Assembly: GCF_016827605.1 (NCBI RefSeq)
Contig: NZ_JAEPJQ010000001.1
Location: forward strand, 682,001-746,000
Length of the DNA stretch: 64,000 bases
Direction of reading: 5' to 3'
Origin: Hyunsoonleella ulvae
GTDB taxonomy: Bacteria; Bacteroidota; Bacteroidia; Flavobacteriales; Flavobacteriaceae
Every line of letters begins with the position of its first letter. Positions within the stretch are counted from its first letter, which is position 1. The notes below the pieces were generated by a model. The model made no database searches. It worked only from the letters and a program-made list of their open reading frames with translations, and was not told the DNA's origin. Of this stretch, positions 1 to 64,000 are shown piece after piece. Made by a program: the position numbers and the translations under genes.

Positions 1-1326
1 ATGAAAAACTACAACAAACATTTACTACTTATATTTCTATTCATTATAACTTTTAGTTATGGTCAAACTAACGAGAAAGAACTGGATAAACTAAGTATAA
101 TAACAAATTTATCCATGAAGGATAATCCAAAACACTGGGATTTTTCCAGAGCCATAAACACTTCTCTAAAAGCATCTTCGTATAAAAGCCTAGCAAAAAC
201 TTATTTAAAAAAAAATGATAATCAACTTGCCATGTTGAGTTTAATGACCGGTATCTCTAAAACAAAAAAGCGAGGTCAAATAAAAAGGTTTAAAAAATTA
301 CTAACTAACGATTTTGTTACTTCTACATTTAATGAGTGGTCTAAAGAACAGCAAGAACTTGAAAAATCTATCACAACAAAAGACTTTATAGAAAGAGTTA
401 AAGAGCAACTTAAACTAATTCATCATTTAAAATATTTAAGAAAGGTAAATGAACTCATAACTGCTTCAGAAAACTTAGAGGACTATAAATCAATATCTGT
501 TGATAAAAAAATAGATGAAGACCTACAGAATTCTTATGAACAGAATAAGGCCGCCATTGCACCATATTATTATGAATTAGCTCAGAACCTTGAAAGTAAA
601 GCTCAAACAAAATCCGATTGGAAAAAAGTAAGGGCCTACTATGGCATAACCAATGTATACCTTAAAGGGCATCAAGACGCAGATAAAAAAGAAAAAAATG
701 CTTTAGAGCATTCTATATATACTCTAAATGTGAGGCCAGAGGATATAAAATCTCAAAAATACAGGCGTTTAGATAAATCACTCCAATTATTAATTACCGA
801 TAGAGTTTCACAGACTTTAAATAATGGTGCTTTACCCCATTTAAAACTTTATGCCCCAGAAACCTTAACTGATTTTTCCATCCACTTAAAAATATCTGAC
901 ATTGATGTACAACATGGAAGTGTAAAATCTACAAATGTAGATTACGAAAGAGAGATAGTAACTGGTAAAGACGATAATGGTAACGAAATTAAAAAAAGTG
1001 TAAGCGCTAGCGCTGTAATTTATTCAAAAGAAAGTAAATCTAGGTTAATGATTTCGCTAGAAATAAGAGACAACACTTCACATGAGATTATGTTTTCTAA
1101 AGTTTTTAGTGGTCTAAACCAATGGCATGATAGGTGGTACAAATTAAAAGGGGATAAAGATGCTTTAACAAAAAAACAAAACAGAGCATTACCATATTCT
1201 ACTACACCGAAAGAAACACCATCTGATTTAAATATGATTCAAAATGCTGTGGAATCGGAACTAAAAAATATGATTGACTTTTTAAACTCCAAATTCATTT
1301 ACCGAAAAGGAAGTATTTCGTATTAA
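1..1326 (+). CDS. Secreted protein of unknown function (441 aa)
   Basis: I do not recognise a family. The first residues are basic (MKNYNKH), followed by a hydrophobic stretch ending SYGQ near residue 22, which looks like a Sec signal peptide with cleavage before Gln; a periplasmic or outer-membrane location is therefore likely. Residues 40-270 are highly charged, Lys-rich and probably helical, with a tetratricopeptide-like flavour at 55-100. Residues 285-400 look beta-rich. The ATG is the first base of the window, so upstream context and possible operon partners cannot be seen. The gene converges on gltD and ends at a strong shared terminator. The reading frame is intact. Confidence 0.75.
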   Translation: MKNYNKHLLLIFLFIITFSYGQTNEKELDKLSIITNLSMKDNPKHWDFSRAINTSLKASSYKSLAKTYLKKNDNQLAMLSLMTGISKTKKRGQIKRFKKLLTNDFVTSTFNEWSKEQQELEKSITTKDFIERVKEQLKLIHHLKYLRKVNELITASENLEDYKSISVDKKIDEDLQNSYEQNKAAIAPYYYELAQNLESKAQTKSDWKKVRAYYGITNVYLKGHQDADKKEKNALEHSIYTLNVRPEDIKSQKYRRLDKSLQLLITDRVSQTLNNGALPHLKLYAPETLTDFSIHLKISDIDVQHGSVKSTNVDYEREIVTGKDDNGNEIKKSVSASAVIYSKESKSRLMISLEIRDNTSHEIMFSKVFSGLNQWHDRWYKLKGDKDALTKKQNRALPYSTTPKETPSDLNMIQNAVESELKNMIDFLNSKFIYRKGSISY

Positions 1327-1379
1327 ATTTTACCTTATCCAGATTGTAAAAACATATAAATATCATACTAAAACAAACA

Positions 1380-1408
1380 AAAAATGCGAACTGTTAGTTC
1401 GCATTTTT
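1380..1408. terminator. Bidirectional intrinsic terminator
   Basis: A perfect 13-bp stem (1380-1392 with 1396-1408) with a GTT loop is flanked by an A-run on one side and a T-run on the other. It lies between two convergent genes, so it can end both the secreted-protein transcript and the gltBD transcript. Confidence 0.85.
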
Positions 1409-1433
1409 TATGTTATATATTAGGCTCGTAGTT

Positions 1434-2900
1434 TTAATGTAATCCTACTAAATCGCCTGACGCATCTTTGGTTGGCAAATCAGATTTACCCATTAAATAT
1501 AAATCTACTTGTCTTGCTGCTTCTCTTCCTTCAGAAATAGCCCAAACGATTAGTGATTGTCCGCGGCGCATATCTCCAGCCGTAAAGATATTAGGTATAT
1601 TAGTTTGGTACTTGCCATACTCTGCTTTGTAATTAGAACGCGCATCAGTTTGAATACCTAACTTGTCGGCCAATGTGCTTTCTGGACCTGTAAAACCTAA
1701 TGCCAATAATGCTAAATCGCAAGGCCATGTTTTTTCGGTACCTTCAATTTCAATTAATTGAGGGCGTTGCCCTGGCACCATTTTCCACTCAACATTTACA
1801 GTTTTTAAACCTGTAAGCTTATTATCTTTATCTGTAATAAACTCTTTAGTGTTAATCAACCAATTACGTTCCACACCTTCTTCATGAGAAGACGATGTTT
1901 TTAACTGTAAAGGCCAAAAAGGCCATGGCGTTGTTGGGGAACGATGTCCTGGTGGTTTAGGCATAATTTCAAAATTAACCACCGATTTAGCTCCATGTCT
2001 GTTAGATGTCCCGATACAATCTGAACCGGTATCACCTCCTCCTATTACAATCACATTCTTATCAGTAGCCATAACCTGGTTTTCTACTTTTTTACCAAAC
2101 AATACTTTTGTTTGTTGTGTTAAAAAATCCATAGCTTGTACTACACCATCTGCATCAATGCCAGGCGTTGGCAAACTACGTCTTTCAGTAGCACCACCAC
2201 ACAGTACTACAACATCAAAGGCTTTTAAATCTTCAACATCATAGTTTACACCTACATTTACATTTGTTTTAAACGTAATACCTTCTGCTTCTAAAATAGC
2301 TAGACGGCGATCTATGATTTCCTTCTCCATTTTAAAGTTAGGAATACCATAACGGAGCAACCCTCCTATTTCATCATCACGTTCAAAAACAGTTACAGTA
2401 TGCCCTGCCCTGTTTAATTGTTGTGCAGCTGCTAATCCAGCAGGGCCAGAACCAACCACGGCAACAGTTTTACCCGTTCTTGTTTTTGGTGGTTGTGGTT
2501 TAATCCAACCTTCTTTAAAAGCACGTTCTACAATTTGTTTTTCAATGTTTTCAATAGATACAGGATCTTCTATGATACCTAATACACATGATTTTTCACA
2601 TGGTGCAGGACATAAGCGTCCTGTAAATTCAGGAAAATTATTTGTAGAGTGTAGTATCCAAGAGGCTTTTTGCCATTCGCCTTGGTGTACCATATGGTTA
2701 AAATCTGGAATAAGATTTCCTAATGGACAACCACTATGGCAAAACGGAATACCACAATCCATACAACGGGATCCTTGTTTTGTAATCTCCTCTTCTGAAA
2801 GAGGCACTGTAAATTCTTTATAATGTGTTACACGGTCTTTTACAGGCGTGTACGTTTCATCTTGTCTTTCAAATTCTTTAAAACCTGTTACTTTCCCCAT
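1434..2900 (-). CDS. gltD: Glutamate synthase (NADPH) small subunit
   Basis: This is the beta subunit of GOGAT. It takes electrons from NAD(P)H through FAD and two [4Fe-4S] clusters to the large subunit, so that glutamine plus 2-oxoglutarate become two glutamates. Cluster cysteines are visible at C46, C49, C54 and C58 and in a CPAPCEKSC segment near residue 100. A FAD Rossmann motif (GSGPAG) lies near residue 150, a NAD(P)-binding GGGDTGSD near 287, and the C-terminal AGDMRRGQSL segment closes the FAD site. At 488 aa it has the usual length. It starts 4 bp after the gltB stop, so the two are translated from one mRNA. Confidence 0.97.
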   Translation of the reverse strand: MGKVTGFKEFERQDETYTPVKDRVTHYKEFTVPLSEEEITKQGSRCMDCGIPFCHSGCPLGNLIPDFNHMVHQGEWQKASWILHSTNNFPEFTGRLCPAPCEKSCVLGIIEDPVSIENIEKQIVERAFKEGWIKPQPPKTRTGKTVAVVGSGPAGLAAAQQLNRAGHTVTVFERDDEIGGLLRYGIPNFKMEKEIIDRRLAILEAEGITFKTNVNVGVNYDVEDLKAFDVVVLCGGATERRSLPTPGIDADGVVQAMDFLTQQTKVLFGKKVENQVMATDKNVIVIGGGDTGSDCIGTSNRHGAKSVVNFEIMPKPPGHRSPTTPWPFWPLQLKTSSSHEEGVERNWLINTKEFITDKDNKLTGLKTVNVEWKMVPGQRPQLIEIEGTEKTWPCDLALLALGFTGPESTLADKLGIQTDARSNYKAEYGKYQTNIPNIFTAGDMRRGQSLIVWAISEGREAARQVDLYLMGKSDLPTKDASGDLVGLH

Positions 2901-2904
2901 GATT

Positions 2905-5900
2905 CTAAGCTGTTAATTCTTCTACCATTTGTTCTTCAGTCTCTAAACGCTTCAATGCACGTTTGTATTCAATTGGCATAACCTTTACAAAGTTGCCCAA
3001 AGCTGTATCCCAATCTGATAATAGTGTTTTTGCAATTTTACTATTGGTATACAATTGATGCTTTTCAATAGATGCTTTTAGTTCATTGGCATCTTCACTT
3101 GTAATATCTTCAAACTCTATAGTTTCAGTATTACACAATCCATTCACAAATTTGTTATCTGGATCATAGACATAGGCAATACCACCACTCATACCAGCTG
3201 CAAAGTTTCTTCCTGTTTTTCCTAAAACAATAACACGTCCGCCCGTCATATACTCACAACAGTGATCTCCAACACCTTCTACTACCGCTGTGGCTCCTGA
3301 ATTTCTTACCGCAAAACGTTCTCCTGCAATACCGTTAATGTAAGCTTGACCGTTTACTGCTCCAAACAAACAAACATTTCCAACAATTATGTTTTTGTTA
3401 GCTTCAAAATCTGCATTTTCAGGTTTCTTAACTATAAGTTTAGCACCAGATAAACCTTTACCTAGGTAATCGTTAGTATTACCTTCTAATGTAAATGTTA
3501 AACCAAATGCTCCAAAAGCTCCAAAACTCTGTCCGGCAGAACCTGTAAAGTTGATGTTTAGAGTATCTTCTGGCAATCCTAAATGTCCATAAATCTTAGA
3601 AATTTCGTTACTAACTATGGCTCCAACAGTTCTATTTATATTATTGATTGGATATTCAAGAACCATTTTTTCTTTTCGATATAAAGCTCTATGTGAATCT
3701 TTTAATATCGTAAAGTCTAAAACGTTATCTAAATTATGGTCTTGTTGCTCTGTATTTCTAACAGTTAGCTCACTGTAAGCGGCAGGTCTGTGTAAGATAC
3801 TAGATAAATCTAAGCCTTTAGCTTTATAATGCTTAATGGCTTTGTTGGCATTGATTTTATGGGTTTGTCCCACCATTTCAGCTAGGGTTCTAAACCCTAA
3901 TTGCGCCATGATAGCTCTTAATTCTTCAGCTACATAATAGAAGAAATTAATAACATGTTCTGGTGTTCCCTTAAAGTTTTTACGCAACTCTTTATCTTGG
4001 GTTGCGATACCTACAGGACAGGTGTTTAAATGACACTTACGCATCATAATACATCCTGATGCCACTAGCGGAGCCGTTGCAAAACCAAATTCTTCAGCTC
4101 CTAGAAGCGCAGCTATGGCTACATCACGACCAGTTTTTAACTGTCCGTCACACTCTACAACTATTCTACTTCTTAAATTGTTAAGTACTAATGTTTGTTG
4201 TGCTTCTGATAAGCCAAGCTCCCATGGCAATCCTGCATGCTTTAATGACGTTAGAGGCGAGGCCCCAGTACCACCATCATATCCTGAAATTAATACTACA
4301 TCTGCTTTTGCTTTTGCTACACCTGCTGCGATAGTACCCACACCTACTTCTGACACTAGCTTTACATTAATTCTAGCATCGCGATTTGCATTTTTAAGGT
4401 CGAAGATTAATTGTGCTAAATCTTCGATGGAATAAATGTCGTGATGTGGAGGTGGAGAAATTAACCCCACAAAAGGTGTAGAGTTACGTGCATTTGCAAT
4501 CCAAGGCAATACTTTCTCGCCAGGTAATTGCCCACCTTCTCCTGGTTTAGCACCTTGTGCCATTTTTATTTGTATCTCTCTGGCGTTTGTTAAATAGTGT
4601 GATGTAACACCAAAACGGCCTGAGGCTACTTGTTTAATAGCGGAATTTCTACTATCTCCATTTACATCTGGATGAAAACGATTTCTGTCTTCTCCTCCTT
4701 CTCCTGAATTGGATTTTCCTCCAATTCTATTCATAGCAATAGCAAGATTCTCATGAGCCTCTCGAGAAATAGATCCGTAGGACATCGCTCCTGTTTTAAA
4801 ACGCTTAACGATTTCTGTCCAAGGTTCTACTTCTTCAATAGGAATTGGATCTAAGTTATCAAACTCAAACAAACCTCGAATGGTCATTAAATTCTCAGAT
4901 TGTTCGTTTATTGTTTTTGAATACGTATCATAACTCGCTTGGTCACTTAATCTAACCGCCTGCTGTAATTTAGCAACTGTTGTTGGATTAAACATGTGGC
5001 GCTCCCCATTACGTCTCCAGCGATAATCGCCTCCAATGTTTAAACCTAATTTTTTATCAATGGCTTTATCTGGATATGCTAATTTGTAACGTTGGCTAAT
5101 TTCTTTTTCTATTTCATATAACCCTATACCTTCAACTCTAGATGCTGTGTAAGGGAAATATTTTTCAACGAATTCTGAGTTGAAACCAACAATTTCAAAA
5201 ATTTGTGAGCCTCTGTACGAATGCAACGTGGAAATACCAATTTTATTCATGATTTTAAGAAGCCCTTTTCCAATAGCTTTATTGAAATTATCTACAGCTT
5301 TTTGCTCGTCCATATTAGAAATAAAGCCTTCTTTTACCTGCATTCTAATAATTTCGTTTACCATATACGGATTTATGGCACTTGCACCATAGCCGAATAA
5401 GGTTGCGAAATGATGAGGTTCACGAGGTTCTGCAGATTCAATAATAATATCAAAATACGAACGCTTGCGTAATCGGTTCATCTGATGGTTTACGTAAGAA
5501 CATGCCAATAAAGATGGTATTGGTGCAAACTCTTCATTAACTCCTCTATCTGATAGGATGATAATATTGGTTTTACGCTCTAAAGCTTTTTCTATCTGAA
5601 CGATGATATCGTCTAAAGCATCTTCTAAACCATTCATACCTTGCGCTTTTGGATAAAGCATTTGAATGGTTTCAGCCTTAAAACTTTCAATTTTAATTGT
5701 TCTTATTTTCTCTAAATCAGCATTGGAGATTACAGGGTTTTGAATTCTTAATTTTCTACACTGTCGCTCAGTAATACTGAAAATATTACGGTCTTTACCA
5801 AGATTTAAACTAATATCTGTTACAATCTCTTCGCGAATACCATCTAATGGTGGGTTTGTAACTTGAGCAAATAACTGCTTGAAGTAGTTTGAAATTAATT

Positions 5901-7416
5901 GAGGCCTATCTGACAACACCGCTAAAGGCGTATCTATACCCATAGAACCAAGAGCTTCTTTTCCATTTTGAGCCATTGGTGTGATTACCTCTTGTATATC
6001 CTCAAACGTATAATTAAATAAACGTTGTCTTGTTTTAATGTCTATAGTTTCAATAGGACAAGTATCGTTTGTATAAGGCACATCCCTTAAATGTAAACGT
6101 GTTTTGTCCAACCATTCTTTATATGGACGCTGATTAACTATTTTTGTTTTTATTTCTTCGTCATCAATAATACGTCCCTCATTCATATCCACCAAGAACA
6201 TTTTTCCTGGCTCTAATCTTCCGTGCATTTCAATATCTTCTGGCTCTACATCTACCACTCCTACTTCTGAGGCCATGATTAATTTCCCGCTTTTGGTAAC
6301 AGTATATCGAGACGGCCTTAAACCATTTCTATCTAATAATGCTCCTATGTAGTCACCATCAGTAAATGGCACTGATGCTGGACCGTCCCAAGGCTCCATG
6401 ATACAACAGTTGTATTCATAAAACGCCTTTTTGTCATCACTCATGGTAGCATGTTTTTCCCAAGCTTCAGGAATCATCATCATCATAATCTCTGGTAGGG
6501 AACGATCTGTATGCGTTAACAGTTCTACCACCATATCCATGGATGCTGAATCTGATTTACCAGGAAGTATGATAGGAAATAATTTTTCTATTTGTGGGCC
6601 AAAAACATCACTTTTCATGATTTCTTCACGCACACGCATTCTACTTACATTACCTCTTAGTGTATTGATCTCTCCATTCTGACACATAAAGCGGAACGGT
6701 TGCGCCAATTCCCATGTAGGCATCGTATTGGTAGAAAAACGTTGGTGTACTAACGCTAATCTGGTTACAAGATCTTCTTGCTGTAAATCTGTGTAATAAG
6801 GCCCAATATCTTCGGGCATTATAATACCTTTATATATTAAGGTAGTGTTTGATAAACTCGGTACATAGAAATAAGAACTTTCAGAAATTTTAGACGTGCT
6901 TATTTCATGTTCTGTAATTTTACGGGCAGCATAAAGTTTTGCCTTAAATGTAGCCTCATCTATAGCTTCTGTCTTAGCTATAAACAATTGCTCTATATTA
7001 GGCTCAGAAGCTAATGCAATTTGTCCCAATTGCGTAGAGTCTACCGGAACCTTTCTCCAACCTAAAACAGAAAGCCCTTGAGCTTTTACCTCTTGCTCAA
7101 ACACATCTTTACAATAATTGTATTGGTTTTCAACTTTTGGAAGGAAAACCATACCCACCGCATACTCCCTCTGGTTTGGGATTTCAAAATCACAAACACG
7201 CTTAAAGTAATCATGAGGGATATCTATTAACAATCCTGCGCCATCACCTGTTCTACCATCTGCACTAACACCACCACGGTGTTCCAACTTCACAAGAATT
7301 TCTAGAGCATCATGTATGATTTGATTTGTTCGCTCTCCTTTAAGATTACAAATAAAACCCGCACCACAATTTTCATGTTCAAATTCGGGGGAATATAGAC
7401 CTTGTTTCTTCAGCAT
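2905..7416 (-). CDS. gltB: Glutamate synthase large subunit
   Basis: The alpha subunit of GOGAT (1503 aa) carries the N-terminal type-2 glutaminase, a central domain, the FMN-binding synthase barrel and the C-terminal GXGXG beta-helix domain. The nucleophile cysteine is in the motif ENCGAGF (Cys17 with the start used here), to be exposed by removing a short propeptide. The 3Fe-4S ligands are C1122, C1128 and C1133 (C-x5-C-x4-C followed by PVGIATQ). The open frame extends to 7467, but I chose the ATG at 7416. It places the nucleophile at the normal propeptide distance, and a -7 promoter motif at 7455-7462 lies inside the longer version. It is co-transcribed with gltD. Confidence 0.96.
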
Positions 7417-7454
7417 AATCAACGATATATTTAATTTTAAAAAGCGTCGAACTA

Positions 7455-7462
7455 CAAAGGTA
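7455..7462 (-). promoter_or_regulatory. Putative gltB -7 promoter element
   Basis: On the minus strand this reads TACCTTTG, a full match to the Bacteroidota -7 consensus TAnnTTTG. It is 38 bp before the chosen gltB ATG, giving a 5' UTR of roughly 30 nt. No clear TTG -33 element lies at the usual 17-23 bp spacing, so the promoter may depend on an activator. Confidence 0.5.
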
Positions 7463-7729
7463 GGCATTGATTTTATATTTCTATTAAGGGCTATTTCATT
7501 ATTTCGATTTTTTAATCGAACTCAACTTTAAAATAAGTTTCTATCAATAATTATGAGATATTTTAATAAATATTCAATTAACAAAATTTAAGCATAAATA
7601 AGAATTTGTGAATTATCGTGAATAATAGCTGATTTTGTTAAAAAAAAACGCACCAAAACAAAACAAAACTTGATGATTTTTCAAAAAATACTGTTATTGA
7701 TATTTCATAAAATTTCGTTAAAAAAATAA

Positions 7730-7806
7730 TACCCTTTAAAAAAAAGGGGGTAAAATTTGATAAATCATAAAAATTGGGCAAATACCCCCTTTTTTTTATG
7801 GGGGTA
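7730..7806 (+). promoter_or_regulatory. Mutually exclusive hairpins (attenuator-like) upstream of porin-amt
   Basis: The 464-bp gap between divergent gltB and the porin contains little recognisable structure except this block. A perfect 15-nt inverted repeat pairs 7738-7752 (A8 G5 TA) with 7783-7797 (TA C5 T8), ending in a T-run like an intrinsic terminator on the plus strand. The same TACCCCC (7783-7789) can instead pair with GGGGGTA at 7800-7806, and GGGTA at 7748-7752 can pair back with TACCC at 7730-7734. These alternatives exclude each other, as in a transcription attenuator. Whether it acts as RNA or as a protein-binding palindrome is inference. Confidence 0.45.
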
Positions 7807-7880
7807 AATCTTTTTTAGATAGTTTAGCCCCGTCTTAAGGAATAAATTTTTAAAAATTAATAACCAAAATTAAAACAATT

Positions 7881-8930
7881 ATGAAAAAATTATTTACCCT
7901 TACAATGCTTCTTTTTGCAACTGTTGTATTTGCACAAGAAGAGGAAAAACCATCTTTCACGGTTAGTGGTAGTATTGATGCTTACTACAGAACTAACTTA
8001 ACTGGACCAAACGATATCGAAACTGTTGACGGCGACGGTGAGCCAATTACTCTATACCAAGCTCCTGGGTCTTCTTTTGCTAACTTACCTGGATTTGCTC
8101 TTGGTATGGCAAACGTAGTTTTTGCTTACGAAGGTGAGAAAGCTGGTTTTGTTGCAGATTTAGTGTTTGGCCCTAGAGGAACAGATGCAATTTTTGCTTC
8201 TCCTATATATTCTGCCACTGGTGACATTGTTAACCAATTGTATGCATATTGGAACGTTAGTGAAAGTGTAACTTTAACTATGGGTAACTTTAACACATTC
8301 TTAGGTTACGAGGTAATTTCTCCAACTGCTAACTTTAACTATAGTACATCTTACTTATTCTCTTATGGACCTTTTAGCCATACAGGTTTAAAAGCTGATT
8401 TTGCTTTAGGAGAAGATGCTAGCTTAATGTTAGGTGTGTTTAACGACACTGACATTACTGAATTTAACGTAACTGGTGACTATGCTGTTGGTGCTCAGTT
8501 AGGATATGCAGGTCAGTACTTAAATGTATTATACGACCCTTCATTTTTTGAAATCGATTTTACAGGTGGATTTGATTTATCTGATGATTTCTACTTAGGA
8601 ATTAACGCTGCACATTTAAGCTTAGAAAATGATGGTGGTGGATTTACAGGTGTTGCACTTTACCCACAATTAGCTACTTCTGATACATTTACTATCGGAT
8701 TAAGAGGTGAGTATTTCGCAGAAGACGGTGCTTTTGGTGCTATAGGTACTGGTGTAGCTGATTCTAGCGTATTAGCTTTAACTTTAACAGGAAGCTTAGA
8801 GGTAGACAACTTAACTATTAAGCCTGAAATTAGATTAGACAGTGCTTCTGATAACGCATTTTTAGATAGTGACTTAATGGCTCAAAAAAGCTTAGGTTCT
8901 TTCGTATTAGCCGCAATCTACTCTTTCTAA
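7881..8930 (+). CDS. Outer-membrane beta-barrel porin (BBP2/OmpL-like)
   Basis: The 349-aa protein has a clear Sec signal peptide (MKKLFTLTMLLFATVVFAQ) followed by a short acidic linker and then alternating hydrophobic/aromatic strands rich in Gly, Asn and Asp, ending in a C-terminal aromatic residue (AIYSF), as expected for an outer-membrane barrel. The pattern (FTVSGSIDAYYR after the signal, long low-charge strands) fits the putative beta-barrel porin-2 family of Bacteroidota. It is 103 bp upstream of an ammonium transporter and divergent from glutamate synthase, so I infer passage of small nitrogen compounds, possibly ammonium, across the outer membrane. Codon use looks like that of a highly expressed gene. 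Confidence 0.8.
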   Translation: MKKLFTLTMLLFATVVFAQEEEKPSFTVSGSIDAYYRTNLTGPNDIETVDGDGEPITLYQAPGSSFANLPGFALGMANVVFAYEGEKAGFVADLVFGPRGTDAIFASPIYSATGDIVNQLYAYWNVSESVTLTMGNFNTFLGYEVISPTANFNYSTSYLFSYGPFSHTGLKADFALGEDASLMLGVFNDTDITEFNVTGDYAVGAQLGYAGQYLNVLYDPSFFEIDFTGGFDLSDDFYLGINAAHLSLENDGGGFTGVALYPQLATSDTFTIGLRGEYFAEDGAFGAIGTGVADSSVLALTLTGSLEVDNLTIKPEIRLDSASDNAFLDSDLMAQKSLGSFVLAAIYSF

Positions 8931-8965
8931 TATATATGAGAAAAACTCAAAAAAAATAAAGAATG

Positions 8966-8997
8966 GAGTGAGTTCTTTATGAAAAAGGAACTCACTC
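8966..8997 (+). terminator. Hairpin between porin and amt (partial terminator)
   Basis: A perfect 10-bp stem (8966-8975 with 8988-8997) and 12-nt loop are followed by a T-rich stretch (TTTCTATTTT). It sits in the porin-amt gap and could terminate or only dampen transcription, giving more porin than transporter mRNA. Confidence 0.6.
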
Positions 8998-9033
8998 TTT
9001 CTATTTTATTACTAACCATTAAAAATAAATATT

Positions 9034-10335
9034 ATGTCATTATTAAACATGCCCCTTTTAATGCAAGATACAGCCGCCGTTGAAGGCGATATGGGAATGT
9101 TATGGATGCTTATTTCAGGTATTCTAGTATTCTTAATGCAAGCAGGATTCACATTAGTGGAGTCTGGTATGACACGTTCTAAAAACGTGGTAAACATTGC
9201 TATGAAAAACGTGTTAGATATAGCAGTTGGTTCTATTGTATTCTGGTTTATTGGATACTCTTTAATGTACGGTACTGATGTAGCAGGAGGTTGGTTCCAC
9301 TGGGGAGAAAACGAATATGGCGGTTTCATGTTTAACCAAGGGCCAGCTGATTTATTTTTCCAAACAGTATTCTGTGCTACTACTGCTACTATTGTTTCTG
9401 GAGCTATTGCTGGTAGAACTAAATACACAACTTACATTATTTTCTCATTAATCATGACTGCTTTTATTTACCCTGTTGCTGGTGGATGGGAATGGAACGG
9501 CGGATGGCTAAACAATACAGATGGTATCATGCCAGCTGAGTTTATTGATTTTGCAGGTTCTTCTATTGTACATGCTGTTGGTGGTTGGGCTGCTTTAATT
9601 GCCGCTGCCTTGGTAGGTCCAAGATTAGGAAAATATATTGATGGCAAAGCCGTAAACATTCCAGGACATAACAAACTATTAGCCACACTAGGTGTTTTTA
9701 TCCTTTGGTTTGGATGGTTTGGATTCAACGGAGGTTCTCAATTAGCTTGGGGTGGAGATGATGCTACAGGTGCTTCTATGGTAGTTTTAGTAACCAACTT
9801 AGCTGCTTCTGCTGGTGCTCTTGGTGCTTTATTCTTATCATGGATCAAGTACAAAAAACCAAACTTAGATATGACACTAAATGGAGCTTTAGCTGGTTTA
9901 GTTAGTATTACTGCTGGTTGTGGCAACATGGGTGAGTTTGGTGCAATTGCTGCTGGTTTTATTGGTGGTATTATTGTAGTATTTGCCATGGAATTTGTTG
10001 AGCAAAAACTTAAAATCGATGATGCTGTTGGTGCGTTTTCAGTACATGGCGTAGCTGGTTTCTGGGGAACAATAGTGATTGGTCTTTGGGGAATTGATGG
10101 CGATGCTGGTATCGGATTATTTAACGGCGGTGGTGCAAACCAGTTCTTAGCTCAATTAATCGGTGCTTTAGCATACGCTATATGGGCTGTAGTAATGTCA
10201 TGGATATTCCTTACTATTCTTAAGAAAACACTTGGATTAAGAGTTACTGAAAAAGAAGAAATTGAAGGTCTTGATTTATCTGAGCACGGTGCTTTGGCGT
10301 ACCCAGGTAAGAGACAAAGAGAAATAGAAGATTAA
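9034..10335 (+). CDS. amt: Ammonium transporter 1 (Amt family)
   Basis: This is an inner-membrane ammonium channel/transporter of 433 aa with about eleven hydrophobic segments. The twin pore histidines are present: H180 in SIVHAVGGW and H338 in SVHGVAGFWG. The GWFGFNGGS segment and the C-terminal tail with GLDLSEHG, which docks PII proteins in this family, are also present. There is no cleavable signal peptide; the N-terminus carries a short extracytoplasmic stretch before the first helix. It is separated from the downstream PII gene by a strong terminator, so the porin-amt pair may be a transcription unit of its own. Confidence 0.95.
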   Translation: MSLLNMPLLMQDTAAVEGDMGMLWMLISGILVFLMQAGFTLVESGMTRSKNVVNIAMKNVLDIAVGSIVFWFIGYSLMYGTDVAGGWFHWGENEYGGFMFNQGPADLFFQTVFCATTATIVSGAIAGRTKYTTYIIFSLIMTAFIYPVAGGWEWNGGWLNNTDGIMPAEFIDFAGSSIVHAVGGWAALIAAALVGPRLGKYIDGKAVNIPGHNKLLATLGVFILWFGWFGFNGGSQLAWGGDDATGASMVVLVTNLAASAGALGALFLSWIKYKKPNLDMTLNGALAGLVSITAGCGNMGEFGAIAAGFIGGIIVVFAMEFVEQKLKIDDAVGAFSVHGVAGFWGTIVIGLWGIDGDAGIGLFNGGGANQFLAQLIGALAYAIWAVVMSWIFLTILKKTLGLRVTEKEEIEGLDLSEHGALAYPGKRQREIED

Positions 10336-10397
10336 GATACTCAAAAAATCTTAGATATATAGATTCGATCACAGAATCTGAAATTATTTAGTTTGAT

Positions 10398-10436
10398 AAA
10401 AAAGGATGCTTTTGATAAAAAAAAAGCATCCTTTTT
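10398..10436. terminator. Intrinsic terminator after amt 1
   Basis: A long stem pairs 10398-10413 (A-run then GGATGC then T-run) with 10421-10436 (A-run, GCATCC, T-run), ending in a T stretch. It separates amt 1 from the PII-amt 2 unit. Confidence 0.85.
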
Positions 10437-10508
10437 GTATGTTTTTTAATAAACCAATAATAGTTTTCTATTAATAGAGCATAATACTTAGTCAGTCTAA
10501 TATTTTTC

Positions 10509-10516
10509 TATTTTTG
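10509..10516 (+). promoter_or_regulatory. Putative -7 promoter element of glnK-amt 2
   Basis: TATTTTTG matches TAnnTTTG exactly and lies 30 bp before the PII ATG, directly after the terminator of the preceding unit. No TTG -33 element is evident. Confidence 0.45.
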
Positions 10517-10546
10517 AAAGCTAACTATTTAAAATAAAGCCACATT

Positions 10547-10885
10547 ATGAAAAAAATCGAAGCAATTATCAGAAAGTCAAAATATAGCACTGTAAGGGAT
10601 GCATTGCATGCTGTGGGTGTTAATTTTTTTACTTATTGGGACGTAACAGGTTTAGGTAACGAGAAAGAAGGGCATGTATACAGAGGTGTATCTTATAGCA
10701 CCAGCGATATTCAGCGTAGGTATCTTTCTATTGTAGTAAATGATGATTTTGAGGAAATTACCATTAAAACCATTTTAGATTCTGCCGCTACTGGAGAAGT
10801 AGGTGATGGAAAGATTTTTGTTTCTGATGTGAACGAATGCTACAGAATACGAACAGGAGAAAAAGGAGGAGATACTTTAAAATAA
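10547..10885 (+). CDS. glnK: PII-family nitrogen regulator (GlnK/GlnB-like)
   Basis: This 112-aa trimeric signalling protein senses ATP/ADP and 2-oxoglutarate and controls Amt channels. The fold is clear: the MKKIEAIIRKSKY start, the T-loop region 37-58, the B-loop TGEVGDGKIFV and the C-terminal RIRTGEKGGD. Compared with the E. coli proteins, which I aligned by eye, the T-loop is one residue shorter before YRG. The Gln39 that helps bind Mg-ATP/2-oxoglutarate is Glu39, and the stretch after the modifiable-Tyr position (Tyr50 here) is STSDIQRRY instead of the usual MVDFLPKV-like sequence. The gene lies between two amt genes and 31 bp before the second. Confidence 0.93.
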   Translation: MKKIEAIIRKSKYSTVRDALHAVGVNFFTYWDVTGLGNEKEGHVYRGVSYSTSDIQRRYLSIVVNDDFEEITIKTILDSAATGEVGDGKIFVSDVNECYRIRTGEKGGDTLK

Positions 10886-10916
10886 AACCAAAAATTTATA
10901 TAGATAACTAATTATT

Positions 10917-12155
10917 ATGGAAGGATTATTTACAGCAAATAATGTATGGATGATGATCTGTACAGCACTAGTATTTTTTATGCATACAGGATTTGCATTT
11001 TTAGAGATTGGATTAACGAGACAAAAAAACACCATCAACATTTTATTTAAAAACATATTCATCATAACCGTTGGACTGCTATTATATTATATTCTAGGGT
11101 TTAACTTAATGTATCCAGGTTTTGAAGAAGGCTCTGCTGGTTTTTTCGATTTTGCAGGTTTTGGTATTGCGCCACCTGAGAACGGAATGACTCCTGAGTA
11201 TGCAGACGGTGGTTACACTTGGTGGACAGATTTCTTGTTCCAAGGGATGTTTGCCGCAACAGCTGCTACTATTGTATCGGGTGCTGTAGCTGAACGTATG
11301 AAAATAGGCCCATTCATGTTATTTACCGTGCTTTATGTAGGTATCGTATATCCACTTGCTGGCTCATGGAAATGGGGTGGTGGATTTTTACAAATGAGAG
11401 AAACACCTTTTTATGACTTTGCTGGTTCTACTTTAGTACATTCCGTAGGTGGTTGGGCAGCTTTAATTGCTGTATGGTTATTAGGTTCTAGAATAGGGAA
11501 ATTTAAAAACGGAAAACCACAGGCAATTCCGGGACATAGCATTCCTATGGCTACAGCCGGTGTATTAATTTTATGGTTAGGATGGTTTGGTTTTAACGGA
11601 GGTTCCGTGTTATCTGCAGATCCTGAGTTAACATCTTTAACTTTAGTAACTACCTGTTTAGCTGCTGCTGCAGGTGGTGTTGTAGCTGCTTTTGTATCAT
11701 TCCTAAAGTATAAGAATTTAGATTTAACTATGTTCTTAAACGGTATTTTAGGTGGATTAGTTGGTATTACGGCTGGTGCTGACCAAATGAGCCCTGAGAA
11801 TGCGATAGTGATAGGAGCAATTGCTGGTGCATTGATTGTATTTGCAGTAGCATTTATTGACGCGATTAAATTAGACGATCCTGTTGGAGCTATTGCTGTA
11901 CACCTAATTTGTGGTATTTGGGGTACTTTAGCGGTTGGTATCTTTGGTAAATTAGCTGGTGTAGATCAATTTATAAGCCAATTGGTTGGTATTTTATCTT
12001 ATGCTGCTATCTGTATACCATCATCTTTCATCATATTCTTTTTAATGAAGAAAACAGTTGGTATACGAGTGTCTGAAAGAGAAGAGCTAGAAGGATTAGA
12101 TGCCCATGAACATGGTATGGACGCTTATCCAGACTTTAGATTAAACGAACACTAA
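10917..12155 (+). CDS. amt: Ammonium transporter 2 (Amt family)
   Basis: This second Amt paralogue (412 aa) has the pore histidines at H175 (STLVHSVGGW) and H329 (AVHLICGIWG), the GWFGFNGGS segment and a PII-docking type C-terminus (GLDAHEHGMDAYPDF). It lacks the longer N-terminal extension of the first transporter. It follows the PII gene by 31 bp, so the two are very likely co-transcribed, the classic glnK-amtB arrangement; the upstream amt is then the extra copy. The two copies differ substantially, so this is not a recent tandem duplication. Confidence 0.95.
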   Translation: MEGLFTANNVWMMICTALVFFMHTGFAFLEIGLTRQKNTINILFKNIFIITVGLLLYYILGFNLMYPGFEEGSAGFFDFAGFGIAPPENGMTPEYADGGYTWWTDFLFQGMFAATAATIVSGAVAERMKIGPFMLFTVLYVGIVYPLAGSWKWGGGFLQMRETPFYDFAGSTLVHSVGGWAALIAVWLLGSRIGKFKNGKPQAIPGHSIPMATAGVLILWLGWFGFNGGSVLSADPELTSLTLVTTCLAAAAGGVVAAFVSFLKYKNLDLTMFLNGILGGLVGITAGADQMSPENAIVIGAIAGALIVFAVAFIDAIKLDDPVGAIAVHLICGIWGTLAVGIFGKLAGVDQFISQLVGILSYAAICIPSSFIIFFLMKKTVGIRVSEREELEGLDAHEHGMDAYPDFRLNEH

Positions 12156-12177
12156 TAGTTATAACAATATTAGTACA

Positions 12178-12208
12178 AAAAATGCCTCGCAAATTGTGAG
12201 GCATTTTT
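12178..12208. terminator. Bidirectional intrinsic terminator
   Basis: The stem AAAAATGCCTC (12178-12188) pairs with GAGGCATTTTT (12198-12208) and further inner pairs extend it. It serves the convergent amt 2 and HAD genes; the HAD stop codon lies at its edge. Confidence 0.85.
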
Positions 12209-12875
12209 ATTTTAAGAGGTTTAATATAAATTCAAAATCAGAGAAATCCTTTAGTATTGTTTCACATCCTGCCTTTTTAAGCTTACCACTCCCGTGATAA
12301 TCTACACCAATAAAATCTATCCCTAATTTTAAAGTTGATTTATAATCCCATAGTCCATCCCCAAAATATACAATTTTATCAAAACCATCTGTCTTGGTTC
12401 TTAACAATGCCTCATCAATGGCAAGTTGCATGATTTTCGTTCTATCAAAGTGGTCGTTAGAGGACTTTAGAATATATTGCTCTAACTGTAAACCAAATGT
12501 ACTGCATTTAAGTTTTGCTGTTTCTTCCCAACCTCCAGTAGCAAAAGCAATCTTAAAATCAGTGTGAGATGATATATAATCAATAAATTCTAGTGCTCCA
12601 TAAACTGTGCTTATTTCATGAATTTTATGGTTGAGTAATTTATAGAATTCATGCTTAATAAGATTTATTTCATCTTGTGTGGGTATGCGATGCAACCATT
12701 TATCAAAAATCTCGACAGTTAACCCAGTATCTGTTACATGCTTAAATTTACTCCAATCAGCCGTTGAAAGATCTATATTATATAATGTTTTAAAAACGTC
12801 TTTAAAACAATCGTCATCAACCCTAACAGAGTCTAATAAAGTTCCATCTATATCAAATACTATCAATTTCATCAT
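12207..12875 (-). CDS. HAD-superfamily phosphatase
   Basis: The 222-aa protein starts with the catalytic motif I DxDGT (FDIDGTLLDS, residues 7-16). Motif II is in the FATGG stretch near residue 115, and motif IV (YFGDGLWDY) lies near residue 170, as in phosphoglycolate phosphatase-like HAD hydrolases with an alpha-helical cap at about 20-90. A cytoplasmic small-molecule phosphatase is expected; the substrate cannot be read from the sequence. The start may be either of the two consecutive Met codons. It lies downstream of ppc on the same strand but a terminator separates them. Confidence 0.85.
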   Translation of the reverse strand: MMKLIVFDIDGTLLDSVRVDDDCFKDVFKTLYNIDLSTADWSKFKHVTDTGLTVEIFDKWLHRIPTQDEINLIKHEFYKLLNHKIHEISTVYGALEFIDYISSHTDFKIAFATGGWEETAKLKCSTFGLQLEQYILKSSNDHFDRTKIMQLAIDEALLRTKTDGFDKIVYFGDGLWDYKSTLKLGIDFIGVDYHGSGKLKKAGCETILKDFSDFEFILNLLK

Positions 12876-12889
12876 TAAGCGTTAAAAGA

Positions 12890-12923
12890 AAACCCTAATT
12901 CACTATTTTGCAAATTAGGGTTT
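12890..12923. terminator. Intrinsic terminator after ppc
   Basis: The 11-bp stem AAACCCTAATT (12890-12900) pairs with AATTAGGGTTT (12913-12923), with T/A runs outside. It lies between the ppc stop and the HAD start on the minus strand. Confidence 0.8.
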
Positions 12924-12948
12924 TTAGCTTTAATATGTAAATTGGTGT

Positions 12949-15540
12949 TTACGCCGAATTTCTACTAGCATTAATATTTCCAAATAGAGAGCGTGTTACT
13001 ATTTTTTCAAAAATTAACCTCTGGGGATCATCTTTAGGTACATCGGCTTTATCAAAGTCTTGTACCTTTTTAAGCGCATATTGCTGTATAGTTAATAACG
13101 GCAATACAATAGACTCCCTAACTTGAATAGATGCTTTTCCTGCAGGCTCATTTTCCATTAACTCCTCATAACCTGTAAGCTTAAGCAATAGCCTTTTTGT
13201 TATTTGGTATTCGTCAAAAATAATCTGCCAGAACCCACCAAACTCTTCATCTTTCGCCATGTATTTAGTTAAATCAAAGAACGATTTGGTAAGAGACATC
13301 ATACTATTCTCTAAAAGTGTTTTAAAGAACTTAGAGTTTTTGTAAAGATTTACAACTTTATCCCATTCGCCATTATCTTCGTACTTCTTTAAAGCAGTCC
13401 CTACCCCATAAAAACCTGGTACATTTTGTTTTAATTGACTCCAAGACCCTACAAAAGGAATGGCTCTTAAATCTGAGAATACCAATTTATCAGACTTACC
13501 TCGTTTTGATGGTCTACTTCCAATATTTGTTTTAGCGTAGTATTTTAAGGTACTCATACGCTCTAAATATGGAATAAAGCATTCGTGGCTCTTAAAGTCT
13601 TTGTACATCTGGTAACTTGTCTCAGCTAAATCGTTCATTACCGCCCTATCTTCATCAGACAAACGATTCTTATCACCATCAATTCTGTTTTTAATACCAG
13701 AACTAATTAATTGTTCTAGGTTGTATTGAGAAGAATCATTGGTTCCAAAATTAGAACTTACCGTCTGTCCTTGAATGGTAATTTGCACCTCTTTATCCTC
13801 GATAGTTGGCCCTAATGAAGAATAGAAATTATGTGTTTTTCCTCCTCCGCGTGCTGGTGGTCCACCACGTCCGTCAAAGAAAATAGCAGTAACATCATAC
13901 TTTCTAGACATCGCCGTTAAGGCTTCTTTAGCTTTATAAATACCCCAGTTTGCCATAAGATAGCCGCCATCTTTGGTACCATCAGAGAAACCAAGCATAA
14001 TATGTTGTTTATTTCCTCTAGCTTTTAAATGTGCTCTATATTCTGGGTTTTGGTATAATTGCTCCATAACACCAGGAGCGTTTTCTAAATCTGGAATGGT
14101 TTCAAACAATGGCGCAACATCAACAGTTAAATCCTCCTTGAAGGCTACTATTTTTAACATGGCAAATAACTGCATTACGTTAAGTGCTGTTTGATTGTTA
14201 CTAATAATATACCTGTTAGCACCACGCTCACCATTTGCTTTTTGGATGTCTTTTATAATGGCAATGGTTTTAAGCGTATTTCTAACCATCTCATCTTCAA
14301 AAGCATCTAAATCCTTAATATCATCTGTAGCTTTAGAAAGTATTTCAATTTGTTCTGCTTCAGATAAATCATGATAATTGCTTGGGAAAGATGAATCTCC
14401 TCTGGCAATTAAACTATCTATAACTGTAGTAAATACGCTATGGTGAATTCTACTATCCTGTCTAATATCTAATGACGCAAACCTGTAATCGAAAAGGTGT
14501 ACTCTGTTTATTAAATTATTAACCTCGTTGACATATAGAGATTGGTGTTGCTCAACAATAATATCACGAATGCTTAACAGTTCATTTCTTAATTCACTTG
14601 CAGAAATAGCCTTTTTGGTTTTAAGATCAATACTGTATTCGTACATGATAGTTTCCAAACGAATAATACGCTCTTCAACCCCCCTAAAGGTTAATTTTTT
14701 CCTTAAATCCCTTAAATCTTGATAGTATTTTTTAAGGATCGCTTTTTTAAGTTTTTTAGCAACCTTTAGTGTAGTTTCTGGTTTTACAAACGGGTTACCA
14801 TCACGGTCACCTCCTGGCCAGAATCCAATATTTATAATATCGTTATGCTTCTTACCATCATCATAAATATTGGTTTGTATATAATTATAAATATCTCCAA
14901 ATGTTTTGTAAAATACATTCTCAAGATACCAGATTAAACTCTTAGCTTCTTGATATGGTGTTGGCTTTTTATGTTTAAAGAAAGGCGTTTTTCCTAACTG
15001 CCCAAATAAGTTATTTATACCGTTAAGATCGTTCTCTTTAATGGCTTGAGTTAAGTTTGTAATAATACCTAAAACAGACCCTGGATAGAACTGTGTAGGG
15101 TGGGCTGTTAAAACGATTCGTACTTTAAATTCTTCTAAAAAGTCTTTAAGCTCTTCTAGTTTTCCTTCAGATCTTGCATTACCCTTTAAGTTTCTTAGAG
15201 TACCTACACCATCCATATTATTTACTACGGGAAAGGCTGCATCTTCTATAGCATCAAATAATACTACTTGTCGCTCTATATATTGTATAAACCTAAAAAG
15301 AAGATCTATTTGACTCTTTTCATTTCTTCTTGCCTGATATTTTTCGAAAAACGTATTGACAATAGTTGTTGGGTCATCTCCGTTTGCAAAACCTTTTTCA
15401 CATGTTTCGTGAAATAATGGCAGTAAAACACCTGTTTTGGTTACCGCATCAAAAGGTAATGTCATAAATATACTATTGTATATATTGTATTTGGACAGTA
15501 CGGTTTGATTAAATCTATTTAATTTTGGTTCTACAGACAT
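12949..15540 (-). CDS. ppc: Phosphoenolpyruvate carboxylase
   Basis: This enzyme adds bicarbonate to phosphoenolpyruvate to give oxaloacetate, the anaplerotic feed for the TCA cycle. The 863-aa length is normal. The essential histidine is in LTAHPTQF (H147), the PEP/bicarbonate-binding GRGG loop is present as FFDGRGGPPARGGG, and the protein ends in a SRNSA tail like the RNTG end of the family. The loop variant GPPARGGG, instead of GSIGRGGA, is as I expect for Bacteroidota enzymes. It stands alone, with its own candidate -7 element at 15567-15574. Confidence 0.96.
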   Translation of the reverse strand: MSVEPKLNRFNQTVLSKYNIYNSIFMTLPFDAVTKTGVLLPLFHETCEKGFANGDDPTTIVNTFFEKYQARRNEKSQIDLLFRFIQYIERQVVLFDAIEDAAFPVVNNMDGVGTLRNLKGNARSEGKLEELKDFLEEFKVRIVLTAHPTQFYPGSVLGIITNLTQAIKENDLNGINNLFGQLGKTPFFKHKKPTPYQEAKSLIWYLENVFYKTFGDIYNYIQTNIYDDGKKHNDIINIGFWPGGDRDGNPFVKPETTLKVAKKLKKAILKKYYQDLRDLRKKLTFRGVEERIIRLETIMYEYSIDLKTKKAISASELRNELLSIRDIIVEQHQSLYVNEVNNLINRVHLFDYRFASLDIRQDSRIHHSVFTTVIDSLIARGDSSFPSNYHDLSEAEQIEILSKATDDIKDLDAFEDEMVRNTLKTIAIIKDIQKANGERGANRYIISNNQTALNVMQLFAMLKIVAFKEDLTVDVAPLFETIPDLENAPGVMEQLYQNPEYRAHLKARGNKQHIMLGFSDGTKDGGYLMANWGIYKAKEALTAMSRKYDVTAIFFDGRGGPPARGGGKTHNFYSSLGPTIEDKEVQITIQGQTVSSNFGTNDSSQYNLEQLISSGIKNRIDGDKNRLSDEDRAVMNDLAETSYQMYKDFKSHECFIPYLERMSTLKYYAKTNIGSRPSKRGKSDKLVFSDLRAIPFVGSWSQLKQNVPGFYGVGTALKKYEDNGEWDKVVNLYKNSKFFKTLLENSMMSLTKSFFDLTKYMAKDEEFGGFWQIIFDEYQITKRLLLKLTGYEELMENEPAGKASIQVRESIVLPLLTIQQYALKKVQDFDKADVPKDDPQRLIFEKIVTRSLFGNINASRNSA

Positions 15541-15974
15541 ATATTCAGCTTTAGTTAAACTACCCGCAAAAATACTAAAGGTTTGTTGAAACTACCAGTC
15601 CATTTTAAGTTTTGTCAATATTTATAATTATAAGAATTCTAGTTGTGAATTTTTAAATAAAAACAGGTAAAGACGCCATCTTTTTAATTTATATGTTGTT
15701 TAAAAGGTTAAGTAAAAAACTTCTACTCGCACTTATTCACAATTTAGAGAACACTTTATGAACCTACCTCCAGAGATTCCAATTTTTGATTTTATTAAAA
15801 ATTGTTACTTTTATTAATAATCAACTAACAATTTAATTAAAAGATTAAAGGTCTTTTATTACATCATACTTTTATTCAAAATACGGGGTCATGATGCATT
15901 TTTATTAAGATATTTGTGCTTTAAAAATATAAACTACCCTCAGCCAACTCTATTTTTGATTAACATTTAAATTA
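15541..15974. promoter_or_regulatory. Divergent ppc/nadA promoter region
   Basis: This 434-bp AT-rich gap holds no gene that I can support. Two -7 matches fit the flanking genes: TATTTTTG on the minus strand (15567-15574), 27 bp before ppc, and TATTTTTG on the plus strand (15951-15958), 17 bp before nadA. Neither has a convincing TTG at 17-23 bp. No hairpin or known riboswitch pattern was noticed in the remaining sequence. Confidence 0.45.
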
Positions 15975-16901
15975 ATGGATTTAGTAAAGGAAATAAACCG
16001 TCTTAAAAAAGAAAAAAACGCTGTTATTTTAGCACACTATTATCAGGTTGGCGAAATACAAGATATTGCAGATTATGTGGGCGATAGCCTAGGTTTATCA
16101 CAACAGGCTGCTGAGACTGATGCTGATATGATTGTATTTGCAGGTGTGCATTTTATGGCAGAAACAGCAAAAATACTAAGTCCTGATAAAAAAGTAGTAC
16201 TTCCTGATTTAAATGCTGGTTGCTCCTTGGCAGATTCCTGTCCGCCAGAAGCATTTAAAAAATTTACTGAAGCCCATCCTAATCATGTTGTGATAACCTA
16301 TGTAAACTGTTCTGCAGAAATTAAAGCATTAAGTGATATTGTTTGCACCTCATCTAATGCGCTTAAAATTGTGAATTCAATTCCTAGGGACACCCCTATT
16401 ATTTTTGCTCCAGATAAAAATCTAGGACGTTACATTATCAATGAAACAGGTAGAGATATGTTGTTATGGGATGGCAGTTGTATTGTACACGAAGCGTTTT
16501 CTATGGATAAACTCATAGAACTCCATAAAAAATATCCAGATTATAAAATTATTGCACACCCAGAATCAGAAACCCACATACTTAACACCGCTACCTACAT
16601 TGGATCTACCTCTGGCATGATAAATTATGTAAAAGAGCACCAAGACCAAAAGTTTATTGTAGCTACTGAAGCTGGTATTTTACATAAAATGCAACAGGAA
16701 ATGCCTAATACAGAATTAGTACCTGCTCCTGCAAAAGAAGACAATACGTGTGCTTGCAGCGAATGTCATTTCATGAAAATGAATACCATGCAAAAGCTTT
16801 ATGATTGTATGCTACATGAGTCTCCTGAAATTCAAGTAGATCCTGAGATTATCGATCGTGCACTATTACCTATAGAACGCATGTTAGAGCTTTCAAAATA
16901 A
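15975..16901 (+). CDS. nadA: Quinolinate synthase A
   Basis: This [4Fe-4S] enzyme condenses iminoaspartate with dihydroxyacetone phosphate to quinolinate, the second step of de novo NAD synthesis. At 308 aa it is the short form. Cluster cysteines fit C83 ([10 protein letters not shown]), C169 ([10 protein letters not shown]) and C264 (SECHFMKMN), spaced as in the compact archaeal and Thermotoga enzymes. Substrate-site motifs AHYYQ, YVNCSAE and CTSSN are present. The nadB start follows the stop by 3 bp. No nadC follows, so quinolinate phosphoribosyltransferase must be elsewhere. Confidence 0.96.
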
Positions 16902-16904
16902 ATT

Positions 16905-18473
16905 ATGATTACTACTAACTATTTAGTAATTGGCTCTGGTATAGCAGGTTTAACATTTGCCGTTAAAATTGCTGAAGAATTTCCAGACCGAAAAGTGGTT
17001 ATAGTAACTAAAGATAGTGAGGACGAATCTAACACCAAATACGCCCAAGGCGGTGTAGCAATTGTTTTAGATAAAGACCAAGACTCTTTTAAAAAGCATA
17101 TAAAAGACACTCTAAGGGCTGGCGATGGTCTTTGTAAAGAGGATGTGGTAAAAATGGTGGTAAAAGAAGGCCCAAAACGATTAAAGGAGCTTTTACTTTG
17201 GGGCGCAAATTTTGACACCAATGCAGATGGCGAGTTCCGTTTAGGTAAAGAAGGCGGACATTCTGAATATCGTATTATACACCATAAAGACATTACAGGT
17301 TTTGAGATTGAACGTGCACTATTAACACGAGTACATCAACTACCAAACATAGAATTACTACCCTATCATTTTGCGATAGACCTTATTACAAAACACCACA
17401 TAGAAGATAAAAAAGCTGAGGATAACACGTGCTATGGCGCTTATGTTTTAAATGAAAAAACAGGACATGTTTTTACGGTTAAGGCAGACAGTACATTATT
17501 AGCAACTGGTGGTATAGGTTGTGTTTATGGCCACACTACAAACCCTGTTATTGCTACTGGTGACGGCATTGCTATGGCTTACAGAGCCAAGGCACGTATT
17601 AAGGATATGGAATTTGTGCAATTTCATCCAACTGCTTTGTATGATGCCGAAGGAGGCTCTTCGTTTTTAATCTCTGAAGCCGTAAGGGGTTTTGGCGCCT
17701 ATTTAAGAAATAAAGACGGCTATAGGTTTATGCCCGACTATGATGAGCGTGCTGAATTAGCTTCCAGAGATATTGTCTCACAAAGTATTGATAGTGAATT
17801 AAAAAAATCTGGAGCATCACATGTGTATTTAGACTGTACGCATTTAGATATAGATGCTTTCATAGAACATTTTCCTAACATCTACAACGAGTGCCTAAGA
17901 CGACATATTAATATAAAAACAGACTGGATCCCTGTAGTGCCAGCATCGCATTATTTGTGTGGTGGTGTTAAGGTAAACGCAAAAGGAAAAACCACTATTA
18001 AAAATTTATTTGCCTGTGGCGAATGTTCCAGAACTGGACTGCATGGCGCAAATAGGTTAGCCTCAAATTCGTTGTTAGAAGCTTTGGTTTACGCCCATAA
18101 CATATACAAATACCATACAAAACACTCTATTGAAACGATAGACCTCAACATTCCGCATTGGAATGATGAAGGCACCGTGATTCCAGAAGAACATGTTTTA
18201 ATTCAGCATAATTTAAAGGAATTACAAGCCTTAATGCGTGATTACGTTGGGATTGTTAGAAATAATACACGTTTAAAACGAGCTATTAAGCGTTTGGATG
18301 TTATCTACACAGAAGTAGAAGATTTATATCGTGAATCTAAAGTAACGACTTCGTTATGTGAACTAAGGAATATGATAAATGTGGCTCACTTAATCATTAA
18401 TCAATCTTTAGAGCGGAAAGAAAATAGGGGCGGCTATTTTAATAGTGATAACATCAATGTTATCGTAGGCTAA
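16905..18473 (+). CDS. nadB: L-aspartate oxidase
   Basis: This FAD enzyme oxidises L-aspartate to iminoaspartate for NadA, usually with fumarate or oxygen as acceptor. The 522-aa protein has the dinucleotide motif GSGIAGL (residues 9-15), the TKYAQGGVA segment, the HPTALYD active-site region and the conserved C-terminal CGECSRTGLHGANRLASNS flavin-binding stretch, with a helical domain after residue 420. The spacing to nadA (3 bp) indicates a two-gene operon that ends at the downstream terminator. Confidence 0.95.
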   Translation: MITTNYLVIGSGIAGLTFAVKIAEEFPDRKVVIVTKDSEDESNTKYAQGGVAIVLDKDQDSFKKHIKDTLRAGDGLCKEDVVKMVVKEGPKRLKELLLWGANFDTNADGEFRLGKEGGHSEYRIIHHKDITGFEIERALLTRVHQLPNIELLPYHFAIDLITKHHIEDKKAEDNTCYGAYVLNEKTGHVFTVKADSTLLATGGIGCVYGHTTNPVIATGDGIAMAYRAKARIKDMEFVQFHPTALYDAEGGSSFLISEAVRGFGAYLRNKDGYRFMPDYDERAELASRDIVSQSIDSELKKSGASHVYLDCTHLDIDAFIEHFPNIYNECLRRHINIKTDWIPVVPASHYLCGGVKVNAKGKTTIKNLFACGECSRTGLHGANRLASNSLLEALVYAHNIYKYHTKHSIETIDLNIPHWNDEGTVIPEEHVLIQHNLKELQALMRDYVGIVRNNTRLKRAIKRLDVIYTEVEDLYRESKVTTSLCELRNMINVAHLIINQSLERKENRGGYFNSDNINVIVG

Positions 18474-18489
18474 ATCTAATTCAAATAAA

Positions 18490-18515
18490 AAAGGCACTTC
18501 CCTCAAAGTGCCTTT
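18490..18515. terminator. Bidirectional intrinsic terminator
   Basis: The 10-bp stem 18490-18499 (AAAGGCACTT) pairs with 18506-18515 with a 6-nt loop, flanked by A and T runs. It is shared by the convergent nadB and ssb genes. Confidence 0.85.
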
Positions 18516-18539
18516 CTATTTTTGGAACAAAAAAAGGTT

Positions 18540-18872
18540 TTATTTACTAAGCATTAGTAATTCGTTACATACTACTTCTGTAATATAACGTTGATTACCA
18601 TCTTTGTCTTCATAAGTTCTATTGGTTAACTTACCTTCTATGGCAACTTCTTTGCCTTTAGAAATATAGTTTTCAACTACATTTACCAAGCCACCTCTTA
18701 CAACAATGTTATGCCAATAAGCACGTTCTACTTTGTTACCGCTTTTGTCTTTGTAACTATCGTCTGTAGCTAGCGAAAATTTGGCAATCTTGTTACCATT
18801 ACTAAAGTTTACAATTTCAGGATCTTGTCCTAATCTACCAATCAACTGTACTTTGTTTCTAAGTGCGTTCAT
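18540..18872 (-). CDS. ssb: Short single-stranded DNA-binding protein
   Basis: The 110-aa protein is a single OB-fold SSB domain (NKVQLIGRLGQDPEI at 6-20, WHNIVVRGGL near 56-65, GKLTNRTYEDKDG near 80-92). It stops right after the OB fold with ELLMLSK: the glycine/proline-rich linker and the acidic C-terminal tip, which in housekeeping SSBs recruits partner proteins, are missing. I therefore read it as an accessory paralogue, for example for competence or stress, not the main replication SSB. It is transcribed alone. A -7-like CATCTTTG lies about 80 bp upstream on the minus strand. Confidence 0.88.
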   Translation of the reverse strand: MNALRNKVQLIGRLGQDPEIVNFSNGNKIAKFSLATDDSYKDKSGNKVERAYWHNIVVRGGLVNVVENYISKGKEVAIEGKLTNRTYEDKDGNQRYITEVVCNELLMLSK

Positions 18873-19071
18873 AATTTTAATTTTTAAATATTTAACAGTT
18901 AATACTATCGAACCTGCCTATCGATAAACAGGTCTTATGTTTCGACACTGCAAAGATGTAACAGCAGCAAAAGTTTATTCGGTAATTACACATTTAATTT
19001 CGTTTGTAAATGTTTGTAGTCGTTTGTAAACGGTTGTTTTTTTGCTATATTTACCAAAAACACAAGTAAAA

Positions 19072-19581
19072 ATGGGCTTTGAGGCTGTTTTCGAGCAATT
19101 AAAATATAATAGTGTAGTTTTTAAAAATCTTCTAAAAGACATCCCTAAAGAAGATTATCAATGGCGACCAAAACCGGAAAAATGGAACCTTTTAGAAATT
19201 GTAGCCCATCTTCTGGATGAAGAAATTCTCGATTTTAAAGCGCGAATAAAACACGCATTATATTATCCAGAAAAGGAGTTAATTCCAATTGACCCTGAAG
19301 GATGGGTTACATCTCATAATTATAAAAACAAAGATTATAATACAACATTAAACTCTTTTTTAGAAGAGCGTACCAATTCAATTATATGGTTAAAACAATT
19401 AAAAGATGTGAATTGGAATAACAGCCTAAATCATCCTGAACTTGGGTATTTGTCCGCCGAACTATTTTTAAGGAATTGGTTAGCTCATGATTATTTACAT
19501 ATCAGGCAAATACTTAGATATAAATTTGAACTTTTAAAATCATCCTCTGATATAACTTTAAGTTATGCGGGAGATTGGTAA
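19072..19581 (+). CDS. DinB-family protein
   Basis: This is a four-helix-bundle DinB/YfiT-like protein of 169 aa. Metal-binding histidines are plausible in VAHLLDEE (near residue 42) and HDYLHIRQI (near residue 142). The WRPKPEKWNLLEIVAHL segment is typical of the DinB_2 group. Members are stress-associated or thiol-dependent transferases, often of unknown substrate. The open frame begins at a TTG at 19042, but the ATG at 19072 is preferred because it starts the recognised domain. It lies 12 bp before a GNAT gene and is probably co-transcribed with it. Confidence 0.8.
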   Translation: MGFEAVFEQLKYNSVVFKNLLKDIPKEDYQWRPKPEKWNLLEIVAHLLDEEILDFKARIKHALYYPEKELIPIDPEGWVTSHNYKNKDYNTTLNSFLEERTNSIIWLKQLKDVNWNNSLNHPELGYLSAELFLRNWLAHDYLHIRQILRYKFELLKSSSDITLSYAGDW

Positions 19582-19593
19582 CACCGTTTATTT

Positions 19594-20127
19594 ATGACTT
19601 TTCATCTTGAAACAGAACACTTAATTTTAAGAGAACTGCGAACAACAGATTTAAATAACATGTTTAAGTTAGACTCTAATCCTGAAGTACATAGATACTT
19701 GGGTAATAAGCCTGTTAGAACAAAAACCGAATCGCAAAAAATTCTAGAAAGTGTTTTACGCCAATATAAAGATCATTGTATTGGACGTTGGGCAGCAATT
19801 GAAAAATCTTCTGGCGAGTTTATTGGTTGGTCAGGAATTCGTTTAAATACAGAGTTTAATATGAATGGATTTACCAAATATCATGATGTAGGGTATCGAT
19901 TGCTACCAAAATATTGGGGCAAAGGGTATGCTACAGAGTCTGGAAAAGCAGCAATTGATTATGCGTTTAGCAAAATGGGGCTTTCTAGAATTTATGCCAC
20001 AACACACGTTGGTAATCTAGCATCACACAATGCACTTTTAAAAATAGGTTTAACTTATTTAAATGATTTTTATTTTGAGCCTGAACAGTTACAACTACGC
20101 TGGTATAAAATGGAAAATAAAAAATAG
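19594..20127 (+). CDS. GNAT acetyltransferase (RimJ/RimL-like)
   Basis: This is a 177-aa Gcn5-related N-acetyltransferase. The N-terminus LETEHLILRELRTTDL is the usual start of the RimJ/RimL-type group. The acetyl-CoA pyrophosphate loop is LLPKYWGKGYATE (near residue 110), and the final NLASHNALLKIGL and WYKME elements are present. It could acetylate a protein N-terminus or a small amine; the substrate cannot be told. It is in line with the DinB-like gene before it and the secreted protein after it (4 bp), suggesting one transcript. Confidence 0.88.
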   Translation: MTFHLETEHLILRELRTTDLNNMFKLDSNPEVHRYLGNKPVRTKTESQKILESVLRQYKDHCIGRWAAIEKSSGEFIGWSGIRLNTEFNMNGFTKYHDVGYRLLPKYWGKGYATESGKAAIDYAFSKMGLSRIYATTHVGNLASHNALLKIGLTYLNDFYFEPEQLQLRWYKMENKK

Positions 20128-20131
20128 TATT

Positions 20132-21400
20132 ATGAAAACATGTTATTGTGTATTTATGTTATGCTTTTTTCCGCTATTCCTATTCCCTAATGGCGGACCT
20201 ATTGATGAATCTACTATTAAAAAAGTTGGCGATTTAAAATTTATAAATATGCCCTATATAAAAATTATTAACGAGGATTTAGTTATAAGAATTGATGGAG
20301 ATTATGCTGAAGTTAAAGTTGCGTACACTCTGCAAGGTGGAGAATTTAGAGATGAAAATATTTTTTATGCATTCCCCATAGATTTTGGATTTGCTTCAAT
20401 CTATGAAACTCATGATTGGAATGATAATAATGTAAGCTTTATCAATTTTAAAAAGAATGGTAAGTTGCTACAACAAGAATCTCAAATCGATTTACAGACA
20501 AGTGAAGATAATACAAGAAGGAAATGGTACTTTGTAAAATTTGAAATGAAAAAAAATGAAGAGGTAAAGCTAGAGGTTCACTATAAATTCAAAGTGGGTT
20601 TTGTAGATATTGCTTATTCTAAATCATTTTATCCAGTGTTTAACGAACGAACTTTTATTTATGATTTCTCTGCAGCACAATATTGGGGTGGTAGAAAAAC
20701 AACAGGTGTGAATATATCGTTGGATGTTTCTGGTTTAAAGATGCTGCATGGAAAGGTTTTAAAAGTTAATGGGATTAATTTTGAGGAAGAAAACGGACAT
20801 TATACATTTCAAATAACAGACTTTAACTTTAAAGAAGCACCGAATCTTGAAGTTCAATATGAACTCAAAACACATAAATCTTCTGCGTACATATTAAAAA
20901 AATTACCTAAAAGAGAACAAATAAAAAAGATTATTACTTCTTCTCTATTGGAACAAAAGTATAGCAAAGATAATTTAGTTGATGTAGATTTTTCCACATG
21001 TTGGTGTGCAAAAACTAAAGATAAAAGTCCAAAACTAACATTTACGTTTAAAGATAGTGTTGAAGTCTCTTCAATCGTTTTTACCACGGGTTATTTAAAA
21101 TCTAAAGAGACCTATTACAACAATAATAGGCTCAAAAAAGTAGCAATTACGCAACATTACACATCGTATGACACAATAAAAAGAAATTTTACATATAAGC
21201 TAGACCTAGAAGATATACCATATCAAGAAATTAATACTAATACTTTTTATGATATGGTAAAATATACTGATTCTGGAGATATGTTTATGTATACTTCAAA
21301 AATTGAAATTGATATTTTAGAAACCTATAAAGGAGAAAAATATAATGACACCTGTATTTCAGAAATACTATTTCCTGGTTATAAACCTTTTACTGATTAG
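20132..21400 (+). CDS. Secreted protein with C-terminal discoidin-like (NADase-type glycan-binding-like) domain
   Basis: From the ATG at 20132 the protein has 422 aa, starting with a signal peptide (MKTCYCVFMLCFFPLFLFPNG). Residues 30-250 look beta-rich and resemble no family I can name. Residues 285-415 show the pattern of a discoidin-like domain: a D-x-D-x-S-T-C-W start, a FTTGYLKSKETYYNNNR core and a long beta sandwich, as in the NADase-type glycan-binding-like domain. This assignment is by eye. The longer open frame back to 20063 overlaps the GNAT gene and would lose the signal peptide, so I reject it. The end overlaps the next gene by 56 bp. Confidence 0.6.
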   Translation: MKTCYCVFMLCFFPLFLFPNGGPIDESTIKKVGDLKFINMPYIKIINEDLVIRIDGDYAEVKVAYTLQGGEFRDENIFYAFPIDFGFASIYETHDWNDNNVSFINFKKNGKLLQQESQIDLQTSEDNTRRKWYFVKFEMKKNEEVKLEVHYKFKVGFVDIAYSKSFYPVFNERTFIYDFSAAQYWGGRKTTGVNISLDVSGLKMLHGKVLKVNGINFEEENGHYTFQITDFNFKEAPNLEVQYELKTHKSSAYILKKLPKREQIKKIITSSLLEQKYSKDNLVDVDFSTCWCAKTKDKSPKLTFTFKDSVEVSSIVFTTGYLKSKETYYNNNRLKKVAITQHYTSYDTIKRNFTYKLDLEDIPYQEINTNTFYDMVKYTDSGDMFMYTSKIEIDILETYKGEKYNDTCISEILFPGYKPFTD

Positions 21401-22100
21401 TTGTTGTTTAAAAACAATTGCACAAAATCATCGTAAAACTATTCATATACATTCATTGAATGATTTTCCATTCAGTGAAAACGATTCTATTTATGAAATT
21501 CTACCAATCTATAAAGAGTATGCATATGACACTACACAGGAAATAGCATATACAGCGAAATATGTTGCAACTACAGAAATGCTTAAAAAAATTTCTGTGG
21601 GCACACACTTATTTAGCCTTTCTAAACCAAGAGAATTACCTAACACAAAATTACCATTGCACCTCTTAAAGGAAGAAATATATCAAATCATTTATACAAA
21701 AAGAACAGGTTATCTAGGGTACTTAGAAGAATTATTGAATGTCCCTTTTGTGCTTTCCCCTGAATTTTTAACAGAATTTGGACATCAAACTGACCTACGT
21801 GTTACAACAGATTGTGCAGAACTTGCTATTTATGGAAAACGTAGAGAAGGTTTAAAAGTGCCTTATTGTGGCCCGAGAGGAATTGTAAAATACTTAAGTA
21901 AAACCGATGTAGTTAAAAAAGGTATCATTCTTCACTTTGGACATCAAGTTTCAGTCTTGTATGAAGACAGAGGTATTCCAAATGCAATTGACGGAGAAGA
22001 TTTACTTATACATGCGTATGAACTTAAAGCGGAGATTATTCCGCTCAAAGAAACTAATTTATACAATACTCCTTATATTATATACCAATGGAAACAGTAA
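21345..22100 (+). CDS. Secreted/lipoprotein-like protein of unknown function
   Basis: This 251-aa protein is not recognised. The hydrophobic N-terminus (FLVINLLLISCCLKTIAQ) is a signal peptide, with either signal peptidase I cleavage after the AQ or lipidation at one of the two cysteines. A central segment DLRVTTDCAELAIYGKRR followed by VPYCGPRG and a later KGIILHFGHQVSVLYED suggests a compact enzyme-like or NlpC/P60-like fold with Cys and His, but this is a guess. Its start lies within the end of the preceding gene and its end overlaps the next gene by 13 bp, so the three are translationally coupled. Confidence 0.65.
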   Translation: MTPVFQKYYFLVINLLLISCCLKTIAQNHRKTIHIHSLNDFPFSENDSIYEILPIYKEYAYDTTQEIAYTAKYVATTEMLKKISVGTHLFSLSKPRELPNTKLPLHLLKEEIYQIIYTKRTGYLGYLEELLNVPFVLSPEFLTEFGHQTDLRVTTDCAELAIYGKRREGLKVPYCGPRGIVKYLSKTDVVKKGIILHFGHQVSVLYEDRGIPNAIDGEDLLIHAYELKAEIIPLKETNLYNTPYIIYQWKQ

Positions 22101-22450
22101 ATCAGAAGAAATGCTTAGAATGCGGAGAAAAAATTGTAGGTAGGATAGATAAAAAGTTCTGTAGCGATGGCTGTAGAAACACCTATAATAATCGCATTAA
22201 CAAAGACAGTAAAAATTTAATTAGAAATACCAATAACCGCTTACGAAAAAACCATAGAATTTTAGAAAAGCTCAACCCTGACGGTAAAGTTACTCGCTCT
22301 AAAGCTACACTTGTAGAAATGGGATTCGATTTTAATTATTTTACAAGCATTTACACCACAAAAGCTGGAAAAGTATATTATTTTGTTTACGACCAAGGGT
22401 ACTTGCCTATAGAGGGCGATTATTATGCTTTGGTAAAACGACAACGCTAA
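22088..22450 (+). CDS. Small protein with N-terminal zinc-finger-like motif
   Basis: The 120-aa, very basic protein starts with CLECGEKI and CSDGC motifs (Cys residues near 9, 12, 25 and 29), a likely four-cysteine zinc site. A Lys/Arg/Asn-rich helical stretch follows, then a C-terminal beta-rich part ending ALVKRQR. I recognise no named family, but similar CxxC-x(n)-CxxxC small proteins occur in flavobacteria. Nucleic-acid binding is plausible from charge. It overlaps the preceding gene by 13 bp. Confidence 0.7.
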   Translation: METVNQKKCLECGEKIVGRIDKKFCSDGCRNTYNNRINKDSKNLIRNTNNRLRKNHRILEKLNPDGKVTRSKATLVEMGFDFNYFTSIYTTKAGKVYYFVYDQGYLPIEGDYYALVKRQR

Positions 22451-22496
22451 TAACGTAACAATAGCATCGTTTATATGCTAACCAAACAACTAATTT

Positions 22497-23192
22497 ATGC
22501 CAGAAGCAGCAATAATTCCTATACTTATAATTACATTAATCATTGTAATTGGTGTATTATCATATTATTTCAGCAAAAAACAAAAAATTTTAAGAAGCTT
22601 AAACAAATTAAAGGCAAAGAGCATCCTTCAATTTAGAACCAACGAACCTACTAAAGTCACTGGTAAAGTTTTGCATGTACACGAGCCATTTGTAGCACCA
22701 TTTAGTAAGCGCAAATGTGTAGCTTTCGAGTTTAAGATTCAGCAAAAAAAACAACGAGGCAAAAATTCCTATTGGAAAACATTAATTGATGAAAAAAACA
22801 TTCAAGACTTTTTTATCGAGCTAAAGGGAGAGGTGGCTATGATAAAACCAAAAACAAATCCTTTAAACTTTAATATGTATCTAGAGGAAGATAAACGTGT
22901 TTCGTCAGGTTTTTTAAACGACCCTTCGCCCGAATTTGAAAATTTACTGCAAGCCTATAACATAGAAAGCACCACTATTTTAGGATTTAATAAAACCCTA
23001 CGTTATACCGAAAGGATATTAGAAGTAGGAGAAACCGTTACCGTTGGTGGTATTGCAAAGTGGAAAGCTTTAGACACAGCTATAAACGGCTACAACTATT
23101 CAAAAATCGCAGCTTTAGAAAGCAATGACACACAAAAAATTATTATTACCGATTTACCTGAAGCAATATCACAAAAGAAAAGGCGCTTGTAA
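22497..23192 (+). CDS. Membrane protein with GIDE/MULAN-like domain
   Basis: This 231-aa protein has one N-terminal transmembrane helix (IIPILIITLIIVIGVLSYYF) and a cytoplasmic basic linker, followed by a domain that resembles the GIDE domain of the mitochondrial E3 ligase MULAN. The resemblance is the VTGKV start, the APFSKRKCVAFEF motif near residue 70, a Trp in YWKTL, an FFIEL strand, and a late ILEVGETVTVGGIAKW segment. There is no RING finger, as in other bacterial members. The role of bacterial GIDE proteins is not known. The stop codon abuts the stop of the convergent CBS gene. Confidence 0.6.
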   Translation: MPEAAIIPILIITLIIVIGVLSYYFSKKQKILRSLNKLKAKSILQFRTNEPTKVTGKVLHVHEPFVAPFSKRKCVAFEFKIQQKKQRGKNSYWKTLIDEKNIQDFFIELKGEVAMIKPKTNPLNFNMYLEEDKRVSSGFLNDPSPEFENLLQAYNIESTTILGFNKTLRYTERILEVGETVTVGGIAKWKALDTAINGYNYSKIAALESNDTQKIIITDLPEAISQKKRRL

Positions 23193-23660
23193 CTATTTCC
23201 AGGTTTGCCCCTTAAGCTTCATGGCTGCTTTTAAAACATCTTTTTGACTTATTTGCCCTACTAATTTTCCATTTTCCACAATAGGGAAACGACGCCGTTT
23301 AGCTTCTAAAAACTTTTTGGCAGCATCAAAAATATTCATATTACCATCAATAGTTTCTACATTATTAGCCATGTGTTTTTCTATGGTTTGGTCTTGCATC
23401 GGCATATTGTAATAGCGACTCTCACTAATTTGTTTTATACAATCACCTTCAGAAATAATCCCAATTAATTCATGTTTATCATTAACCACTGGCCCTCCAG
23501 AAATTCTATTTTTTATTAAAGCCTGCATTACTGTTTCTATACTTTGGTCTGGGGTAAAGGTTATTAAATTCCTTGTCATGTAGTCCCTTACCTTTAAAGG
23601 TGTATCATTCGCAGTCGTAGATTGTTGTCTCCTAGCACCTTGAAAACTCTTAATTCCCAT
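23193..23660 (-). CDS. CBS-domain pair protein
   Basis: The 155-aa cytoplasmic protein is made of two CBS motifs. The first is about residues 25-80 (VRDYMTRNLITFTPDQSIETVMQ to ELIGIISEGD), the second 95-150 (ANNVETIDGNMNIFDAAKKFLEAKRRRFPIVE to LVGQISQKDVLKA). Such Bateman modules bind adenine nucleotides and usually regulate a partner; no catalytic domain is attached here. The N-terminal 20 residues are basic and disordered. It is transcribed alone, with no clear partner beside it. Confidence 0.88.
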   Translation of the reverse strand: MGIKSFQGARRQQSTTANDTPLKVRDYMTRNLITFTPDQSIETVMQALIKNRISGGPVVNDKHELIGIISEGDCIKQISESRYYNMPMQDQTIEKHMANNVETIDGNMNIFDAAKKFLEAKRRRFPIVENGKLVGQISQKDVLKAAMKLKGQTWK

Positions 23661-23906
23661 AATATTTAGTTTTTAGTATTTTAAATGTAGCTAAAAAAAA
23701 TGAGTTTTCCTAAAACTTCATGTGACCATAAAAAATTAAGGGATGTTACCTGTAACGAACCCTAAAGCAAGACAAAACCTCAAAGCTAACCTTATACCAC
23801 ATATGCAACTGTAAACCTATACATCTCCTATTACAACAATTAATAAACTTTTAAGAGATTAAGTCCCAAATTTTTATAGTTTTGGGCATCAAATTAAAAC
23901 TAAAGA

Positions 23907-24623
23907 ATGATGAAACGAATTATGATGTTGGCGTTGTTTGCAATAACACTTCAAATAGGAGCACAAAGTAACGCTGAATTAATAAAGCATTTTGAGGCCT
24001 ATGGCAAACAAATGCGCTTGCAAGGCGATGTTCAAGGGATTATTAATGCGATGACGCATTTAAATGTATTAGCACCGTCTGAAGCGAGAAAAGACACCTT
24101 AGCCTACATTTACATGTCTGAAGGGAAATATATGCAAGCTTTAAATACAATTGGCATTGATGCCAAGGTTGATGATTCTGATATTGCTGTTGAAGTAAAA
24201 GCCATGTCTTTAAAAGCAGTTAAACAACCTGAGCGTGCTTTAGTACATTTTAACGAAATGTTTAAGAGAAAACCAAGCCCTGCCCTTGCCTACGAATTGG
24301 CAGAGCTAAATATGCAGCTTCAAAAATTAGATGAAGCCTTAAAGCATATTAACTATGGTTTGGCTAATGCTAAACCAGACATGATGCATGCATACTACGA
24401 ACAGCAAACACCATATCAAGTAGCACTTAAAAGTGGCTTTATGTATTTAAAAGCCCTACAACTTTTTCAACAAGACAGAAAAAACAATATTGATGCCGCA
24501 GTTGATATTTTAGATGACACTTTAAAGGCTTCTCCTAATTTTAATTTGGTAAACCTTACCAAAAAAGAATTGTTAAGACAAAAACAAATAATGCAAGCCC
24601 AAGCTGAACAACCCAAGCAATAA
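23907..24623 (+). CDS. Secreted TPR-like protein
   Basis: The 238-aa protein has a signal peptide (MMKRIMMLALFAITLQIGAQS). The rest is all helical, with tetratricopeptide-like pairs: ARKDTLAYIYMSEGKYMQALNTIG near 60-85, PERALVHFNEMFKRKPSPALAYELA near 100-130 and LQKLDEALKHINYGLANAKPD near 135-158. The mature protein is periplasmic and likely a protein-protein scaffold. It is a single-gene unit with its own terminator. The 246 bp upstream contain nothing I can name. Confidence 0.75.
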   Translation: MMKRIMMLALFAITLQIGAQSNAELIKHFEAYGKQMRLQGDVQGIINAMTHLNVLAPSEARKDTLAYIYMSEGKYMQALNTIGIDAKVDDSDIAVEVKAMSLKAVKQPERALVHFNEMFKRKPSPALAYELAELNMQLQKLDEALKHINYGLANAKPDMMHAYYEQQTPYQVALKSGFMYLKALQLFQQDRKNNIDAAVDILDDTLKASPNFNLVNLTKKELLRQKQIMQAQAEQPKQ

Positions 24624-24644
24624 GTACATTAAAATACATCAAAA

Positions 24645-24684
24645 AAAAAAAAGGACATCGTAATCGTTATGATATCCTTTTTTT
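24645..24684. terminator. Intrinsic terminator after TPR gene
   Basis: An imperfect stem (A-run, GGACATCGTAA paired with TTATGATATCC, T-run) spans this interval, with the T-run on the plus strand. Confidence 0.7.
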
Positions 24685-24730
24685 GTTTTCATCAATCAAA
24701 TTCATAGTTAAGAATCCTAAGCTGTTGTTT

Positions 24731-25192
24731 TTAATTCGAACTTTTTATTTCTAATTGATATTTCTCCCTATCGATATAATGGCTTTCAAAAATTGTAATT
24801 CCATTATCAAATATTTTTACGTCAAAACTACGTTTTATTAAATATCGGTCATCTAAATCGTTGGATAAATAAATAAATCCTGAGAGCAAAACCCAAAATC
24901 CAATCCAAAATATTCTAGAAATCTTTTTGGGAATATTGATTTTCCAAAAATGGTTGACAGATAAGATTATTATCAACCAAAAAATAAAATAGACTAGTAA
25001 ATTGATCACCATTTCAGTTAGAAAATATTGAGTTGACATAGATGTGTGAAATCCTTCACACTTATAAATTAAAGGAAATCCATAGAAATAAACATCTTTT
25101 GCATCTATCGCAATTCCATACCACCATTTTGTTACAGCTCCAAATGAAACTAAAGTAAAAGGTATAATTAATCGAAATATTAATTTTTTCAT
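24731..25192 (-). CDS. Small membrane protein of unknown function
   Basis: The 153-aa protein is not recognised. It has three or four hydrophobic segments: near residues 5-22, 58-80 (VINLLVYFIFWLIIILSV) and 93-110 (FWIGFWVLLSGFIYL). A soluble C-terminal tail follows (FDVKIFDNGITIFESHYIDREKY), which looks like a short beta domain. It is probably an inner-membrane protein. It lies 45 bp upstream of a lipoprotein gene only in the sense of strand order; the two need not be co-transcribed. Confidence 0.6.
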   Translation of the reverse strand: MKKLIFRLIIPFTLVSFGAVTKWWYGIAIDAKDVYFYGFPLIYKCEGFHTSMSTQYFLTEMVINLLVYFIFWLIIILSVNHFWKINIPKKISRIFWIGFWVLLSGFIYLSNDLDDRYLIKRSFDVKIFDNGITIFESHYIDREKYQLEIKSSN

Positions 25193-25237
25193 CTACAAGA
25201 TGTGAGTGAGTAGATAGATGTGATAATCATGAAAACC

Positions 25238-25756
25238 TCAATAAGGCCGCGCAATACGCTGCCCGTCTTTCTCAATTTTCTTATTGAGCTGAAAATTTAA
25301 ATTAGAGTAAGACACCAATAATTCTTTTAAAACCCCAGCTAGTTCGGGTTTAGTAGTAGTATGCAATGTGCGCGCATCTTCAAACTTGTACAGCATATTC
25401 TCTACTATAGTTATTCTAGATAATACAGATTGCGTATTGAGTGTATCGGGTATGGTTTTACGTAACTCCCTTAGCAGTCCTGAAATAGCTTTTTCTTCTT
25501 CAAAAAAAGAAAAATCAGCGTTTTTAACACCTTCCATTGCTGTTCGCAATTGGTCATAAGGCTGCCATGGTTCAGTTAAAACTTCCACCTTGGGGTCTAA
25601 AGCAAATTCTAAATATTTTAACTTTTCAATATCAGCTTTAGTGATACTACCGTTTTCAGTATTTTCGGTTAGCAGCTCAGTAGGCTGTTGGGACTTATTA
25701 TTACAAGCCATAACTACCAAACACAAACCCAGAATGTATAATACCCTTAAAGACAT
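25238..25756 (-). CDS. Periplasmic lipoprotein of unknown function
   Basis: The 172-aa protein has a lipoprotein signal (LGLCLVVMAC, lipid-bearing Cys near residue 18) followed by NNKSQQ. There are no acidic residues directly after the cysteine, so it should face the periplasm, not the cell surface. The mature part is predicted almost entirely helical, with a regular pattern of charged and hydrophobic residues, and ends in IEKDGQRIARPY. No family is recognised. Confidence 0.7.
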   Translation of the reverse strand: MSLRVLYILGLCLVVMACNNKSQQPTELLTENTENGSITKADIEKLKYLEFALDPKVEVLTEPWQPYDQLRTAMEGVKNADFSFFEEEKAISGLLRELRKTIPDTLNTQSVLSRITIVENMLYKFEDARTLHTTTKPELAGVLKELLVSYSNLNFQLNKKIEKDGQRIARPY

Positions 25757-25844
25757 ACGATACTTAAATTTAACACTTGCTATGCAAATATATATTTATG
25801 TTTTGATTAATTGTATATTTGATGAACCCTAAAATCTAGTTAAA

Positions 25845-26435
25845 ATGTTTGATAATTTTCTTTTCAATGTAGAGTACGGCATCAAGCACGTGCTTGATAT
25901 TAACGGTTACGACCACGTTTTATTTTTAATGCTACTTGCTATTCCCTATCTTTTTAAAGATTGGAAACGTGTACTGTTGTTAGTATCTATGTTTACCCTT
26001 GGGCATACACTCTCTTTAGTGTTAGCCGCCTACAATGTAGTAACAGTAGATGGCTCTCTTGTAGAATTTCTAATCCCTGTTACCATACTCATCGCCGCAC
26101 TTTATAACGTATTTACTGCTGGCAAAGGTGCCCAAAAAGAACGTGTAGGTGTTTTATTTATAACAACATTATTTTTTGGATTAATCCACGGATTGGGATT
26201 TGCTAGAGAATTCCATATGCTTCTAGGAGAAACAGACAATAAACTAGTTTTACTTTTAGAGTTTGCATTAGGCATTGAAATAGCCCAAGTTATCATAGTA
26301 TTTATAGTGTTATTTCTGGGTTATTTAACGCAAACTATATTTAGGTTTTCTAAACGCGATTGGGTAATGGTAATATCATCTATAGTTATTGGTTTGGTAA
26401 TTCCCATGTTGATGGATAGTGATTTTTTAAACTAA
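25845..26435 (+). CDS. HupE/UreJ-family membrane protein
   Basis: This 196-aa inner-membrane protein has six to seven hydrophobic segments. The family signature is in GIKHVLDINGYDHVLFLMLLA (residues about 12-32), followed by FTLGHTLSLVLA (near 50) and FFGLIHGLGFAREF (near 108-121), which give a row of conserved histidines able to bind a metal. HupE/UreJ proteins are associated with nickel or other metal transport, but no nickel enzyme is encoded nearby, so the substrate remains open. Confidence 0.8.
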   Translation: MFDNFLFNVEYGIKHVLDINGYDHVLFLMLLAIPYLFKDWKRVLLLVSMFTLGHTLSLVLAAYNVVTVDGSLVEFLIPVTILIAALYNVFTAGKGAQKERVGVLFITTLFFGLIHGLGFAREFHMLLGETDNKLVLLLEFALGIEIAQVIIVFIVLFLGYLTQTIFRFSKRDWVMVISSIVIGLVIPMLMDSDFLN

Positions 26436-26665
26436 GCCCGAGCTAAATAACTAGTTTTGTAAAACTTTAACGTCCGTACATTAGTAATTACACTATGAAC
26501 ATCTTATTTTCGTTATAGACTTTTACATTAAAGATTAGATATTTGTTGAAACTCCCAGATTATGGTCGAAAACAAGCCTAACACAAACATGTAAAGTTGG
26601 TATACTATTTAGATTGTTTAATCTAGGGAAACTCAACTAAAAGTAAGCGCCAAAAATAAAAATTG

Positions 26666-27097
26666 ATGCAGAACAAAAAACAATTAAAATACGATAAAGC
26701 TTATTTAAGAATGGCTGAAGAATGGGGAAAACTATCGTATTGTAAACGCAAACAAGTTGGCGCAATTATTGTAAAGGATAGAATGATAATTTCTGACGGT
26801 TACAATGGCACACCAACAGGATTTGAGAATTATTGTGAAGATGATGCAGGCTACACCAAATGGTATGTATTACATGCCGAAGCAAATGCAATTTTAAAAG
26901 TAGCAGCATCTACGCAATCGTGCAAAGGCGCAACACTTTACGTTACACTGTCGCCATGCAGAGAGTGCAGTAAATTAATACATCAATCTGGGATTGTAAG
27001 AGTTGTGTATTCACGAGCTTACAAAGATGATTCTGGATTAAAATTTTTAGAACGTGCTGGAGTAGATGTACAATTTATAGAAGATTTAAACGAATAG
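26666..27097 (+). CDS. dCMP deaminase (ComEB-like)
   Basis: This zinc-dependent deoxycytidylate deaminase (143 aa) converts dCMP to dUMP on the route to dTMP. The zinc and catalytic motifs are clear: LHAEANAI (His and catalytic Glu, near residue 71) and SPCRECSKL (two Cys, near 99-102). The N-terminal YNGTPTGFENYCED segment is typical of the dCMP group. The open frame starts at a TTG at 26663, directly followed by ATG; I chose the ATG. Its last stop base is the first base of the downstream protease start (TAGTG), so the two are coupled. Confidence 0.92.
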   Translation: MQNKKQLKYDKAYLRMAEEWGKLSYCKRKQVGAIIVKDRMIISDGYNGTPTGFENYCEDDAGYTKWYVLHAEANAILKVAASTQSCKGATLYVTLSPCRECSKLIHQSGIVRVVYSRAYKDDSGLKFLERAGVDVQFIEDLNE

Positions 27098-28686
27098 TGC
27101 AATTTGATAGAAAATACCTGCCCTTAATACTTGGAGTTGCCATTGCAACTGGTATTTTTATTGGTGGAAAGTTAAATTTTAGCGATGCACCAGATCGTTT
27201 TTTTACAGCAAAGAGCAAAAAAGATAAGCTTAATAGGCTCATAGATTACATTGAATACGACTATGTAGATGATATCAACACCGACAGCATTGTTGATGTT
27301 ACAGTTAATGGCATCTTAGAAAATCTAGATCCGCACTCTGTTTATATCCCAAGAGATGATATGGAGCGTGTTGCCGATGAAATGCGCGGGAATTTTGTGG
27401 GCATAGGCGTTAGTTTTTATACTTATAAAGATACCATAGCGGTAATACGTCCTATTGAAAACGGCCCAAGTGCTAAAGCTGGCATTAAAGGCGGGGATCG
27501 TATTATTATGGCCGACAATGACACCCTAATAGGCAATAGCCTAAAGGATGGCGAATTAGTAAAAAAATTAAAAGGGCCATTAAATTCTAAAGTAGAGCTA
27601 AAAATATTTAGAAAAGGCGAACCCGAATTGTTAACATTTAAAGTAAAACGCGGAAAAATACCTATTAAAAGCGTTGATGCATCATACATGTTAACCGAAA
27701 ATCTAGGATACATCAAAATAAACAAGTTTGCAGAATCCACTTATAAGGAATTTAAAAAAGGATTAGATAAACTTATTGCTCTGGGTGCCACTAAAATCGC
27801 CTTAGATTTAAGGGACAACCCCGGAGGCCGACTGGATATTACAGAACTGATTTTGGATGAATTCCTAGAGGACGATAAACTTATTTTATTCACTAAAAAC
27901 AAACGTGGCGATATAGAAAAAAGCTATGCCACTAACAGAGGCGATTTTGAAACGGGAGAAGTCTTTGTTTTAATAGATGAAAACTCGGCATCGGCGAGCG
28001 AGATTGTTGCCGGAGCATTACAAGACAACGACAAAGGTACAATCGTAGGACGTCGTTCCTACGGAAAAGGCTTAGTACAACGTGAAATGGATTTAGGAGA
28101 TGGTAGCGCAGTACGCTTAACTGTATCCAGATATTACACACCAACAGGACGCTCCATTCAACGCCCATACAATAAAGGCAATCGTGAATACTATGAAGAC
28201 TATTACAAGCGCATAGAAAACGGAGAACTCACTGATGAGACAAAAATTGAGATTGCAGACTCTTTAAAATTTACCACACCAAAAGGAAAAGTTGTTTACG
28301 GTGGCGGCGGTATTATTCCCGATATATTTGTACCTGTAGACAAATCCATGAACAATGAAACCTTGACATATTTGAAACGCAGAGGTGTTTTTGGATATTT
28401 TGCGTTTGAAATGTTAGAGAAGGACCGGAATGCTTTTAGCAACTACAACCGCAAAGATTTTATAGCTAGTTTTAAGGTTACTGATGATATGCTATTAGAA
28501 TTTCAGGATTATTTAAATGTAAGAACGGGGTCTAATATTACTTTTGTAGCCTATCATGAAGAAGTAAAACAATACCTCAAGGCTACCTTTGCCGATCAAT
28601 TATTTGGAGACGGCGCTTTTGAAGAGGTTATCAATCAACGTGATATTATGATTGATGAGGTTATTCGGCTAAGTGACGGAGAATAA
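27097..28686 (+). CDS. S41-family C-terminal processing peptidase (CtpA/Prc-like)
   Basis: This 529-aa periplasmic serine protease is anchored by an N-terminal helix (LPLILGVAIATGIFIGG). The order is tail, a PDZ domain at about 75-165 (GVSFYTYKDTIAVIRPIENGPSAKAGIKGGDRI in two adjoining parts), then the S41 core with the nucleophile in SASASE (residues 297-302) and the general base Lys324 in RRSYGKGLVQ. Such proteases cut C-terminal tails of periplasmic and envelope proteins. The start is a GTG that overlaps the dCMP deaminase stop by one base. Function with the deaminase is not obvious; the pairing may be only transcriptional. Confidence 0.92.
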   Translation: MQFDRKYLPLILGVAIATGIFIGGKLNFSDAPDRFFTAKSKKDKLNRLIDYIEYDYVDDINTDSIVDVTVNGILENLDPHSVYIPRDDMERVADEMRGNFVGIGVSFYTYKDTIAVIRPIENGPSAKAGIKGGDRIIMADNDTLIGNSLKDGELVKKLKGPLNSKVELKIFRKGEPELLTFKVKRGKIPIKSVDASYMLTENLGYIKINKFAESTYKEFKKGLDKLIALGATKIALDLRDNPGGRLDITELILDEFLEDDKLILFTKNKRGDIEKSYATNRGDFETGEVFVLIDENSASASEIVAGALQDNDKGTIVGRRSYGKGLVQREMDLGDGSAVRLTVSRYYTPTGRSIQRPYNKGNREYYEDYYKRIENGELTDETKIEIADSLKFTTPKGKVVYGGGGIIPDIFVPVDKSMNNETLTYLKRRGVFGYFAFEMLEKDRNAFSNYNRKDFIASFKVTDDMLLEFQDYLNVRTGSNITFVAYHEEVKQYLKATFADQLFGDGAFEEVINQRDIMIDEVIRLSDGE

Positions 28687-28912
28687 ATCATTTAAAACCA
28701 CATTCTTAAAAAACCTACCGCTCAGCCCACTGCTTCCCCTTAAAGAACTTTAGAACCTCTTATGCTATTTTATGTTGATTTAGTCGCATATGCTATATCG
28801 CATTTTTTTCACTACTTAAAAACATGTTTTGGTCTGTCACTATCCATTTTTAATTTATGGATTACCAATTAGTTTCGTTTCCTTAAAATAAACAAAAGCA
28901 AACTCAAACCCT

Positions 28913-29371
28913 ATGGAAGCCAAAACAATTGAACTCGTTCAAGGTACATTTAAAAAAGTAGTTCCTATTGCCGATAAAGCAGCAGAAATATTTTATGCTA
29001 AACTTTTTGATTTAGATCCAGCATTAAAGCCTTTATTTAAAGGCGACATGAAAGAACAAGGCGCTAAATTGATGAGCATGATTGGGACTGCCGTAAACGG
29101 ACTTAACAACTTAGAAGCCATAGTTCCAGCAGTACAAAACCTAGGCAGAAACCATGTAGGTTATGGTGTTAAAGATAGTCATTACGACACTGTAGGCACT
29201 GCATTAATCTATACCTTAGAAACTGGATTAGGCGATGCATTTACTCCAGACGTTAAAAACGCTTGGGTGGAAGTATACACCGTATTGGCTACAACAATGA
29301 AGGATGCTGCCAACGAAGTAGAAATGGCAGTTGCAGAAACCGAAAGCAAACCTTGGTGGAAGTTCTGGTAG
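28913..29371 (+). CDS. Single-domain globin (bacterial haemoglobin)
   Basis: This 152-aa globin is of the flavohaemoglobin/Vitreoscilla type without a reductase domain. It has a typical start (IELVQGTFKKVVPIADKAAEIFYAKLF), and the CD region carries DPALKPLFKGD. The proximal His is H81 in RNHVGYGVKDSHY, with the usual YG after it. The C-terminus has a short extension, VAETESKPWWKFW, with aromatic residues not usual for the family. Roles in oxygen or nitric oxide handling are known for relatives. It stands alone; the 226 bp before it hold nothing I can name. Confidence 0.92.
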   Translation: MEAKTIELVQGTFKKVVPIADKAAEIFYAKLFDLDPALKPLFKGDMKEQGAKLMSMIGTAVNGLNNLEAIVPAVQNLGRNHVGYGVKDSHYDTVGTALIYTLETGLGDAFTPDVKNAWVEVYTVLATTMKDAANEVEMAVAETESKPWWKFW

Positions 29372-29396
29372 GTCAATACAACTTAGAAACATATTA

Positions 29397-29421
29397 AGCA
29401 GAGCAATATCAGAGTCTGCTT
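29397..29421. terminator. Intrinsic terminator after globin gene
   Basis: The 7-bp stem AAGCAGA (29397-29403) pairs with TCTGCTT (29415-29421), followed by a long T-run on the plus strand. It may also serve the convergent FAD-protein gene only weakly. Confidence 0.7.
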
Positions 29422-29432
29422 TTTTTTTTGAA

Positions 29433-30041
29433 TTAAAACTCTACCTTATCATGCACCTTAGTATGTTTTCCGCCATTCCAAAGGGTTAAAATATCGGTAG
29501 CTACCTGCGCACCACTTCCTGAAGCTATGGCAAACTGGCTACGCCACCCAGCTAAAGTACCAGCAACATACAAATTATCTTCAATTAAATGGTCTGTATT
29601 TTTCAACCAAATGCGATCTTTTTCCAGTTGGGCCCTGGGATGAGGCTCTACATATACTTCCAAACCTTTAATTCGCATTAAATTGGTATAGCCAACGGCA
29701 ACCACAACTATTTTTGCTAGGTATGTATTTTTATTAGTTCTAACCTTAAAACCATCCTCCGTTTTTAATACCTCCAATACTTTTTCTTTTTCGATCTGGT
29801 TTACATGCGGGTATACATCAGCAAGCTGCTTTTTACCACTTTCTAAAATGGATGCACCAGTGGTTCCGGGCGCTAACCCCAACACGTTATTAAACAATGC
29901 GGTTTGTAAATGCGAAGACTTTTGGTGTGTAATAATACCTATAGTTTTATCCTTAGCAAAAGCTTTATGTTTTGCAGAACCCAACACCAAAGCACAGGAC
30001 ATACCTGCAGTGCCACCACCAATAATTAAAGCATCGTACAT
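29433..30041 (-). CDS. Minimal FAD-binding oxidoreductase (thioredoxin reductase-like, no NADPH domain)
   Basis: The 202-aa protein begins with the dinucleotide-binding motif LIIGGGTAGMSCAL (residues 5-18) and ends with the flavin-binding LYVAGTLAGWRSQFAIASGSGAQVA segment (in two adjoining parts, near 160-185), as in thioredoxin reductase-like proteins. The whole NADPH-binding domain and the redox CxxC are absent, so only the FAD domain remains, with no frameshift or stop to suggest decay. The electron donor must come from elsewhere or the protein may be structural or flavin-sensing. It is in a close cluster with a small membrane protein (3 bp) and MarC. Confidence 0.8.
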   Translation of the reverse strand: MYDALIIGGGTAGMSCALVLGSAKHKAFAKDKTIGIITHQKSSHLQTALFNNVLGLAPGTTGASILESGKKQLADVYPHVNQIEKEKVLEVLKTEDGFKVRTNKNTYLAKIVVVAVGYTNLMRIKGLEVYVEPHPRAQLEKDRIWLKNTDHLIEDNLYVAGTLAGWRSQFAIASGSGAQVATDILTLWNGGKHTKVHDKVEF

Positions 30042-30044
30042 TGG

Positions 30045-30248
30045 CTATCGTTTTTGCTTTACCTTTTCTTCAATGCGCTTTGACGTCAACAAAATCAACA
30101 TTAAAAAGATGGCGCAACACGACGCCAAAATGGTAATGAGCCCTACAATACTCTCACCTTCAAAAAGTGCTTCAAAGTTTAGCTTAGTAGCATTATAAAC
30201 ACCCAAAGCAAAGGCCAAAACTATAATAGTATACGCTATATATTTCAT
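30045..30248 (-). CDS. Small two-helix membrane protein
   Basis: The 67-aa protein has two transmembrane segments (IAYTIIVLAFALGVYNA at 4-20 and ITILASCCAIFLMLILL at about 38-54) separated by a short acidic loop, and a basic cytoplasmic tail KRIEEKVKQKR. No family is recognised. It begins 14 bp after MarC and ends 3 bp before the FAD-protein start, so it is co-transcribed and may be the membrane partner of the FAD domain. Confidence 0.75.
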   Translation of the reverse strand: MKYIAYTIIVLAFALGVYNATKLNFEALFEGESIVGLITILASCCAIFLMLILLTSKRIEEKVKQKR

Positions 30249-30262
30249 ATGTTACGATTTAA

Positions 30263-30844
30263 TTAAGCAAATAAAGCTTTTATGTTATGAGTAAATAATT
30301 TCACTGCAATGGCCAACAATACAACGCCAAACACTTTCCTGATAATACTTATGCCATTAGCTCCTAAAAAACGCTCTATCTTAGAAGAAGTCTTTAGTAC
30401 CAAAAAAATAAAAACAACATTTAAAACTATGGCAATAATAATATTCTGGACTTGAAACTCCGCACGTAACGAAAGCAAAGTCGTTAAACTACCAGGACCA
30501 GCCATAAGCGGAAACGCTAATGGGAAAATAGAAGCTGTCATCGGGTTGGTTTCTTCTTGCTTGTATAGTGTAATACCTAAAATCATTTCTAGAGCTATAA
30601 AAAACAAAATAAAAGCACCTGCAACAGCAAAGGAATTAACATCAATACCAATTAAATTTAAAATACTTTTTCCCAGAAATAAAAAAAGGATCATAATACA
30701 ACCAGCAATTAAAGAGGCTTTTCCACTTTGTATATGCCCTACTTTTTTTCGTAAATCAATTACAATAGGAATGTTACCTACAATATCAATTACGGCAAAT
30801 AACACCATAAAGGCTGTAAAAATTTCTTTAAAATTAAGCTGCAT
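30263..30844 (-). CDS. MarC-family integral membrane protein
   Basis: The 193-aa protein has six hydrophobic segments and the family features: a start FKEIFTAFMVLFAVIDIVGNIPI (in two parts) and the central FPLAFPLMAGPGSLTTLL near residue 107-125, and a late GANGISIIRKVFGVVLLAIAVK. MarC/YhgN proteins are inner-membrane proteins of unproven function; an older link to multiple antibiotic resistance was not upheld. It is first in a three-gene unit with the small membrane protein and the FAD protein. Confidence 0.88.
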   Translation of the reverse strand: MQLNFKEIFTAFMVLFAVIDIVGNIPIVIDLRKKVGHIQSGKASLIAGCIMILFLFLGKSILNLIGIDVNSFAVAGAFILFFIALEMILGITLYKQEETNPMTASIFPLAFPLMAGPGSLTTLLSLRAEFQVQNIIIAIVLNVVFIFLVLKTSSKIERFLGANGISIIRKVFGVVLLAIAVKLFTHNIKALFA

Positions 30845-30923
30845 AACTTCAGGAAGTTAATGTTTATACAAAGGTCTATATTTATTATTAAATCGCCATA
30901 CCAATTACATTGTAAAGTTTAGT

Positions 30924-30931
30924 TATTTTTG
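30924..30931 (+). promoter_or_regulatory. Putative -7 promoter element of the DUF3109 gene
   Basis: TATTTTTG matches TAnnTTTG and lies 20 bp before the ATG at 30952. The nearest TTG (30910-30912) is too close for a standard -33 element. Confidence 0.4.
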
Positions 30932-30951
30932 CACTTCAATTTTAGAACAGC

Positions 30952-31524
30952 ATGTTTCAGCTAGGCAAAACCATTGTTTCAGAAGACATTATAAAAGAAG
31001 ACTTTTTATGCAACTTGAGTGCATGTAAAGGCGCATGCTGTATTGATGGGGATGCTGGAGCTCCTTTAGAGAAAGATGAGGTTAAAATTTTAGAAGACAT
31101 ATACCCTAAGGTAAAGCCATTTTTAAGGGAAGAAGGAAGAAAAGCCATTGAAGACCAGGGTACCTCCATAGTAACCGAAGATGGAGAATTAGAAACACCT
31201 CTTATTAATGGTGCTGATTGTGCATATGTTATTTTCGACGAAAATAATGTTGCACTTTGTGGTATTGAAGAAGCTTACAATCAAGGAGAAATCTCTTGGA
31301 AGAAACCAATATCCTGCCACTTATACCCAATTCGTGTGACGGATTACACAGAATTTTCTAGTGTAAATTATCATAGATGGCAAATTTGTGATGAAGCCTG
31401 CACACTTGGAAAAGAATTACAGATCCCCATCTATAAATTCGTAAAAGAAGCGCTCATAAGAAAATTTGGCGAGGACTGGTATGCCGAATTAGAAAAAGTT
31501 GCCGAAGACTTTTTAACATCATAA
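30952..31524 (+). CDS. DUF3109-family Cys-rich protein
   Basis: The 190-aa protein has the cysteine pattern of DUF3109: CNLSACKGACC near residues 20-30, then a Cys in GADCAYVIF, a Cys in ALCGIEEAY, SCHLYPIRV near residue 125 and a pair in WQICDEACTLG. These fit a metal- (zinc or iron) binding site as in related YkgJ-type proteins. The function of the family is unknown. It is cytoplasmic by the absence of a signal peptide, conserved across Bacteroidota, and transcribed alone. Confidence 0.85.
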   Translation: MFQLGKTIVSEDIIKEDFLCNLSACKGACCIDGDAGAPLEKDEVKILEDIYPKVKPFLREEGRKAIEDQGTSIVTEDGELETPLINGADCAYVIFDENNVALCGIEEAYNQGEISWKKPISCHLYPIRVTDYTEFSSVNYHRWQICDEACTLGKELQIPIYKFVKEALIRKFGEDWYAELEKVAEDFLTS

Positions 31525-31993
31525 AAAACAACCTACAAACCACCTTAAAAACCCTTTATTTACAGAGGGTTTTATCTAAAAAACTTTTATTTTTTTTTGT
31601 AAACTTTTTAAGATTCTAAAAAACGTAATTCATTGAAAAACAGTGAAATAACTAATTTTTTCTGTAAACTTATTGATTAGCAAGCAGTTATTTGTTTGTT
31701 AAAAACTTGTTGAAAACGTTTTTGTATTCCCTTAAAAACATATAAATCATTTTGCAATCTTTGTTGAACTCAATTCTGAGTAAAAACACAATTTTAACTT
31801 GTTAATAAACTTGTTAAAAATGTATTTTAAGTTTAACCAAAATACATTTAACAATTTATAATCTTTGTTGAAGGCATTTTACCAAAAGGGTGTTTTTCAA
31901 TGAATTTTTTAAAAAAATGAGCCTAGTTTGAGGCTTGTTTTACAGGGTTCCCCTGCAGGATTTTGTACGTCAATATTTAACCTATATCAACGC
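31525..31993. promoter_or_regulatory. Long leader of nrdB-nrdA with repeats and a hairpin
   Basis: This 469-bp AT-rich gap contains no gene I can support. It holds two exact copies of AATCTTTGTTGAA (31756-31768 and 31860-31872), each with a near-match to the -7 motif. There is a perfect 11-bp inverted repeat (31820-31830 with 31841-31851), and several AACTTGTT repeats (from 31705, 31798 and 31810). No palindrome matching the known NrdR box was seen. The layout suggests tandem promoters and a regulated leader for ribonucleotide reductase. Confidence 0.45.
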
Positions 31994-33268
31994 ATGGAAA
32001 TAACACATATCATCAAAAGAGATTACGAAACCACACCTTTCGTACTAGACAAAATTACTAATGCCGTAGAAAAAGCGATGCTTTCGGTAAACCATGGTAC
32101 ACGACAAGATGCCAAAGATATTTCTGATAGGGTATTCGAATCCCTATTGGCAAGAAAAGCTGTAGATGCTAGATATGTTCCCAACGTTGAACAGGTACAG
32201 GATATTGTAGAAGACAAACTCATGGATAGTGCTTTTCATGATGCGGCAAAGGCATTTATATTATACAGAGATGAACAGGCTAGAAAACGACAATCCAACA
32301 TCTTTGAAAAGCGTATTAACCTAAAACCTTATGAGTATCCAGATTTATACGAGTATGTAAATGCGATTAGACATTCGTACTGGATTCATACAGAATTTAA
32401 CTTTACCAGCGATATTCAGGATTTTAAAGCACAACTTACCCCTACCGAGAAATCTGCCATAAAAAATACTATGCTAGCTATTTCTCAAATAGAAGTAGCG
32501 GTTAAATCGTTCTGGGGAGATATCTACCACAAGATGCCAAAACCAGAAATAGGTTCTGTTGGTGCCACGTTTGCAGAAAGCGAAGTACGCCATCACGATG
32601 CCTATTCACATCTATTGGAGATCTTAGGCTTAAATGCAGAGTTTAAAGCCCTTAAGAAGAAGCCCGTAATCATGAGACGTGTACACTACTTAGAAACCGC
32701 CCTCAAAAACTCTAAGAGTGAAAACATTCAAGAATATGCAGAATCTATTTTATTATTCTCACTTTTTATTGAGCATGTATCGTTGTTCTCCCAGTTTTTG
32801 ATCATTATGGCATTTAATAAACATAAGAACATGCTTAAAGGCATATCAAATGTTGTTGAGGCCACATCAAAAGAAGAACAAATACATGGCGATTTTGGTA
32901 TAGACGTTATTAAAATCATCAAAAAAGAAAATCCAAGTTGGTTTGGGGAAGATTATAATGCAAAAATACAAACCATTTGCATGGAAGCTTATAAAGCCGA
33001 AAGCGATATCATCGACTGGATTTTTGAAGACGGAGAATTAGACTTCCTTCCAAAAAACGTTGTAAACGAATTTATTAAAAAACGTTTTAACGACTCCTTA
33101 GAAAGTATAGGCATTGATAAAGTATTTGAAGTAAACAACGAATTAATAGCTCAAACCGAATGGTTTGATGACGAAATTATCGGAACCAAGCACGGCGATT
33201 TCTTTGTAAAACGATCCATTAACTACAGCAAAAGAACTAAAAGTATAACTAGCGACGACCTTTTTTAA
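31994..33268 (+). CDS. nrdB: Ribonucleotide reductase class I beta subunit with N-terminal ATP-cone
   Basis: From the ATG at 31994 the protein has 424 aa. Residues 1-95 form an ATP-cone (IIKRDYETTPFVLDKI, VEQVQDIVEDKLM, AKAFILYRDEQARKR), the allosteric module normally found on the alpha subunit. The diiron/dimanganese core follows, with the E-x2-H-x3-Y motif at E197, H200 and Y204. NrdB proteins with an ATP-cone and a dimanganese cofactor are known from flavobacteria (Leeuwenhoekiella blandensis; Flavobacterium johnsoniae belongs to the related class Id), so I expect a similar enzyme here; the metal cannot be read from sequence. The open frame extends to 31928, but that part matches nothing. 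nrdA follows by 3 bp. Confidence 0.94.
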   Translation: MEITHIIKRDYETTPFVLDKITNAVEKAMLSVNHGTRQDAKDISDRVFESLLARKAVDARYVPNVEQVQDIVEDKLMDSAFHDAAKAFILYRDEQARKRQSNIFEKRINLKPYEYPDLYEYVNAIRHSYWIHTEFNFTSDIQDFKAQLTPTEKSAIKNTMLAISQIEVAVKSFWGDIYHKMPKPEIGSVGATFAESEVRHHDAYSHLLEILGLNAEFKALKKKPVIMRRVHYLETALKNSKSENIQEYAESILLFSLFIEHVSLFSQFLIIMAFNKHKNMLKGISNVVEATSKEEQIHGDFGIDVIKIIKKENPSWFGEDYNAKIQTICMEAYKAESDIIDWIFEDGELDFLPKNVVNEFIKKRFNDSLESIGIDKVFEVNNELIAQTEWFDDEIIGTKHGDFFVKRSINYSKRTKSITSDDLF

Positions 33269-33271
33269 ACC

Positions 33272-35065
33272 ATGAAAATCAAAAACCACCAACAACAAGA
33301 GCAAAAAACAGAACAATCTCAATACGATCAACTTCTTAATGCCAGAAAAGAGCAAATTAAGAATGCAAATCAAACCCAAACAGCACCAAAATTTGAATGG
33401 TTAACAGAAAATAGCCGTAAATTTTTAGCATCAGGGTATTTAACTGATGATGCTACACCTGAAGAACGCATTCGTGAAATAGCAGACAGAGCCGAACAAA
33501 TTTTAAAAATTGATGGCTTTTCAGATAAATTTTACGGATACATGGCAGAAGGCTTTTTCTCTTTAGCATCTCCAGTATGGTCTAATTTTGGGAAAAAGAG
33601 AGGTTTACCAATAAGTTGTTTTGGCTCTAATATTGCTGATGACATGGGTAATATTCTATATACCCAATCTGAAGTAGGAATGATGTCTAAACTAGGAGGT
33701 GGTACTTCAGGGTACTTTGGAAACTTAAGACATAGAGGTGCGCCAGTAAAAAATAACGGATCGTCTTCTGGTGCGGTACACATTATGCAACTTTTTGAAA
33801 AAATGGTAGATGTTGTGAGCCAAGGATCTGTAAGAAGAGGACGTTTTTCTCCATATTTACCTGTAGAGCACCCAGATATAAATGAGTTCCTAGAAATTGG
33901 TACAGAAGGTAATTCTATCCAAGAATTAACACATGGTATTTCTGTGACTGATAAATGGATGGAAGAGATGATTGAAGGTGATGTTGAGAAACGTTCTATT
34001 TGGGCCAAAGTAATACAACGTCGTGGAGAAATAGGATATCCATACATTTTCTTTAAAGATCATGCTAATAACCAAGCGGCAGATGTATATAAAGAAAATA
34101 ATCATAAAATTGTAGCTAGTAATTTATGTACAGAAATTATGCTACCTTCAAACGACCAATGGTCTTTTGTATGTGTATTATCATCAGTAAACCTATTGCA
34201 TTATGATAAATGGAAAGATACCGATGCTGTTGAAACCATGGTATATTTCTTAGATGCTGTTATTACCGAATTTACCGAAAAATTAGAAGAATACAGGGAC
34301 TCTGATGATCTAGATGACAGACAGACATTTATGTTCATGGAGCGTGCCTATAATTTTGCAAAATCAAACAGAGCATTAGGTTTAGGAGCATTAGGTTGGC
34401 ATTCATTATTACAGTCTAAAATGCTACCATTTGATAGCCAGGAAGCTTTCAATTTAAATAGTGAGATATTTAAAACGATAGAAGAGAAATCGTATAAAGC
34501 ATCAAAAGAATTAGCCACTCTATTTGGCGAACCAGAAGTGTTAAAAGGGTATGGTAGACGCAACGCCACACTAAACGCCATTGCGCCAACAACATCTTCG
34601 GCATTTATTTTAGGACAAGTATCTCAAGGTATCGAGCCTATTTGGTCTAACATTTATGTAAAGGATATTGCAAAAATTAAAACAACGATTAAGAATCCTT
34701 ACTTGTTAAATCTATTAGAAGAAAAAGGCTTAAACACGCCTGAGATATGGCGCAGCATTCGTGATCATGACGGATCTGTACAACACTTAGAAGAAGAGTT
34801 AACAGAACTTGAACGTGATGTGTTTAAAACCTATTCTGAAATAGACCAGCTAACTATTGTATATCAAGCGGCAAACAGACAAAATCATATAGACCAAGGA
34901 CAGTCTGTAAATATTATTGTGCATCCAGATATGCCTGTGAAAGACATTAACAAAATTTATGTTACGGCATGGAAACTAGGATTAAAGTCGCTATACTATC
35001 AACACAGTATGAATGCCGCTCAAAAATTCAAACAGAAAAAAGAGTGTGCGAGTTGTGAAGGATAA
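33272..35065 (+). CDS. nrdA: Ribonucleotide reductase class I alpha subunit without ATP-cone
   Basis: This catalytic subunit (597 aa) reduces ribonucleoside diphosphates. The redox pair is C116 (ISCFGSN) and C301 (FVCVLSS), the thiyl-radical Cys is C286 (NLCTEIMLP), and the radical-path tyrosines are in LYYQHSMNA. The C-terminal shuttle pair is C592/C595 (ECASCEG). Compared with the usual 700-850 aa it is short because the N-terminal ATP-cone is absent; the sequence goes from a 35-residue Gln/Lys-rich tail directly into the alpha domain. Activity control is therefore moved to NrdB. It is co-transcribed with nrdB. Confidence 0.95.
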   Translation: MKIKNHQQQEQKTEQSQYDQLLNARKEQIKNANQTQTAPKFEWLTENSRKFLASGYLTDDATPEERIREIADRAEQILKIDGFSDKFYGYMAEGFFSLASPVWSNFGKKRGLPISCFGSNIADDMGNILYTQSEVGMMSKLGGGTSGYFGNLRHRGAPVKNNGSSSGAVHIMQLFEKMVDVVSQGSVRRGRFSPYLPVEHPDINEFLEIGTEGNSIQELTHGISVTDKWMEEMIEGDVEKRSIWAKVIQRRGEIGYPYIFFKDHANNQAADVYKENNHKIVASNLCTEIMLPSNDQWSFVCVLSSVNLLHYDKWKDTDAVETMVYFLDAVITEFTEKLEEYRDSDDLDDRQTFMFMERAYNFAKSNRALGLGALGWHSLLQSKMLPFDSQEAFNLNSEIFKTIEEKSYKASKELATLFGEPEVLKGYGRRNATLNAIAPTTSSAFILGQVSQGIEPIWSNIYVKDIAKIKTTIKNPYLLNLLEEKGLNTPEIWRSIRDHDGSVQHLEEELTELERDVFKTYSEIDQLTIVYQAANRQNHIDQGQSVNIIVHPDMPVKDINKIYVTAWKLGLKSLYYQHSMNAAQKFKQKKECASCEG

Positions 35066-35100
35066 ACAATTTCCTGATTTGTGAGGAAGTTATAAATTAA

Positions 35101-35136
35101 AAAAAAGCATCATATCCCAAGGAATGATGCTTTTTT
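35101..35136. terminator. Bidirectional intrinsic terminator after nrdA
   Basis: A 13-bp stem (35101-35113 with 35124-35136: A-run plus GCATCAT, ATGATGC plus T-run) with a 10-nt loop serves the convergent nrdA and ppnP genes. Confidence 0.85.
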
Positions 35137-35173
35137 ATTTAAAATAACTGTATTGTAATTGCTCCTGTAAAAA

Positions 35174-35455
35174 CTATGCGTATTTACACAAATAAGACGT
35201 CTGGCTCGAAACTTTTACAGTAAATTTCTCGTTGGCTTCGATGTCATAACTTTCTCCAGCCGTAAAGGTTTTCCATTCATTAGAATTTGGAAGTTTTACA
35301 AGCATCTCGCCTTCAATAACCGTCATAGTTTCATGAGTACTAGTTCCAAACTCGTATTCGCCTTCTTCCATTACACCTATAGTAGAGTTTCCTGTATTAA
35401 ATTTATAGCCTAATGATTTTACATTACCATCAAAATATTCGTTTACTGGAATCAT
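35174..35455 (-). CDS. ppnP: Pyrimidine/purine nucleoside phosphorylase (PpnP)
   Basis: The 93-aa cupin-fold protein has the family start VNEYFDGNVKSLGY, the FNTGNSTIGVMEEGEYEFGT core, the EGEMLVKLP strand and the late YDIEANEKFTVKV region. PpnP enzymes (formerly DUF1255) phosphorolyse a range of nucleosides to base and ribose-1-phosphate. The open frame extends to 35500, but the family begins at the ATG used here. It sits next to ribonucleotide reductase, consistent with a nucleotide-metabolism neighbourhood, although it is transcribed in the opposite direction. Confidence 0.88.
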   Translation of the reverse strand: MIPVNEYFDGNVKSLGYKFNTGNSTIGVMEEGEYEFGTSTHETMTVIEGEMLVKLPNSNEWKTFTAGESYDIEANEKFTVKVSSQTSYLCKYA

Positions 35456-35517
35456 AATAATTAGTTTTAAATTAAGTTGGCAAATATAGTTTTTTGTCAA
35501 ACGCTACACACCACAAA

Positions 35518-35547
35518 AAAAGCACTTCAACAACGTGAAGTGCTTTT
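35518..35547. terminator. Intrinsic terminator after ompA-like gene
   Basis: The 12-bp stem 35518-35529 (A-run, GCACTTCA) pairs with 35536-35547 with a 6-nt loop. It lies between the OmpA-like gene stop (minus strand) and the ppnP start. Confidence 0.8.
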
Positions 35548-35570
35548 CTAATTTTAGATAAATGGATTAA

Positions 35571-36434
35571 TTAATCTAAGATGTTATGTTCTGCAATAGT
35601 AGTATCGTTTTCAGACATTAAAGCAAAAAACTTATCTATGTTTGGTAAAATAATAATTTTTGTACGTCTATTTTTTGCTCTGTTTTCTCTAGAATCATTC
35701 TCTGCAATTGGTTGATAACTACTTCTCCCAGCTGCAATTAACTGTTCTGGAGATACATTATATTTTTCTTGGAGTTTACGCACTACTGAAGTAGCTCTCA
35801 TCACACTTAAGTCCCAGTTGTCAGCAAGAAATTCTGTGTTAATGGTTCTTGCATCTGTATGCCCTTCTACCATAATATCCAAACTAGGTTCTGAATTGAT
35901 AACATCAGCTAATTTTTTAAGTACAGTATCCGCTTTAGGACTTAATCTGTAACTCCCAGTATTAAATAACATGTTATCTGCAATAGAAATCATTACCACA
36001 GTTTCATTAATATTTACGGCGAAATCCTCATCTTCATCAATATTACTTTCACTAATAGCTTTTTCTAAGTTGTAAGCAACAGCCAAATTCATAGAATCTT
36101 TAAGCGTCTCTGCTTGTGCTAACTTTTCTGCATCAACATTTTTAAGCGTTTCTCGCATTTTTAATTTCGTATCGTTAGAAATTACAGCAACATTTCCAAC
36201 AGCATCTAGTTTTACATCATTTTCTTGTTTAAGCGATGCTATTTTAGAATTGTACGTCTCAACTCTAGCTTGAATTTTGTCGAATTTTGCTTCTAAATCT
36301 TCTTTAGCAACTCTAGTTTTTTGTAATTCGCTTTTAATTTCGCCATTCTCCTGCTGTAAGGCTATGTATTTCTTCTTTGAAACACAAGACAATGTAACTA
36401 CTGCAATTAAAAGTGTAATAGAAAATTTTTTCAT
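35571..36434 (-). CDS. OmpA-family outer-membrane lipoprotein
   Basis: From the ATG at 36434 the protein has 287 aa. A lipoprotein signal ends at LSC near residue 17, followed by basic VSKKK, so it stays on the periplasmic leaflet of the outer membrane. Residues 20-75 are a predicted coiled coil (KSELQKTRVAKEDLEAKFDK). The C-terminal OmpA domain at about 150-265 contains VEGHTDARTINTEF, LSVMRATSVVRKL and NRRTKIIILP, the peptidoglycan-binding residues. It is a Pal-like tether between outer membrane and cell wall. The frame extends 90 bp further upstream, but the lipobox argues for this start. Confidence 0.9.
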   Translation of the reverse strand: MKKFSITLLIAVVTLSCVSKKKYIALQQENGEIKSELQKTRVAKEDLEAKFDKIQARVETYNSKIASLKQENDVKLDAVGNVAVISNDTKLKMRETLKNVDAEKLAQAETLKDSMNLAVAYNLEKAISESNIDEDEDFAVNINETVVMISIADNMLFNTGSYRLSPKADTVLKKLADVINSEPSLDIMVEGHTDARTINTEFLADNWDLSVMRATSVVRKLQEKYNVSPEQLIAAGRSSYQPIAENDSRENRAKNRRTKIIILPNIDKFFALMSENDTTIAEHNILD

Positions 36435-36608
36435 AATAATAACTTTAGGTTTGTCACATATACGATAAAAGTGTTGTTTTGGACGTTGAAATACTATTTT
36501 ATTTTCAGAAAAACACAGATACATGTTCTTTAATTACATAACGAAAAAATTAAGTCCCTAATACCTCTATTTTAATACCATAACCAATGCTTAACCCATA
36601 GGTTTATT

Positions 36609-36616
36609 TACATTTG
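36609..36616 (+). promoter_or_regulatory. Putative -7 promoter element of the TonB-receptor gene
   Basis: TACATTTG matches TAnnTTTG and lies 28 bp before the ATG at 36645. A TTG at -33 is not evident. Confidence 0.45.
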
Positions 36617-36644
36617 TGTTGGCTTTTTAAACAAAGGAACTTAT

Positions 36645-39122
36645 ATGCTATTACATCAAAAATCTATTTTAATACTTATTGGTTATTTACTTCTAACCTA
36701 CAATGGTTTTTCGCAAATAAAAGGTGTAATAGTTGACGAACAAAACACACCCCTAGAGTATGCTACTGCTGCTTTGTTTGAATTAAAAAATGGAACTTTA
36801 ATAGCTGGAGTAATATCAGATAACAATGGTGCTTTTACTTTTAAAAACATTAAAAAAGGAAGCTATTATTTGGAAGCTTCTTTTTTAGGTTACGAAAAAA
36901 AGCGAATTGAGAACATTACTATTACAAAAAAAGGAGAGGCCATTGATGTAGGGACTATACAATTGGTATTAGGCACACAATTAAATGAAGTGGTTGTAAA
37001 TGCAGAAAAAAAATCTGTGGTAAATAAAATTGACCGGCAAATTTTTGAAGCTTCAAAGTTTAAAAATGCCCAGGGTGGCTCTGGAATTGATGTTATTAGA
37101 AACTTACCATCCGTAAGCATAGACAGTCAAGGAGAAATTACTGTTCGTGGTAGTTCTGGTTTTGTGGTATTGTTAAACGGTAAACCAATTCAAGGGAGTG
37201 CAACCAACCTTATAGCGCAGCTGCCAGCCAATGCAATAAAAAAAGTTGAAGTAATCACGGCCCCATCTGCCAAGTACGACCCAGAGGGCAAAGCTGGAAT
37301 TATTAATATTTTAACTAATAAAGGTGTAACAAATGGAGCCTTTGGACAAGTAAATATTAAGGGCGGTTTACCATCCATTGAAACGTATGGTAACGATGTA
37401 TCACATAAACGCCATGGTATTGATGCCACGTATAATGTTAGAAATGATATCTGGAACATCTCTTTAGGTGTAAATTATCAAAGAAATGATTTAGGTGGAA
37501 GGCGAGAAGGCGATGTGTTTACAATTATAAATGATACCCTAACACGTTTCCCATCAACAGGCGAACGTAGTTTTGACGAAACCAATTATAGTGGCCGTTT
37601 TACTTTAGATTTTACACCCAACGAAACCAACATCTTTTCCTTTGGTTTTTTTGCAGGAAAACGAAGCAAGGCACGTTTAGCTGATATCGTATATTTTGAT
37701 AATCATGCTGTAACACCCGCAAACAGTAATAATAGAGATTATACATTCCAGTATTTTAATCACAACCTTAGAGAACGCAAAGGCGATTTTATTTTAGGAA
37801 GTTTAGACTGGATACATAGTTTTAAAAATAGTTCAGAATTATCTGCATCACTACTTTATGAGTATACGCTTTTGGGTGGACCAACGGTAAATCAAAACTT
37901 AGGAGAGCCTGATCGTTCTATTTTATTTCAAGATGAATTTAATACTAATGACAATCCGCTTAACGGGGTACGTTTTCAATTAGATTACAAATTCAAACCT
38001 TTTAATTTTGGTACTCTAGAAACAGGATATCAATACAGGGACTTAACCCATACGGGGGATTTTATTTATGAAAGACGTACTAGTTTTAATGATGATTTTG
38101 AGTTGGTTCCGGAATTTTCAAGTGAAGTAGATTTAGAAAGAACCATTCACTCTGGGTATATTCAATTTTCAGGACAAAACGGAAACTGGGAATATGCTGC
38201 CGGATCTCGATTAGAAGTGATGGATAGATCGTTCCGATTAAAAGACAAAACCAATACTGTTGATGAAACTTTGAATTACGATTTTGTAAGACTCTACCCG
38301 TCCGCTTCATTTCAATATACAATCAATAGGAGTACAAAAATAAAAGCTGCTTATAGCAAACGTGTGGAACGTAATTCTACATTTAAAATGAACCCGTTTG
38401 CTGAACGTGAGCATTCTGAAACCCTAGAACAAGGCGATAAAAATTTAAGACCCGAGTTTATTGATTTAGTTGAGATAGGCGTGACCAAAGATTTAAAAGG
38501 TGGCAATTCTATTTTTGCAACCGGGTATTTTAGACATATTAATAACGTAGTAAACCGGGTTAATACAGTATTTAATGATACTATTTTAAATAGAATATAT
38601 TCTAATGTTGGAAATGCCAAAGCTATTGGGCTAGAACTAGGTGCAACATTAAAGCCCACCAAAACGTGGAGCAATTTTATAGGCGCAAATATTTATAATT
38701 ACAGCATCAAAGGTAATTTTGATAACAGGACTATCAATAATGATGCTACAATTTATTCCATTAATCTAAATTCAACATGGCAATTTTGGGATAATGCATC
38801 ACTTCAGTTTACATTTAATTATCTATCTGATAGAAATACAGCTCAAGGCGAAGATTCTCGATTTTACTCACCCAATCTTACATTCCAAAAATCATTTATG
38901 AATAATAGGCTTACTGCAACGCTACAATGGCAGCATATAGATTTAGGGTTGCTGGACACTAACGAACAGCGCATTACCACCGCTAGGGCAAATGAGTTTT
39001 TTACAACCACTAATTACATTTATGAAGTGGACATGATTATATTAAACCTATCTTATACCTTTAAACAAGGTAAAAACAAATCGACCTTTATAGATAGTGA
39101 ATTTGGGAAAAAGGAATTTTAA
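36645..39122 (+). CDS. TonB-dependent receptor-like outer-membrane protein (OMP_b-brl family)
   Basis: The 825-aa protein has a signal peptide to about residue 24 (NGFSQ), then a carboxypeptidase-D-regulatory-like domain at 25-110 (KGVIVDEQNTPLEYATAALF, DNNGAFTFKNIKKGSY). Next come a plug domain at about 125-240 (GIDVIRNLPSVSIDSQGEITV, NGKPIQGSA) and a 22-strand-type barrel ending LNLSYTFKQGKNK. The VRGSSGFVVLLNGKP style and barrel pattern place it in the outer-membrane beta-barrel receptor family common in Bacteroidota. The substrate is unknown. It stands alone and converges on the PiT gene with only 14 bp between stops. Confidence 0.88.
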   Translation: MLLHQKSILILIGYLLLTYNGFSQIKGVIVDEQNTPLEYATAALFELKNGTLIAGVISDNNGAFTFKNIKKGSYYLEASFLGYEKKRIENITITKKGEAIDVGTIQLVLGTQLNEVVVNAEKKSVVNKIDRQIFEASKFKNAQGGSGIDVIRNLPSVSIDSQGEITVRGSSGFVVLLNGKPIQGSATNLIAQLPANAIKKVEVITAPSAKYDPEGKAGIINILTNKGVTNGAFGQVNIKGGLPSIETYGNDVSHKRHGIDATYNVRNDIWNISLGVNYQRNDLGGRREGDVFTIINDTLTRFPSTGERSFDETNYSGRFTLDFTPNETNIFSFGFFAGKRSKARLADIVYFDNHAVTPANSNNRDYTFQYFNHNLRERKGDFILGSLDWIHSFKNSSELSASLLYEYTLLGGPTVNQNLGEPDRSILFQDEFNTNDNPLNGVRFQLDYKFKPFNFGTLETGYQYRDLTHTGDFIYERRTSFNDDFELVPEFSSEVDLERTIHSGYIQFSGQNGNWEYAAGSRLEVMDRSFRLKDKTNTVDETLNYDFVRLYPSASFQYTINRSTKIKAAYSKRVERNSTFKMNPFAEREHSETLEQGDKNLRPEFIDLVEIGVTKDLKGGNSIFATGYFRHINNVVNRVNTVFNDTILNRIYSNVGNAKAIGLELGATLKPTKTWSNFIGANIYNYSIKGNFDNRTINNDATIYSINLNSTWQFWDNASLQFTFNYLSDRNTAQGEDSRFYSPNLTFQKSFMNNRLTATLQWQHIDLGLLDTNEQRITTARANEFFTTTNYIYEVDMIILNLSYTFKQGKNKSTFIDSEFGKKEF

Positions 39123-39136
39123 AGTAAAACGTTTTA

Positions 39137-41416
39137 TTATTCCTCTTGATCTGTGATAGTAGCAGGTTTTACACTAGCATCGTGTGCATTATGGTATTCA
39201 TCTAGTAACGACCAAGTCGCTTTTAACAAGTCTTTAGTTTCGAGTAACAGACTAAAATACAACGTTGTGTTTTTAGGACTCGATTCTTCTGATCTTGTTC
39301 TTTCTACTTGCTTTTGGATCTTATCTGTAACTAAATCAAAAAACTTATTTTTTTCACTTAAAATTATCCCGATTTCTTCAAATGTCTCTGTATCAAATGC
39401 CTTTCTAGTGTGCTCAAAAAGCTGCTCTAAATGGGAATCTATTTCTTTTAACTCTTTTATCTGGCTAAACTTAAGCTTCTTATGGTTATTGTTAACATGT
39501 TTAAAACTAGCGTTAGATATATATGTTAAAGACTGTGCCATATCTTGAAGATACCCTAAAACACTTATGTAAAAATTACTGGCATTTACACTGGGATCTT
39601 CAAGGTTTTTTATGAAGTAATAGATGTTATCCTTTAAATCGTCTATTTCATAAGACAATTTCTCTATTTGTTTTTTATTCTTCTTTAAATCTTTAAGGTT
39701 ATGGGTAGCCAAACCATTTACCGCACTGGTGTAAATCTTGTTACCGCGTCTTACTACATTTGCAATATTACTGGCGCTCTCTACAATAACCCCTTGCGTA
39801 GAACTACTCTCTGCTTTTTGCAATGTATCTTCTTCCTTTAATTCCTTTGACTGTTTACGGTGTGTTAAGTAGTTTTTTATAAGGAGTGCAGTTGCCAAAA
39901 TTAACAAACCAGTTAACGCATAACCTTTTCCAAAATAAAGGATAAAAGCCATAATGGCTGCAGCGACAAAAGCACTAAACGCAGTAAAAAACCATCCTCC
40001 TATTACATTAAGCACACCTGCAACGCGGTACACAGCACTTTCAGCGCCCCAAGCACGGTCTGCCAAAGAGGTTCCCATGGCTACCATAAACGTAACATAG
40101 GTAGTAGATAACGGTAACTTCATAGAAGTTGCAATAGAGATTAATACACTAGCTACCATCAAATTTACAGATGCTCTTACCAAATCAAACGCAGGTTTAT
40201 CCTTAGCTTTTACTGCAGCATTGTAATTACTTTGCGTAAATTGTTTATCAATGTATTTTTTTGCCGATTCTGATAGCAAACTGTTAAATTGGTTAGAGGC
40301 ATTAATACTTAGTCTCACAATATTTCTAGATAGGAAATTAGGTTCAAAACGCTCATTAACCTCATCCTGCCTAGAAAGGTCTACCGATGTTTTTACAACC
40401 GCTTTAGCCTTACTAGAAAACCATAACGTTAACACCATTACTAAGCCTGCAATAAGCAGTAAGTATGGTTCTGTTGCTACCGGTTCGCTTAAAGCCAACA
40501 TTGGGAAATTTGTGGGTAAAACGGAGCTTACAGACCATGCTTCAAACGAATTATATGCAGCAATAGGCACTCCAATAAAATTAACTAAATCGTTACCTGC
40601 AAAGGCTACAGCAAGAGCAAAAGTCCCAATAACAATAATTATCTTATAAATATTTAGCTTAAAAAATTGTATTAAAGCCATCGATACCAAGGTAAAAACC
40701 AGAAAACTAATAGCTATTAAAGCTAAATTATTTTCAGCAATTAAGGTTTTTATATCACTGCTCATAAAAGATGCATTTTTAATACCCTTGATTAAAATGA
40801 AATACAAAATTGATGTGATAGCAAAACCACTAAAAATAGCACCAAAAAACTTAGGCTTACTTGAAAAATCGAATGACAACAATAATCTTGAAACAAACTG
40901 GATAATGGCTCCAATGGTAAATGCTACTATTACAGAAAGTAGAATACCTAGTATAATTTCAATAGCTTTCTCGTTATTTATATAATTACCTAGATCTAAA
41001 ATAGTTTGCTGGCTATCTTTAGACATTATTTTAATAATCGCAATACACACAGAGGCACCTAAAAGCTCAAATACGATAGAAACCGTTGTAGAGGTTGGCA
41101 GCCCAAGTGTATTGAAAAAATCCAGAAGTAATATATCTGTAATCATTACAGCCATAAAAATGACCATAATTTCATCAAACATAAATTCGCCTGGATTAAA
41201 AATACCTTTCCTAGCTACCTCCATCATACCGCTAGATGTAAGTGCTCCTACGGCAACACCTAAACTGGCAACTATCATGATGGTTTTAAATGAAACGGCT
41301 TTCGACCCTATAGCTGAATTAAGAAAATTTACAGCGTCGTTACTAACACCTACTATTAAATCTGCAATTGCCAAAAATGCCAAGGCAACTAGCATGTAGA
41401 TATATATGTTCTCCAT
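39137..41416 (-). CDS. PiT-family inorganic phosphate transporter with C-terminal PhoU-like domain
   Basis: The 759-aa inner-membrane protein contains the duplicated PiT signature: DLIVGVSNDAVNFLNSAIGS near residue 20-40 and FAGNDLVNFIGVPIAAY near 270. There are about twelve hydrophobic helices to residue 510 and a soluble helical C-terminus (about 545-745) that resembles PhoU (LSYEIDDLKDNIYYFIKNLED, KKLKFSQIKELKEIDSHLEQL in parts). Fusion of a PiT channel with a PhoU-like regulator is a known architecture. The promoter carries phased TTAACA-like half-sites (41460-41487), which suggests phosphate control. Confidence 0.92.
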   Translation of the reverse strand: MENIYIYMLVALAFLAIADLIVGVSNDAVNFLNSAIGSKAVSFKTIMIVASLGVAVGALTSSGMMEVARKGIFNPGEFMFDEIMVIFMAVMITDILLLDFFNTLGLPTSTTVSIVFELLGASVCIAIIKIMSKDSQQTILDLGNYINNEKAIEIILGILLSVIVAFTIGAIIQFVSRLLLSFDFSSKPKFFGAIFSGFAITSILYFILIKGIKNASFMSSDIKTLIAENNLALIAISFLVFTLVSMALIQFFKLNIYKIIIVIGTFALAVAFAGNDLVNFIGVPIAAYNSFEAWSVSSVLPTNFPMLALSEPVATEPYLLLIAGLVMVLTLWFSSKAKAVVKTSVDLSRQDEVNERFEPNFLSRNIVRLSINASNQFNSLLSESAKKYIDKQFTQSNYNAAVKAKDKPAFDLVRASVNLMVASVLISIATSMKLPLSTTYVTFMVAMGTSLADRAWGAESAVYRVAGVLNVIGGWFFTAFSAFVAAAIMAFILYFGKGYALTGLLILATALLIKNYLTHRKQSKELKEEDTLQKAESSSTQGVIVESASNIANVVRRGNKIYTSAVNGLATHNLKDLKKNKKQIEKLSYEIDDLKDNIYYFIKNLEDPSVNASNFYISVLGYLQDMAQSLTYISNASFKHVNNNHKKLKFSQIKELKEIDSHLEQLFEHTRKAFDTETFEEIGIILSEKNKFFDLVTDKIQKQVERTRSEESSPKNTTLYFSLLLETKDLLKATWSLLDEYHNAHDASVKPATITDQEE

Positions 41417-41442
41417 GTATTAAGCTAGAAAAATTTAATAAG

Positions 41443-41487
41443 CAAATGTCTTATTTTAAAATGAACTCTATGTTAACGGAATGTTAT
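41443..41487 (-). promoter_or_regulatory. Pho-box-like promoter of the PiT gene
   Basis: On the minus strand ATAACA (41482-41487) and TTAACA (41471-41476) are 11 bp apart, followed by a weaker third unit TTCATT (41460-41465). The TTTG of a -7-like GACATTTG (41443-41450) begins 24 nt after TTAACA. The start codon is 27 bp further on. The same 24-nt geometry occurs at two other promoters in this region. TTAACA-N5-TTAACA is the form of PhoP boxes in Bacillus; the assignment here is inference. Confidence 0.6.
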
Positions 41488-41614
41488 GTTCTAACTGTAT
41501 ACGATTGAATAAAAGATACTATATTCTAATATAAAATCGGTCTTGAGGAAATTCAATGTTAAGAAATGCTATTTTTAAATATTTTAATCATTTGACAAAC
41601 AAGTGCTTGCAGGT

Positions 41615-41673
41615 TTAATGTTAATTTAATGTTACGTTAATGTTTTGAAAAAGTAAAATAAATACTATATTTG
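41615..41673. promoter_or_regulatory. Triple 11-bp repeat overlapping the promoter of the MORN-like gene
   Basis: Three exact-phase repeats TTAATGTTAAT, TTAATGTTACG and TTAATGTTTTG (41615-41647) run head to tail. The last ends in a TTG (41645-41647), which is 18 bp from a perfect -7 motif TATATTTG (41666-41673), giving a full Bacteroidota promoter 31 bp before the ATG at 41705. Read on the minus strand, the units are AAAACA, GTAACA and TTAACA at 11-bp spacing, like the Pho-type sites nearby. The site could act on the plus-strand gene, on the PiT gene, or on both. Confidence 0.6.
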
Positions 41674-41704
41674 TAAAGTAATTATTAATTAAAACCCCAC
41701 AGAC

Positions 41705-42022
41705 ATGAAAAAATATATAACAATTTTAGCTGCTTTATTTATAAGTGCTTCAGTATTTGCTCAAAAAGAGAGAACATTAACCTTAAATAAAGAAACAAAT
41801 TTAATTGACGTTGTTTATTATCACGATAACGGAGAGGTAAGCCAAACAGGATCTTACACCGCTGATGGTAAACTTCAAGGACAATGGATTAGTTATAATG
41901 AGGCAGGAGAAAAGACAGTTACCGCATATTACAAAGAAGGTAAAAAAGTTGGCAAGTGGACTTATATAATAGATGGCAAATTAAAAGAGGTTGATTATTC
42001 TAAAAATGTGGCCTCTCTATAA
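41705..42022 (+). CDS. Small secreted MORN-like repeat protein
   Basis: The 105-aa protein has a signal peptide (MKKYITILAALFISASVFAQK). The mature part carries two or three MORN-2-type repeats: DVVYYHDNGEVSQTGSYTADG, KLQGQWISYNEAGEKTVTAYY (about residues 33-75) and KEGKKVGKWTYIIDGKLKEVDY. Such repeats are structural; in related flavobacterial proteins the role is unknown. It is a single-gene unit with a near-ideal promoter overlapping three phased repeats and a strong terminator, so a short, highly regulated transcript is expected. Confidence 0.8.
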   Translation: MKKYITILAALFISASVFAQKERTLTLNKETNLIDVVYYHDNGEVSQTGSYTADGKLQGQWISYNEAGEKTVTAYYKEGKKVGKWTYIIDGKLKEVDYSKNVASL

Positions 42023-42042
42023 ACTCCAAACTAGATAAAGAC

Positions 42043-42072
42043 AAAAAGCATCACGATAACGTGATGCTTTTT
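42043..42072. terminator. Strong bidirectional intrinsic terminator
   Basis: A perfect 13-bp stem (42043-42055 with 42060-42072) closed by an ATAA tetraloop, with AAGAC/GTCTT flanks that extend it. It separates convergent transcripts. Confidence 0.9.
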
Positions 42073-42094
42073 TATGTCTTAAAAATGTAAAATA

Positions 42095-43339
42095 CTATCT
42101 AGTCCAACCAGATCCCCAAGTTGCAAAATCAGTACCCGTACCGTTACCTTCACCAGAAATTAAATCTCCTTCTGTTAAAGTATCAACACCAGTATCATTT
42201 TTAAACTTTGTGGTTACATCTACAAATGTTACATTGTTAACCTGTAACTCATCATCAACAATCGCTTGACCCGTTGGATCTGAAGTATCATTGCCGTCAA
42301 TATCAAACGCTTCTCCAAAACCAGTGATACTTATATTTGTAAAAATAGCCGCTGTACCTCTTCTTAAACGAACAGCTTCGTATGCAGTTGGATCAATTAT
42401 TTTACCATCTTGAAATGTATTATCTGATCCTACACCAACAATAGTTACATTAGTTACAGTTGGGCTAGAAAAGAAAATTGGGTTTGAATTGTTCCCAAAA
42501 TCATCATTATATCCATCACACTCAAACGCTTTATCAGAGTTGAAAGTTTCTGTTGGGTTTTGGATATGTTGAATATAAGCATCAGTGATTGTACCTGAAT
42601 ACCCTTCAGTCCAATCGATAGAATCATCTTGTAAATTCATTACAGCAACATGGCTAACATTTACAGTTCCACCAAAGAACTCAACACCGTCATCTTTACC
42701 TTCGTAGATTTGGATGTAATCTACCTGAGTACCATTACCTACACCATAAAAAGACAAACCGTTGTTTTCTGATTGACCATCAGCAGAACCGCCAGAATAT
42801 TCAATTCTTAAATATTTTAACGAACCAGAATTGTCACCTGCTTCATTACCACCGTAAGGTAAACCAGCGATTTCAGAAGTAGAGGTTGCAGTACCAGTTA
42901 CAGAGTTAATAGGTGCTTTTCCTAAAAGGATTAAACCTCCCCAGTCTCCAGCTTCAGGATTAGAAGCATCTGAAGTAAATACAATTGGATTATCCGCTGT
43001 TCCTTCTGCTATAATTTGAGCTCCTTGAGATATAGCTACATAAACGTCAGATCCAGCTGCAAGAGCTTCAATTGTCATACCTGCAGGAATAGTTAGTGTT
43101 GCACCATCAGCTATTACTAAAGAACCATTGATTTTATAATTTTTATTAGCATCTAATGTTAAGTCATTAGTATATGTTCCTGATAAAAATACATCTGTAT
43201 CTACTGGAGTACCACCTCCATTACCAGCATTATTATTAGTAATGTTTAATACAATATCTGCTGTATCATCGTTAGCGCAAGACGTAAAAAGTAACGTTAA
43301 TGCAACTAAACTTAGTAAAAGGTTATTTCTCATTTTCAT
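42095..43339 (-). CDS. Surface-type lipoprotein with beta-helix repeats, partner of the TonB receptor
   Basis: The 414-aa protein has a lipoprotein signal ending LFTSC near residue 22, followed by ANDD, an acidic pattern known in Flavobacteriia as a signal for export of lipoproteins to the cell surface. The rest is rich in Gly, Asp, Asn and Thr with repeated short strands (GSLVIADGATLTIPAGMTIEALA in parts, NNGLSFYGVGNGTQVDYIQI), a right-handed parallel beta-helix pattern. Databases often carry misleading names for this type. It starts 49 bp after the TonB receptor stop and forms an operon with it. It probably captures the receptor ligand on the cell surface. Confidence 0.8.
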   Translation of the reverse strand: MKMRNNLLLSLVALTLLFTSCANDDTADIVLNITNNNAGNGGGTPVDTDVFLSGTYTNDLTLDANKNYKINGSLVIADGATLTIPAGMTIEALAAGSDVYVAISQGAQIIAEGTADNPIVFTSDASNPEAGDWGGLILLGKAPINSVTGTATSTSEIAGLPYGGNEAGDNSGSLKYLRIEYSGGSADGQSENNGLSFYGVGNGTQVDYIQIYEGKDDGVEFFGGTVNVSHVAVMNLQDDSIDWTEGYSGTITDAYIQHIQNPTETFNSDKAFECDGYNDDFGNNSNPIFFSSPTVTNVTIVGVGSDNTFQDGKIIDPTAYEAVRLRRGTAAIFTNISITGFGEAFDIDGNDTSDPTGQAIVDDELQVNNVTFVDVTTKFKNDTGVDTLTEGDLISGEGNGTGTDFATWGSGWTR

Positions 43340-43388
43340 TTTGATTTAAATATTAAAGTTTTTTGTTCGTTATTGATTTATTTAATTA

Positions 43389-46202
43389 TTAAAAATTGTA
43401 TTTAAATTGAAGGCCAATAGTAATACCTCTTTGGAAACTAGAAAGTAAAACATCTCCATCACCAGTATTTTCACGTATCATTTCTACTTTTGGATCTAAT
43501 AGGTTTTTGGCACTAAAGTTTATTTCTGTCTTTTCTCCTAACTTGTTTTTAAGGATGAAATCTAAAGTAGGTACTGCTTTTTCAATTACATTTCCAACAT
43601 CACCAGATCCTAAAGAAAATATTCTATCAGAAGAATAATTGAAAACTAAATTAGCAGCTGGCTTAAAGTTTTCGCTGATTGTAGGTTTAAAACTTAAGTC
43701 TGCATTTACAATAATTGGAGATGCTCCTTCCAATTCATCTGTATCTCTGTTAAATGATGTTCCATAAGACCCTTCAATAGAGTTATAAAGATCTTGTTCT
43801 GTATGCATATAAGTGAAGTTAAAACCAGAGGAAAGAATAGCGTCTTCATCTTCATTTAGTATTAAATTTTTTCTTAACTCAATTTCAGCTCCTAAAATCT
43901 CTGCTTTCTCACCTGTTCTAAAATAACGCTGGGTTCCTGTAGCGTCTGCAGCAAGTACTAAGTTAATAGGATCGTTAATTTGCTTGGCAAATACGCCTAC
44001 AGAAAGTACTTCACTTTTACTAATAAACCATTCGTATTTTAAATCAAGATTGTAAATATCTGAATATGATTTATCGGTAAGATTTACACCAGTACGTGTT
44101 CCTAGTAAGTCTTGGTTACCACCAATTCTGTAACTAATACCCTCGTAAACAAATGGTGCAATTTCTTTAAATTCTGGAACCGATACTGTTTTACTAACTG
44201 CAAAACGTAAATTCTGGTCATCAGTAATAGCATATTTAACGTTTAAACTTGGCAATATGAAGTTTTCAGAAGACTCAGAAAAACCAGGATCATTAGGTCG
44301 CAAGTTAATAGCATCATACTCGATACGTTGATTAAAGTTTTCAACACGCACTCCTGGAATTACTAACCATTTTTCACTAAGGTTTATCTCGGCTGAAACA
44401 TAACCTGCATAGATATCTTGAACACCCTTATAAGTATTCTCTAAGTTTCCTGGGAAATTAGTCTGGGTAACACCGTTAATTGGATCTATTGGATTAAACA
44501 CATGTGTTTGATACACACCATCTAGAAAATTCTGTAAGTTGAATATGCTATTAAAATTAGTGATACTATTTATACCAAAAGTAGATGTGTTGATGTTTTT
44601 ATAACCGTAACGAATGTTATCAAAATGCCTCTCTCTTGTTTTCCCATCGTAACCAATAATCAACTTTACAGTTTCAGTAGGTTTGTAAGAAAGGGATAAT
44701 CTACTGTTTAACTCTTCATCCTCAATATTTTGAAAATAACGCTGGTTATTAAAATTGTTATTTTGATCAAAACTAGGTACTGTATTAGGGTCTGTGTCTA
44801 ATAAATTATCATAACCTAATAATGAAAAACGCTTTCTGTCTGGCTCATGAGCAAATACGCGGTTATGCCCTATACCCCACTCTACAGCTATTTTATCATC
44901 AAATTTATGCTCACCAATTAATTGATTTACTAATACAATATCTTGGTTAAACTGTAAGTTACTCTGAAAATATCCACTTGGCTCATCAGAGAAATCATAT
45001 AGAATTCCATTCCCCCCAGTTCCATAAAAACCTACTTGATCAGACGAACTATTAATGGCCAAAGAAGATAATTTTAATTTATGGTCGCTATTAATTCTAT
45101 ACAACGCTGTTGCCATTGCTGTAGAGGTTGTGGAATAATCATATTGTTCAGTTTCTGGAAACAGCTTGTTATAACCAGCAGTATAATCTGCAACCAAACC
45201 TTCCCTGTAAGAGAAGCTATTATCGAATGAAGCTGTTACAAACAGACTTAAACGAGAGTCATCTTTAAATGTGAATGATTTCCCTCCAGAAAGACTAATC
45301 CCCATATTAATAGCTGGTGTTTCAGCTTCAATTGGATCTACTCCGTGGGATAAAATAACAGCAAACGGATTGTGATTATATCTAGCATAGTCCCCAACAT
45401 ATCCTGGGCCTTCATTTCTTAAAAAAGTTTTTCCAACTGCTCTAGAGTTTACAGAAGCACCAAGAGCAACATCAAAAAATCCTTGACCAGTGTATTCTTT
45501 AGAAGTAATATCTATATTACCAGCTGAGAAATCGCCATAAAATCTTGCTGAATACGCTTTACTTACACCAACGTTTTCAATAACATCAGACGAAAATAAA
45601 TTCAAATCGATATTTTTCTTATTGACGTCATTGGAAGGAAGTGACAAACCATTCATGGTACTGTTTAAATAACGGTCACCCAAACCACGCACATAAACGC
45701 TATTAGAACCTTCTTGCTTAGATATTCCTGAAATTTTAGCAACAGCGCCTGCAGCATCACTAACACCTTTTCTGGAGAGTTCCTGAGCTCCAATACTCTG
45801 CTTTATAGCAACAGCATTTTTTTGTTCTAATAATAATGCTGTTTCACTTTCGCGCTTAGTGGTAGTTGTTATAACAACCTCATCAAGCGATGCTGCACTA
45901 GCCCCCATTACCACATTAAGTTCTTTAACCTCTCCAGCAATAATCGTTATTTCTATTTCTTGAGTTTCATAACCAACAAAACTAAAAATCAAGGTATAAG
46001 TTCCAGCATCTAAATCTGCCAATTCATATAAACCATCAAAATCTGAGGTGGTTCCTTTTGTTGTGCCTTTTATTAATACGTTTGCAAACGCTAAAGGCTC
46101 ATTATTATATTCTTTATCTGTTAATTTTCCTTTAACAGATCCTGTTTGCGCATAAGACAGCACAGTTGTAAAGAGTAGTAATAATAGTGTAAAATGTCTC
46201 AT
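43389..46202 (-). CDS. TonB-dependent receptor with N-terminal carboxypeptidase-regulatory-like domain
   Basis: The 937-aa outer-membrane transporter has a signal peptide to about residue 19 (YAQ), then a CarboxypepD-regulatory-like domain at 20-105 (GKLTDKEYNNEPLAFANVLIKG and FSFVGYETQEIEI), followed by a DEVVITT segment. The plug runs from about 130-240 (SIGAQELSRKGVSDAAGAV, VYVRGLGDRYLNSTMNG), and the barrel ends QRGITIGLQFKYNF. It is the first gene of an operon with a beta-helix lipoprotein. The promoter bears a six-unit 11-bp-phased array, so expression is likely phosphate-controlled; the ligand may be a phosphorus compound, but this is inference. Confidence 0.93.
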   Translation of the reverse strand: MRHFTLLLLLFTTVLSYAQTGSVKGKLTDKEYNNEPLAFANVLIKGTTKGTTSDFDGLYELADLDAGTYTLIFSFVGYETQEIEITIIAGEVKELNVVMGASAASLDEVVITTTTKRESETALLLEQKNAVAIKQSIGAQELSRKGVSDAAGAVAKISGISKQEGSNSVYVRGLGDRYLNSTMNGLSLPSNDVNKKNIDLNLFSSDVIENVGVSKAYSARFYGDFSAGNIDITSKEYTGQGFFDVALGASVNSRAVGKTFLRNEGPGYVGDYARYNHNPFAVILSHGVDPIEAETPAINMGISLSGGKSFTFKDDSRLSLFVTASFDNSFSYREGLVADYTAGYNKLFPETEQYDYSTTSTAMATALYRINSDHKLKLSSLAINSSSDQVGFYGTGGNGILYDFSDEPSGYFQSNLQFNQDIVLVNQLIGEHKFDDKIAVEWGIGHNRVFAHEPDRKRFSLLGYDNLLDTDPNTVPSFDQNNNFNNQRYFQNIEDEELNSRLSLSYKPTETVKLIIGYDGKTRERHFDNIRYGYKNINTSTFGINSITNFNSIFNLQNFLDGVYQTHVFNPIDPINGVTQTNFPGNLENTYKGVQDIYAGYVSAEINLSEKWLVIPGVRVENFNQRIEYDAINLRPNDPGFSESSENFILPSLNVKYAITDDQNLRFAVSKTVSVPEFKEIAPFVYEGISYRIGGNQDLLGTRTGVNLTDKSYSDIYNLDLKYEWFISKSEVLSVGVFAKQINDPINLVLAADATGTQRYFRTGEKAEILGAEIELRKNLILNEDEDAILSSGFNFTYMHTEQDLYNSIEGSYGTSFNRDTDELEGASPIIVNADLSFKPTISENFKPAANLVFNYSSDRIFSLGSGDVGNVIEKAVPTLDFILKNKLGEKTEINFSAKNLLDPKVEMIRENTGDGDVLLSSFQRGITIGLQFKYNF

Positions 46203-46225
46203 TATTTTGTTTAAATTTCTCGCTG

Positions 46226-46303
46226 CAAAGAAACTACCGTTTTGTAAACATTGTGTTACCTGACGATTAAAGAACTGTAATAAAAGTGTTAGCTTAACAT
46301 TAC
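46226..46303 (-). promoter_or_regulatory. Pho-box-like six-unit array and promoter of the TonB receptor
   Basis: On the minus strand, units start every 11 bp: GTAATG (46298-46303), CTAACA (46287-46292), ATTACA (46276-46281), TTAATC (46265-46270), GTAACA (46254-46259) and TTTACA (46243-46248). The -7-like TTTCTTTG follows; its TTTG (46226-46229) begins 24 nt after GTAACA. The half-site therefore takes the position of the -33 element. A weak seventh unit may lie at 46309-46314. The same elements occur before the orphan-domain gene. Confidence 0.65.
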
Positions 46304-46412
46304 CTAAAAGCTACTTTTTTAACAAGAAAGTTTACGGTTAGTTAACATTGCCTACAAAACACCTTGTTAACTTGAAAATTAGCTTCTATTATTATTTAAT
46401 AGTCTAAAAAAC

Positions 46413-46446
46413 AAAAGTCCTTTTTGTAAATACAAAAAGGACTTTT
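46413..46446. terminator. Intrinsic terminator after orphan-domain gene
   Basis: A perfect 16-bp stem (46413-46428 with 46431-46446; AAAAGTCC plus T-run against its complement) lies directly after the minus-strand stop at 46480. It separates this gene from the TonB receptor promoter. Confidence 0.85.
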
Positions 46447-46479
46447 ACTTATGCTAACTAAAAAATCTTCTAGTTGTTT

Positions 46480-46860
46480 CTAGTTGTTTTTTGTAGTAGT
46501 ATTTTTTTGTTCTGAAGAAGCGTATACCATTGTTAAATCATCAAGAGATAAAACACTAGCACCTAATGATAATGTTATAGTATTTGTGTTTTTAGAATTT
46601 ACTTCAGCTTTAATTTCTTTTGTTTCATATCCAGTGAAACTACAAACCAAAGTATAACTCCCTTCTTTTATGTTATCAAACTTAAAAACACCTTTTTCAT
46701 CCGTCATCACTCTAGCTCCTGTTTCTTTTATAGTAACTTTGGCAAATAGTAGTGGATTATCACCTTCCTCTGCATCTGTAATTTTTCCATTAATAGTCCC
46801 GTTTTGTGCAGATGCAAACATCGTTACAAATAAAACCATAGTGAATAGAAAATGTTTCAT
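46480..46860 (-). CDS. Orphan carboxypeptidase-regulatory-like domain protein
   Basis: The 126-aa protein has a signal peptide (MKHFLFTMVLFVTMFASAQ) and a single CarboxypepD-regulatory-like domain (GKITDAEEGDNPLLFAKVTI, GVFKFDNIKEGSYTLVCSF). It ends with LGASVLSLDDLTMVY, where the TonB receptor next door has LNVVMGASAASLDEVVI. It is therefore a free-standing copy of the receptor N-terminus, without plug or barrel. No stop or frameshift links it to further receptor sequence; the C-terminus is polar (SSEQKNTTTKNN). It has its own terminator and a promoter almost identical in layout to that of the receptor. It may compete for or modulate the same TonB or ligand partner. Confidence 0.85.
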   Translation of the reverse strand: MKHFLFTMVLFVTMFASAQNGTINGKITDAEEGDNPLLFAKVTIKETGARVMTDEKGVFKFDNIKEGSYTLVCSFTGYETKEIKAEVNSKNTNTITLSLGASVLSLDDLTMVYASSEQKNTTTKNN

Positions 46861-46885
46861 AATTACTTTATCAAATTATTTGGTG

Positions 46886-46963
46886 CAAATAAACTAGTTT
46901 ATTGTAATTAAGATGTTACCAAAGCATTAATCCTAAATGATTAAAATGTTACCCTAATGTTAA
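46886..46963 (-). promoter_or_regulatory. Pho-box-like six-unit array and promoter of the orphan-domain gene
   Basis: On the minus strand, units start every 11 bp: TTAACA (46958-46963), GTAACA (46947-46952), ATCATT (46936-46941), TTAATG (46925-46930), GTAACA (46914-46919) and ATTACA (46903-46908). The -7-like TTTATTTG follows; its TTTG (46886-46889) begins 24 nt after GTAACA. From GGTAACA to TTTGCA the spacing is identical to the receptor promoter, with TAGTTT and TTTGCA shared. The array also lies 104 bp before the divergent queuosine-transporter gene. Confidence 0.65.
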
Positions 46964-47066
46964 GAGATTAGACAATCATCTTTAGAGTAAAACTAATTGC
47001 GAATAATAAAAATAAGCTCCTATTAAGAACACATATAATAAAATGCTAAATTAGCTAAGAAGAAAG

Positions 47067-47771
47067 ATGACACAAAAAGACAAACTTAGCGCTCAACGTA
47101 TTTACTTAATTTTAGGAGGCTTGTTTATCACATCCTTGGTGGTATCTAACCTTATTTTTCAAAAGTTTTTTTATTGGCACCCGTTTGATATTGAGATTTT
47201 TGGAAGTAAGCTGTTTGAAATTTCAGTTGGTATCCTACCTTATCCCATTACATTTTTAATTACAGATTTAATAAGTGAAATCTATGGTAAAAAACGAGCT
47301 AATGATGTAGTAGTGGTTGGTATTTTTGCTTCATTGTTTTCATTGTTAATTATTTATGTAGCTATGCAGGTTCCTGCTACCTCTTGGTCTTATGTGGGTA
47401 ATTTTTTGTTTGGTAGAGTTTTTGGAAATTCAGCTATAGCTGTATTCGCCAGTATGCTTACTTATTTATTTGCACAGTTTGTAGACATACAAATCTATCA
47501 CTTCTGGAAACGCTTAACCAAAGGTAAACACCTTTGGCTACGCAATAATTTTTCTACATGGTTCTCGCAATTTGTAGACACCTTTACCATAGTATTTTTA
47601 TTGTGCTCGTTTGGCATTATAGATTGGGCTAATTTTAAAGGCTTACTGGTTAGCGGATTCTTATTCAAGGTTTTTGTTGCTGTTTTAGATACACCGCTAC
47701 TTTATTTAGGTGTGTTTTTATTTAGAAAACGCTTTAATTTAAAAGTAAACCAAGAGATAGATTTACTGTAA
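47067..47771 (+). CDS. Queuosine precursor transporter (YhhQ/VUT_1 family)
   Basis: The 234-aa inner-membrane protein has six hydrophobic segments and the family features: VGILPYPITFLITDLISEIYGKKRA (in two parts, near residues 56-80), FASMLTYLFAQFVDIQIYHFWKR near 130-152 and LRNNFSTWFSQFVDTF near 162-177. YhhQ-type proteins import queuosine precursors (preQ0/preQ1) for tRNA modification. The gene is divergent from the orphan-domain gene; whether the shared intergenic array affects it is unknown. Confidence 0.9.
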   Translation: MTQKDKLSAQRIYLILGGLFITSLVVSNLIFQKFFYWHPFDIEIFGSKLFEISVGILPYPITFLITDLISEIYGKKRANDVVVVGIFASLFSLLIIYVAMQVPATSWSYVGNFLFGRVFGNSAIAVFASMLTYLFAQFVDIQIYHFWKRLTKGKHLWLRNNFSTWFSQFVDTFTIVFLLCSFGIIDWANFKGLLVSGFLFKVFVAVLDTPLLYLGVFLFRKRFNLKVNQEIDLL

Positions 47772-47877
47772 CCATACCTGCTAGCAAGCCACTTACCTAG
47801 GTTAAATTTTTATTAAACTTTTAGTTACTTAGTCGTAAAACCTGTGTCTTACGTATATTATAGCAAAGTTTTAATTT

Positions 47878-50550
47878 ATGAAGAAAGTCTTAAAGATTAT
47901 CGGTATCACACTTTTAATTATAATTGCGCTTTTAATAGCCATACCTTTTGCTTTTCAGGGGCAAATTAAAGATATGGTTAAGCGTTTCATCAATCAAAAT
48001 TTAAATGCCAAGGTAGAATTTAGCGATGTAAATTTAAGTTTTATTAAAAGCTTTCCTCAAGCCCATGTTAGTGTAAACGATTTGGTAATTACTAATTTTG
48101 AACCGTTTAAAGATGAAACGTTTGCCACGGCTAAAGACATTGCGTTTACCATGTCGATTAAAGAGCTGTTTAAAAACCCCAGCGACGACCCTATCATTAT
48201 AAATTCTATTGCTGTAGAAGAAGCACTTTTAACCCTAAAAACGGATAAATTAGGCAACACCAATTACGATATCACTAAGGAAGAAGAAGGCAAACAAACC
48301 ACGCCTGAAAGTGATGCCAGTTTTGCATTTAGCATTGAAGACTACAACATTAACAACAGTGCTTTTTCTTATATAGACGAAGGTGCAGATATTTTGATTC
48401 ATGTAACCGAGCTTAATCACGAAGGCCACGGTACATTTTCTGCTGAAACCTCAGAATTGAACACGAAAAGTGAAGCCAATGTTAGCATTACATTAGACAG
48501 TACCAATTATTTGAGTAACAACCCAATAAAATTAGACGCTCTAATCGATTTAAATTTAGAAAACAAAAAGTACAGCTTTAAAGACAACAAAGGCTACATT
48601 AACGATCTCCCATTAGAATTTCATGGGTTTGTACAACAAGTTGATAACGGACAACAGATTGATATTACGTTTGAAAACCCAGAATCTGACTTTAAAAACT
48701 TTTTAGCTATAATCCCAAAAGCATACTCTAAAAGCATTGAAAACGTGCAAACCACTGGGGATTTTAAGGTAAAGGGTGCCATAAAAGGTTTAAGCTCTGA
48801 AGAAACCATCCCAAACATAGATATAAGTATTTCGTCCAACAATGCTTCCTTTAAATACCCAGATTTACCAAAACGGGTTAGCAACATTACCATAGACACC
48901 AAAATTAAAAATGAAACAGGAAATGTAGATGACACCTATATCGATATTAAAACCTTAAATTTTAAAATTGATGAAGATGTGTTTAAATCATCCATCACTT
49001 TGAAAAACCTCACTAAAAACATGTTAGTAAACGCTAACATTGATGGCGTTTTAAATTTAGCCAATATTACAAAAGTGTATCCTGTAGATCTAGAAAACAC
49101 ACTTACGGGGATTTTAAAAGGAAAAATAAATACTGCTTTTGATATGAACGCCATTGAAACCAATGCTTACAATCGTATTAAAAACAATGGTTCTGTTGAT
49201 ATTACAGATTTTGTATTTTCTTCTGAAGACATCGTGAACCCCATCCATATTTCGCAAGCAAACATGACCTTTAAACCTGGTACAGTAACACTTAATAATT
49301 TTAAGGCCAAAACTGGAGATAGTGATCTTGATGCTACAGGCACCATTAAAAACTTACTTGGGTTTTTACTAAGCGATAATACGCTAAAAGGTAACTTTAA
49401 TGTAAACTCTAATACATTTAAGGTTAGTGATTTTATGTCTGAAGATGAAACTGTATCTGAAAATAACAAAACCACTACAGACGAGGAATCCCTTAAAATT
49501 CCGGCATTTTTAGATTGTACCATAAATGCTAATGCAAAAACTGTGTTGTATGATAATTTAAACCTTAAAAACGTTACAGGTACATTGTTTATAAAAGATC
49601 AAAAAGCAGAGTTACAAAATATGTCATCCTCTATTTTTGATGGGAAACTATCTATAAATGGTGCAGTAACAACAAAAGAAAAAACACCTGTATTCGATTT
49701 AAAATTAGGCGCTAATAATTTTGATATTGCCCAATCGTTTAAAGGCATGGAGCTCCTACAAAATCTTGCACCCATTGCTAAGTTATTACAGGGAAAATTA
49801 AACACTTCACTGAATCTTTCAGGATCTTTAGATAAGGATTTTTCTCCTGTTTTAAGCTCAGTTTCAGGAGACGCTTTGGCTGAGTTACTTACCACAAACA
49901 TCAATACTAAAGATGGGCTCTTGAACAAATTGGAAAGCTCCCTAAACTTCATTGACTTTGATAAATTAGACTTAAAGGATATAAAAACGAAGCTAGAATT
50001 TGCAGATGGAAAAGTAGCGGTACAACCTTTTGATTTTAAGTATAAAGATATAGCTATTGAAGTTTCTGGAGCACACGGTTTTGATAAAACCATCAACTAC
50101 AACGCAGTATTTAACGTACCTACCAAATATCTTGGTAGTGAAGTAAATCGACTTGTAGGGCAAATAAACGATACCGAGGTTAACAATATTACCATTCCTG
50201 TAACTGCTAATATTACTGGAGCTTTTACCAATCCTACGGTTAAAACTGATTTAACCAATGGTGTAAAAAACCTTACCAACCAACTCATTGAAATCCAAAA
50301 ACAAAAATTATTAAATCAAGGTAAGGATAAAGTGAAAGACCTAATTGGTGGTGTAATTGGAGGTAATAAAACAAAAACAGATTCTATTAAAAAAGAACAA
50401 GATAATGTGGTTAAGGATGTGTTAAACGATATAATAAAGAAGAAAACACAAGATTCTACTACAACAGATAACACAAAATCTACCGAAGACGCAATTAAAA
50501 ACGTGCTAGGTGGTTTGTTGGGTAAAAAGAAAAAGGATACGGTTCAATAA
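47878..50550 (+). CDS. AsmA-family large periplasmic protein
   Basis: The 890-aa protein is anchored by one N-terminal helix (IIGITLLIIIALLIAIPFAF, residues 7-26), followed by the AsmA start (INQNLNAKVEFSDVNLSFIKSFP, in parts). A very long series of amphipathic beta strands follows, and then the AsmA_2-like C-terminal region near 660-790 (GKLNTSLNLSGSLDKDFSPVL, SGAHGFDKTINYNAVF). The last 90 residues are Lys/Asp/Thr-rich and disordered, ending LLGKKKKDTVQ. AsmA-like proteins are thought to form hydrophobic grooves for lipid transfer between membranes. It is a single-gene unit. Confidence 0.88.
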   Translation: MKKVLKIIGITLLIIIALLIAIPFAFQGQIKDMVKRFINQNLNAKVEFSDVNLSFIKSFPQAHVSVNDLVITNFEPFKDETFATAKDIAFTMSIKELFKNPSDDPIIINSIAVEEALLTLKTDKLGNTNYDITKEEEGKQTTPESDASFAFSIEDYNINNSAFSYIDEGADILIHVTELNHEGHGTFSAETSELNTKSEANVSITLDSTNYLSNNPIKLDALIDLNLENKKYSFKDNKGYINDLPLEFHGFVQQVDNGQQIDITFENPESDFKNFLAIIPKAYSKSIENVQTTGDFKVKGAIKGLSSEETIPNIDISISSNNASFKYPDLPKRVSNITIDTKIKNETGNVDDTYIDIKTLNFKIDEDVFKSSITLKNLTKNMLVNANIDGVLNLANITKVYPVDLENTLTGILKGKINTAFDMNAIETNAYNRIKNNGSVDITDFVFSSEDIVNPIHISQANMTFKPGTVTLNNFKAKTGDSDLDATGTIKNLLGFLLSDNTLKGNFNVNSNTFKVSDFMSEDETVSENNKTTTDEESLKIPAFLDCTINANAKTVLYDNLNLKNVTGTLFIKDQKAELQNMSSSIFDGKLSINGAVTTKEKTPVFDLKLGANNFDIAQSFKGMELLQNLAPIAKLLQGKLNTSLNLSGSLDKDFSPVLSSVSGDALAELLTTNINTKDGLLNKLESSLNFIDFDKLDLKDIKTKLEFADGKVAVQPFDFKYKDIAIEVSGAHGFDKTINYNAVFNVPTKYLGSEVNRLVGQINDTEVNNITIPVTANITGAFTNPTVKTDLTNGVKNLTNQLIEIQKQKLLNQGKDKVKDLIGGVIGGNKTKTDSIKKEQDNVVKDVLNDIIKKKTQDSTTTDNTKSTEDAIKNVLGGLLGKKKKDTVQ

Positions 50551-50571
50551 TCGTTAAAGATATATCTAAAT

Positions 50572-51771
50572 CTATTTCATATCCTCGTAATTATAATCAG
50601 GATATAGAAAGTGGTTATATGGAAATCGTGTAACGTGTATCTCTCTTACCTCATCATAAACCCGTTTTTTAAAATCTTCAAGATTGCTTTTGTTAATGGC
50701 CGAAATAAACAAAGCATTATTTCCTATTTTGCTCATCCATGTACTTTTCCACTCTTCAAGTGTATAGTGTCTTTTAGTTTTTTCGGTCTCTAAATCATCT
50801 TCAGTAATGGGCTCTGGTTGGTAAGCATCAATTTTATTAAACACCATAATAGTTGGCTTATCACTACTATTAATTTCCCCTAAAATTTTATTGACAGATG
50901 CTATATGTTCCTCAAAGTTTGGATGCGAAATATCTACTACATGTAATAATAAGTCGGCTTCCCTAACCTCATCTAACGTACTCTTAAAACTATCTACCAA
51001 CTGTGTTGGTAATTTTCTAATAAACCCAACAGTATCACTTAACAAAAATGGCAAATTTTGAATCACTACCTTTCTAACAGTTGTGTCAAGTGTAGCAAAC
51101 AACTTGTTTTCAGCAAATACTTCACTTTTGCTAACAACATTCATAAGCGTGGATTTACCTACATTGGTATAACCTACAAGTGCTACACGTACCATTTTTC
51201 CACGATTACCACGTTGCACTTCCATTTGTTTGTCAATGGTTTTTATGCGCTTTTTTAATAAGGCTATTTTATCACGTACAATACGTCTATCGGTTTCTAT
51301 TTCGGTTTCTCCTGGTCCACGCATTCCAATACCCCCTTTTTGGCGTTCAAGGTGAGTCCACATACCTCTTAATCGTGGCAACAAATATTCGCATTGCGCC
51401 AATTCTACTTGGGTTCTAGCATAACTCGTTTGTGCACGTTGCGCAAAAATATCTAGAATTAGGTTGGTTCTGTCTAAAACTTTTACGTTTAGTATTTTAC
51501 TAATGTTTCGCTCTTGTGCTGCAGAAAGTTCGTCATCAAAAATAGCAGTGTCAATATCATTTTCTTTAATAAATGCATTTACATCTTCCATTTTCCCAGA
51601 ACCTATAAAAGTTTTAGGATTAGGCATATCCATTTTTTGAGTGAACCGTTTTACGGCATAACCCCCAGCAGTAAAGGTTAAAAACTCCAACTCATCCAAA
51701 TACTCTTTAAGTTTGGCTTCGTCTTGATCTTTAGTTATAATACCAATTAAAACAGCTTTTTCTAATCCCAT
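50572..51771 (-). CDS. hflX: GTPase HflX
   Basis: HflX is a ribosome-associated GTPase that splits stalled ribosomes. From the ATG at 51771 the protein has 399 aa. The N-terminal domain is followed by RGPGETEIETDRR near residue 170 and the G domain: G1 GYTNVGKSTLMN, G3 DTVGFI, G4 NKID, then a C-terminal FISAINKSN G5 segment. The open frame starts 36 bp further upstream (MSTQFFYNSSAY), which is outside the family consensus; either start is possible. It is transcribed alone and divergent from the EEP gene. Confidence 0.94.
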   Translation of the reverse strand: MGLEKAVLIGIITKDQDEAKLKEYLDELEFLTFTAGGYAVKRFTQKMDMPNPKTFIGSGKMEDVNAFIKENDIDTAIFDDELSAAQERNISKILNVKVLDRTNLILDIFAQRAQTSYARTQVELAQCEYLLPRLRGMWTHLERQKGGIGMRGPGETEIETDRRIVRDKIALLKKRIKTIDKQMEVQRGNRGKMVRVALVGYTNVGKSTLMNVVSKSEVFAENKLFATLDTTVRKVVIQNLPFLLSDTVGFIRKLPTQLVDSFKSTLDEVREADLLLHVVDISHPNFEEHIASVNKILGEINSSDKPTIMVFNKIDAYQPEPITEDDLETEKTKRHYTLEEWKSTWMSKIGNNALFISAINKSNLEDFKKRVYDEVREIHVTRFPYNHFLYPDYNYEDMK

Positions 51772-51847
51772 ATATGCACTACTATTATAAAAAAATTGTG
51801 TTGACAAAGTTACGTAATTGCATGGATTTTATGTCTGAAAAAAAATC

Positions 51848-51936
51848 CTCGATATTTTAGTATCGGGGTTTCCTTTGAAACTGTCATTCTCGTGAATACG
51901 AGAATCTTAAATAAAGAATTTGTAAATTCTTTATTT
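51848..51936. repeat. Cluster of three palindromes (REP-like)
   Basis: Three hairpins lie side by side in the hflX-EEP gap: an 8-bp imperfect one around 51848-51868 (CCTCGATA/TATCGGGG), ATTCTCGT/ACGAGAAT (51886-51893 with 51898-51905), and a perfect 13-bp one (51909-51921 with 51924-51936). The flanking genes are divergent, so terminators are not needed here. The TGTCATTCTCG-type sequence is reminiscent of repeated palindromic elements common in flavobacterial intergenic regions. Confidence 0.55.
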
Positions 51937-51963
51937 TATTAATTTTAAGCCTATTTTTGACCC

Positions 51964-52932
51964 ATGACAGACGATTTTGATGATATCCCAGTACGCCACG
52001 ATATGCAAACTGTGGCCTTTTACAATATTGAAAATTTATTTGATTTAAGAAACAGTAAATTCACTAACGATAATGACTTTTTGCCGAATTCTGTAAAGCG
52101 ATGGACTCCTAAACGCTACAAGAATAAATTGCGCAAATTAGGATTTGCCATTTCTAATATTGGAAGAGAAGAAACAGGAAAACATCCTGCCATTATAGGA
52201 TTAGCCGAAGTTGAAAATGCAAGAGTTCTTGAAGACTTACTAGATTCTAAACACTTAGATGATTTAGATTATGACTATGTACATTTTGACTCTTTAGACG
52301 AACGTGGTATTGATGTGGCTATGATTTACGACACCAAAGTATTTAAGCCTTTACATACCGAAACATTTTCTGTAATCTTAACTGATGATGATGGCTCTCC
52401 TGATTACACACGCGACATTTTATTGGTTAACGGTAACTTAGATGGCGAACTTGTGCATTTAATTGTAAACCATTGGTCTTCTAGGCGAGAAGGGCAACAA
52501 GAAACCGAGTTTAAGCGTTTAGCTGCTTCTGAAAAGGTAAGTGAAATTATAGATGGAATAACCTCAAAAAATGAAGATGCTAAAATCATGGTTTTGGGTG
52601 ATTTTAATGACGATCCTTACAATGAAAGTGTAAAACGCCTAACTGAAGACCACAGCTTGTTTAACCCCTTTGAAACTTTACGTTCCTTTACACGAGGCAC
52701 TGTAAAACATAGGCGTCAATGGTTTGTGTTCGATCAAATTTTAATCTCTACCAACTTTTTTAAAAGCTCTAAAAAGGAATTTGAATTCTTTAAAGCCAAC
52801 ATTTTTGATGCCGATTTTTTAAAACAGTTTAAAGGACATTTTAAAGGTGCCCCTTTTAGAACTTATGTGGGCAAGAAATATAAAGGCGGGTATAGTGATC
52901 ATTTTCCTGTGTATACTATTTTAAAAAAATAG
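51964..52932 (+). CDS. Endonuclease/exonuclease/phosphatase-family protein, no signal peptide
   Basis: The 322-aa protein has the full EEP fold: AFYNIENLFD (near 19-28), GLAEVEN (metal Glu), RGIDVAMIYD, NHWSSRREG (catalytic His), VLGDFNDDP (catalytic Asp/Asn) and the final SDHFPVYT. These residues form a Mg-dependent phosphodiesterase active site. No signal peptide or lipobox is seen, in contrast to its paralogue at 58763, so it may be cytoplasmic. A -7 motif TATTTTTG (51952-51959) lies only 4 bp before the ATG, which suggests a leaderless mRNA or a start at the internal Met at 52003. DNA or nucleotide substrate is inferred from neighbours. Confidence 0.88.
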   Translation: MTDDFDDIPVRHDMQTVAFYNIENLFDLRNSKFTNDNDFLPNSVKRWTPKRYKNKLRKLGFAISNIGREETGKHPAIIGLAEVENARVLEDLLDSKHLDDLDYDYVHFDSLDERGIDVAMIYDTKVFKPLHTETFSVILTDDDGSPDYTRDILLVNGNLDGELVHLIVNHWSSRREGQQETEFKRLAASEKVSEIIDGITSKNEDAKIMVLGDFNDDPYNESVKRLTEDHSLFNPFETLRSFTRGTVKHRRQWFVFDQILISTNFFKSSKKEFEFFKANIFDADFLKQFKGHFKGAPFRTYVGKKYKGGYSDHFPVYTILKK

Positions 52933-52938
52933 TGGGTT

Positions 52939-53481
52939 TTAAAAACTCTTAGCGATACCAATACCTATAGAAATAGCATAATTACCATCAAATTTCTGGT
53001 CGTAGAAAAGGTTGGGCGCTACATCCCAATGATGCGATAACTCCAAGTCGTATTCCACACCCATTCTTACTAGGGACTGTACATCCCCCCTTTCTGAGAT
53101 TAATCCGGGCCCTACAACAAATTCCCAATGCTCCACAGGATTCCACAATACATCCAGAGTTACAACTAAAGGGCATTCCCGTTCTATATTCATACCATCT
53201 ACTGCTGGACTTACTTCTTTAGATATTAACTCAATATCACTAAAAACACCAACTCCCCAACGTTTACTTAACCAATACTCATAATCTAACCCAAAAGTAG
53301 GTATAGATAGTATTTCGTTATTTTCTAAGGAAATATAAGAATGTGCTAAAACAAAGGCTATTCGATGTTTTTTATCTCTTTGGTTTGTATCTTCTTTGTG
53401 GCTTGTTGCTTCATGCTCTTGGGAAATACCTAAACCGCCAATTAATAAAACTGTAAATACGGTTATTAATTTACGTTTCAT
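52939..53481 (-). CDS. Small outer-membrane beta-barrel-like protein
   Basis: The 180-aa protein has a signal peptide (VFTVLLIGGLGISQ). After a His/Glu/Lys-rich linker (EHEATSHKEDTNQRDKKH) comes a series of about eight amphipathic strands with aromatic girdles (FGLDYEYWLSKRWGVGVFSDIEL in parts, HWDVAPNLFYDQKFDGNYAISIGIG in parts), ending with Phe (AKSF) as in outer-membrane barrels. No named family is recognised. The His-rich linker could bind a metal. The stop lies 6 bp from the convergent EEP stop. The role in the locus is unknown. Confidence 0.65.
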   Translation of the reverse strand: MKRKLITVFTVLLIGGLGISQEHEATSHKEDTNQRDKKHRIAFVLAHSYISLENNEILSIPTFGLDYEYWLSKRWGVGVFSDIELISKEVSPAVDGMNIERECPLVVTLDVLWNPVEHWEFVVGPGLISERGDVQSLVRMGVEYDLELSHHWDVAPNLFYDQKFDGNYAISIGIGIAKSF

Positions 53482-53578
53482 TTTTTAAATAGTTTTATGT
53501 TACAACAAAACTATTCCTACCCATTTTAAAATTTAATGACTTATATCAGTATTGATGGATTAAAAACAAAAATCTTTA

Positions 53579-55006
53579 TTACTGTAGGTAATCGACACTC
53601 ACATCATCTAACTCATAAACACCATCAAAACTATCTTGACCACCTCCTGTATATTTAAAAGCAATATGAATGGTACCTGAAAGACACGATAAATCTACAT
53701 TTCCTGAAGGTAACCATTCCACAAAAGCATCGCTATCCTTTACCACATAAGCATCAGTTAAAATTTGCCATGTGGCTGCAACTACCCCTTCCTCTGTACC
53801 ATCCCAATCATCAGCATAAAACACTTCCATGTAACTGCTGTCTGCACGACTATTAGAAGTTTTAAAACGTAAAGTCTCTCCATCCTGAGTATCCAAATTG
53901 ATAGCTGGTGTAATTAACCAACCAATATTACTGCTATCGCCAGAACTGGCAGATTGAAATCTACAGGAACGCCCTAAGGAGGCATTTGTGGCCGTAGAAG
54001 ACCATGCTTCCCATGCCTCAGTACCTACTTCTATATAATTTGTCCAGCCATTACCTTCAATGGGACGGTTGTTACGTTGTGACTCAAAATCTTCAAAAAA
54101 TAAATTTTCCGTCCCAAAACTTGATGCTATACCACATGAGAATTCTAGAGGATCGCAACGCTCTGCACTTTCAAAATTAAGATCAGATGAGCTATTAAGA
54201 AGCATCACGTTAAAATCATCTCTAAAGTCCCTACTGTAAATCCCAACCATACTTCCATTGCCCTGCGGTACAATCAAGGATTTAAAATCTGAAAACGTAC
54301 TGGTTTGCATAATGATTTGCACTCCAGAATCGCAACTTTCCAGGACTCTAAAACCATCAAATTCATCAAACGATTCGCTGGCAAACGTCGCCCCACGTTC
54401 AAAACGATTAAGTTGCATATTATTTAGTTGAATTAAGGTGTTTTCATCGGCCGTGGTTAACTCTTGAGGTTCTGCAATCTTGGGTTGAATCTCCGCAATC
54501 GTATTAGTTCGCAACACAATATCTCGATATTCGGAAGCTTGGATTTGCTGTACCTCAACACCATTACCTTTACCAATGGTTATCACACCACTGGTTTCTC
54601 CAATGGTTAAACCTTGTAATTTCACAAATACTCTTTGTCCAAATTGGTAGGTGTCAGAAAGACTACTTTGATTAATGTCTATCTTAAAGCCAAGCCTAGG
54701 ATCGTTATCTGGGTTACTGTCATCTGTTTTATTTTGAATAATCAATTCCTCAAAGAAGTTACCTCCTTTATCTGATGATACTACATACCCCTCAATATAC
54801 ACATCATCTTCAATCATCACAGTGCTGTTTCCTCCATTTACAGCTTGTTCATACAGGGATTGCATTGCTTTAAACGTAGTGATTTTTTCTACAGGAATAT
54901 CTGGATCCTCTGTAGCAATATTTGGGACATTAAAATCATCATCTTGTACACAACACCATCCCAGTAACACCAGCATTCCCATTAAAAGATTGTTAAATTT
55001 TTTCAT
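53579..55006 (-). CDS. DUF5689 lipoprotein with choice-of-anchor-J-like domain
   Basis: The 475-aa protein has a lipoprotein-like signal (LVLLGWCC) followed by VQDDD, an acidic stretch typical of surface-exported flavobacterial lipoproteins. Residues 45-280 match DUF5689: DVYIEGYVVSSDKGGNFFEEL, GQRVFVKLQGLTIG and IGKGNGVEVQQI, an OB-like beta barrel resembling domains of extracellular nucleases. Residues 305-475 form a jelly-roll of the choice-of-anchor-J type (NLFFEDFESQ, WLITPAINLDTQDGETLRFK, VYELDDVSVDYLQ). It is downstream of a TonB receptor on the same strand, 100 bp apart, and is its likely surface partner; nucleic-acid binding is inference. Confidence 0.8.
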   Translation of the reverse strand: MKKFNNLLMGMLVLLGWCCVQDDDFNVPNIATEDPDIPVEKITTFKAMQSLYEQAVNGGNSTVMIEDDVYIEGYVVSSDKGGNFFEELIIQNKTDDSNPDNDPRLGFKIDINQSSLSDTYQFGQRVFVKLQGLTIGETSGVITIGKGNGVEVQQIQASEYRDIVLRTNTIAEIQPKIAEPQELTTADENTLIQLNNMQLNRFERGATFASESFDEFDGFRVLESCDSGVQIIMQTSTFSDFKSLIVPQGNGSMVGIYSRDFRDDFNVMLLNSSSDLNFESAERCDPLEFSCGIASSFGTENLFFEDFESQRNNRPIEGNGWTNYIEVGTEAWEAWSSTATNASLGRSCRFQSASSGDSSNIGWLITPAINLDTQDGETLRFKTSNSRADSSYMEVFYADDWDGTEEGVVAATWQILTDAYVVKDSDAFVEWLPSGNVDLSCLSGTIHIAFKYTGGGQDSFDGVYELDDVSVDYLQ

Positions 55007-55024
55007 AATATTATATTAAACGAA

Positions 55025-55108
55025 AGCCCCTCCTAACCTCCCCAAAGGGAAGGAACAAATTACGCAAGAGTGCGCATTCCCCTCCTTTGGAGGGGTTAGG
55101 GGAGGCCT
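55025..55108. repeat. Imperfect inverted repeat between TonB receptor A and its lipoprotein
   Basis: A pyrimidine-rich left arm (CCCCTCCTAACCTCCCC, 55027-55043) pairs imperfectly with a right arm (GGAGGGGTTAGGGGAGG, 55089-55105), with a smaller palindrome TACGCA/TGCGCA in the centre. It occupies most of the 100-bp gap and touches the receptor stop codon. The CTAACCCCTCC-type sequence is a common intergenic repeat in flavobacteria. As RNA it could reduce read-through or stabilise the upstream receptor mRNA. Confidence 0.55.
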
Positions 55109-57908
55109 AAAATCTATAATTAACATTCAAAAAATACGTTGCGCCTCTACCATACCAGTATTTTGATCCAAATACTGGTGTATCCAAAGCTTGGTCGTCC
55201 CGTAATTGTCTAAAATTGGCATTTCGTCCCTGCTCAAAACCTCCTGTTCTAAACACCTCATCCAACACGTTATTTACACTTGCAAATACACTTATATAAT
55301 CACTTCCTATTTTCCATGATTTTCCACCTACTAAATTCACAACCATATAATCATCAAAACGTTCTTGTTTTAATAATTCTCGTGCTAAAGCTTCATCATA
55401 ATCATTAAATACATTACCATCAAAATCTGTAGTAAAGTTTAAAGAGCGTGTTAACGGACTCACATCAATGTAAGTATTTGTAAAAATATTTGCCGTAGCT
55501 CCAAACCACCAAAAATCTGGGTCGCGGTATTCGAATCCAACAGCATACGCACGATGTGGCCCTGCAGCAATTTTGTAGTTTTTAAGATTAGATTGTCCAA
55601 AATCCTTAAAGCCATTTACAAAACCAGCAGCAATAGATTCATCATCAGCCTCTGTTGTTAAAAATAGATTAGGGTTATTGGCGTACGTAAATTGCCCCAC
55701 AGAAGCCACGCCTTTTAATTTAATAGTTGGTGTTACCTGTGCTTCCAAACCTAGTTCTACTCCAATATGTTGCTTATCTATTCCCTGCAATATCTCTTGG
55801 ATAAACGCTACGTTATCGCCACCAATGCCATCAGCAAAGAAAAAAGAGATTTCATTGGCATCCCTAATTTTGGTATAATATCCTGTTAATTTTCCCTTTA
55901 TAATTGGCGAACGAAAAACATAACTCGCATCGGCTGATAGTATTTTTTCTTCTGTAATATTTGGTACAACATTGTGATTCTCTCGTGAATTGGAATATGT
56001 ATTTCGTAGTGATGGTGCCCTGGCAACATAACCTCCATTAAAATTTAGTAAGTGTTTCCCTGAAATTTTATAGGTTACTCCTGCCTTAGCTCCAAAACCT
56101 GTAAAGTGCAATTGCTCTCCTTTTCCTAAAGAATTATCTGGGAATGCCCCGTTTTGATACAACCCTTCTCTTTGATATTGGGTGCTAGTAACACTTCCAG
56201 ACATGAAAACATCTACCTTATTATATCGAAATTGGGCTTGGGCAAATCCACTAAACACATTGGCAAACAAGTTGTAGTTATATTTAAATTTATCGCCTAC
56301 ACTTACCAATCTATTAGGGTTTTGCAAATCGTTTTGCGCATCATTAGTATCATCTGCAAACTGATCAACATCAAGATATGTTTCTGCTCCCAATAAATCT
56401 AAAACCTCAGCAAAATTCTCTGATTTCAGAAATTGAGCACTTAACCCTGCATTTAGAATAATATGATCATTTATTTCTGAATTTAAAATAGAATTAAATG
56501 TAAGTTGTGTATCGTCCACCCGATCTTCATATAGTGCATATCTTGCATTTCCACCATTTTGGGTATTTAAAATATTAGCTTCATAAAACGTATTCCAATC
56601 CACCTGACCATCATTTTGAAACTCTTTTAACGCTAAAAAAGCAAACTGTAAATCGTTAGGAAAGTTACGTTCAAAATAGCTTGGTAGGTTTTGATAGTAA
56701 GCAGCACTGGGGTTAGCGCCTCCTCCTTCTGGAACACCATTTACCAAATCTGTACCATTATTATCCAAACGGCTGTTACCCAGTTTTCCAAACTGATAGG
56801 CTGCATTGGTATTTAATTTTGTTTTTGGTGATACATTCCAATAATGATGTAACATAAAAATAGGCTCTTCTACTTCTTTGATACGTGAGTTTCGTTTTTT
56901 GCCATCTTGCCAACCCCAATATTCGTTATACCTAATGCCTTTAATATTAAAAACCTCTTGTGTATTTGGCGATGATTTTCCTCGACGGTTAGGTGCATAA
57001 ATACCTGTAAAACCCACACTATGTTTCTCATTAAGTTTCTTCTCTACGGATAGAAAAATAGAATTAGCATCATAGAGCGTAGCATCTTGATAACCCTCAT
57101 TGCCCCAACGTCGGCCTATGGAAATAGTATATGCCCAATTATTTTTTAGTAAGCCAGATGCATAGGTTGCCATTAAACGATTGGTGTAACTTCTATTTGA
57201 AGAAGAATAGGTTAGGCGACCGCCAGCTCTAGCCCGAGATGCCCTAACATTAATATTTGTTGTACCTAAAACACCTCCAAAATTATAGTCTGATGGTGCC
57301 AAACCTGTGGTTAGTTCCTGATTTCGCATCACATCATTCAAACCTCCCCAATTACTCCATTGTGGCCTACCGTTGAATAGTTTATTCATTGAAATACCGT
57401 TGATAAGTATTGTACCGTTTTCAGAATCTAAGCCTCTTAATCTGAAAAAGGATTGGCTAAATTCAAAAGCAGCTGTACGCTGAAATACATCTAAAGATGA
57501 AGCTAATAGACCTGTAATATTATCAGCACCTAAAGCATCATTATCCAGCTCATCATCTGATAATGTAATGGTAAATAAATCTTGACTTTGAGACGCATCT
57601 CGCTCTAGAGTCATATCGCTAATATCAACCGCTTGCCCTTCGTTTACTATGATTGGAAAACGTTTTTCGGTATAGCCTGTTTTAGAAATTTTAAGTATTT
57701 GTTCTCCAAAGGGTACATTAGTATCAAAGATAAATTCTCCTTGAACATCTGTGAGCATTACTAACTCCGTACCTTCTACCTCTACCGTAACATTTAAAAT
57801 AGGCTGAAAAGATACCGCATCCTTAACACTTCCCTTAATAACAGCTTCTTGAGAAAAACCAAAAAAAGTAAAGCATCCGAATAAAAATATGAGGGTAATT
57901 TTATTCAT
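55107..57908 (-). CDS. TonB-dependent receptor A (nuclease locus)
   Basis: The 933-aa outer-membrane transporter has a signal peptide to about residue 20 (FGFSQ), then a CarboxypepD-regulatory-like domain at 21-105 (GSVKDAVSFQPILNVTVEVEG in parts, TDVQGEFIFDTNVPFGEQ), a plug at about 120-240 (FRLRGLDSENGTILINGISMN in parts) and a barrel ending YGRGATYFLNVNYRF. The receptor at the end of the window is its paralogue: both have E-V-x-D-L-L-G followed later by NPNR and VGDK. It is in an apparent operon with the DUF5689 lipoprotein. Import of nucleic-acid fragments is inferred from neighbouring nucleases only. Confidence 0.92.
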   Translation of the reverse strand: MNKITLIFLFGCFTFFGFSQEAVIKGSVKDAVSFQPILNVTVEVEGTELVMLTDVQGEFIFDTNVPFGEQILKISKTGYTEKRFPIIVNEGQAVDISDMTLERDASQSQDLFTITLSDDELDNDALGADNITGLLASSLDVFQRTAAFEFSQSFFRLRGLDSENGTILINGISMNKLFNGRPQWSNWGGLNDVMRNQELTTGLAPSDYNFGGVLGTTNINVRASRARAGGRLTYSSSNRSYTNRLMATYASGLLKNNWAYTISIGRRWGNEGYQDATLYDANSIFLSVEKKLNEKHSVGFTGIYAPNRRGKSSPNTQEVFNIKGIRYNEYWGWQDGKKRNSRIKEVEEPIFMLHHYWNVSPKTKLNTNAAYQFGKLGNSRLDNNGTDLVNGVPEGGGANPSAAYYQNLPSYFERNFPNDLQFAFLALKEFQNDGQVDWNTFYEANILNTQNGGNARYALYEDRVDDTQLTFNSILNSEINDHIILNAGLSAQFLKSENFAEVLDLLGAETYLDVDQFADDTNDAQNDLQNPNRLVSVGDKFKYNYNLFANVFSGFAQAQFRYNKVDVFMSGSVTSTQYQREGLYQNGAFPDNSLGKGEQLHFTGFGAKAGVTYKISGKHLLNFNGGYVARAPSLRNTYSNSRENHNVVPNITEEKILSADASYVFRSPIIKGKLTGYYTKIRDANEISFFFADGIGGDNVAFIQEILQGIDKQHIGVELGLEAQVTPTIKLKGVASVGQFTYANNPNLFLTTEADDESIAAGFVNGFKDFGQSNLKNYKIAAGPHRAYAVGFEYRDPDFWWFGATANIFTNTYIDVSPLTRSLNFTTDFDGNVFNDYDEALARELLKQERFDDYMVVNLVGGKSWKIGSDYISVFASVNNVLDEVFRTGGFEQGRNANFRQLRDDQALDTPVFGSKYWYGRGATYFLNVNYRF

Positions 57909-58025
57909 ATCTAACGGCTCTGTATAAACTTTGTTGCGTGTTTGTTTAGCTAAAAGTAAGCAAATTATTATTGATTAGAGAGTCCGCGAAAACTTTGACA
58001 AGTGAGCAAAAAACTAGCAATACAA

Positions 58026-58619
58026 TTAATACCTTTTGTGTGTAGGCTCTTTTTCTATTAATTCCAATGTTTCTTTGACGAAATCTGTCTTTCCTATTAC
58101 ATACGAGCCTCTATCGTTTTTAAACTTAGACGCTAATTCAATTTTTAAATCTTCGTATGCTTTTGCTCGTTTTTTATTCGCATTTAGATAGTCTCGAAAG
58201 TTTATTTGTTTCCACATCACATTATCTTTCGGACACATATGAATATGAAAAATCTGTTCTTTTTTTCCATCAATATTATATCCTTTTCCAAATGTTGAAT
58301 ATTCCTCAATATTTTCTCTTGCAGGAACTTTGAAATGAGAATAGCCCAATTCAGTGAATTGGTCGATTAATTGTTCGTCAAACAATAAATCTTTTGGAAT
58401 TTCAATCATTAAGTCGATATACGGTTTAGATTTTATTGATGTAATTGAAGAACTTCCAAAGTGCTCAATTCTTAATATTATTTTTTGTCCTACCTTTTCT
58501 AAAATCCGCTGTTTTTCGTTTTCATAGATATTTTTCCACTCAGGATTATGGTCAACCAATTCAATCGGGAAAAGTGTATTCCAGTCCTCTTTGGTTAAAT
58601 CGTATAATGTTTTTTTCAC
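58026..58619 (-). CDS. GrpB-family protein
   Basis: The 197-aa protein matches the GrpB/UPF0157 family: VDHNPEWKNIYENEKQRI near residue 23-40, then the nucleotidyltransferase-like motif IEHFGSSSITSIKSKPYIDLMI (in two parts, near 51-72) and YNIDGKKEQIFHIHMCPKDN near 113-132. Members have a nucleotidyltransferase fold; enzymatic activity is not established. It has no signal peptide and differs in type from the envelope genes around it, so it is probably an unrelated insertion into this stretch. Intact frame. Confidence 0.85.
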   Translation of the reverse strand: MKKTLYDLTKEDWNTLFPIELVDHNPEWKNIYENEKQRILEKVGQKIILRIEHFGSSSITSIKSKPYIDLMIEIPKDLLFDEQLIDQFTELGYSHFKVPARENIEEYSTFGKGYNIDGKKEQIFHIHMCPKDNVMWKQINFRDYLNANKKRAKAYEDLKIELASKFKNDRGSYVIGKTDFVKETLELIEKEPTHKRY

Positions 58620-58762
58620 TGTTTTTCGATTGGGTTTTTAGCTTACGTTCAATATTGAGACATCAATAATAAGAAAAAGTAACTGATTGATTCCAATAAA
58701 TTTAAATCATTAATTTAACTTTGGCTTGGGTTTTGCGATATAAAAACCACAACTTTTAAAGC

Positions 58763-59839
58763 ATGAATTTTTTTAAACTTACTTGTTTTATCATTTTTTT
58801 AAGTGCCTCTTTATCTTCATTTGCGCAGGATAAAACATTTAAAATACACACTATTGCTTTTTACAATTTAGAAAACTTATTTGATACTATAAACGATCCT
58901 TTAAAATTTGATGAGTATAGTCCTATTATGGAATTAAAAGCGAATAGAGAAAACGTTTACCTCCAAAAAATAAAAAACATGGCTCGTGTAATATCTGAAA
59001 TTGGAATGGAAGACACTCAAAACGCTCCTGCTATACTTGGGGTTTGCGAAGTTGAGAATAGCACTGTTTTAGAACATCTTATTAATGATTCCCTTTTGAT
59101 TAAAAAAGACTATGGTATTGTACATTATGATTCGCCTGATGCGCGTGGAATAGACGTGGCCTTATTATATCAAAAAAACTTATTTACACCTACCAATTCA
59201 AGAACCTATGAATTAAAGATTTACGACGATCAGGATGGAACGCGTGTGACCACAAGAGATCAATTGGTTGTAAGCGGACAATTGGAAGATGAGATAATTC
59301 ATATTATTATAAACCACTGGCCTTCTAGACGAGGTGGAGAAGCCAGAAGCAGACCAAAACGTATCGCTGCAGCTAAATTAAACAAACATATTATAGATTC
59401 GTTGCAAACCCAAGACCCCTATGCCAAAATATGTATCATGGGAGATTTCAACGACAATCCTAATAATCCTAGTATAAAGCATATATTAAATACGGAAAGA
59501 AAACGAAAAAATGTACGTTTTAAAGGTTTGTATAACCCTTACGAAAATTTTTATCGAGATGGCTTAGGCACAACAGCTTATAGAGATAACTGGAGCTTGT
59601 TTGACCAAATTATAATATCCAAACCCCTATTAGAAAAAGAGTATTCGTCTCTTAGGTATTACAAAGCTGGTGTTTTTAACAAAAACTATTTAATTACGTC
59701 GAATGGAAAATACAAAGGATACCCTTATAGAAGCTGGAACTACAGTGGATTTAGCAATGGCTATAGCGACCATTTTCCTGTTTATATGTATTTGATTAAA
59801 GAAGTCCCAGCAGCGCTATCGGACACCTCTCCTAAATAG
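58763..59839 (+). CDS. Secreted endonuclease/exonuclease/phosphatase-family protein
   Basis: The 358-aa protein is a paralogue of the EEP protein at 51964, but has a signal peptide (FIIFLSASLSSFAQD, residues 8-22). The active-site motifs are present: AFYNLENLFDT, GVCEVEN, RGIDVALLYQ, NHWPSRRGGEARSRPKR (substrate-facing, more basic than in the paralogue), IMGDFNDNP and YSDHFPVY. Secretion to the periplasm or beyond places it where incoming nucleic acid would be cut. A -7-like TAACTTTG lies at 58716-58723. It is transcribed opposite to its neighbours. Confidence 0.88.
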   Translation: MNFFKLTCFIIFLSASLSSFAQDKTFKIHTIAFYNLENLFDTINDPLKFDEYSPIMELKANRENVYLQKIKNMARVISEIGMEDTQNAPAILGVCEVENSTVLEHLINDSLLIKKDYGIVHYDSPDARGIDVALLYQKNLFTPTNSRTYELKIYDDQDGTRVTTRDQLVVSGQLEDEIIHIIINHWPSRRGGEARSRPKRIAAAKLNKHIIDSLQTQDPYAKICIMGDFNDNPNNPSIKHILNTERKRKNVRFKGLYNPYENFYRDGLGTTAYRDNWSLFDQIIISKPLLEKEYSSLRYYKAGVFNKNYLITSNGKYKGYPYRSWNYSGFSNGYSDHFPVYMYLIKEVPAALSDTSPK

Positions 59840-59878
59840 AACAACTTAAAAAAACTGTCTTTAACTGAAAAAATATCT

Positions 59879-60319
59879 TTAGCTTAACCAAGTGCTCCAT
59901 GGTATTCTTGATAAGAATAGCACTAAAGCTATTGTATAAAAAACAGCAATTGTTTTTAATTTAGGTGCAGATGTTAACTTCTTTTTATGTTTTGAATAGC
60001 CTATTGTTATCAAAGCTACAGCAATGATATTAATGGTTGGGTGTTCTACAAGATATAGTCTATTTACAGCATCTTTCATAACACCTCCCATACCTAATTC
60101 GCTAAAAAGTTGAAGTCTAGGTGAGACAAAATACAGAACCAACCCTATTAATAATTGAATGTGTGAAACAATCAATGTAAATAATGAAATTCTAAAATCT
60201 TTGGGACTGTATTCTTTCTTGCCAACAGATTTTGCAATAGCATTAATTACGGCAATTACTAAAACTAAAAGCACTAAATATGCCCAATAAGAATGTAATA
60301 CTTGAATTGTTTCGTACAT
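59879..60319 (-). CDS. Four-helix membrane protein (cytochrome b-like, uncertain)
   Basis: The 146-aa protein has four hydrophobic segments: near 10-30 (YWAYLVLLVLVIAVINAI), 44-65 (SLFTLIVSHIQLLIGLVLYF), 90-108 (HPTINIIAVALITIGYS) and 123-140. Histidines occur in LHSYWAY, SHIQLL and EHPTIN, positions that could ligate haem, which is why similar flavobacterial proteins are sometimes called cytochrome B. I would not assert haem binding. It lies 90 bp after the endonuclease I gene on the same strand, but a terminator lies between them. Confidence 0.6.
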   Translation of the reverse strand: MYETIQVLHSYWAYLVLLVLVIAVINAIAKSVGKKEYSPKDFRISLFTLIVSHIQLLIGLVLYFVSPRLQLFSELGMGGVMKDAVNRLYLVEHPTINIIAVALITIGYSKHKKKLTSAPKLKTIAVFYTIALVLFLSRIPWSTWLS

Positions 60320-60368
60320 GGTGTTTCATTTAAATTATTGTCAAAAATAGTGATTTTAGTTTACAAAA

Positions 60369-60392
60369 AAACCGCTTCTTTCGAAGCGGTTT
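60369..60392. terminator. Intrinsic terminator of the receptor-lipoprotein-endonuclease operon
   Basis: The 10-bp stem AAACCGCTTC (60369-60378) pairs with GAAGCGGTTT (60383-60392) with a TTTC loop; an A-run outside gives a T-run on the minus strand. It lies 18 bp after the endonuclease I stop. Confidence 0.85.
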
Positions 60393-60409
60393 AATAGTAT
60401 AATGTATTT

Positions 60410-61174
60410 TTATTGCCATTTGTTTTCTGCAGGGTCACCACCCCAAATCAGAGTTGCTAAATACGGATTATCAATAAATGGGTTACGATTGCCCTGAGCG
60501 GAAAAAATAACTTCATTGCGTTGTATTTCAAAAGGGGAAACTGGGTCTTCCACATTCCATTTTAAGAATAACTCTGCGGTTCCTACTTTTTCGATTTTTT
60601 CTCTATATCTCACGTTAAGATATAAAATCATTCTAGCCACATCGCCTTTCCATTCATCACCAGGATACCATCCATCACCAATTCTTTGGTTAGCACCGCT
60701 ACCATCTACAAATGGCAGGTTACTTCTATCACTATTTACATCGGCATCCACTGACCTTAAATGATGTAAATCTGTTACAGCATCTGCAAGTCTTAGTAAA
60801 GATTGTGGATATACATGTTCGGTATTAAAAGTTTGCGGTTCGTAATCATTACTACTAGAGGTATATTCTTCCCAATACCTGCTTTCCCCAGTATACATTA
60901 AAGTTACATTATCAGGATTAGACAAATCTTCGTCAGCGTCATATAAATAATCATGTCTTCTACCATAAGACAAAATATTAGTATGATTGTCTACCGTATG
61001 CTTTCTTACAGCGTCATAATTTTCCTCTGCATCTTGGTTTAAATTAAGTGTTGCGTAATATAATTCCAACTCAGCTGGTACATTTAAACCTAAACCTACA
61101 TCTATAGTTGGCCTGTCATCGCTAGCGCACCCAATAAAACAAGTCGCTATGAGTATTAAAAAAAATCTTTTCAT
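60410..61174 (-). CDS. Lipidated endonuclease I (EndA/Vvn-like)
   Basis: The 254-aa protein has a lipoprotein signal ending CFIGC near residue 16, followed by ASDD, the acidic pattern of surface-exported lipoproteins. The endonuclease I domain (about 45-250) contains the catalytic NTEHVYPQS (general base His and metal Glu), DLHHLRSVDADVNSDRSNLPF in two parts (metal Asn), GDEWKGDVARMILYLNVRY and RNPFIDNPYLATLIWG. These are non-specific DNA/RNA endonucleases, usually periplasmic or secreted. It is last in an operon after a TonB receptor and a lipoprotein (22 bp gap), which places cutting of nucleic acid next to the importer. Confidence 0.93.
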   Translation of the reverse strand: MKRFFLILIATCFIGCASDDRPTIDVGLGLNVPAELELYYATLNLNQDAEENYDAVRKHTVDNHTNILSYGRRHDYLYDADEDLSNPDNVTLMYTGESRYWEEYTSSSNDYEPQTFNTEHVYPQSLLRLADAVTDLHHLRSVDADVNSDRSNLPFVDGSGANQRIGDGWYPGDEWKGDVARMILYLNVRYREKIEKVGTAELFLKWNVEDPVSPFEIQRNEVIFSAQGNRNPFIDNPYLATLIWGGDPAENKWQ

Positions 61175-61196
61175 TTATGTATTTTTAAATTATATA

Positions 61197-62837
61197 TTAT
61201 TGGTAAACCCATTCACCCATTTCATCTTTAATTACTGCGAAGTCTTCAGTAGTTCTCGAACCATTAAAAACATCAATAGTTACAATGTATTTCTGCCCAA
61301 CCTCAGCTCCAGGATTAATGTTATCTAACACTACAGCGATAGCCTCAAGCACCATTTCATTAGTCCACTCTGCACTGTTACCTGCCCTTCTATCCATATT
61401 TCCGAAATCTGCCATACTACTCGTAGCATCTGGATAGGCCGTTGATAATGCCTCAATTATGGCATCATAATCAGAACTGCTCATGGCGTATTTAATGGTA
61501 TTATCTGGTATCCATTTATTGCCATCGTGTCCAAATTGTAACTGAGTTTGGTGCGGTGTCCACTTACCATTAATAAATGTATAAGAATTACCTCTTAACA
61601 CAGTACTTCCGTTAAAAAATCTGTAAATTAAAAATACTTGATCTTCCTCTTGAGCAAAATTATATGGCGGTGTATTATCCAAAAATCTAGGTAAAAAATC
61701 TTCGGGAGCAACCGAATTACTAAAGTTATCAAATCTACCCGGTCTTCCACTTTCTTCTCCCATACCATCGTAATCTGATGAACTAAGATAATAAGACTCT
61801 TCATCCAATTCCCAACGAGATCCATTGTATTTGTAATATGCACCTTTTCTATCGGTATCACCTTCTACCCCAATAGTTTTTATTGCGAATGATTCTACCC
61901 TCCATCTTGGTGAGTCATCATCTGTAGAGGAATATTTGAATGCAACATGAATGGTTTCTCCATCATAAGCAGAAAAATCTAAATCTGGGGACAAAGTTAA
62001 GTTGCCATAAGCCGTTTTGTCAAAATCCAGCACTGTCCAAGTAGCTGCCATAGGATCTGTTCCAGTCGTATAGTTTGTAGATACTATAATATCAAATAAA
62101 TCGATTGGGCTACCAAATAAGTCGATTTCTTGATTGATTTGAAACCTTAAGTCTGTTTGACCAGTTAGATCGATCTCTGGAGAAATCAACCAATCCTCAT
62201 TTGCAAAAGCACCACTCTGAAAACCAGAACCTTGCACGTTTGCGGAACCTACTGTCCAACCCTGAGTCCCAAGAAAATCAATATTTTCGAAATCATCATA
62301 ATTGGTGGGAAATGATGCTTGATACACGTTGGCAAGACCAACAACAGGGGCTTCAAAAAACTGCTCATACCTTGCTAAAACATAATCACCATCCATAGGT
62401 GAGTCAATCTCAACATCCAGAATATTAGGAATATAATCATCTGAATTAACCTCTGGCCAAAACGCTGCACCCTCATCTCCTGTGGTAGCATAATCATCAA
62501 GGTCTAATTGATAAATTGTGGCATTTGTATAGGCCTCAACTTCTTGTAAATCTGTACCAAATTCTACTTCATAACTTACCAATACGGAAGACCCTTTACC
62601 CCAAGTTGGATATAAGTTTGATAGGTAATCTGGAATCAATTCTTTAGCATCATCAATAGATTCAAAAAAACTATCAGCAACACCAATTTCTTCGTAGTCG
62701 TCATCTGAAAGGGTAATTTCGGTATTCCCAACAACAGTATTATCTAGACCCAACTCATCATAAGTATCTTCTAGTGATCTTTCACACGATACTAGAACAA
62801 GAGCTAGTATCATAATTAAGTTTATAATTTTTTTCAT
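61197..62837 (-). CDS. Large lipoprotein with choice-of-anchor-J-like domain, partner of receptor B
   Basis: The 546-aa protein has a lipoprotein signal ending LVLVSC near residue 18, followed by ERSLED. Residues 40-150 look like a small alpha/beta module that is repeated near 330-370 and 450-480 (ITLSDDDYEEIG, YYLSSSDYDGMG, YAMSSSDYDAIIEAL). Residues 170-315 are a jelly-roll of the choice-of-anchor-J type (DDFENIDFLGTQGW, DWLISPEIDLTGQTDLRFQ, IHVAFKYSSTDDDSPRWRVE), shared with the DUF5689 lipoprotein of receptor A. It begins 12 bp after receptor B and is 22 bp before endonuclease I, so it is operonic. Ligand capture for receptor B is the likely role. Confidence 0.8.
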   Translation of the reverse strand: MKKIINLIMILALVLVSCERSLEDTYDELGLDNTVVGNTEITLSDDDYEEIGVADSFFESIDDAKELIPDYLSNLYPTWGKGSSVLVSYEVEFGTDLQEVEAYTNATIYQLDLDDYATTGDEGAAFWPEVNSDDYIPNILDVEIDSPMDGDYVLARYEQFFEAPVVGLANVYQASFPTNYDDFENIDFLGTQGWTVGSANVQGSGFQSGAFANEDWLISPEIDLTGQTDLRFQINQEIDLFGSPIDLFDIIVSTNYTTGTDPMAATWTVLDFDKTAYGNLTLSPDLDFSAYDGETIHVAFKYSSTDDDSPRWRVESFAIKTIGVEGDTDRKGAYYKYNGSRWELDEESYYLSSSDYDGMGEESGRPGRFDNFSNSVAPEDFLPRFLDNTPPYNFAQEEDQVFLIYRFFNGSTVLRGNSYTFINGKWTPHQTQLQFGHDGNKWIPDNTIKYAMSSSDYDAIIEALSTAYPDATSSMADFGNMDRRAGNSAEWTNEMVLEAIAVVLDNINPGAEVGQKYIVTIDVFNGSRTTEDFAVIKDEMGEWVYQ

Positions 62838-62849
62838 TTCGTAGCTTTT

Positions 62850-64000
62850 TTAGAAATTAATTTTCGTACTTATACTAAAGGTTCTTCCTTGTCCGAAGAA
62901 TACTAAAGCAGTAGCAGCATCGTTATCTACACCATCATCTGCTCTGTTTATAAACTCCTCATTAAACAAGTTGTTAATTCTTCCTATAATCGAGGCATTA
63001 AAAGGACCAAATTCAAAATCATGTTTTAAAATTACGTCAGATAAAAAGTAACTAGGTACTTTCCATGGTTTGGTTTCTAAAGTTGCCTCCGAGTTTCTAG
63101 ATTCCAAATTGAAATCTGCATAATATCTATCGTAATAATTGTAATCCCATGTAAACGATGTTTTAGGAGATATTCTTACCTGCAAACCTAGAGCAGATGT
63201 TGTTTGCGCAGAACGTCCAACAGGAACTCCTTTTAGGAAAATATCGGTTGTTCTAACATTTCCTTCAGAATCAAGGACAGGGTTTCTATCAATATCGAAA
63301 AATGGAACATCTATTACGTTATTATTCCAAGTCCAATCTCCAAAAGACACCATACCTGTTAAAGTTACAAAATCAAAAGGACGGTATTCAAAATCTACTT
63401 CTACACCCTGGTGCAAAGCTTCCAAACCATTAATATTTGCAGTTATAAGGTTTTCTCCAGTTCCTTGATCTGAGGTCAACGTTCTATTTTTCCAAATAGT
63501 GTTGTATACATTCACATTTGCCGCTAATTTTTCCGAACGTAAACCATAACCAATTTCAAAACTTGTTATTTTTTGATTTTCTACACCTGCATTAAAATCA
63601 TCATTACTAAAGTTTAACCAAACATCATCCAAAAACGGTACTCTTTCGAAGTAGCCCGCATTGAAAAACACGTTATGCATACTATCGAAACGGTAACTTG
63701 CACCAAATTTACCTCCAACGGCAAAAAAGTTTTCAGCATCTGTTAATTGTGCAGGATCTTCATCTAATTTTTGAAAGAAATCTTCTCTTTGATACCTGCT
63801 ATTATTAAAATTGACTGCTGCGAACGCTGTAAAATTATCTTTATCATATTCTGCTTGAGCAAAACCACCAATCCATTGATGATAACCTTTATCGTGATAG
63901 TTTATTTTGTCTCCTACCAAAGTAGCTCTATTAGGGTTATTTATATCATCATTGCTTAAGAAATATTGACCTCCTAACAAATCTGTTACTTCTTGGAAGT
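62850..64000 (-). CDS. TonB-dependent receptor B (nuclease locus), 5' part outside window
   Basis: Only the C-terminal part, about 383 codons of the barrel, is inside the window; the frame is open through the last base, reading F-Q-E-V-T-D-L-L-G-G-Q upstream of the first in-frame TTG, which is therefore not a real start. It is a paralogue of receptor A (shared EVxDLLG, NPNR, VGDK, GFAQA and YQRE positions) and ends RTFSISTKINF, a typical barrel end. It heads an operon with a lipoprotein (12 bp) and endonuclease I. Its promoter and any Pho-type site lie beyond the window. Confidence 0.9.
   Translation of the reverse strand, partial: FQEVTDLLGGQYFLSNDDINNPNRATLVGDKINYHDKGYHQWIGGFAQAEYDKDNFTAFAAVNFNNSRYQREDFFQKLDEDPAQLTDAENFFAVGGKFGASYRFDSMHNVFFNAGYFERVPFLDDVWLNFSNDDFNAGVENQKITSFEIGYGLRSEKLAANVNVYNTIWKNRTLTSDQGTGENLITANINGLEALHQGVEVDFEYRPFDFVTLTGMVSFGDWTWNNNVIDVPFFDIDRNPVLDSEGNVRTTDIFLKGVPVGRSAQTTSALGLQVRISPKTSFTWDYNYYDRYYADFNLESRNSEATLETKPWKVPSYFLSDVILKHDFEFGPFNASIIGRINNLFNEEFINRADDGVDNDAATALVFFGQGRTFSISTKINF

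Follow-up and report, generated by a model that had tools for sequence, protein, structure and literature searches.

Two promoters in the window, by which we mean the whole 64-kb stretch of DNA that was analysed, are each preceded by a series of short, similar units, and the question they raise is what protein would read such a series, and under what conditions. An earlier note on this DNA had suggested a PhoB-type regulator. We likewise consider the arrays of these promoters, P1 and P2, to be probable Pho boxes for a PhoB-type regulator acting in the phosphate-starvation response, a reading drawn from sequence comparison to which we assign a probability of about 0.88.

Anatomy of two phased arrays

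The earlier note had described six half-sites at each promoter, and re-measurement found them in place, with a step of exactly 11 bp between hexamers throughout P1 and likewise throughout P2. The hexamers of P1, read on the minus strand, begin at 46303, 46292, 46281, 46270, 46259 and 46248 (GTAATG, CTAACA, ATTACA, TTAATC, GTAACA and TTTACA, respectively) and those of P2 at 46963, 46952, 46941, 46930, 46919 and 46908 (TTAACA, GTAACA, ATCATT, TTAATG, GTAACA and ATTACA); TTAATC and GTAATG in P1, and ATCATT in P2, are weak units. Promoters of this phylum follow a -33/-7 consensus, with a -7 element of the TAnnTTTG type. At P1 and P2 alike the fifth unit, GTAACA, ends 24 nt 5' of the TTTG of the -7 octamer, so that the register reported in that note also holds.

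Table 1. Features of the locus in window coordinates.
Feature	Position	Strand	Sequence	Remarks
P1 -7 octamer	46226..46233	-	TTTCTTTG	One mismatch to TAnnTTTG; TTTG at 46229-46226
P1 array	46239..46304	-	GGTAATGTTAA GCTAACACTTT TATTACAGTTC TTTAATCGTCA GGTAACACAAT GTTTACAAAAC	Six 11-bp units; 36.4 bits
Inverted pair of units	46330..46351	+	GTTTACGGTTA GTTAACATTGC	-122 to -101 from the P1 TTTG
P2 -7 octamer	46886..46893	-	TTTATTTG	One mismatch to TAnnTTTG
P2 array	46899..46964	-	CTTAACATTAG GGTAACATTTT AATCATTTAGG ATTAATGCTTT GGTAACATCTT AATTACAATAA	Six 11-bp units; 31.6 bits
Stand-alone CarbopepD_reg_2 protein (orphan gene)	46480..46860	-		126 aa; putative target of P2; resembles receptor N-terminus
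TonB-dependent receptor with CarbopepD_reg_2 domain	43389..46202	-		Putative target of P1
Lipoprotein-like protein	42095..43339	-		414 aa; no Pfam family; FII type
105-aa secreted-looking protein	41705..42022	+	TATATTTG (-7)	No Pfam family; TTG 18 bp upstream of -7
Four-unit array	41615..41658	-	TTTTACTTTTT CAAAACATTAA CGTAACATTAA ATTAACATTAA	23.8 bits; directly upstream of the 105-aa gene promoter and reversed to it
Pit box	41467..41488	-	CATAACATTCC GTTAACATAGA	Two units; TAAC N25 TTTG register; TTTG at 41446-41443
Pit-type phosphate transporter (PF01384)	39137..41416	-		759 aa

Scores in bits were obtained with a unit matrix built from 19 P1-orthologous promoters, all from other genomes. 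Dinucleotide shuffling of the 200-bp upstream regions never reached the observed score in 2,000 attempts for either promoter, the shuffle maxima being 17.7 bits for P1 and 14.9 bits for P2. Across the window, three stretches score at least 20 bits at 11-bp spacing, namely P1, P2 and the four-unit array, whilst no stretch does so at any of nine other spacings from 7 to 16 bp (maximum 18.7). Two more 11-bp matches, of 15.5 bits (48465-48497) and 16.5 bits (8224-8289), are chance-like. The arrays therefore consist, as a Pho box should, of two or more tandem direct half-sites at 11-nt spacing.

Arrays at phosphate genes of this and other genomes

The earlier note took the absence of phased matches upstream of other phosphate genes in the same genome as counting against its proposal; such matches were found at the PlcP-type, PhoX-type and Pit genes. 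Over the whole 4.06-Mb genome, a model (R1) built without P1 and P2, the training set of which contained same-genus orthologues of P1 and none of P2, returned P1 as its first match (E 3.2e-20) and P2 as its second (E 5.5e-11). The third lies at a gene for a PlcP-type metallophosphoesterase (E 0.057); the fourth (C1:539503; L097 6504-6559; E 0.07) falls between flavin reductase and histidine kinase genes, has no evident phosphate link and is perhaps a chance occurrence. The promoter of the PhoX-MauG pair is weak in this model (E 1.8, in a different register); in a fixed-pattern search the PhoX-type promoter tied for second place, with one mismatch. In another pattern search the Pit box was among three exact matches in the genome.

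Five promoters of this genome, those of the receptor, orphan, Pit, PlcP-type and PhoX-type genes, have boxes of two to six units in one register, TAAC N25 TTTG in four and TAAT N25 TTTG at plcP. Hence several phosphate-acquisition functions in a single genome, the receptor operon, Pit, PlcP-type and PhoX-type genes, have such a box at their promoters. The same five genes were the best of 144 ORFs scored in the window and nine further stretches, although these stretches were chosen for model matches or regulators, so the unselected test is the window part only, Pit included. Sixth of the 144, at 13.0 bits, is the region upstream of an outer-membrane beta-barrel protein (window 36645-39122), which has two TAAC units outside the usual register. 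A two-unit pattern followed by TTTG shows no genome-wide excess, with 84 matches against 85 for the reversed control, and short boxes alone therefore predict nothing; a 17-base pattern allowing up to three mismatches gave 55 against 48, only the top few rows being informative.

A matrix scan of related genomes, as the earlier note had recommended, revealed phased arrays in front of orthologues of PhoX, PlcP and Pit in other genera. Loci were fetched regardless of their promoters, own genome included (13 for PhoX, 30 for PlcP and 30 for Pit, the last from 45 matches), and at least 15 bits were reached within 200 bp upstream in nine, 17 and 19 of them, respectively; the corresponding figure for receptor loci was 25 of 30. 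After thinning by hand against near-copies, which left sets of six, 18 and 19 loci not selected for arrays, 11 bp was the best of ten spacings: the mean score was 14.6 against 4.1-8.6 for three units at PhoX, 11.5 against 1.9-3.0 at PlcP, and 13.6 against 5.0-8.5 for two units at Pit, with z from 7.6 to 16.5 at 11 bp relative to 200 shuffles. If two units are used for PhoX, a 9-bp spacing (12.0) almost equals 11 bp (12.3). Arrays of at least 12 bits occur in 30 of the 43 thinned loci, 28 of them with a TTTG in range, and 21 of these 28 scorable arrays share one phase to it, where about one in 11 would be expected. Fixed placement over the upstream (-35/-33) element, a further property of Pho boxes, is thus seen in these orthologue arrays as in the five promoters above. 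PlcP promoters have up to six units; promoter-proximal boxes at Pit mostly comprise two, and ten of the Pit loci (L256-L265) instead have as their best array one of four or five units that begins 232-250 bp upstream.

Neighbouring ORFs of the PhoX, PlcP and Pit loci, with receptor loci excluded, were scored as intended negatives, but this set failed as a control because array-bearing phosphate genes were inside it. Thirteen of the 89 ORFs reached at least 12 bits and seven at least 15 bits, and the best 12 of the 89 were all in Pit loci. The seven comprise four phosphate-selective porins (PF07396), two orphan CarbopepD_reg_2 genes and one gene without a family; an eighth neighbour gene that was checked, at 14.9 bits, is a porin too. 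In a wider set 24 of 155 ORFs scored at least 15 bits, among them orphan-gene orthologues and the receptor starts of truncated loci. In L277, L279, L276, L269 and L268, which come from other genomes, the gene immediately 5' of pit encodes a phosphate-selective porin O/P and has an array (14.9 to 20.5 bits across the five); no such porin is found directly upstream of pit in the window.

Arrays at pst loci, for which the earlier note had also suggested looking, are present in the phylum. Of 118 genomes searched across it, 97 gave a PstC match, which in 75 exceeded the family cut-off; the best match in the genome under study is weak (E 2.8e-6). Both strands of the 1.5 kb upstream were scanned in 30 fetched loci, of which 15 have their highest score at 11 bp and 15 do not; the three-unit mean is 9.67 at 11 bp and 4.07-6.68 at other spacings, and at least 12 bits are reached in 11 loci at 11 bp as against two or fewer at any single other spacing. 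As the PhoB of Bacteroides fragilis (BF1576) is reported to bind, in gel-shift assays, a fragment of the pstC promoter (PMC3547664), PhoB is the natural candidate for the arrays at pst loci.

Flavobacterium johnsoniae allows the arrays to be set beside expression data. The genome used here, CI04, is not that of the strain studied in PMC8115612 (DSM2064), but its gene order, a glycosyltransferase (GT28), porin, PhoR and PhoB, then a divergent TBDT and FII, matches Fjoh_0541 to 0546 of that paper. The 414-aa lipoprotein-like protein of the window is 33% identical over 356 positions to the CI04 protein of FII type beside phoBR-TBDT. Arrays were found in CI04 at the TBDT (27.4 bits), porin (22.1 bits) and FII (17.9 bits). 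According to Table 1 of PMC8115612, four of the six genes of the cluster are induced by phosphate depletion, with entries in the FC column of 5.42 for the glycosyltransferase, 3.06 for PhoB, 8.02 for the TBDT and 9.91 for FII; outside the cluster, PhoX (12.50), MauG (9.58) and PlcP (8.59) are induced as well. PhoR (Fjoh_0543) is listed as barely induced (0.76, FDR 0.056) and the porin Fjoh_0542 as not induced (-1.3, FDR 0.245), though the counterpart of the latter in CI04 carries an array. When the CI04 genome was searched with a second model, R2, which scored 150 of 5,469 candidates, the TBDT promoter was the sole significant match (E 2.3e-9), followed at 0.096 by the next, giving one clear match and 32 weak ones. 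Inspection of 30 matches by eye found a Pit accessory gene (L207) and an FII homologue (L193) near or in register, whilst most of the others look like chance.

The candidate regulator and competing explanations

The host, to judge from its GldL and its relatives, is probably a flavobacterium. Its genome encodes three OmpR-type regulators. One (C1:475134-475811) has a receiver and a Trans_reg_C domain, and its two best models are PhoB models; we call it PhoB-type because it scores under the curated NCBIfam equivalog cut-offs (TIGR02154, 223.8 of 296.2 bits; NF053854, 215.3 of 270 bits). Its gene adjoins one for a HisKA/HATPase kinase, the best models of which are PnpS and PhoR, both below cut-off, and it is thus paired with a kinase of PhoR type. 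In six of the 30 receptor loci an orthologue of this regulator, 63-85% identical, is encoded divergently beside the receptor, the other two regulators standing at 32-37% identity; arrays are visible in at least four of these six loci (L021, L023, L025 and L032). The segment GGRTIDVHIRKLRE, which from the structure of PhoB we take to be the recognition helix, is identical in all eight aligned PhoB-type orthologues, own included. Between the phoB of this genome and a 113-aa gene with a secretion tail domain lies a five-unit array of 24.9 bits (L096 7875-7929), oriented away from phoB; since the six relatives have the receptor at this place, it may be a relic or autoregulatory. Gene neighbourhood, and the pst loci elsewhere in the phylum, are the grounds for a probable link between PhoB and the arrays.

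Other OmpR-type regulators also use direct repeats. The arrays might be bound by one of the other two regulators, for which RprY is the best model, below cut-off, or by an unrelated activator, with the genes serving as a regulon against a different nutrient stress at the surface. We consider this unlikely and dropped it: it is the PhoB-type regulator that adjoins the receptor in six relatives, the target genes are phosphate genes, the arrays recur at pst loci, and the other two regulators differ in the segment GGRTIDVHIRKLRE.

The shared geometry of P1 and P2, which the earlier note had called identical, is real, but they are not two independent events. An alignment of 150 bp (67%, E 9e-6) joins P2 and the beginning of its gene to P1 and the 5' part of the receptor gene, and at the protein level the match between the orphan product and the N-terminus of the receptor covers about 110 residues. 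P2 with its gene therefore appears to have arisen by duplication of P1 and the receptor start, and the common geometry of the pair proves little alone. Orthologues of the orphan gene lie upstream of the receptor in the loci of 11 relatives, additional matches in L011 and L017 probably being the receptor itself. Stand-alone CarbopepD_reg_2 genes with arrays of their own recur beside the receptor or pit, as in the window and, near pit in two other genomes, at L275 4531-4920 and L278 294-686. That the two arrays are merely look-alike remnants of one duplicated promoter, phased without function, nevertheless seems very improbable and was set aside, as PlcP, PhoX and Pit promoters of other genera have a like array in the same register and the P1 array is retained in diverged orthologues.

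This retention was assessed amongst orthologues of the receptor, which is present in 33 of 60 genomes, own included. Thirty loci were fetched and 19 entered an alignment, from which the window and a near-copy (L006, L007) were held out; L010, L034 and L035 lacked a TTTG within range, L011 and L017 were truncated or without promoter, L032 was re-anchored, and L021, L028, L030 and L033 were omitted by eye where the array or anchor needed gaps, the array being visible in L021. Information in these 19 ungapped promoters reaches its maxima at the TAAC cores of six units, which lie at -75, -64, -53, -42, -31 and -20 from TTTG, with 11 bp giving the highest power among twelve periods, although the degree of conservation is overstated because rows were picked partly by eye and misaligned ones dropped. 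A sequence that is simply AT-rich and periodic, bending DNA or acting like an UP element with no specific binding protein, would share the AT-richness and helical phasing of the half-sites, but this idea is scarcely credible and was discarded, given that conservation centres on TAAC with a fixed C of up to 1.9 bits in an AT-rich background, that dinucleotide shuffles do not reproduce the arrays, and that their occurrence follows gene function.

The receptor promoters have a second component. Amongst 21 of them, window included, a pair of units in the opposite orientation, of at least 9.5 bits, was found at -122 to -99 in 15 when -230 to -71 was searched; nine of the carriers belong to the same genus and six to other genera. 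In L018 the pair scores 5.6 bits, and within the searched range it is absent from L020, L023, L025, L031 and L032, three of which have the divergent phoB. One guess is that another PhoB dimer binds this pair and either stabilises the array or restrains it.

Reversed orientation is also seen in the four-unit array at the 105-aa gene, which is possibly a PhoB-repressed gene. In another genus (L350), a gene next to pit (11954-12310) resembles it by eye, and a similar array lies at 12343-12397.

A candidate Bacteroidota Pho box and known systems

The arrays at PlcP-type, PhoX-type and Pit genes and their orthologues, together with the synteny of the regulator, lend strong support to the putative phosphate regulon proposed in the earlier note, and the arrays probably work like, and are, a Bacteroidota Pho box. 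The mechanism we infer is that, in phosphate starvation, a phosphorylated PhoB-type regulator would line up on the tandem, helically phased 11-bp half-sites, which have a TTAACA-like consensus of approximately GGTAACAntnn. Because of the fixed distance from the array to the -7 element (TAAC N25 TTTG), the fifth unit would occupy the position of the -33 TTG, and the missing -33 contact would be made up for by the bound regulator, which would bring in RNA polymerase. P1 would thereby drive the TonB receptor-lipoprotein operon, and P2 the duplicated stand-alone receptor domain.

A broader proposal, which we put forward tentatively and at somewhat less than even odds, is that Bacteroidota share, across the phylum, a Pho operator with an architecture of its own: up to six PhoB half-sites in a register-locked array that covers the -33 region of a promoter of the -7 type, with an inverted two-unit box added at outer-membrane receptor genes at a fixed position, about -121 to -100. 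Two opposed PhoB assemblies would then flank about 24 bp as one composite complex, serving as a loop, stabiliser or brake, and reversed arrays such as that at 41615-41658, by the 105-aa gene, may repress.

A literature search over passages from the main texts of freely available papers found no published Pho operator or consensus for Bacteroidota. In the main texts, the word 'consensus' does not occur in PMC3547664, nor was an operator sequence found there; 'Pho box', 'promoter' and 'motif' do not occur in PMC8115612, which covers expression rather than operators; and 'PhoB' is absent from that of a flavobacterial promoter map (PMC9723704). Putative Pho boxes in marine plcP clusters were identified by 'bioinformatics approaches' in PMC4796936, a figure or supplement of which may contain a flavobacterial plcP box. 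Descriptions of the phosphate-starvation genes of Bacteroidota have so far dealt with their expression and gene content. With a defined box in a locked register, regulon prediction would become feasible in flavobacteria; such a box could explain the joint response of receptor, lipoprotein, PlcP and PhoX genes, and offers a direct test by mutagenesis of how a PhoB-type protein acts on the -33/-7 promoters of this phylum.

Core hexamer and spacing are shared with the PhoP boxes of Bacillus subtilis, TTAACA-type repeats with 11-bp spacing, although that species differs in phylum, promoter type and sigma factor. The E. coli Pho box overlies the upstream promoter element. Unlike that box (CTGTCAT), the arrays described here have a TTAACA/GTAACA core, up to six units and a register to a TAnnTTTG-type -7 element, but they resemble it in their tandem, head-to-tail 11-nt half-sites and in the PhoB-type winged-helix regulator; PhoB binds such repeats head to tail and contacts sigma (reviewed in PMC4415409). 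In Synechocystis, the Pho box consists of three tandem repeats with a TTAA core, required for binding of PhoB (SphR) (PMC11126600), whereas the present arrays have up to six units, a fixed -7 register and a gene set with TonB receptors and Pit. Within the phylum, the likeness to B. fragilis BF1576 lies in a Bacteroidota PhoB tied to a phosphate promoter, pstC (PMC3547664), and that to the phosphate-depletion genes of F. johnsoniae in the same gene types and the same phoBR-TBDT-FII cluster (PMC8115612).
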